Below the pieces are notes generated by a model. That model had not been told where the DNA came from. It did no database searches and was given only the letters and a program-made list of their open reading frames with translations. From the IMG/VR virus record IMGVR_UViG_3300028025_006220, positions 1-22,532 of that record: a DNA stretch of 22,532 bases. The stretch is one strand, 5' to 3'. Shown one piece after another: positions 1 through 22,532 of the stretch. The translations under genes and the position numbers were made by a program. Within the stretch, counting starts at the first letter, position 1, and every line of letters begins with the position of its first letter. The stretch is from a virus.

Positions 1-1
1 A

Positions 2-34
2 TGGACTATAAAAACAATTGTAAGAGGCTTATAA
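2..34 (+). CDS. C-terminal tail of a preceding gene (partial)
   Basis: Frame 2 is open from the window edge and reads WTIKTIVRGL before a TAA at 32-34. The next gene starts at 36, one base later, which matches the tight junctions seen elsewhere here (1423/1424, 4179/4183, 10803/10805). Only ten residues are visible, so no function can be given. The alternative frame-1 ATG at position 1 would give a 20-residue peptide overlapping the next gene and is less likely. Confidence 0.35.
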   Translation, partial: WTIKTIVRGL

Positions 35-35
35 A

Positions 36-740
36 ATGGCGTTTAATTATTCACCAAAAATAATCACAGATGGACTAGTGTTGTATTTAGATGCAGCAAA
101 TACTCGTTCATATCCTGGTAGTGGTACCGTTTGGACAGATTTAGCTCGTGGTGGAAATAATGGTACCTTAATAAACGGTCCGATGTTTGATAATGGAAAT
201 GGTGGATCAATTGTTTTTGATGGTACTAACGATTATGTTTATTTATCATCATATGCAAATAATTCTTTATGGAATAATTTATGGCCAAATGGTATTTCTT
301 TTGATTGTGTTATTAGATTAGTAAATCCTTATAGTTTTTCACAACGTAGTATATTTTGTAGAAGTTCAGGTGGTGCCGGAAATAATTGGTTTAACTTTAG
401 TGTGGAAACAGACAGAAGATTAAGATTTTGGATGGGAAATTATGTGCCGGCATATACAACAACTTCATTAACGGCTGGGGTCATATATCATATTATATTA
501 ACTTGGGATAAAAGTAATGTGAGATATTATATTAATAGTGCATTAGATTCTACTACAGGAATGTCAAACGTTTTAACAAATGGGACGGCAACAACATTAG
601 CTTTAGGCTCAGGAGGAAGCGCATTTTCTGGATGGGAATTTCCTGGAAATATATATAATTTTAGTACCTACAACCGTGCCCTCTCCTCTCAAGAAGTACT
701 TCAAAACTTTAATGCAACAAGAGCACGTTTCGGAATTTAA
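36..740 (+). CDS. LamG/concanavalin-like lectin-fold virion protein
   Basis: A 234-residue protein with the form of a LamG / concanavalin A-like jelly-roll domain as found on phage virions. The N-terminus carries GLVLYLDAANTRSYPGSG, then a WTDL..GGNNGTL block and a GGSIVFDGTNDYV strand around residues 57-68. A later stretch (about residues 140-170) has the typical pattern of an 'i..TWD.s..rYYiN' strand pair. The C-terminal segment FPGNIYNFSTYNRALSSQEVLQNF is the usual closing strand of such domains. In this family the fold commonly binds glycans or acts as a decoration or adhesion module. There is no signal peptide, as expected for a virion component. It begins one base after the preceding stop, with an AAGAGG stretch about nine bases upstream, one of the few Shine-Dalgarno-like signals here. 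The fold is fairly sure; the ligand is unknown. Confidence 0.8.
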   Translation: MAFNYSPKIITDGLVLYLDAANTRSYPGSGTVWTDLARGGNNGTLINGPMFDNGNGGSIVFDGTNDYVYLSSYANNSLWNNLWPNGISFDCVIRLVNPYSFSQRSIFCRSSGGAGNNWFNFSVETDRRLRFWMGNYVPAYTTTSLTAGVIYHIILTWDKSNVRYYINSALDSTTGMSNVLTNGTATTLALGSGGSAFSGWEFPGNIYNFSTYNRALSSQEVLQNFNATRARFGI

Positions 741-743
741 CCA

Positions 744-752
744 TATTTATAA
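744..752 (+). promoter_or_regulatory. TATTTATAA element (candidate late promoter)
   Basis: Exact nonamer TATTTATAA in the 45-base gap between two fibre-module genes, 33 bases before the ATG at 786. It is one of eight exact copies in the window, all in gaps upstream of + strand genes. Confidence 0.55.
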
Positions 753-785
753 GTATATAAACACAATCTTGGATAGGGAAAAGAT

Positions 786-1127
786 ATGGCAAATGAATTT
801 CGCATTAAAAATGGGTTCTTCTCCGAAGGCAACTCAAACATAACAGGCTCACTTAACGTAACAGCAGGTATTACCGGAAGTTTCTCCGGTAATGGATCGG
901 GTTTAACAGGTGTTGGTGCAGCAGAATATATTCGCAGAAGCGATTACACATCAACAATTGATCCAAACATAAATTACTTATATTGTGGACAAGCCATATC
1001 AGGTTCATCAGAATCAGCAGATGTTTGGGATATTGCAAGACTTTCCATATCGTCATCAGGTGATACTTTAACACAAACAACTTCAAGCGCAGCTTGGACA
1101 AACAGATATTCATACACATATTCATAA
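786..1127 (+). CDS. Small tail-fibre-like protein with GNGSGLTG module
   Basis: A 113-residue protein. Its first half is a typical phage fibre repeat: short alternating strands of the form NITGSLNV..GITGSF, followed by GNGSGLTGVGAAEYIRR (about residues 35-51). The GNGSGLTG element recurs in the tailspike at 12750 (GNGSGLTG, GDGSGLTNLP), where it sits just before the beta-helix and probably forms a trimerisation or attachment segment. The second half (SSESADVWDIARLSISSSGDTLTQT) is a small unrecognised terminal domain that ends in TNRYSYTYS. The TATTTATAA element lies 33 bases upstream. It most likely belongs to the virion adhesion apparatus; the exact role is unknown. Confidence 0.7.
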   Translation: MANEFRIKNGFFSEGNSNITGSLNVTAGITGSFSGNGSGLTGVGAAEYIRRSDYTSTIDPNINYLYCGQAISGSSESADVWDIARLSISSSGDTLTQTTSSAAWTNRYSYTYS

Positions 1128-1132
1128 AAGTT

Positions 1133-1423
1133 ATGCCAATACAATCAACAAATCCAATTGTAGTAGATGGAGTTGAATACCCATACTATACTGTGAATTT
1201 AGCAATTTCTCCTATAGTTCGAGAAACTAGTGTAGGAGCAAGTGTTGCAATGCGATTAACTCCGTACCGTGAAACAGAGGAAGGAAAAACAGATGTATTG
1301 CAAGGACATGATCGTCCTGTAGTTTATTTGGATGTATTTGAATCCGAAGATATGCCGGCTGAAACAGCTGCATACAACATACTTTCAACGATTCAACAGT
1401 TTGTAATAGAAAAAGGATTGTAA
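1133..1423 (+). CDS. Conserved small phage protein of unknown function
   Basis: A 96-residue protein that starts MPIQSTNPIVVDGVEYPYYTV. I chose the ATG at 1133 because the upstream in-frame ATG at 1094 lies inside the preceding gene and would add 13 unlikely residues; 1133 leaves a 5-base gap. The protein looks compact and mixed alpha/beta, with a strand pair (VAMRLTPYRETEEGK, PVVYLDVFES) and a C-terminal helix (ETAAYNILSTIQQFVIEKGL). I recall similar short proteins next to fibre genes in uncultured phages, but no function is established from the sequence. Its stop codon is directly followed by the ATG of the next gene (TAAATG), so the two are probably translated together. It could be a fibre accessory or assembly protein. 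Confidence 0.75.
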   Translation: MPIQSTNPIVVDGVEYPYYTVNLAISPIVRETSVGASVAMRLTPYRETEEGKTDVLQGHDRPVVYLDVFESEDMPAETAAYNILSTIQQFVIEKGL

Positions 1424-2818
1424 ATGCCGAACAGATGGCCCATAGCAAGTGGTAATTGGAGTAATGCAGCAATTTGGAGTGGTAGTATTATTCCTACGGC
1501 TTCAGATGATGTATATGCTAATAGTCAATCAATTTATATTGATACCGATATAACAGTACTAACATTACGTAATGCTGCTATAACTGGTGTTACCCAAGGC
1601 GGAATATTTTATTTAAACAACGGCATTAATGTTAATTTAACAGGAATACCAGCAATGTTCCATACAGGACCTGCAGTATTTGTAGTTACAAACACTCCAT
1701 TAGTAATAATATCTGGATCTAATAGTGCAACTATTACTGGCAGTTTGGGGGCAACTTCATTTGGTCCAAAAATACATCTGCAAGATAATTCAAGCTTACG
1801 TATTTCCGGAAGTGTAGTTTCTACAACTAACACATTAAACATAGGAATACGACATAGTTCAACTGGTAATTTAACTATAACAGGAAGTATTTCTGCTAGT
1901 TCCGGACAAAGTTCTCATGCAATATATCTTGATAACTCAGGTTCGTTAAATGTATTAGGTAATGTAGGTGGTGGTACTGTTACTGGTGCAACTGGTATTA
2001 ATAATCTTATTGGTAGTAATTTTATAAATATTATAGGAAATATAACTGCAGGAAGTGGTACAACATCATATGGTATTAACAGTATTGGTATTAATAGTTT
2101 CATAAACATAACTGGAAATGTTTCTGGTAGTTCTGGAAATAATGCTACGGGAATTCTTAATTCAATTATTAACACAATTATTATAACAGGTAGTGTTGAT
2201 GGAGGAGTCGGTTCTGCATGTTATGGTATTACTAATTCAGGTAATGGTTTTATATTTGTTACGGGTAGTGTTAATTCTAGAGGAAATAATTCTGGAATAT
2301 ATTCAACAGCAGCTAGTGTTACTATAGTAGTACGAGGGCCTATTAGTGCTAGTTGGACACCATCATCAAATAATAACGGACTAGTATCATCTGGAGTAAC
2401 TGCAACAAACATATTCACAGGCCCATTTTTCAATACAGGCTCATTTAATGCCGTTTGGGCATACCGTATGCAAATAATTGAAGGCCCAACCCAATGGCGA
2501 TTCGACACAGAAACAGCAGGTGTAACAAAAACATTATATACTTCAAATCAACTTCCTGGAGTACCTCAACAAACAGATGTACGAAAAGGAACACAATATA
2601 ATTTTGGATTAACCGGCTCACTTGAAATGCCTGATCCAACCACAGTAAAACAAGGAGTTGCTGTAGATAATACAACAGGTTCTGCTATTTTAACCCCACA
2701 AGATATGTTTGATGTAGCAACACAAACGTTAACCGACTCGGGTAGTATAGGAAATTTATTAACCGGAGCTTCCACTGTACAAACAGTAGGAGCTACCATA
2801 TCATCATTTAAAGTGTAA
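1424..2818 (+). CDS. Beta-solenoid adhesin, paralogue 1 of 4
   Basis: A 464-residue protein in three parts. The N-terminal cap (about residues 8-50) has the pattern GNWSNAAIWSGSIIPTASDD, the GxWS-xxxxW-xxGxxPxxxDDV signature seen at the start of many bacterial and phage beta-helix adhesins. The middle (about 60-330) is a series of short strands with the rhythm xITGxVxGG..YGIxNSG, rich in G, S, T, N and I, as expected for a right-handed beta-solenoid. The C-terminal block (about 340-464) holds FDTETAG, DVRKGTQY, GVAVDNTTGSAILTPQD and TVQTVGATISSF; it is shared with the next three genes and is probably a trimerisation or attachment domain. It starts immediately after the preceding stop. There is no signal peptide. 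It is most likely a tail-fibre or virion surface protein; the receptor is unknown. Confidence 0.75.
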   Translation: MPNRWPIASGNWSNAAIWSGSIIPTASDDVYANSQSIYIDTDITVLTLRNAAITGVTQGGIFYLNNGINVNLTGIPAMFHTGPAVFVVTNTPLVIISGSNSATITGSLGATSFGPKIHLQDNSSLRISGSVVSTTNTLNIGIRHSSTGNLTITGSISASSGQSSHAIYLDNSGSLNVLGNVGGGTVTGATGINNLIGSNFINIIGNITAGSGTTSYGINSIGINSFINITGNVSGSSGNNATGILNSIINTIIITGSVDGGVGSACYGITNSGNGFIFVTGSVNSRGNNSGIYSTAASVTIVVRGPISASWTPSSNNNGLVSSGVTATNIFTGPFFNTGSFNAVWAYRMQIIEGPTQWRFDTETAGVTKTLYTSNQLPGVPQQTDVRKGTQYNFGLTGSLEMPDPTTVKQGVAVDNTTGSAILTPQDMFDVATQTLTDSGSIGNLLTGASTVQTVGATISSFKV

Positions 2819-2820
2819 TT

Positions 2821-4179
2821 ATGCCAACTAGATACGCAGTAGCATCGGGTAATTGGAGTAGTTTAGCTACTTGGGATGGTGGAACAACAGTCCCAACATC
2901 ATCTGATGATGTATGGGCTAATAACTACAGAGTATTTATCGATCAAGATATAACAGTAAAAACCCTAAGAAATCACCCAGTTGCATCTCCTGTAATAGCA
3001 GCAGGTGGTAGTTTTATTACAACGGGAAGTAGAACAATCACATGTACAGTAACAAATGCAGGTTCTGGTAGTATATATGGTGGATTTGTAAACTATCAAT
3101 CAATCTCATCAGTGTTAATAGTTACAGGAAGTGACAATGTTAATATAGTTTCTGATATTATGGGAGGTTTATTACCCTCCCCATATGGGTATGCAGTAAC
3201 CATAGCAAATACTGGTACGGTAAACATAACAGGTAGTATTGCTGGTTACGTATTTGAAGGTGTATCAGTTACAACAGTATCTGGAGGAACAATAAATATT
3301 TCTGGAAGTGTTAGAGGTAATTATCTGCGATCGGGGGGTGGAGCTAATAGTGTTGGAATGACAGTATATGTTACTAAAACAATTAACGTTGTTGGTGATG
3401 TTATAGGTGAACCTCTTGTTAGTGGAATAGGAATTTCCACCGGAGGAAGTGGTAATATAATTTTAGACGTTAAAGGAAATATTTATACTCGAGGAGCTAA
3501 CCCAGCCATTAGTCATGTATTTGGTACATCAACTATAACAATTACTGGGAGTATCTACCAAATCCCCGGTTCTACAGCAACATCCGTTTTATCTATTGGC
3601 GGTACATCTTGCAATATAAATATTTCTGGAAGTATAACAGCAGGAATTGCTGGAAGTGGTATAGTGCACTCTACCCTTGGAACCTCAAATTTAACAGGAC
3701 CTATTTCAGCATCAGTAACAGTACCAGGCATACAATTTTCAAATGCATCCCACAATTTAAGCGCAACTGGTCCATTTTATAACGTAAATAATCGCAATGC
3801 TGTATATTCTCCTAACCTAAGATTACTTTCGGGCTCAACTACAACTTGGACTTTTGACACAGAAACATTTGGAGAACAAAGAACACTATACACACAAAAT
3901 TATCCAGGTAATTTCCCTGCTGCCTCAAACGTAAGACAAGGAACAGTATTTGGAGATACAAACCAATTTACAGGAACAGTAGCAATACCTCCTACTGGCT
4001 CTGTATTTAAAGGAGTACCTGTAGATAATACAACAGGTTCTGCTTCATTTGATACACAAAGTGTATGGGGTATAAACACAAATAATTTAACAACAACAGG
4101 AAGCTTAGGAGCACGTTTACGTAATGTTGCAACAGTTGCAACCGATGGTGCTGCAATAGCTTCAAAAGGAAATTTATAA
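2821..4179 (+). CDS. Beta-solenoid adhesin, paralogue 2 of 4
   Basis: A 452-residue protein with the same plan as its neighbours. The cap reads MPTRYAVASGNWSSLATW followed by P.SSDDVWANNYRVFIDQDI (residues 1-45). The middle consists of NITGSI / NISGSV / NVVGDV / ITGSIY steps spaced roughly 20-30 residues apart, typical of a beta-helix with T/S/N turns. The C-terminal block contains FDTETFGEQRTLYTQN, NVRQGTVFGD, GVPVDNTTGSASFDT and LGARLRNVATVATDGAA. It starts two bases after the preceding stop and lacks a Shine-Dalgarno. The last codons (AAT TTA TAA) form a near-copy of the TATTTATAA motif directly before the next ATG, which may be chance. It is probably a virion surface fibre or glycan-binding protein; I see no catalytic motif. 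Confidence 0.75.
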   Translation: MPTRYAVASGNWSSLATWDGGTTVPTSSDDVWANNYRVFIDQDITVKTLRNHPVASPVIAAGGSFITTGSRTITCTVTNAGSGSIYGGFVNYQSISSVLIVTGSDNVNIVSDIMGGLLPSPYGYAVTIANTGTVNITGSIAGYVFEGVSVTTVSGGTINISGSVRGNYLRSGGGANSVGMTVYVTKTINVVGDVIGEPLVSGIGISTGGSGNIILDVKGNIYTRGANPAISHVFGTSTITITGSIYQIPGSTATSVLSIGGTSCNINISGSITAGIAGSGIVHSTLGTSNLTGPISASVTVPGIQFSNASHNLSATGPFYNVNNRNAVYSPNLRLLSGSTTTWTFDTETFGEQRTLYTQNYPGNFPAASNVRQGTVFGDTNQFTGTVAIPPTGSVFKGVPVDNTTGSASFDTQSVWGINTNNLTTTGSLGARLRNVATVATDGAAIASKGNL

Positions 4180-4182
4180 AAT

Positions 4183-5970
4183 ATGTCATATATTAGATAT
4201 GCAGTTCAAAATGGAGTATGGAGTAGTGGATCTACTTGGGATAATGGTACAGTACCATTAGACGATGATGATGTGTATGCTGATGGAAGAACCATAACAA
4301 TCAATCAAAACATCAACGTATTTAGAATTACTAATACACCTAGCCCATCCCGTTTACCAGGAAATGTAATACCTATCATGACTTCAAACACAACACCAGA
4401 AGGTGCTGTATCTGCAAGTAGTTTTAGTGGTACATTATTTCCATGGCGTGCATTTGATAATAGTTATTCAACATGGTGGCAGTCTGTAACAGCAAATTCA
4501 GCTTCAATTGCATATCAATTTTCTTCTGGAAAAGTAATTAAACAATATGCATTTTATTCACATGCTACAAATGCCCAAAACATTAGAAATTGGTTTTTTG
4601 AAGGAAGTAATGATAATATAACATATACTATTATTGAAACAGTTACAGGATTTACAACTGCTATCAATACATGGTATGTAAGGGATGTATCTGCAAATAC
4701 AACATCATATACTTGGTATAGAATAAGAATAGAAGCAGTACAAACCCTAGGAAATCTCCCTACAATACCGCAAATTAACATGACTGAACTTACTAGCTCA
4801 GCCTATTCAACGGGTAATAGTGGTAGCTTTATTTCTGGAGGGGACATACAAATTTCTGCATCTGCACAAGTAGCAGATGGATTTTTTGGATTACATCCTA
4901 TTGGTGCTATTAATACTACGGCATTTTTTACAGTTACCGGATCACATAGTGTAGGAATTACAGGAAGTATAGCAGCTGTTCAAGGTGGCTCTGTTAGTAA
5001 TAGATATGGAGTTCTCATTCCAAGTGGCGGAAAATTAGAAGTTATAGGAGATATAATCCCTTCATCTACAGCGGGCGGTACTAGTAATAATATTGGAATA
5101 TTATGCTCCTCAGGAAGTGTAACGATTACTGGAAGTATACGAGCAGGAGGAGGTAATACTGGGGCTGTTCCTTTATACATCATTAATGGTACTGCAAGTT
5201 TTTCCGGAAGTATTAATTCTATAACATTTGCTACTCCTATAGGTTTTGGAGCAGGTAATGCTCAAGTAAATATTATTGCTACCCCTATCATTAACGGAAC
5301 TAGTACAGGAAACATGCAAGTAGGTGGAACTAATAGTGGAACCTTAAATTATACAGGTCCGGTTATTGGCAACAACAATGCTGGTATTGGAGTAGCAGGA
5401 ACAATGACAGTTAATATTTCCGGAAATGTTTCCACAATAGGTGCAGCCTCTGGATTAATTTATTCCGGAACAGGAACAGCCACAGTAAATGGATCTATAA
5501 CATCCGGACTTACAGTACCTGGACTCCAATCAACCTCAACAGGTATTGTTCGTGTAACTGGTCCATTAATTTCCCAAAATAATTACCCTGCATTATATGC
5601 TCAACGTACCCAATTATTATCAAATTCAACACCATATTACGATATACAATCAGATACATTTAATAGAGATATAATATTTTATGATACATCATATACCTCA
5701 AGTTTACCTTCTCCAACTAACGTTCGAAGCGGAAGTTTATATGGTGGATCAAATGAATTTTCTGGTTCAATGATAATACCTTCAACAGGTTCCGTACGTT
5801 ACGGAGTACCCGTGGATAATGTAACAGGTTCTGCTACATTGACACCACAAGATATTTTAAACTATACAACACAAAATTTAACAGGTTCCAATTCAATTGG
5901 AGCTCGTTTAAAAAATATAGCAACAGTACAAACCACAGCAGCAACTATTGCTGCTTTTAAAGGAAAATAA
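4183..5970 (+). CDS. Beta-solenoid adhesin with discoidin-like domain, paralogue 3 of 4
   Basis: A 595-residue paralogue, 130-190 residues longer than the other three. The extra length is a domain at about residues 65-205 lying between the N-terminal cap (GVWSSGSTWDNGTVPLDDDD) and the solenoid. It has the hallmarks of an F5/8 type C (discoidin) carbohydrate-binding domain: SASSFSGTLFPWRAFDNSYS then TWWQS near its start, a central IAYQFSSGKVIKQYAFYSHA, then NWFFEGSNDNITYTIIET, and a closing YTWYRIRIEA..LPTIPQINMTEL. The rest follows the family plan with ITGSI/ISGNV steps and a C-terminal block containing TNVRSGSLYGGSNEFSGSM, GVPVDNVTGSATLTPQDIL and IGARLKNIATVQT. The added domain probably gives this copy a second glycan-binding activity; the ligand is not predictable from sequence. 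Confidence 0.78.
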   Translation: MSYIRYAVQNGVWSSGSTWDNGTVPLDDDDVYADGRTITINQNINVFRITNTPSPSRLPGNVIPIMTSNTTPEGAVSASSFSGTLFPWRAFDNSYSTWWQSVTANSASIAYQFSSGKVIKQYAFYSHATNAQNIRNWFFEGSNDNITYTIIETVTGFTTAINTWYVRDVSANTTSYTWYRIRIEAVQTLGNLPTIPQINMTELTSSAYSTGNSGSFISGGDIQISASAQVADGFFGLHPIGAINTTAFFTVTGSHSVGITGSIAAVQGGSVSNRYGVLIPSGGKLEVIGDIIPSSTAGGTSNNIGILCSSGSVTITGSIRAGGGNTGAVPLYIINGTASFSGSINSITFATPIGFGAGNAQVNIIATPIINGTSTGNMQVGGTNSGTLNYTGPVIGNNNAGIGVAGTMTVNISGNVSTIGAASGLIYSGTGTATVNGSITSGLTVPGLQSTSTGIVRVTGPLISQNNYPALYAQRTQLLSNSTPYYDIQSDTFNRDIIFYDTSYTSSLPSPTNVRSGSLYGGSNEFSGSMIIPSTGSVRYGVPVDNVTGSATLTPQDILNYTTQNLTGSNSIGARLKNIATVQTTAATIAAFKGK

Positions 5971-5971
5971 T

Positions 5972-7189
5972 ATGCCAAATAGATGGCCCATATCATCAGG
6001 TAATTGGAGTAATTCCTCAATATGGAGTGGTAGCATAATACCTACTGCATCGGATGATGTGTTTTTAAATAATCAAACGGTAACGTTAGATCAAAACGTA
6101 ACAGTAGTTAGTATACGAAATGCCGCAACCGGCAGTGCTGTAAATGGTGGAAGAATTGAAATTTATAGTGATTATAACATAACAACGACATTTCTCCCCA
6201 GTAGACCAGAAACAAATGGGTATATACAATATTTTAATACTGGTTCAATTACATTAACTGGTAATTTACCCCTAAATACTGCAGGTTTAGCTGGAAGTAT
6301 ACGTGGTATAGGAAATGTTGGTTCCGGAACTGTAAATTTTGTTGGAAACGTGTTCGGATTTGATAGTTCTGCTACTAGTTGGGGTATAGGAAATTTATCC
6401 TCAGGTACGGTTAATATAATAGGAAATGTTACTGCTGGTCGTAATGCTAGTGCTTTTGGTGTGTATAATGCTCTAAACGGTATTATAACAATAACTGGAA
6501 ACGTTGATGGAGGAACTACTAGTTTTAATAGAGATGCGGTATATAATTTAGGAGTAGGAACGATAATAGTTACGGGAAATGTAATAGCTGCTAGTACAAC
6601 TCCATCATATGGTATAAATAATGTTTCAATAGGAACGGTAACAGTAACTGGAAATGTAACAGCATCAGGATCTGCAGGTATTAACTCAACCGCAGCAGGT
6701 ACCATAAACGTAATAGGACAGTTACAAGCATCAACAACAGCCAATGCAGTATCGTCAACCTCAACCGCAGCAACCAACATATTCTCAGGCCCACTCATTA
6801 ATTCAGGCTCACGTAACGCAATATATTGCTATAACGTACGATTATATGATGATGTAACAACACGTTACACAATTGGAGTATCTGGTTCAACCAATACAAT
6901 TACATTATTCTCACCCGATCAAGTAACCGGAGTACCTTCGGGTTCCGATGTTAGAGTAGGAACAATTTATGGACCCGGAAATGAATTAACAGGTTCAATG
7001 CAAGTACCAAACCAAAATTCGGTAGCATATGGTGTACCTATAGACAATACATCTGGTTCTGCTTTAGTTAATCCGGAAGATTTATGGAATTTTGCTTTAA
7101 CTTCATTAACATCATCCAATTCAATAGGACAAAGACTAGCTTCAACAGCAACAACTGCTTCTAATGCTGCTATTATCAATTCATTTTAA
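5972..7189 (+). CDS. Beta-solenoid adhesin, paralogue 4 of 4
   Basis: A 405-residue protein. I placed the start at 5972 (MPNRWPISSGNWSN) because the upstream in-frame ATG at 5948 lies inside the preceding gene and the MPNRWP start matches paralogue 1 exactly. The cap IWSGSIIPTASDDVFLNNQT is nearly the same as in paralogue 1. The middle has steps such as NIIGNVTAG, TITGNVDGG, IIVTGNVIAA and VTVTGNVTAS, each about 30 residues apart with intervening YGINN/FGVYN segments, a regular beta-solenoid. The C-terminal block holds GSDVRVGTIYGPGNELTGSM, GVPIDNTSGSALVNPEDLW and SIGQRLASTAT. It is the shortest copy, with fewer solenoid coils. It is probably a virion surface fibre; the target is unknown. Confidence 0.75.
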   Translation: MPNRWPISSGNWSNSSIWSGSIIPTASDDVFLNNQTVTLDQNVTVVSIRNAATGSAVNGGRIEIYSDYNITTTFLPSRPETNGYIQYFNTGSITLTGNLPLNTAGLAGSIRGIGNVGSGTVNFVGNVFGFDSSATSWGIGNLSSGTVNIIGNVTAGRNASAFGVYNALNGIITITGNVDGGTTSFNRDAVYNLGVGTIIVTGNVIAASTTPSYGINNVSIGTVTVTGNVTASGSAGINSTAAGTINVIGQLQASTTANAVSSTSTAATNIFSGPLINSGSRNAIYCYNVRLYDDVTTRYTIGVSGSTNTITLFSPDQVTGVPSGSDVRVGTIYGPGNELTGSMQVPNQNSVAYGVPIDNTSGSALVNPEDLWNFALTSLTSSNSIGQRLASTATTASNAAIINSF

Positions 7190-7198
7190 TATTTATCA
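7190..7198 (+). promoter_or_regulatory. TATTTATCA variant of the late element
   Basis: TATTTATCA straddles the gap just after the stop of paralogue 4 and ends four bases before the ATG at 7203. It matches the exact TATTTATAA sites at eight of nine positions. The very short distance to the start codon is like that at 12591 and 19414. Confidence 0.4.
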
Positions 7199-7202
7199 AT
7201 AA

Positions 7203-9590
7203 ATGGCTGATTTCTCACAAGAAAAAAAATATGACTATAATTGGGAAAATTCCAAATTTAAAGACGTTTTATTTAAAGGAAACAAAATATCTAATTTAGT
7301 TAATGATGTAGGATATCTTACATCTGCTGGAAGTATTTTAAGTGCTTCATTTGCATCTACAGCATCATATGTTAACCCATTACGTCAAAATGTATATTTA
7401 ACAGGTTCATTTAATGTAACTGGTTCTACAACACAAATTGGAAATAATTCATTACTAGGTAACACAGTACTATCGGGATCATTAACTATATCTGGTAATA
7501 CCATAATGACTGGTTCTATAACGGCCACTAACTTAACAGCATCTTTTGGATATGTTTCTGCATCATTTTTAGATATAACGGGTAAACAAGTAGTTAGAGG
7601 ATTTACCCAATATTTACCTACAAACGACTCTATACCAGTTACAGAAGTAGGAGGTTACATTTACTCCTCAGGATCTCAAGGAGATTTATATTTCTCCCAA
7701 ACAAATGGAATATTAACTAATGTAACACGATTACGTTGGATAGAAGGAAACCTGTATACAGGCTTATTAAATGGGGGTGTAATATCAACAGCATCTTCTA
7801 CCGTTTTTAATGTATCATCAGGTTCAGGTATTGTAGTAACACTTAATGGTTCACTTTCATCAGATCCATATCCAACAGTAAACTATATTTCTTGGGGTAA
7901 TTTATCATCAAGTATAGCTCCTTTAAGTGCATCATATGACCAATCATTTATTGCTATTGAACCTAGTGGATCAAACGGTATAATATATGCTAGTGGCACA
8001 CCATATAACGATGGACAGTATAATACGTTAATTCCAATCGGAAACGTAATCCACCAGAATAGATCAACTATAAATGCAACTGCAACATATCCTTCTGTTG
8101 CATATGGATATAAACAACGAACAAATGATTTTATACGAGCATTCGGTCCATTAAAATTATCTGGGTTAGGTACATACGTGAGTGGATCCTCAACCGGAAG
8201 TTTAATAATAGCATCAGGTACAGCATATAGTGATGGCCGAAACTACTTAACAGACCCAGATAACCCTTCGTATGTGACTGACCCAGGAACTACTACATCT
8301 AAAATATTTAGATATAGACAATCGGGTTCTGGATGGGCATATGATACTAATGGCGGAGCTGGATATTTATCAATTGACCCAACCCAATATTCACTTAACG
8401 GTGTATTAACCCCGGTACCTGGAACTGGAATAAACAGACGATGGACAATTCAACGAGTATACTATTTTCCATCTGGTGCAACAAAAGGAATATATGTTTA
8501 TTATGGTAATGAAACATACGCTACTCTAATTGAAGCCACCGCAAATATACAATTTGAAGACTTTATAGAGGCACCAAATACAGCAGCAGGAGCTATCCTT
8601 TCATCATATCTTGTTGTAAGAAACAATGCAGATTTTACAGTACCTGAATCATATAATATACAACAAGGTGGATTATTTAGAAATGTAGGTGGTTCTGGTG
8701 GTGGAGGTTCTGCGGTATCGCAAACTTTAACGGGATTAACAGATGTACTAATATCTGGTCCAACTACAGGACAACCTCTAGTATATGATAATGCAACATT
8801 AAAATGGGAGAATAATTCCACACTAACTGCAACATTAATTGGTACAGCATCATATGCTCAAACCGCTTCATATGTTACTAATTTAAACCAATCTGTAACA
8901 ATTGGAAACATAACCAGTACCCCATCTAATGAAAACACATTAAACATCTACCCAGCCCATGCTGGTGGAACCGGTGAAGGAGGACAAATATTATTAGCAG
9001 CATCAGGTGGATTATATACATCTGCATCAATGATAGACAATTGGCAAAATTATTTTAGAATTTTAAGAGGTACAAATACTGGAGGAAGTAATGCTCAATT
9101 AATTGGTTTAGATTTACAAACTGGAAACCTTTCAGTAGCAGGAGCAGTAATCCCAGGCACATGGACAGCTGGACAAGTAATCAAAGATACCATGTTGAGT
9201 AATACTGAAGTAACTATCAGCACCACAACTATAGCAACTAGCAATTCTGATACAGATTTTTTAACTTACAGTTACACCCCAGTAAGTTCTAATAGTTATT
9301 TAGTGATTCATTATCACTTATCTAATTACGATTTTTCTGGTGGAACAGGAAATGATTCGTATATTTCTAGAATAAAAGTAGATGGTGGAGAAATAACATT
9401 TTCAACACAAAGTACAGTCAATGGTAACCGTAGCCCAGTCCTTTTTCCATTAACAGGAAGATACACCAACTCTAGTACAGCAGCAAAATCAATAGTTGTT
9501 GCATGTCGTAGAAATTCTGCTGATGATAGTATAACAATAACAAATTCTTCAACTTCAATGTGGTTAAGAATAACAGAGATAGCTAGATAA
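7203..9590 (+). CDS. Large modular tail fibre protein
   Basis: A 795-residue protein built of modules. Residues 1-35 form a soluble N-terminal segment (YDYNWENSKFKDVLFKGNKI). Residues 35-130 hold shaft-like repeats: GYLTSAGSILSASFASTASY, then GSFNVTGST, LSGSLTISGNTIMTGSITAT. Residues 130-490 form a large beta-rich region with YASGTPYNDGQYNTLIP and an IASGTAYSDGRNYLTDP echo, suggesting an internal repeat. A glycine linker (GGSGGGGS, near 495) precedes LTGLTDVLISGPTTGQPLVY, a knob repeat widespread in phage fibres. The shaft signature then recurs (ASYAQTASYV). The C-terminal 140 residues start GTWTAGQVIKDTML and end SMWLRITEIAR, resembling a jelly-roll receptor-binding tip. It probably forms a trimeric fibre that contacts the host. 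It closes the adhesion module before the neck genes. Confidence 0.75.
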   Translation: MADFSQEKKYDYNWENSKFKDVLFKGNKISNLVNDVGYLTSAGSILSASFASTASYVNPLRQNVYLTGSFNVTGSTTQIGNNSLLGNTVLSGSLTISGNTIMTGSITATNLTASFGYVSASFLDITGKQVVRGFTQYLPTNDSIPVTEVGGYIYSSGSQGDLYFSQTNGILTNVTRLRWIEGNLYTGLLNGGVISTASSTVFNVSSGSGIVVTLNGSLSSDPYPTVNYISWGNLSSSIAPLSASYDQSFIAIEPSGSNGIIYASGTPYNDGQYNTLIPIGNVIHQNRSTINATATYPSVAYGYKQRTNDFIRAFGPLKLSGLGTYVSGSSTGSLIIASGTAYSDGRNYLTDPDNPSYVTDPGTTTSKIFRYRQSGSGWAYDTNGGAGYLSIDPTQYSLNGVLTPVPGTGINRRWTIQRVYYFPSGATKGIYVYYGNETYATLIEATANIQFEDFIEAPNTAAGAILSSYLVVRNNADFTVPESYNIQQGGLFRNVGGSGGGGSAVSQTLTGLTDVLISGPTTGQPLVYDNATLKWENNSTLTATLIGTASYAQTASYVTNLNQSVTIGNITSTPSNENTLNIYPAHAGGTGEGGQILLAASGGLYTSASMIDNWQNYFRILRGTNTGGSNAQLIGLDLQTGNLSVAGAVIPGTWTAGQVIKDTMLSNTEVTISTTTIATSNSDTDFLTYSYTPVSSNSYLVIHYHLSNYDFSGGTGNDSYISRIKVDGGEITFSTQSTVNGNRSPVLFPLTGRYTNSSTAAKSIVVACRRNSADDSITITNSSTSMWLRITEIAR

Positions 9591-9636
9591 TCTTAATATC
9601 TTTATTTACCGTCTATCAAATAACTTAATTGCTTGA

Positions 9637-9645
9637 TATTTATAA
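9637..9645 (+). promoter_or_regulatory. TATTTATAA element (candidate late promoter)
   Basis: Exact nonamer in the 67-base gap upstream of the neck-protein gene, ending 12 bases before the ATG at 9658. The leader between them is A-rich and has no Shine-Dalgarno. It probably starts the transcript for the 9658-12586 neck and tail-completion genes. Confidence 0.55.
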
Positions 9646-9657
9646 CAAAATACTAAA

Positions 9658-10803
9658 ATGGCAAACATACCTATATGGCCGGGCTCAAGTAGCTTCTTTC
9701 CTGGCGACACACCTTTTGGATTTTACGATAATGATTATCAATTCCAACAAGATGCTGACAAATTTGCTAAATTTGCAGCTCAACGTTTAGGTTATCCTTT
9801 AGTTGAGATTGAATTACAAAACATTAATTTTTACACAGCTCTAGAAGATGCTGTTACTACTTACGGAAACGAACTATACGCTTACCAAGCAGCAGATAAT
9901 TTACTTTCTTTCCAAGGTAACTCAACTTCAATTGGTGCCCCAAATGATAGACTCATCTCAGAAAATTTAGCAGGTGTAGTTTTACTTTCCGATCAATATG
10001 GCGAAGAAGCAGGTGTTGGTGGAACAGTAACATATCATACAGGTTCTATTGATTTAAAATATAGAGTACAAAACTACGATATGAATGAATGGGCAATTTC
10101 CCAAAGCATATCAGGTGGAATTGAAATTAAACGTATATTTTACGAGGCGCCTCCCGCTATTACAAGATATTTTGACCCATATGCAGGTACAGGTACCGGT
10201 ATGATGCAAATGTTAGATAGTTTTGGATGGGGATCATATTCACCAGCTATTAACTTTATGTTAATGCCTATGAATTACGATTTGCAAAAAATACAAGCTA
10301 TTGAATTAAATGACCAAATTAGAAAGTCACAATACACTTTTGAATTGGTTAACAATCAATTAAGACTATTCCCTATACCGACAGGAGGTCTACAAAAATT
10401 AAATTTTCATTACATACTTAAAACTGAACGAAACAATCCATATTCTGGTGGTTCTGATTTAATTACAAATGTATCAAATATACCATATGAAAACCCAACA
10501 TATACTAATATAAATTCAATTGGACGTTCATGGGTATTTGAATATTCTTTAGCATTGGTAAAAGAAATGCTAGGATATGTTAGAGGAAAATATGCTAATA
10601 TACCAATCCCAGGATCTGAAATTACATTAAACCAATCAGACTTAATCGCAGCAGCAACTAGTGAGAAAACAGCACTAATTGAACGTTTAAGATTATATTT
10701 TGATACAACTTCTCGTAAAGCATTACTAGAGAAAAAAGCAGCCGAAGGTGAGGCTCAACAAAAAACAATTAATTACGTTCCAATGAACATTTTTGTAGGA
10801 TAA
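9658..10803 (+). CDS. Neck protein, T4 gp13-like
   Basis: A 381-residue structural protein that looks like the gp13-type neck protein of T4-like phages, which with gp14 seals the filled head and joins it to the tail. The most telling part is residues 44-78, LGYPLVEIELQNINFYTALE followed by DAVTTYGNEL: marine T4-like gp13 proteins carry a similar 'PxVdVELt...f..AlddAl..Y' segment near the N-terminus. The middle has the runs AITRYFDPYAGTG and FMLMPMNYDLQKIQAIEL. The C-terminus is helical and charged (TSEKTALIERLRLYFDTTSR), consistent with packing against the portal ring. Position also supports the call, because the next two genes look like gp14 and gp15, the T4 order. The assignment is by pattern memory, so an unrelated neck/connector protein remains possible. 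Confidence 0.65.
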   Translation: MANIPIWPGSSSFFPGDTPFGFYDNDYQFQQDADKFAKFAAQRLGYPLVEIELQNINFYTALEDAVTTYGNELYAYQAADNLLSFQGNSTSIGAPNDRLISENLAGVVLLSDQYGEEAGVGGTVTYHTGSIDLKYRVQNYDMNEWAISQSISGGIEIKRIFYEAPPAITRYFDPYAGTGTGMMQMLDSFGWGSYSPAINFMLMPMNYDLQKIQAIELNDQIRKSQYTFELVNNQLRLFPIPTGGLQKLNFHYILKTERNNPYSGGSDLITNVSNIPYENPTYTNINSIGRSWVFEYSLALVKEMLGYVRGKYANIPIPGSEITLNQSDLIAAATSEKTALIERLRLYFDTTSRKALLEKKAAEGEAQQKTINYVPMNIFVG

Positions 10804-10804
10804 T

Positions 10805-11314
10805 ATGGCACTATTTGGATCAGCTCGTGATATTTCATTGTTTAGACATCTCAATAGAGAGTTGTTGTGGGATGTTATTACTCAACAATGTGTATTTTAT
10901 CAACTTAAAACAGCTGAAACAAAAGTAAACATATATGGTGAAGCAGCAGGTACAAGACTATACGCAGAACCAGTTCTCTTAAACGTGCTAATTGATAGAG
11001 GAGATGCTACTGCCCCAGTAGATGATTTTGGTGTAAGCTATGATCGACCTATGACATTTAAATTCCTACGAGACGATTTAGTTGACTTTAATGTATTGCC
11101 TGAAGTTGGAGATATTATAATGTGGTATGAATCATATTGGGAAATAAATAATGTGAATAATAATCAACTTGTAGTTGGAAAAGACCCAGCTTATCCATAT
11201 AATGAAAATCCATTAAACCCAGGACTAGAAAACTTTGGTTCAGATTGGTCTGTTATTTGTACAGCTCATTATACACCATCTGATAAAGTTCAAATTACTA
11301 GAGAAAGAATTTAA
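10805..11314 (+). CDS. Neck protein, T4 gp14-like
   Basis: A 169-residue protein resembling gp14 neck proteins of T4-like phages, which attach with gp13 below the portal after DNA packaging. Recognisable features are the N-terminal LLWDVITQQCVFYQLKTAET, then YGEAAGTRLYAEPVLLNVLI (about residues 50-69), the strand FGVSYDRPMTFKFLRDDLVD, and the block LPEVGDIIMWYESYWEINNV followed by VVGKDPAYPYNENPLNPG. The 'vGDii.w...yyeI.nv..nq...GKdP' block is the strongest family signal. It is shorter than T4 gp14 (256 residues), which is common in marine relatives. It starts one base after the gp13-like stop (TAATATG), so the pair is probably translated together. Confidence in a neck role is good. Confidence 0.72.
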   Translation: MALFGSARDISLFRHLNRELLWDVITQQCVFYQLKTAETKVNIYGEAAGTRLYAEPVLLNVLIDRGDATAPVDDFGVSYDRPMTFKFLRDDLVDFNVLPEVGDIIMWYESYWEINNVNNNQLVVGKDPAYPYNENPLNPGLENFGSDWSVICTAHYTPSDKVQITRERI

Positions 11315-11317
11315 TAT

Positions 11318-12586
11318 ATGCCATCAACTAGAAAACCCACTCCGAAATCTCAAAAACAGATTTCAAATGAGCAGATAGAACCATATGTGTTTCCTGGAAC
11401 TGGGGAATCTTATGGCAATCCTAATATACCTTCCGATTTTAATCAATTTACAGCAAACGAACAAAATGGATTAGGTATTAATCGTTCATTGCAAACATCA
11501 TTTAAAGGAGATACTACAAAACCATTTACAGTAGGGTTTGAAGATATAGATGAATCTATAATGTATTATTTTGAGAATGTAATTCGTCCATATGTTATCC
11601 AAAATAACGTAAGAACTCCTGTTCCCATCATATATGGTTCTCCGGAACGTTGGAAATCAACACAAAAAGATGGATATTATAAAGATAAAAATGGTGCTAT
11701 TATGGCTCCACTTATTATGTTTAAACGTGAAAGTATAGACAAAAATAGATCTTTAGGAAATAAAATGGATGCTAATACACCACATTTATATACATCTTGG
11801 AAAAAAACATATAACCCAAAGAATGCATATTCAAATTTTGATCTATTAAATAATCGCATCCCGACAGAACAATTTATTGTTAATATTATCCCAGATTATG
11901 TTACTATAAGTTATACTTGTGCTATCCAAACATATTACGTATCCCAATTAAATAAGATTGTAGAGGCAATTAATTACGCATCTGATTCATATTGGGGTGA
12001 CCCGGAACGATTTAAATTTATGGCTACCATTAATTCCTTTTCCACACCAATTGAAATCTCAGATAATTCTAATAGAATAGCCAAATCAAATTTTACATTA
12101 ACAATTAAAGGATACATTATTCCAGATAATATCCAAAAACAATTAACATCTATAAAAAAATACAATAGTAAATCCCAAGTTATCATTGGATTAGAAGTTG
12201 AAGGTGTAGGAGGTGAATTTATTTCTTCTAGACCTAAAAAATCAGCAGTTTCCCTTCCAGGCCCTGCAGAAGAGGGCACTAATACAAGTTTAGTAGATAA
12301 TCAAGTTTTAGTTTATTTAAATTCAAATGTTACTTTACAAGGAATTTATGTAAATGCTACAACAGCAACTTTTTCTTCGGGGTGGTTAACATCTCCCCCA
12401 AATCTTCCTACAACATCAATTAATGATTTTACATTTTTTATTAATGGGGTATTGATTAATAATTCAAACATAGTTTCATTTACCCAAAATAACGGAGTTT
12501 CAACATTGGTTATTAATCCATCTTTGTTAGGATATTCTTTAGATCCTACAGATGGAATCATAGCAGTTGGAAAATTTAGTAATTAA
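11318..12586 (+). CDS. Tail completion/sheath terminator, T4 gp15-like
   Basis: A 422-residue protein whose central part (about residues 80-290) resembles gp15, the hexameric protein that caps the T4 tail and stabilises the sheath. Key segments are ESIMYYFENVIRPYVI, VRTPVPIIYGSPERW (the family's 'PV.YG..erW' motif, near residue 103) and GAIMAPLIMFKRESI (the '.lPri.f.R' motif). The middle continues with IVNIIPDYVTISYTCAIQTY then YVSQLNKIVEAINYASDSYW, and ends with SNFTLTIKGYIIPDNIQ. The N-terminal ~60 residues are polar and look disordered. The last ~110 residues (from about 312) look like an added beta domain with VLVYLNSNVTLQGIYVNATT and FTFFINGVLI strands. Gene order (13-14-15) matches T4. 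The long C-terminal extension is not typical of T4 gp15. Confidence 0.68.
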   Translation: MPSTRKPTPKSQKQISNEQIEPYVFPGTGESYGNPNIPSDFNQFTANEQNGLGINRSLQTSFKGDTTKPFTVGFEDIDESIMYYFENVIRPYVIQNNVRTPVPIIYGSPERWKSTQKDGYYKDKNGAIMAPLIMFKRESIDKNRSLGNKMDANTPHLYTSWKKTYNPKNAYSNFDLLNNRIPTEQFIVNIIPDYVTISYTCAIQTYYVSQLNKIVEAINYASDSYWGDPERFKFMATINSFSTPIEISDNSNRIAKSNFTLTIKGYIIPDNIQKQLTSIKKYNSKSQVIIGLEVEGVGGEFISSRPKKSAVSLPGPAEEGTNTSLVDNQVLVYLNSNVTLQGIYVNATTATFSSGWLTSPPNLPTTSINDFTFFINGVLINNSNIVSFTQNNGVSTLVINPSLLGYSLDPTDGIIAVGKFSN

Positions 12587-12590
12587 TAAA

Positions 12591-12599
12591 TATTTATAA
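12591..12599 (+). promoter_or_regulatory. TATTTATAA element (candidate late promoter)
   Basis: Exact nonamer in the 17-base gap after the gp15-like gene. It ends only four bases before the ATG of the small basic protein at 12604. If it is a promoter, the transcript would be almost leaderless. Confidence 0.5.
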
Positions 12600-12603
12600 T
12601 AAA

Positions 12604-12750
12604 ATGGCAGCAAAAGCAAAAACATCTTCAACTATCTCTTTTATTGAAAAACCTAAAAGAAAAAGACCAGGAGTCCATGCAAAATCAAAATCTAGTAAAA
12701 TAAAATCTAGTAAAAATTACGTTAAACAATACGCAGCACAAGGTAAATAA
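12604..12750 (+). CDS. Small basic conserved phage protein (48 residues)
   Basis: A 48-residue protein, short enough to be overlooked by length-filtered gene calling. It begins MAAKAKTSSTISFIEKPKRK, has RPGVHAKSKSSKIKSS near residues 21-36 and ends in YVKQYAAQGK. It is very rich in lysine and serine. I recall short proteins with the same KRPGVHAK...SKNYK...GQG pattern near structural genes of uncultured marine phages, so it is probably a genuine family with no assigned function. Support for coding: a TATTTATAA element just upstream, a standard ATG, and a stop overlapping the next start by one base (TAATG), which suggests translational coupling to the tailspike. The charge suggests nucleic-acid binding or an assembly role, but that is inference. 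Confidence 0.78.
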   Translation: MAAKAKTSSTISFIEKPKRKRPGVHAKSKSSKIKSSKNYVKQYAAQGK

Positions 12751-14954
12751 TGTCATTAATTCAACCCAAACAATTAGCAGGCCAATATTATTATATTACC
12801 GGTTCATTTTTCGGAAATGGTTCTGGACTAACTGGAATCTCTGGAAGTGGAGGTAGTGGTTTTCCATTTACAGGAAGTGCTAATATTAGTGGTAGTTTAA
12901 ATGTAGATGGTACAACTACTTCTACATATTTTATTGGAGACGGTTCTGGTTTAACTAATTTACCTATAACATTAACATCAGCTAGTGGTTTTATATTCCC
13001 TGAAAGTTATGGTGCTATAGGAAATGGAATAGCAGATGATACAAATGCTATCCAAAATACTTTTAGTGCATCTAGAGTTACAAATATTCCTATATGTTTA
13101 AATGGTATATATAATGTTAATCAACCTATTAATGCTACTAATACTATAATATTTAGTGAACCAACCTCTAAAATAATATCAGATACTGATGATTTTGTTT
13201 TATTTGCAACAGGAAGTAGATCTTCAAGATATAATGTTACTACTGATATCTTAAGAGGATATTCAACAGCTTCAATCAACCCAGTAACTTTATCTCAACT
13301 AAATATAAAACAAGGTGACTTAGTTAAAGTTACCTCAGCAAAAGCATTTAACACGGGATCAGGAGAAGGTGGAACTCAAGGAGAAATCCAACGAGTATAT
13401 GCTACAGGATCAAATGGAGAAATTTATATCTATGGGTGGTGGGAAGATACTTACCTACTCTCAGATGATGCTAGTTTATCAAAAATAACCTCAGGAAAAT
13501 TTGAAACTGTAGGAACATTAAATGTAGAACAAGGCGGTCAAAATCTCTCTAAAGGTATTCTTTTAAAATATTTAGATACCCCTACAATTGATGTAAAAAT
13601 AATAGGAGCTATAGATAGATCATTAAATGTAATAGATTGTTATTCTTCCACAATTCATGTTAATAATTATGGTGCCAATAGAGATGGTACCGGTTATGGT
13701 ATTGCTATAGGTAATTCTACTATGTATAGTACCTTTAGTGGTACAAGTGAAAGTAACAGACATTCTATAACATTTGGAACAGATTCAGATAGAGGTGTAG
13801 GATGGGGAAATAAAATAGTAAATTTTACAGGTAAAGCTCACACTACTTCTTCTATATTTGATTCCCATGCTACTTGTGGTTCAGTTTATTTTTATAATTG
13901 TACTGCAATAGGTGGATTTAATAGATATGGTCAAACAGTCCCTACAAATTTTCCTAATGGTTTTAGTATAGAAGGAAGGACAACATATATTATAGATTGT
14001 AATGTAAAAGATTGTTATATTGGGGCTTCAACAGGAGCATACAATGGATTACAAGAGATCTATATTAAAGGATTAAATTTAGATAATTGTTCAATAGGTG
14101 TATCGGCTGTTGGAACAGAAGTACAACGTTTAACTGTTGAAGATATTGATATGTACAACCCTACATTTGATGATAGTAGTATATGTTTAAATATAGGAGC
14201 AATTACTTCATCATTTACTAATATTAAGAACATAAAATCATATAATACAAGATGTGGTGTTAATTTAAGTAATAATAATTTAACTGGAGGATCAAATGAA
14301 TTTAGAATTGAAAATCTAAAAACTATTTATTCTTCCCCTTCAACAGGATCATCAGCATTTTATTCTATGGTTCGTTTATATGATGATAATCCTTTAACAT
14401 TAATAAATTGTGAAACAAATGCTCCAAGATTAATTATAACGGATAATGGATTAAATTTAAAACAACTTAACTTAGATAATTGTAAAATATATGATGCATT
14501 TTCTGTTCCTATAATTTTAGCATCCCCAATTGAAAACATAAATATCCAAAATTGTTATTTTAGTGGTTCACAAACTGATGGATACTTTTTACAATCAAAT
14601 GCTGGTGCTAATATAACTAACTTTACATTTATAGGAAACACATTAATAGGAGATGGAAATAAAATTAGGGGGTTATATATGAACCCTGCTAATTCATTTA
14701 CAAATTTCTTTGATTCTGGAAATAATTTAGCCACCACAACCCCAACATCTATAACATCAGCTGGAAAACAACCTGATTATTGGATAACAGAAGGTAATAT
14801 ATATGCTCCACTAAAACTAAAAGGGACAGGTTCTCCTGAAGGAGTACTTGCCGCTAACGTAGGGACTACTTATATTAATTTAAGTGGTGGAGTAGGTTCT
14901 ACACTTTACATAAAAGAAACAGGAACAGGAAACACAGGATGGGCAGCAAAATAA
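12750..14954 (+). CDS. Tailspike with pectate-lyase-like beta-helix
   Basis: A 734-residue tailspike. Residues 1-75 are an attachment segment with fibre repeats YYITGSFFGNGSGLTGISGS and FIGDGSGLTNLP, matching the module at 786. Residues 83-107 carry FPESYGAIGNGIADDTNAIQ, the entry motif of Pectate_lyase_3-type tailspikes ('yGA.gdG..DDT.Ai'). Residues 110-650 form a long beta-helix with N-rich turns (VIDCYSSTIHV, IIDCNVKDCYIGAS, LDNCSIGVSA, LINCETNAPRLIITD, LNLDNCKIYDAF, INIQNCYFSGSQ), whose regular 'xxNC' steps mark the coils. The C-terminus (LKGTGSPEGVLAANVGTTYI, then TLYIKETGTGNTGWAAK) is a widely shared phage tailspike ending. Such proteins usually bind or degrade capsule or exopolysaccharide; catalytic residues cannot be assigned by eye. 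It overlaps the preceding stop by one base. Confidence 0.85.
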   Translation: MSLIQPKQLAGQYYYITGSFFGNGSGLTGISGSGGSGFPFTGSANISGSLNVDGTTTSTYFIGDGSGLTNLPITLTSASGFIFPESYGAIGNGIADDTNAIQNTFSASRVTNIPICLNGIYNVNQPINATNTIIFSEPTSKIISDTDDFVLFATGSRSSRYNVTTDILRGYSTASINPVTLSQLNIKQGDLVKVTSAKAFNTGSGEGGTQGEIQRVYATGSNGEIYIYGWWEDTYLLSDDASLSKITSGKFETVGTLNVEQGGQNLSKGILLKYLDTPTIDVKIIGAIDRSLNVIDCYSSTIHVNNYGANRDGTGYGIAIGNSTMYSTFSGTSESNRHSITFGTDSDRGVGWGNKIVNFTGKAHTTSSIFDSHATCGSVYFYNCTAIGGFNRYGQTVPTNFPNGFSIEGRTTYIIDCNVKDCYIGASTGAYNGLQEIYIKGLNLDNCSIGVSAVGTEVQRLTVEDIDMYNPTFDDSSICLNIGAITSSFTNIKNIKSYNTRCGVNLSNNNLTGGSNEFRIENLKTIYSSPSTGSSAFYSMVRLYDDNPLTLINCETNAPRLIITDNGLNLKQLNLDNCKIYDAFSVPIILASPIENINIQNCYFSGSQTDGYFLQSNAGANITNFTFIGNTLIGDGNKIRGLYMNPANSFTNFFDSGNNLATTTPTSITSAGKQPDYWITEGNIYAPLKLKGTGSPEGVLAANVGTTYINLSGGVGSTLYIKETGTGNTGWAAK

Positions 14955-14971
14955 TAAACAAATAAATAAAA

Positions 14972-15238
14972 ATGGAACCAGTTACAACAGAAAAAAAGTT
15001 TTTAACAGAAGAAGAATTTAAAACTTTACAAGAAATCCAAGAAGGAACTCAATCAGTAATTTTAGAATTAGGTCAAATTGAATTGGTAAAAATCCAAATT
15101 GACCAAAGGCATGCTACTGCTAGAGAATTTTTAGAGGAATTAGCAAATAAAGAAAAAGATTTTACTCAATTGATATTTGAAAAATATGGTAAGTCTAATG
15201 TAGACCCAACATCCGGTGAGATTATTAATTTAGATTAA
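14972..15238 (+). CDS. Small coiled-coil phage protein
   Basis: An 88-residue, mostly helical, acidic protein. It starts MEPVTTEKKFLTEEEFKTLQ and has heptad-like hydrophobic spacing through about residue 70 (LQEIQEGTQSVILELGQIEL, then EFLEELANKEKDFTQLIFEK). It ends with KYGKSNVDPTSGEIINLD. Short proteins with a 'LTEEE...LQ....LGqiEl....l' start and a 'KYG.g.v...tGei' end are frequent in tailed phages, including T4-like marine ones, and lie near structural genes; I know of no established function. It sits 17 bases after the tailspike and 45 bases before the first sheath gene. There is no TATTTATAA before it, so it is probably on the tailspike transcript. Confidence 0.75.
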   Translation: MEPVTTEKKFLTEEEFKTLQEIQEGTQSVILELGQIELVKIQIDQRHATAREFLEELANKEKDFTQLIFEKYGKSNVDPTSGEIINLD

Positions 15239-15256
15239 TCTATTTTAGTTTTACCA

Positions 15257-15265
15257 TATTTATAA
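15257..15265 (+). promoter_or_regulatory. TATTTATAA element (candidate late promoter) of sheath gene 1
   Basis: Exact nonamer 18 bases before the ATG at 15284. A near-copy, AATTTATAA, follows at 15272-15280 and ends three bases before the ATG. This is the only gap with two copies in a row. Confidence 0.55.
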
Positions 15266-15283
15266 TAAAATAATTTATAACAA

Positions 15284-17047
15284 ATGGCAGAAACAATTGT
15301 ATCACCTGGTGTATTAGCCATAGAAAATGATCAATCATTTATTACACAAGCCCCAGTTCAAGCAGGAGCAGCAATTATAGGACCAACTCCTAAAGGAAAA
15401 GTTGGAATCCCTACATTATGTACAACATATAGTGACTATACTAATAAGTATGGTACTACATTTCTTAGTGGAGGTCAATCATATACCTACTTAACCTCAA
15501 TTTCAGCTTATAACTATTTTAACAATGGTGGGTCAGCTTTACTTGTAACTAGAGTAGTAAGTGGTAGCACTTTAACAGCCTGGACACCAGCTTCATCCTC
15601 ATTTGTTTCATCATCTAATCATTCTGCAGGTGCTCCATACAATACTAGTGTATTTGTATTGGAAACTCTTGCTGAAGGAAAAATATTAAATAGTGATGGC
15701 CCTACAGGTTCAAACGATACTTTATTAAGTGGTTCATCTAATAATTACAGATGGCAAATACTTTCTCCAAACATTGATAACGGAACTTTTACATTGTTAA
15801 TTAGACAAGGTAATGATTCAAGTGTTCAACCATCAATTATAGAAACTTGGGGTCCGTTATCATTAGATCCATTTTCTCCAAATTATATTGAAAAAATAAT
15901 TGGAAATCAATATGAAACTATTCAAGAAGATGATGGTGAGTATTATATTCAAACCGTAGGTAATTATCCTAACATATCAAATTATGTTCGTGTTAAACAA
16001 GTAAATCAACCTACTCCAAATTATTTTAATAATTTAGGTTTACCTAAAAATGAATATACAGGTTCACTTCCAAAAGCGGCCCAAGGAGTATTTGGTAATG
16101 GAAATGGAGATAATATTCCAACATTTGCTACTGGAGCATATTATGAAAATATTACCAATACAAATATTCAAGGATTAAGTGCAAACGATTATACTGAATC
16201 TATAGCATTACTGGCTAATAAAGATGCTTACAAATATAATTTTATTACAGCACCTGGATTAATAGCAGATGATACATTTACAAATCATGTTTCTGTAATA
16301 ACACAACTAGTTAATACTGTTACTGAAAGAGCAGATACCATGACGGTTATTGATTTGGTAAAATATAATTCTCCTATTAATGCTATTTTAACTAACGGTG
16401 CTAGAACATTATATGACAATTCATATGTTGCTAATTATTGGCCTTGGGTTAAAACAATTGATCCCAATACAGCTACTCAAAGATGGGTTCCTGCTTCTAC
16501 TATGATACCTGGAGTTTATGCTAAAAATGATTCTATATCATATCCTTGGTTTGCTCCTGCAGGAATAAATAGAGGAATAATTACTAATGCTCTTGCAGCA
16601 GAAAGATTTTTAACCCAAGGAAATAGAGATTCACTTTATCAAGCCAATATCAACCCAGTAGCAACATTCCCAAATTCCGGTGTTACTGTATTTGGACAAA
16701 AAACATTACAGAAAAAACAAAGTGCATTAGATCGTGTAAATGTAAGACGTTTACTAATTGAATTAAAAAATTATATTTCTCAAGTAGCAAACTCATATGT
16801 ATTTGAACAAAATGATACAGTTACTAGAAATGAATTGTCATCTATTATTAATTCTTATTTATCTACAGTTCAAAATAATCAAGGATTAACATCTTATCAA
16901 GTTGTAATGGATGAATCTAACAATACACCAACAGTAATAGATAACAACCAGTTAATAGGTCAAATTTATTTACAACCTACAAAAACAGCTGAATTTATTA
17001 TTTTAGATTTCAACATATTACCTACAGGTGCAGTTTTCCCATCTTAA
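15284..17047 (+). CDS. Tail sheath protein 1, T4 gp18-like
   Basis: A 587-residue contractile tail sheath subunit. The N-terminus (SPGVLAIENDQSFITQAPVQ, AGAAIIGPTPKGKVGIPTLC) and SYTYLTSISAYNYFNNGGSA (about residues 66-85) are the usual first-domain signature. The middle (residues 100-300) is a variable, probably surface-exposed insertion. The C-terminal domain is strongly conserved: WFAPAGINRGIITNALAAER (about 424-443), VFGQKTLQKKQSALDRVNVR, RLLIELKNYISQVANSYVFE and LIGQIYLQPTKTAEFIILDF. In T4 this domain forms the inner sheath that grips the tube. The gene has its own TATTTATAA element and is followed 45 bases later by a second sheath gene. A sheath role is near certain; its share of the sheath relative to the second copy is unknown. 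Confidence 0.93.
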   Translation: MAETIVSPGVLAIENDQSFITQAPVQAGAAIIGPTPKGKVGIPTLCTTYSDYTNKYGTTFLSGGQSYTYLTSISAYNYFNNGGSALLVTRVVSGSTLTAWTPASSSFVSSSNHSAGAPYNTSVFVLETLAEGKILNSDGPTGSNDTLLSGSSNNYRWQILSPNIDNGTFTLLIRQGNDSSVQPSIIETWGPLSLDPFSPNYIEKIIGNQYETIQEDDGEYYIQTVGNYPNISNYVRVKQVNQPTPNYFNNLGLPKNEYTGSLPKAAQGVFGNGNGDNIPTFATGAYYENITNTNIQGLSANDYTESIALLANKDAYKYNFITAPGLIADDTFTNHVSVITQLVNTVTERADTMTVIDLVKYNSPINAILTNGARTLYDNSYVANYWPWVKTIDPNTATQRWVPASTMIPGVYAKNDSISYPWFAPAGINRGIITNALAAERFLTQGNRDSLYQANINPVATFPNSGVTVFGQKTLQKKQSALDRVNVRRLLIELKNYISQVANSYVFEQNDTVTRNELSSIINSYLSTVQNNQGLTSYQVVMDESNNTPTVIDNNQLIGQIYLQPTKTAEFIILDFNILPTGAVFPS

Positions 17048-17071
17048 ACTAAATTTTAAGAAAAAAATTAA

Positions 17072-17080
17072 TATTTATAA
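17072..17080 (+). promoter_or_regulatory. TATTTATAA element (candidate late promoter) of sheath gene 2
   Basis: Exact nonamer in the 45-base gap between the two sheath genes, 12 bases before the ATG at 17093. It is followed by an A-rich leader without a Shine-Dalgarno. Confidence 0.55.
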
Positions 17081-17092
17081 TAAAAAAACACA

Positions 17093-18790
17093 ATGGCAAA
17101 TTTCACAGCATCTCCTGGAGTTTCACTAAATGAGATAGATAACACGTTTTTAACAGCACAACCCACACAAGCGGGTGCGGCTATAATAGGACCTACAGTA
17201 AAGGGCCCTGTTGAAATCCCAATATTAGTTACCTCCTATTCAGATTATCAAAACATTTTTGGAGATTCTTTTATAAGTGGAGGAAACTCATATTCATATT
17301 TTACTTCTATTGCAGCATATAATTATTTTAATTATGGTGGTACTTCATTATTAGTAGCTAGAGTGGTAACAGGATCTTATTCCTCAGCCACTAGTTCAGC
17401 GGTTATTAATGAATTTACTTCATCATCATTCTCTTTAGAAACAATATCTGAGGGAGTAATTATGAATAGTACTGGAAGTGAAACTACTAATAATGTTTTA
17501 GTATCTGGTTCTCAAAATAATGTAAGGTGGGAAATTACAGCCCCTAACACAGGATCAGGAACATTTAATGTGTTAATTAGAAGAGGAGATGATGCTTCTA
17601 ATAAAAAAATAATTTTAGAAGCTTGGAATAATGTTACTTTAGACCCAAATTCTTCAAATTATATATCTAAAGTAATAGGAGACCAAACATTAAACTATGA
17701 CTCAACAGATAACCAAATGGAAATCTCAGGATCATATCCAAATAATTCACGATATGTTCGTATCAAATCAGTAAATTATCCAACACCTAACTATTTAGAT
17801 TCAAACGGTACCCCATTAACTCAATTTACAGGGTCTATTCCACTTGCTCAAAGTGGTTCATTTGGTGCAGCTACAGGAAATATAATAGGAGGTGCTAAAT
17901 TTTATGAAACTATTACTTCAGGAAATACTCAAGGAATTTCACCTACTAGTTATAATAATATGATTAGTTTATTAGGTAATACTGAAGCATACCAATTTAA
18001 TGTATTATTTACTCCTGGTTTAACTAACGATTTGCATACATCTCAAGTAACTAGTATAATTACTAATACAACTTCAAGAGGAGATAGCTTATATGTAGTT
18101 GATTTAGGTACTTATGGAACATCAGTTTCAGGAATAAATATTCAAGCCCAATCTAGAGATACATCATATGCTGCTGCTTATTTTCCTTGGGTACGCATCA
18201 TCGATCCAGGAACAGGAAGACATATTTGGGCCCCAGCATCAACTGTAATCCCAGGTGTATATGCATTTAATGATAAAGTATCTGCCCCTTGGTTTGCCCC
18301 CGCAGGTATTAATCGTGGTGGTTTAAATACTGTACTATCCGCTGAAATGAAATTATCCCAGAATCAAAAAGATTCTTTATATGAAAATAATGTTAACCCA
18401 TTAGCTACTTTACCAAAACAAGGTGTTGTAGTATTTGGACAAAAAACATTACAAAAAGCATCTTCTGCACTTGATAGAGTAAATGTAAGACGTTTATTAA
18501 TTGAATTGAAAAACTACATCCGTCAAATTGCAGATACAGTAGTATTTGAACAAAACACAATTTCTACAAGAAATTCATTCCTTGCAAGAGTAAATCCATA
18601 TTTAGAAACCATCCAACAAAAACAAGGTTTATATGCCTTTAAAGTAATTATGGATGATTCAAATAATGGACCAGATGTAATAGATAGAAATCAATTAATA
18701 GGCCAAATTTATATTCAACCAACACGCACAGCTGAATTTGTTTCTCTAGATTTTATTTTACAACCAACAGGAGCTGAGTTTCCTGGGTAA
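17093..18790 (+). CDS. Tail sheath protein 2, T4 gp18-like
   Basis: A 565-residue second sheath subunit, by eye roughly half identical to the first. The N-terminus reads MANFTASPGVSLNEIDNTFL with AGAAIIGPTVKGPVEIPILV. The C-terminal domain has APWFAPAGINRGGLNTVLSA, VFGQKTLQKASSALDRVNVR, RLLIELKNYIRQIADTVVFE and LIGQIYIQPTRTAEFVSLDF. All conserved sheath landmarks are intact, so this is a working gene rather than a decaying copy. The central region (about residues 100-290) is shorter than in copy 1 and differs most. Both proteins may co-assemble, or one may serve a special position such as the baseplate-proximal or neck-proximal ring; the sequence does not decide this. The tube gene follows 52 bases later. 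Confidence 0.93.
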   Translation: MANFTASPGVSLNEIDNTFLTAQPTQAGAAIIGPTVKGPVEIPILVTSYSDYQNIFGDSFISGGNSYSYFTSIAAYNYFNYGGTSLLVARVVTGSYSSATSSAVINEFTSSSFSLETISEGVIMNSTGSETTNNVLVSGSQNNVRWEITAPNTGSGTFNVLIRRGDDASNKKIILEAWNNVTLDPNSSNYISKVIGDQTLNYDSTDNQMEISGSYPNNSRYVRIKSVNYPTPNYLDSNGTPLTQFTGSIPLAQSGSFGAATGNIIGGAKFYETITSGNTQGISPTSYNNMISLLGNTEAYQFNVLFTPGLTNDLHTSQVTSIITNTTSRGDSLYVVDLGTYGTSVSGINIQAQSRDTSYAAAYFPWVRIIDPGTGRHIWAPASTVIPGVYAFNDKVSAPWFAPAGINRGGLNTVLSAEMKLSQNQKDSLYENNVNPLATLPKQGVVVFGQKTLQKASSALDRVNVRRLLIELKNYIRQIADTVVFEQNTISTRNSFLARVNPYLETIQQKQGLYAFKVIMDDSNNGPDVIDRNQLIGQIYIQPTRTAEFVSLDFILQPTGAEFPG

Positions 18791-18806
18791 AAGCTAGAAA
18801 ATTAAA

Positions 18807-18815
18807 TATTTATAA
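18807..18815 (+). promoter_or_regulatory. TATTTATAA element (candidate late promoter) of the tube gene
   Basis: Exact nonamer 27 bases before the tube ATG at 18843. The leader after it is almost entirely A with a few T and G, which fits Bacteroidota-type initiation without a Shine-Dalgarno. Confidence 0.55.
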
Positions 18816-18842
18816 TAAAAACAAAATTAAAATAAAAAGAAA

Positions 18843-19331
18843 ATGGCAATTTTAAATCCTAACGAAATATTCTACACAGCATTTGAACCAAGGCTAACAA
18901 ACCGTTTCATCCTTTATATGGATGGAATCCCATCATATTTGGTAAAAGGAATGGGTGCTATTTCATTAACACAAACAGCAGTTGCTCTTAACCACATCAA
19001 CGTTCAACGTTATGTAAAAGGAAAAACTATTTGGAATACAGTTCAATTCACATTATTTGAAGCTATTACTCCTGCTGGTTCACAAACAGTAATGGAATGG
19101 GTTCGTTTAGGCCATGAATCAGTAACAGGTAGAGATGGTTATTCTGATTTCTATAAAAAAGATATTACATTTAATGGTTTAGGTCCTGTAGGTGATATTG
19201 TTAACGAATGGATTATCAAAGGAGCTATGATTACTGAAGTTAACTTTGGAGATTATAACTGGGATGATGATGGTACAGCAGTAAATATTACAGTAACAGT
19301 ACAACCAGATTATTGTATCTTGAATTACTAA
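18843..19331 (+). CDS. Tail tube protein, T4 gp19-like
   Basis: A 162-residue tail tube subunit, almost exactly the length of T4 gp19 (163). It fits the phage T4 gp19 tube family: NRFILYMDGIPSYLVKGMGA near the N-terminus (residues 20-39), the strand NHINVQRYVKGKTIWNTVQF, an EAITPAGSQTVMEWVRLG helix (about 75-92), and the C-terminal IIKGAMITEVNFGDYNWDDD then VNITVTVQPDYCILNY. Tube rings stack inside the sheath and form the channel for DNA. The gene follows the two sheath genes, the conserved 18-19 order, and is followed by a strong terminator. The portal gene (gp20), which comes next in T4, is not here. Confidence 0.93.
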   Translation: MAILNPNEIFYTAFEPRLTNRFILYMDGIPSYLVKGMGAISLTQTAVALNHINVQRYVKGKTIWNTVQFTLFEAITPAGSQTVMEWVRLGHESVTGRDGYSDFYKKDITFNGLGPVGDIVNEWIIKGAMITEVNFGDYNWDDDGTAVNITVTVQPDYCILNY

Positions 19332-19350
19332 AACATATTCGCGTAATAGT

Positions 19351-19386
19351 AAAGCTCCTCACGTAAGTGGTGGAGCTTTCGTTTTC
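19351..19386 (+). terminator. Hairpin terminator after the tube gene
   Basis: AAAGCTCC at 19351-19358 pairs with GGAGCTTT at 19372-19379, giving an 8-base-pair outer stem. Inside it, CAC/GTG closes a GTAA loop, a GNRA-type tetraloop. The stem is followed by CGTTTTCCTTT. It lies 20 bases after the tube stop and before the exported-protein cassette. This is the clearest intrinsic terminator in the window and separates the sheath-tube transcript from the next unit. Confidence 0.82.
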
Positions 19387-19413
19387 CTTTGGAATATTAA
19401 AAATTTGTTATTA

Positions 19414-19422
19414 TATTTATAA
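19414..19422 (+). promoter_or_regulatory. TATTTATAA element heading the exported-protein cassette
   Basis: Exact nonamer just downstream of the terminator, ending only two bases before the ATG at 19425. With the terminator it marks the three following genes as a separate transcription unit. A T4-type start about six bases beyond the element would fall inside the coding region, so either the transcript begins at or near the ATG or the element acts differently here. Confidence 0.5.
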
Positions 19423-19424
19423 GC

Positions 19425-20018
19425 ATGAAATTATTTGTTGTTATATTATTTGTTTTAATTTCTTATTTTAGTTATAGTCAATGTAATGGAACACAATCAT
19501 TTACTCTATCCCCACTACCAGTAGGAGGAACTTATTTACCTGGTCAAACAGTAACAATGTGTTATACAATGAATGGATATACACAAACCGGTACTAATTG
19601 GGTTGAAGGATTTGATTTAACATTAGGTGCAGGATGGTCATCAGTAACTCCTCAAACAGCTCCTGCTAATTGTGGAGGTAATGCAACTGGAGGACAATGG
19701 GTATGGAAAACCTCAGTAACATCAACCACAACCCCTATAGTAACAGTAGGACCAGGATACTTTTTTGATTTAACCGTAGATAGTAATCCCGGAAATGATT
19801 TTGGAGACGCAGGCTCATGTACTTGGACATTTTGTGTTACTTTAGTAGTAGCAAATGTATGTACCCCTCAAAGTTTATTAATTCAAGTTACCGCAGGTTC
19901 TGATGGGCTTTGGGGTAGTTACACGAGTAATAGCTGTGATGCCGTAACGCCTTTTAACGTGTTTAATGGAACAATTAACGCAACAACCCCTGTATTAGGG
20001 AATATTATTCATAACTAA
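19425..20018 (+). CDS. Exported protein resembling the N-terminal domain of T9SS surface adhesins
   Basis: A 197-residue protein with a clear signal peptide: MKLFVVILFVLISYFSYSQ (residues 1-19), a hydrophobic core ending in S-Q, as is typical of Bacteroidota, with likely cleavage before Gln19. The mature part has seven cysteines (20, 46, 83, 132, 137, 146, 171), suggesting disulfides and a periplasmic or outside location. Landmarks are GTYLPGQTVTMCYTMNGY (35-52), NWVEGFDLTLGAGW (58-71), VGPGYFFDL (108-116), GNDFGDAGSCTWTFCVTL (123-140) and DGLWGSYTSNSCD (160-172). From memory, this matches a domain at the N-terminus of very large gliding/T9SS-associated surface proteins of Flavobacteriia and relatives. 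It ends in LGNIIHN and has no sorting domain of its own. Cys20 is not in a lipobox. Probable host-derived cargo; the molecular function is unknown. Confidence 0.75.
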   Translation: MKLFVVILFVLISYFSYSQCNGTQSFTLSPLPVGGTYLPGQTVTMCYTMNGYTQTGTNWVEGFDLTLGAGWSSVTPQTAPANCGGNATGGQWVWKTSVTSTTTPIVTVGPGYFFDLTVDSNPGNDFGDAGSCTWTFCVTLVVANVCTPQSLLIQVTAGSDGLWGSYTSNSCDAVTPFNVFNGTINATTPVLGNIIHN

Positions 20019-20028
20019 AAACAAAAAA

Positions 20029-20586
20029 ATGAAAAAATTAATTTTTACACTTCTTCTAATTATCCCATCAATTGTTTATTCTCAATTGACAACAATTAAC
20101 CCGGATACAGTTTGTTACCAAACCACAGCATTATCAACTTATACAATACCTTCAGTAGGTGCAGGAACATATACTTGGACAATTCCTGCTTGTGCTACAT
20201 TAACCTCAGGTCAAGGAACAAATTCAATCCAAGTAAATTGGTCAGCTTGCCCTCCAGGATTAATTAATAATGCAATTACAGTAGCATATTCAAGTGCAGC
20301 TGGATGCCCTGCTCTACCAGTAACACTTAATGTGTTGATATACCAAGTTATCCCTGTAATTACCCCAGTAGGACCTTTTTGTGCTAATGACCCATGTCTA
20401 GTATTAACAGCAACACCTACAGGAGGAATATGGAGTGGTACAGGTGTATCGGGAAATCAATTTTGTCCCGGAACAACAAATTCATTGATTACTTATACTT
20501 ATACTCAAAGTGGATGTACATTTAGTGCTAATACAGGAGCAGTTATCAATCCAGTACCAGTATTATCTCCAATACAACATAATTAA
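20029..20586 (+). CDS. Exported PKD/Ig-like domain protein
   Basis: A 185-residue protein with signal peptide MKKLIFTLLLIIPSIVYSQ (residues 1-19). The mature part contains two beta-sandwich units of the PKD/Ig-like kind common in Bacteroidota surface proteins. The first (about 20-106) has GAGTYTWTIPACATLTSGQG, then TNSIQVNW and a VAYSSAAGC strand. The second (about 107-175) has PVGPFCANDPCLVLTATPTG and GIWSGTGVSGNQFCPGT ahead of ITYTYTQSGC. The 'GtYtWtiP...sGqGTnsI.V.W' and 'PiGPfC..D..v.LtA.P.GG.WSG.GV' patterns are characteristic of repeats inside large T9SS-exported adhesins. It ends with VLSPIQHN, similar to the end of the preceding protein. Eight cysteines suggest disulfides. The gene lies 10 bases after its neighbour and overlaps the next start by one base (TAATG). 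Probably exported to the periplasm or surface. Confidence 0.75.
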   Translation: MKKLIFTLLLIIPSIVYSQLTTINPDTVCYQTTALSTYTIPSVGAGTYTWTIPACATLTSGQGTNSIQVNWSACPPGLINNAITVAYSSAAGCPALPVTLNVLIYQVIPVITPVGPFCANDPCLVLTATPTGGIWSGTGVSGNQFCPGTTNSLITYTYTQSGCTFSANTGAVINPVPVLSPIQHN

Positions 20587-21149
20587 TGAAATTAATTTTT
20601 TCCATATTATTTTTAATACCTTTACTAGTATTTTCTCAACAAACCATAGAGATATGTGATGATGTTAAATACTTTAGTTATTCAACTCAATCGGATATTG
20701 CTAGTAACATTGAATGGTATTGTGATGGACAATATTATTATGGAAATGAAATAACAATTGCATGGAATGAACCGGGAACATATATAATAACAGCTACTGC
20801 TACTGCAGATGGATGTTCTAGTATTCCTCAAACATATAATGTTATTGTAATTGAATGTGATCCTTTACTTTATTGGGTTCCAAATACATTTACTCCAAAT
20901 GATGATGAATATAATACAACATGGGGTCCTATGTTTGAAGGCCCATATGAAAAAGATGATTTTCATTTAATTGTACTTAATAGATGGGGAAATTTAATAT
21001 GGGAGAGCTGGAATGCTGAATCACGTTGGGATGGAACCTACAACAATAAATCAGTAACAGATGGAGTTTACACTTGGGTTATTGATTTTGGAATATTGGG
21101 TACAGACGAACGTAGATTAATTCATGGACACGTTACTATAATTAGATAA
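20586..21149 (+). CDS. T9SS type-B sorting domain (CHU_C) protein
   Basis: A 187-residue exported protein. Residues 1-18 (MKLIFSILFLIPLLVFSQ) are a signal peptide. Residues 19-92 form a short Ig/PKD-like unit (NIEWYCDGQYYYGNEITIAW, GTYIITATATADGCS). Residues 97-187 are a gliding-motility-associated C-terminal domain (TIGR04131 / CHU_C, PF13585): VPNTFTPNDDEYNTTWGP, FHLIVLNRWGNLIWESWNA, RWDGTYNNKSVTDGVYTWVI and a final GHVTIIR. In Bacteroidota this domain directs Sec-exported proteins through the type IX secretion system to the cell surface. All landmarks are present and the domain reaches the very end of the protein, as required. The start overlaps the preceding stop by one base, so it is translationally coupled. 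A T9SS signal on a phage gene implies delivery to the surface of a T9SS-positive host; the effect there is inference. Confidence 0.85.
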   Translation: MKLIFSILFLIPLLVFSQQTIEICDDVKYFSYSTQSDIASNIEWYCDGQYYYGNEITIAWNEPGTYIITATATADGCSSIPQTYNVIVIECDPLLYWVPNTFTPNDDEYNTTWGPMFEGPYEKDDFHLIVLNRWGNLIWESWNAESRWDGTYNNKSVTDGVYTWVIDFGILGTDERRLIHGHVTIIR

Positions 21150-21154
21150 TATAA

Positions 21155-21163
21155 TATTTATAA
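21155..21163 (+). promoter_or_regulatory. TATTTATAA element (candidate late promoter)
   Basis: Exact nonamer in the 27-base gap after the cassette, 13 bases before the ATG at 21177. It restarts transcription for the assembly genes that follow. Confidence 0.55.
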
Positions 21164-21176
21164 CATATATCGAAAA

Positions 21177-21548
21177 ATGAAATTAAATAATTTACGCGCG
21201 TTAGTTAAGGAAGAACTAAATAAAAAATTAAACGAAGAATACCAAGATAAATTTAAAATGGTAGGCATGTTAATTTCCAACATCCAACAACGCCCTCAAA
21301 AAGAAATCTATTCCGATATTAGAGCCATTACTGGAATTTCAGTTATTTCATCTAAAGAACCACTTGAATATAGTGAACAAGATACAGAAAAATTTAAATC
21401 TATATTAACTGTAAAAGTAGATGGTTATCCTTGGATTGTAAAAGGAGGATTTGACCGCACAAAAATGCAAGAAATCGCAGCCCAAGTAAGAAAAGTACCA
21501 GGAGTAATATCATTTAATATAAATCCTGATAATATTACTACTCTTTAA
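21177..21548 (+). CDS. Small phage protein, possible ferredoxin-like fold
   Basis: A 123-residue protein. The N-terminal ~25 residues are a charged helix (MKLNNLRALVKEELNKKLNE). The rest has a repeated pattern: IRAITGISVISSKEP (about 48-62) and VRKVPGVISFNINPD (about 104-118) are similar helix-turn-strand units ('iR.i.GV..i.') on either side of a central strand FKSILTVKVDGYPWIV. This gives a beta-alpha-beta arrangement consistent with a ferredoxin-like or ACT-like fold. I recall similar small proteins in other tailed phages near structural genes, without an assigned function. It lies downstream of a TATTTATAA element and 41 bases before the baseplate-type gene. The coding call is firm; the fold is tentative. 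Confidence 0.7.
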   Translation: MKLNNLRALVKEELNKKLNEEYQDKFKMVGMLISNIQQRPQKEIYSDIRAITGISVISSKEPLEYSEQDTEKFKSILTVKVDGYPWIVKGGFDRTKMQEIAAQVRKVPGVISFNINPDNITTL

Positions 21549-21589
21549 TATATGTATATCAAACAATTAAGTTATATAAAATAAGAATT

Positions 21590-22324
21590 ATGGAAGAATC
21601 AAAGTTCAATTTACCAACAGAAACAATTGAATTACCCTCAAAAGGTTTACTTTACGCTGAAGGAACAGAATTAGCAAGTGGTAAAATCGAAATGAAATAT
21701 ATGACAGCTAAGGAAGAAGATATCCTTACTAACCAATCATATATTAAAAATGGTACAGTATTAGATAAATTAATGAAATCACTCATTGTATCTAAAATAA
21801 ATTACGATGATTTATTAGTAGGAGATAAAAATGCCATTATGGTAGCATCACGTATCCTAGGATATGGTTCCGAATATACTTTTGAATATAATGGGGAAAT
21901 GCATACCATTGATTTATCAACTATTGAAAGTAAACCATTAAAAGAAGATTTATTTAATAATCATGTAAATGAATTTATTTTTACCTTACCACATTCAAAA
22001 AATACAATTACGTTTAAACTTTTAACCCATAAAGACGAACAAGATATAAATCGTGAATTAGAAGGACTTAAAAAAATTAACAAAAATAATTCCCCCGAAT
22101 TATCTACTCGTTTAAAATATCTCATAACCTCAGTAAATGGGGAAAGAGAAAAAAAAGATATTCGAGAATTTATTGATAATTATCTCTTAGCCAAGGATTC
22201 CAGAGCTTTAAGAGAATATATTAAAGAGATTCAACCCGATGTTGATCTAACTTTTTTTCCCGACGGAAATAGCAATAGAGTCAATATCCCAGTTGGGGTT
22301 AGCTTTTTTTGGCCTGACGTATGA
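21590..22324 (+). CDS. Baseplate assembly protein, T4 gp26-like
   Basis: A 244-residue protein of the T4 base plate protein type (gp26 family, PF12322), involved in building the baseplate hub. Characteristic parts are ETIELPSKGLLYAEGTEL (residues 11-28), KIEMKYMTAKEEDILTNQSY (32-51), NGTVLDKLMKSLIV and the DDLLVGDKNAIMVASRILGY block, then YGSEYTFEYNGEMHTIDLST, where many relatives have a Cys-rich pair that is missing here. The C-terminal half is helical and ends PVGVSFFWPDV. The coding frame crosses two runs of seven T (22252-22258 and 22304-22310) and stops at a TGA followed at once by TAG. A conserved-looking sequence continues in another frame beyond it (next entries). There is no TATTTATAA upstream; a looser TTATATAAAAT lies about 10 bases before the start. 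Confidence 0.72.
   Translation: MEESKFNLPTETIELPSKGLLYAEGTELASGKIEMKYMTAKEEDILTNQSYIKNGTVLDKLMKSLIVSKINYDDLLVGDKNAIMVASRILGYGSEYTFEYNGEMHTIDLSTIESKPLKEDLFNNHVNEFIFTLPHSKNTITFKLLTHKDEQDINRELEGLKKINKNNSPELSTRLKYLITSVNGEREKKDIREFIDNYLLAKDSRALREYIKEIQPDVDLTFFPDGNSNRVNIPVGVSFFWPDV
22304..22310 (+). other. T7 run, candidate frameshift site
   Basis: Codons AGC TTT TTT TGG of the gp26-like gene include seven consecutive T. A +1 or -2 shift on this run gives the frame that stays open through the following 220 bases to the window end; a -1 shift would hit TGA at 22315. A second T7 run lies at 22252-22258. Frameshift sites on such runs are well known in phage tail assembly genes, and phage Mu uses a -2 shift. 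It could also be a homopolymer sequencing error. Confidence 0.4.
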
Positions 22325-22532
22325 TAGAGTCCCTGAAATAAGGGTTTCATTATTTACACAAATACATCAAATAGTTTTTCACGGAAAAGGTGGTTATGAT
22401 TGGCATACTGTTTACAATATGCCAATTTGGCTTCGTAAGTTTACTTATAACGAAATGATTAAACATTACGAAGATGAGAAAAACAACACACAAAATACAT
22501 CAAACCAATCAGGAACTAAAACTGTTGTAGGA
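22320..22532 (+). CDS. Downstream assembly domain in shifted frame (partial)
   Basis: The frame is open from 22251 to the window end without an ATG before the one at about 22437. From 22320 it reads YDRVPEIRVSLFTQIHQIVF, then GKGGYDWHTVYNMPIWLRKF, then a polar helix ending at the window edge. The 'GKGGYdw.tvYnMPiWLRkF' segment looks like a genuine conserved domain, and I recall similar sequences next to gp26-type genes in other T4-like phages. The only upstream non-ATG start of note is TTG at 22293. It is either the frameshifted C-terminal extension of the gp26-like protein, a separate protein with an unusual start, or the same gene broken by a homopolymer error. The C-terminus lies outside the window. 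Confidence 0.6.

Follow-up and report, generated by a model that had tools for sequence, protein, structure and literature searches.

We report a cassette of three adjacent phage genes, here called A, B and C, whose products on balance probably form a three-chain adhesin at the surface of the infected cell, displayed by the Sec and type IX secretion (T9SS) systems of the host and perhaps joined through short conserved tails. The cassette was found in a 22,532-nt virus record of IMG/VR (IMGVR_UViG_3300028025_006220, positions 1-22,532), which is analysed here as a whole and called the window; all coordinates refer to it. The original prediction concerned gene C, seen as phage cargo for the T9SS. 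The gene is real, a plus-strand ORF lying, as claimed, between tail tube and baseplate genes (Table 1), and its type B sorting domain is genuine. What has to be given up is the idea of a lone cargo: C is the last of three predicted exported pieces, and the two genes directly upstream are part of one unit with it.

Table 1. Features of the cassette and of its surroundings in the window
Feature	Coordinates	Strand	Evidence or remark
Sheath-like gene 1	15284-17047		contractile-tail gene
Sheath-like gene 2	17093-18790		phrog_23, E=4.1e-70
Tail tube gene (context)	18843-19331	+	phrog_4542, E=2.9e-16
TATTTATA motif, likely promoter of the A-B-C unit	19414-19421	+	upstream position, recurrence
Gene A, putatively exported first module	19425-20018	+	197 aa
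A signal peptide, 18 aa then Q19	19425-19478	+	sequence and alignment
A C-terminal tail PVLGNIIHN-stop	19989-20015	+	conservation over 67 distinct A
Gene B, two beta-rich domains	20029-20586	+	185 aa; PF19408 (PKD_6) in first domain
B first (PKD-like) domain, proposed acceptor, residues 19-106	20083-20346	+	hhalign to C first domain
B C-terminal tail PVLSPIQHN-stop	20557-20583	+	conservation over 78 B
Gene C, predicted T9SS type B cargo	20586-21149	+	187 aa; start codon overlaps B stop by 1 nt
C first (PKD-like) domain, proposed acceptor, residues 18-92	20637-20861	+	sequence comparison
C T9SS type B sorting domain, residues 98-187	20877-21146	+	TIGR04131 and PF13585
123-aa gene 3' of the cassette (context)	21177-21548	+	own TATTTATA at 21155
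Baseplate hub gene (context)	21590-22324	+	phrog_150, E=1.8e-9

The three genes of the window

Profile searches placed contractile-tail genes on both sides of the cassette, namely two sheath-like genes, the tube and the hub. The same arrangement (tube, A, B, C, 123-aa gene, hub) is repeated at further viral loci, e.g., L005, L007, and L014, whose C proteins are respectively 98%, 74%, and 43% identical to that of the window. Since the same synteny is found in these other contigs, a chimeric assembly of phage and host DNA, which had been named as a reason to discard the prediction, is very unlikely.

The sorting domain of C matches TIGR04131 over nearly the full length of the model (positions 3-85 of 85, residues 98-187, E=5.7e-12, 45.6 bits for a cut-off of 35) and PF13585 (CHU_C) over residues 98-175 (E=3.6e-14, 53.1 bits for a cut-off of 27), the latter model having no match in 14 control genomes (0/14). 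Among the A, B, and C proteins of the window, only C matches the sorting-domain models, and the type A models (TIGR04183 and PF18962) match none of the three. Some phages additionally carry separate type A genes. The signal peptide claimed for C could be recognised by eye and with the crude rule described below, as 17 residues followed by Q18. Mean pairwise identity is 0.490 in the sorting domain and 0.378 in the first domain of the protein, with the sorting domain ahead in 87% of 2850 pairs of C proteins. Five conserved motifs, A to E, are reported as required for the secretion of SprB (PMC12618676). Judged from its sequence, C very probably uses the host T9SS. The type B cargo tested so far is described as dependent on PorP/SprF-like shuttles for secretion, and these have also been suggested to anchor it (PMC12618676, PMC9143113). 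A PorP_SprF search gave no match in 16 phage records (0/16), versus 17, 15, and 12 copies in three cellular genomes, and none among the 10 window proteins scanned; a cognate gene nearby is common, not required. Given this dependence, the phage would need a shuttle of its host.

The upstream genes are less easily placed among known families. Searched up to E=1, A matches no family of Pfam or PHROG, nor does any NCBIfam match exceed the cut-off. Its Q19 is invariant in 10 alignment rows; its structure model was set aside as too poor for use (pLDDT 51.5). B matches PKD_6 (E=9.5e-10), and its AF2 single-chain model (pLDDT 80.7) has as best solved-structure match the adhesin GhpA (9flu, E=5.4e-5, TMq 0.55). 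The profiles of A and B align over the signal peptide only, and hhalign found no match of mature A to the first domain of either B or C.

Distribution, expression and cellular relatives

The IMG/VR scan yielded 25 loci for C, 108 stretches for A, and 105 for B (80 kept in each of the two latter cases), and the C alignment drew from it 46 stretches in 45 loci. Models of A, B, and C were run against 208 loci plus the window (209 sequences); with duplicates collapsed on the last 120 residues of B and C, this gave at least 78 distinct B-C pairs in IMG/VR, with A recognised in 67. The pair-counting script accepted only A before B before C on one strand and therefore cannot reveal other orders; the listing of the model scan does have the A, B, and C matches of the cassettes in this order, and a few loci (L002, L091, L108) carry additional B or C matches in further genes. 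B and C overlap by exactly 1 nt in 56 of the 78 pairs. A DNA pattern of the B-C junction occurs in 63 stretches; the models place B upstream or C downstream in 61 of these and both in 60, the matches in L436 and L454 being due to chance.

Cassette-bearing contigs reach 262, 281, 296, and 436 kb. Two public records of uncultured phages, of 635 and 642 kb, encode four and three CHU_C genes, respectively; the former includes a single-chain relative of B-C (732 codons) and the latter a 1675-codon ORF matched by the C model only. Bacteroidetes hosts were predicted for five genomes larger than 634 kb by Al-Shayeb et al. 2020 (PMC7162821), and we infer that both records are among the genomes of that study, the main text of which does not list the accession numbers of these two. 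Tail genes like those of the window are present in the examined flank of 19 of the 78 distinct cassettes and absent from that of 58, at a threshold of E 1e-8 and with flanks often no longer than 6 kb, so that some tail genes may have been missed; the remaining case (L121), a minus-strand match only, is doubtful and was excluded from the 19. In the 58 cases lacking flanking tail genes, it is the IMG/VR classing that assigns the sequence to a phage. The tail-gene neighbourhood pointed out in the prediction thus holds for the window but not as a typical location, and it says little about a role in the tail.

All three proteins appear to be made for export. In the first 11 loci, every piece could be seen by eye to start with a signal peptide followed by glutamine, which has been described as a habit of Bacteroidota (Bochtler et al. 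2018, PMC5837995). A crude rule (a hydrophobic stretch, then a small residue and Q, with the best-fitting start codon chosen for A, B, and C) was passed by 66 of 67 A, 76 of 78 B, and 77 of 78 C, i.e., by 219 of 223 proteins together, compared with 85 of 646 control ORFs from viral loci (150 codons or longer, any Met being allowed as start). A-B-C are three ORFs with their own signal peptides rather than a single polypeptide, and a polyprotein made by stop readthrough was rejected because B and C both start with a signal peptide. Our literature search found nothing clearly on piggyback export through the T9SS.

The cassette seems, from its upstream sequence, to bring its own promoter. The window holds nine plus-strand copies of TATTTATA, eight of them intergenic, including copies upstream of both sheath genes and of the tube; the copy number as such is unremarkable (12 over both strands, a value reached by 7 of 100 shuffles). 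Across distinct cassettes, TATTTAT lies within 45 nt upstream of 52 of 65 A genes, mostly 11-13 nt from the ATG, of 2 of 76 B genes, and of 0 of 77 C genes, for a baseline of 2.5% of random 45-mers. The motif of A-B-C presumably resembles T4 late or Bacteroidota promoters. Its presence upstream of tail genes suggests that the cassette is expressed together with the structural genes, and so probably late.

Substitution rates give signs of purifying selection on the cassette genes. Between the window, L005, L006, and L007, dN/dS of A and B is 0.08-0.19 (12 pairs), and that of C is 0.06-0.12 in three pairs, 0.53 and 0.49 for the window or L005 versus L007, and saturated in one pair, so that 15 of the 17 computable pairs of A, B, and C are below 0.2. 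The neighbouring genes have values of 0.05-0.13 (tail tube), 0.06-0.20 (123-aa gene), and 0.07-0.24 (hub). The high values of C come from its first domain, via divergence or recombination: between the window and L007, identity is 0.53 in the first domain and 0.95 in the sorting domain.

Relatives of all modules exist in cells. Genome contigs gave 240 relatives of C, of which the 80 kept are 32-51% identical, and the titles of many name Flavobacteriales, Crocinitomicaceae, or Fluviicola. The first searches for A in cellular DNA found none (a genome-contig scan, and a search with 0/14 genomes). When a wider profile search took in 399 genomes from the order to which a Fluviicola genome belongs, 63 proved to encode the A module, for the most part as a section of a large ORF, and the idea of A as a phage-only module was rejected. 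Among the 12 stretches fetched, five full ORFs of 1342-1881 codons encode A, then several B-like modules, then CHU_C (four were counted with default search filters and five with filters off), and in four of the five A directly follows the N-terminus. A sixth ORF, L334 (2906 codons), has A and CHU_C without a B match, and the remaining six stretches are cut by their ends or have A alone. By these sequence matches, the gene order of the phage cassette is the domain order of the cellular proteins. Neither the split architecture nor the tail was seen in the cellular loci that were examined for carrying these modules.

The cassettes also vary among themselves. In pairwise distances over 64 cassettes, B and C are strongly correlated (r=0.83), and A less so with either (0.55 and 0.51), a pattern consistent with a stable base and an exchangeable tip. 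Untailed genes stand between A and B in L115, L118, and L120. In L182 and L438 a tailed gene is located after C, so the genes need not follow one another as the chains would; the tailed genes of these two loci are partly alike, and L438 has three around one C.

The I-x-H-N tail and its candidate acceptors

A and B have unrelated mature parts and a common end, I-x-H-N-stop. In the 67 distinct A, I-4 is present in 66, and H-2 and N-1 in all 67; in the 78 distinct B, P-5, I-4, and H-2 are each present in 77, and the last position is N in 74 and D in 4. Residues 181-185 of B are nearly invariant across homologues, yet pLDDT in the AF2 model falls below 50 at residues 183-185, a combination that a short binding or sorting peptide would be expected to give.

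Other genes with the same ending came to light among the 11 pairs without a recognised A. One of them, L008, has A nonetheless, missed by the script; a different first gene also ending in H-N is present in L132, L133, L134, L138, L174, and L175; in L182 the tailed gene is the one that follows C; L017 and L288 are incomplete loci whose sequence ends short; and L303 is an exception, with the variant endings LPIIHSD and GIIYTD. The other first genes differ in front, with a glycine-rich ALK_LTK_GRD match in L132 and no named domain in L174, and have a common end module of 77-90 residues that is 41-77% identical. This module matches the SprB repeat in L138 and is also found in L154 and L184, there after an A module. 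The tail, by sequence, is thus present on at least three end modules, i.e., A, the end of B, and the SprB-repeat module; given the end module common to the other first genes, the number of independent carriers is small. Of 147 distinct viral ORFs of at least 60 codons that end in [IVL]-x-H-[ND], counted in viral loci collected because they contain A, B, or C, 143 pass the signal peptide rule; among the controls, 8 of 646 ORFs end in H-[ND].

Fused phage homologues are informative on where the tail belongs. In six distinct ones, a single ORF of 732-825 codons joins B and C behind a different N-terminal module, and H-N is found at 0/6 at each of the two junctions, with the Pro/Ile pattern partly kept. 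The missing H-N in fused chains suggests that it is tied to free chain ends, not to the domains. In L020 the fused gene lies between the tail tube and the 123-aa gene, the same spot as the split cassette of the window.

Three broader explanations of the tail were tried and rejected. First, as a general host signal it would be expected in cells, and a terminal match is absent from all 80 cellular CHU_C loci. The PIxHN-stop pattern was matched in 79 of 299 genomes, and of the 30 Flavobacteriales loci checked, 28 have only ORFs of at most 53 codons, one has no ORF, and one (L388, 171 codons) encodes a cellular, exported-looking protein ending in PIQHN. Second, as a general phage tag: I-x-HN-stop occurs in 20 of 21 records, also outside cassettes, and in two huge phages it is no commoner than the reversed control (13 versus 22 and 3 versus 5). 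In 40 stretches of 13 IMG/VR contigs around matches or cassettes, no further exported tailed protein was found beyond the known ones. Third, inteins end in H-N, and an intein-like role of the terminal H-N was set aside because no residue follows the Asn and no intein model matches.

If the tails dock on a partner, the homologous first domains of B and C would be the simplest acceptors. They align in hhalign with a probability of 96.6 and E=4.7e-10 over 67 columns of 75-88, and C has no hhalign match to the second domain of B. The comparison was not blind: the B and C models were already known to cross-match when the acceptor idea arose. PKD-like modules are common in such adhesins, with B-like matches in 78 of 100 genomes of the family of a Fluviicola genome, so that the homology of B and C may reflect the mere common origin of repeated modules.

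Possible assembly, rival readings and known systems

The proposed sequence of events is as follows. The cassette would be made late in infection, as is probable from the promoter motif it shares with tail genes. Each chain would cross the inner membrane by Sec, and cleavage would leave an N-terminal glutamine. The host T9SS and a host PorP/SprF-like shuttle would then carry C over the outer membrane, with B as a stalk and A, or another first gene product, as the outer piece. The I-x-H-N tails would keep A and B attached by docking, the tail of A on B and that of B on C. The likely benefit would be an altered surface of the infected cell, via attachment to particles or new hosts or via the masking of receptors; blocked receptors and changed gliding, both raised in the original prediction, are possible effects of this kind. 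These steps deserve different degrees of belief. The sequence data give some form of three-chain assembly about an even chance. Head-to-tail docking by the tail, with which the pattern is consistent without proving it, is more tentative and rather unlikely. The same holds for the most specific version, in which a one-chain T9SS adhesin was cut into interchangeable subunits that are exported separately and combine head to tail on the surface of the host, the tails docking on or covalently joining PKD-like acceptors and the innermost subunit alone carrying the type B anchor; this is possible at best. Any single biological purpose also falls clearly short of an even chance.

The lack of a sorting domain in A and B invites a different account, that of three independent exported proteins, with C brought to the surface by the T9SS, A and B residing elsewhere (periplasm or medium), and the tail acting as a host-read signal or a guard against C-terminal proteases of the host. 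A tail on unrelated exported proteins is what a sorting signal would give, and the cellular protein L388 ends in the same way. We nevertheless hold independence to be unlikely: the tail is not a common host signal, with a long exported-looking ORF at 1 of the 30 Flavobacteriales loci and none of the 80 cellular CHU_C loci having a terminal match, the B-C distances are correlated (r=0.83), and the modules follow the order of the one-chain cellular relatives.

C might instead act by jamming, occupying PorP/SprF-like shuttles or the gliding track and thereby removing adhesins that serve as receptors, with A and B as accessories to superinfection exclusion. The reported need of type B cargo for cognate PorP/SprF shuttles (PMC12618676, PMC9143113), the lack of PorP/SprF in the 16 phage records, and the naming of superinfection as a possible role of the T9SS cargo of Cryophage (PMC7468147) would all fit. 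A promoter motif of the tail-gene kind fits exclusion less well than an early promoter would, and the exchange of first genes points to the binding of something outside; we consider jamming quite improbable.

Virions assemble in the cytoplasm, and the signal peptides on A, B, and C make it very improbable that the proteins are components of the particle, such as Ig-like decorations or tail-associated adhesins. This would account for the genes lying among or beside tail genes in the window and in 18 further distinct cassettes, and for a promoter motif that is the same as for sheath and tube, but 58 of the 78 cassettes have no window-like tail gene in their flank (with the short flanks and the threshold of E 1e-8 given above), and within C conservation is highest in the sorting domain. 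That the cassette has no phage function, being a host gene captured recently or host DNA joined on by mis-assembly, would explain the cellular relatives of all modules. This is next to impossible given the synteny shared by several contigs, dN/dS below 0.2 in 15 of 17 computable pairs, a promoter motif common with tail genes, and the lack of the split architecture and of the tail in the cellular loci that were examined for carrying these modules.

The surface adhesin that we favour has precedents for some of its parts. The original prediction knew of no such phage system, but phage genes with T9SS sorting domains are in print (PMC7468147, PMC6949934). Cryophage, like the phages studied here a Bacteroidetes phage with T9SS sorting-domain proteins, has type A domains, which were read as a hijack of the host system with a mention of superinfection; they are described on an endoglucanase, a GH39, and a PA14 protein and vary between strains (Bellas et al. 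2020, PMC7468147). Here, the domain is of type B, in a three-chain cassette with conserved tails. In gut phages, proteins with a T9SS sorting domain were noted near head genes and beside BACON ORFs (de Jonge et al. 2019, PMC6949934), a likeness in that sorting domains occur in phage contigs near structural genes; they are mentioned there in passing, with BACON repeats and, in the text available, with no cassette or tail described.

SprB, the cellular proteins L326-L330, and other multidomain type B adhesins of flavobacteria have A, B-like, and CHU_C modules in the same order, and SprB repeats occur in some phage first genes and fused forms. Theirs is one long chain, commonly with porP/sprF downstream (PMC12618676), whereas the phage chains are short and separate, and no shuttle gene was found in the 16 phage records. 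The grappling hook GhpA of Aureispira (9flu, 9flp) is the best solved match for the B model and resembles the sorting domain of C in the sequence of its C-terminal region (E=3.6e-7), but it is a giant single-chain cellular protein of 5898 residues.

Fibres built by donor-strand exchange, in chaperone-usher and type V pili, have exported subunits with a conserved terminal extension and an acceptor domain. The cassette is similar in having tails on the non-final A and B and homologous first domains on the receiving B and C, A being unrelated. It differs in that its extension is C-terminal, short, and fixed in its H-N end.

In the literature that we searched, with preprints and subscription papers mostly outside its scope, we found no type B phage cassette, split adhesin, or I-x-H-N tail, and no paper in which 'type B sorting domain' and 'phage' co-occur. 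'Gliding motility-associated C-terminal' and 'phage' do co-occur, in two papers on bacterial genomes. Sorting domains for the T9SS are already known in phages; should the head-to-tail assembly prove real, it would be a novelty in kind.

If this reading is right, common phages of Bacteroidota, some with very large genomes, would remodel the surface of the infected cell by means of a borrowed T9SS, which would link phage biology to gliding, adhesion, and the availability of receptors. The I-x-H-N tail, for its part, would represent a novel kind of joint or sorting tag, open to testing with single residues or short peptides. No structure of a type B C-terminal domain was reported as solved as of 2025 (PMC12618676), and the split pieces would offer a small and tractable model for the type B cargo of the T9SS. 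Finally, outer subunits swapped between phages would amount to a modular surface display on the infected cell.

Neighbouring genes of the window and of related cassettes

The tail-sheath-like pair of the window is also adjacent in many relatives with tail context. Near the start of the window, the four tandem genes have similar N-termini and perhaps encode tail-fibre or adhesin-like repeat proteins. Around the cassette of three exported-protein genes (A-B-C), several cassettes or relatives that lie outside the tail module have a similar, perhaps thioesterase-like gene nearby, and some of the genes inserted between A and B look exported.

Features within the window and at viral loci (L-numbers)
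Feature	Position	Strand	Details
Laminin_G_3/concanavalin-like lectin domain gene	window 36-740		window start; E=1.9e-14
Four tandem genes	window 1424-7189		464, 452, 595 and ~405 aa; repetitive 'tGSvnitGnv' type
Adjoining tail-sheath-like paralogues	window 15284-17047; 17093-18790
Similar gene near several cassettes/relatives	L006 8101-8505; L008 10582-10992; L016 12126-12533; L029 430-852		start M-E-[LH]-[LI]-x-T-H-P-I-K-K-S-D
Genes between A and B	L115 2063-3849; L118 6612-7454; L120 1868-3088		lack I-x-H-N tail
384-aa protein	L377 13680-14834	-	ends SIGPIQHN; ~4.5 kb from cassette
Large genes, terminal type A T9SS sorting domain	L091 160-4833; L132 2473-4929; L133 2484-4931; L376 534-5720		upstream of cassette
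Second type B cargo	L108 9232-12351		1040 aa; GEVED and Ig domains; shortly downstream of cassette

I-x-H-N-type endings outside the cassette

The C-terminal I-x-H-N ending typical of A and B recurs in the 384-aa protein of L377 (the same phage record as L182), whose WD40 match is weak and below the cut-off. It also occurs at L388, a cellular Flavobacteriales locus, where a 171-codon ORF with a signal peptide ends in VKPIQHN, reflecting either chance or a cellular use of the tail.

Further T9SS cargo near cassettes

Besides C, which carries a type B sorting domain, some loci encode further cargo. At L170, a C-matching ORF of similar size occupies a position equivalent to that of the 1040-aa type B cargo. 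The type A domain scores 38.9 bits in the L091 gene (cut-off 23) and falls below the cut-off in those of L132, L133 and L376. With such domains at the ends of these large genes upstream of the cassette, some phages may have both cargo types, A and B.
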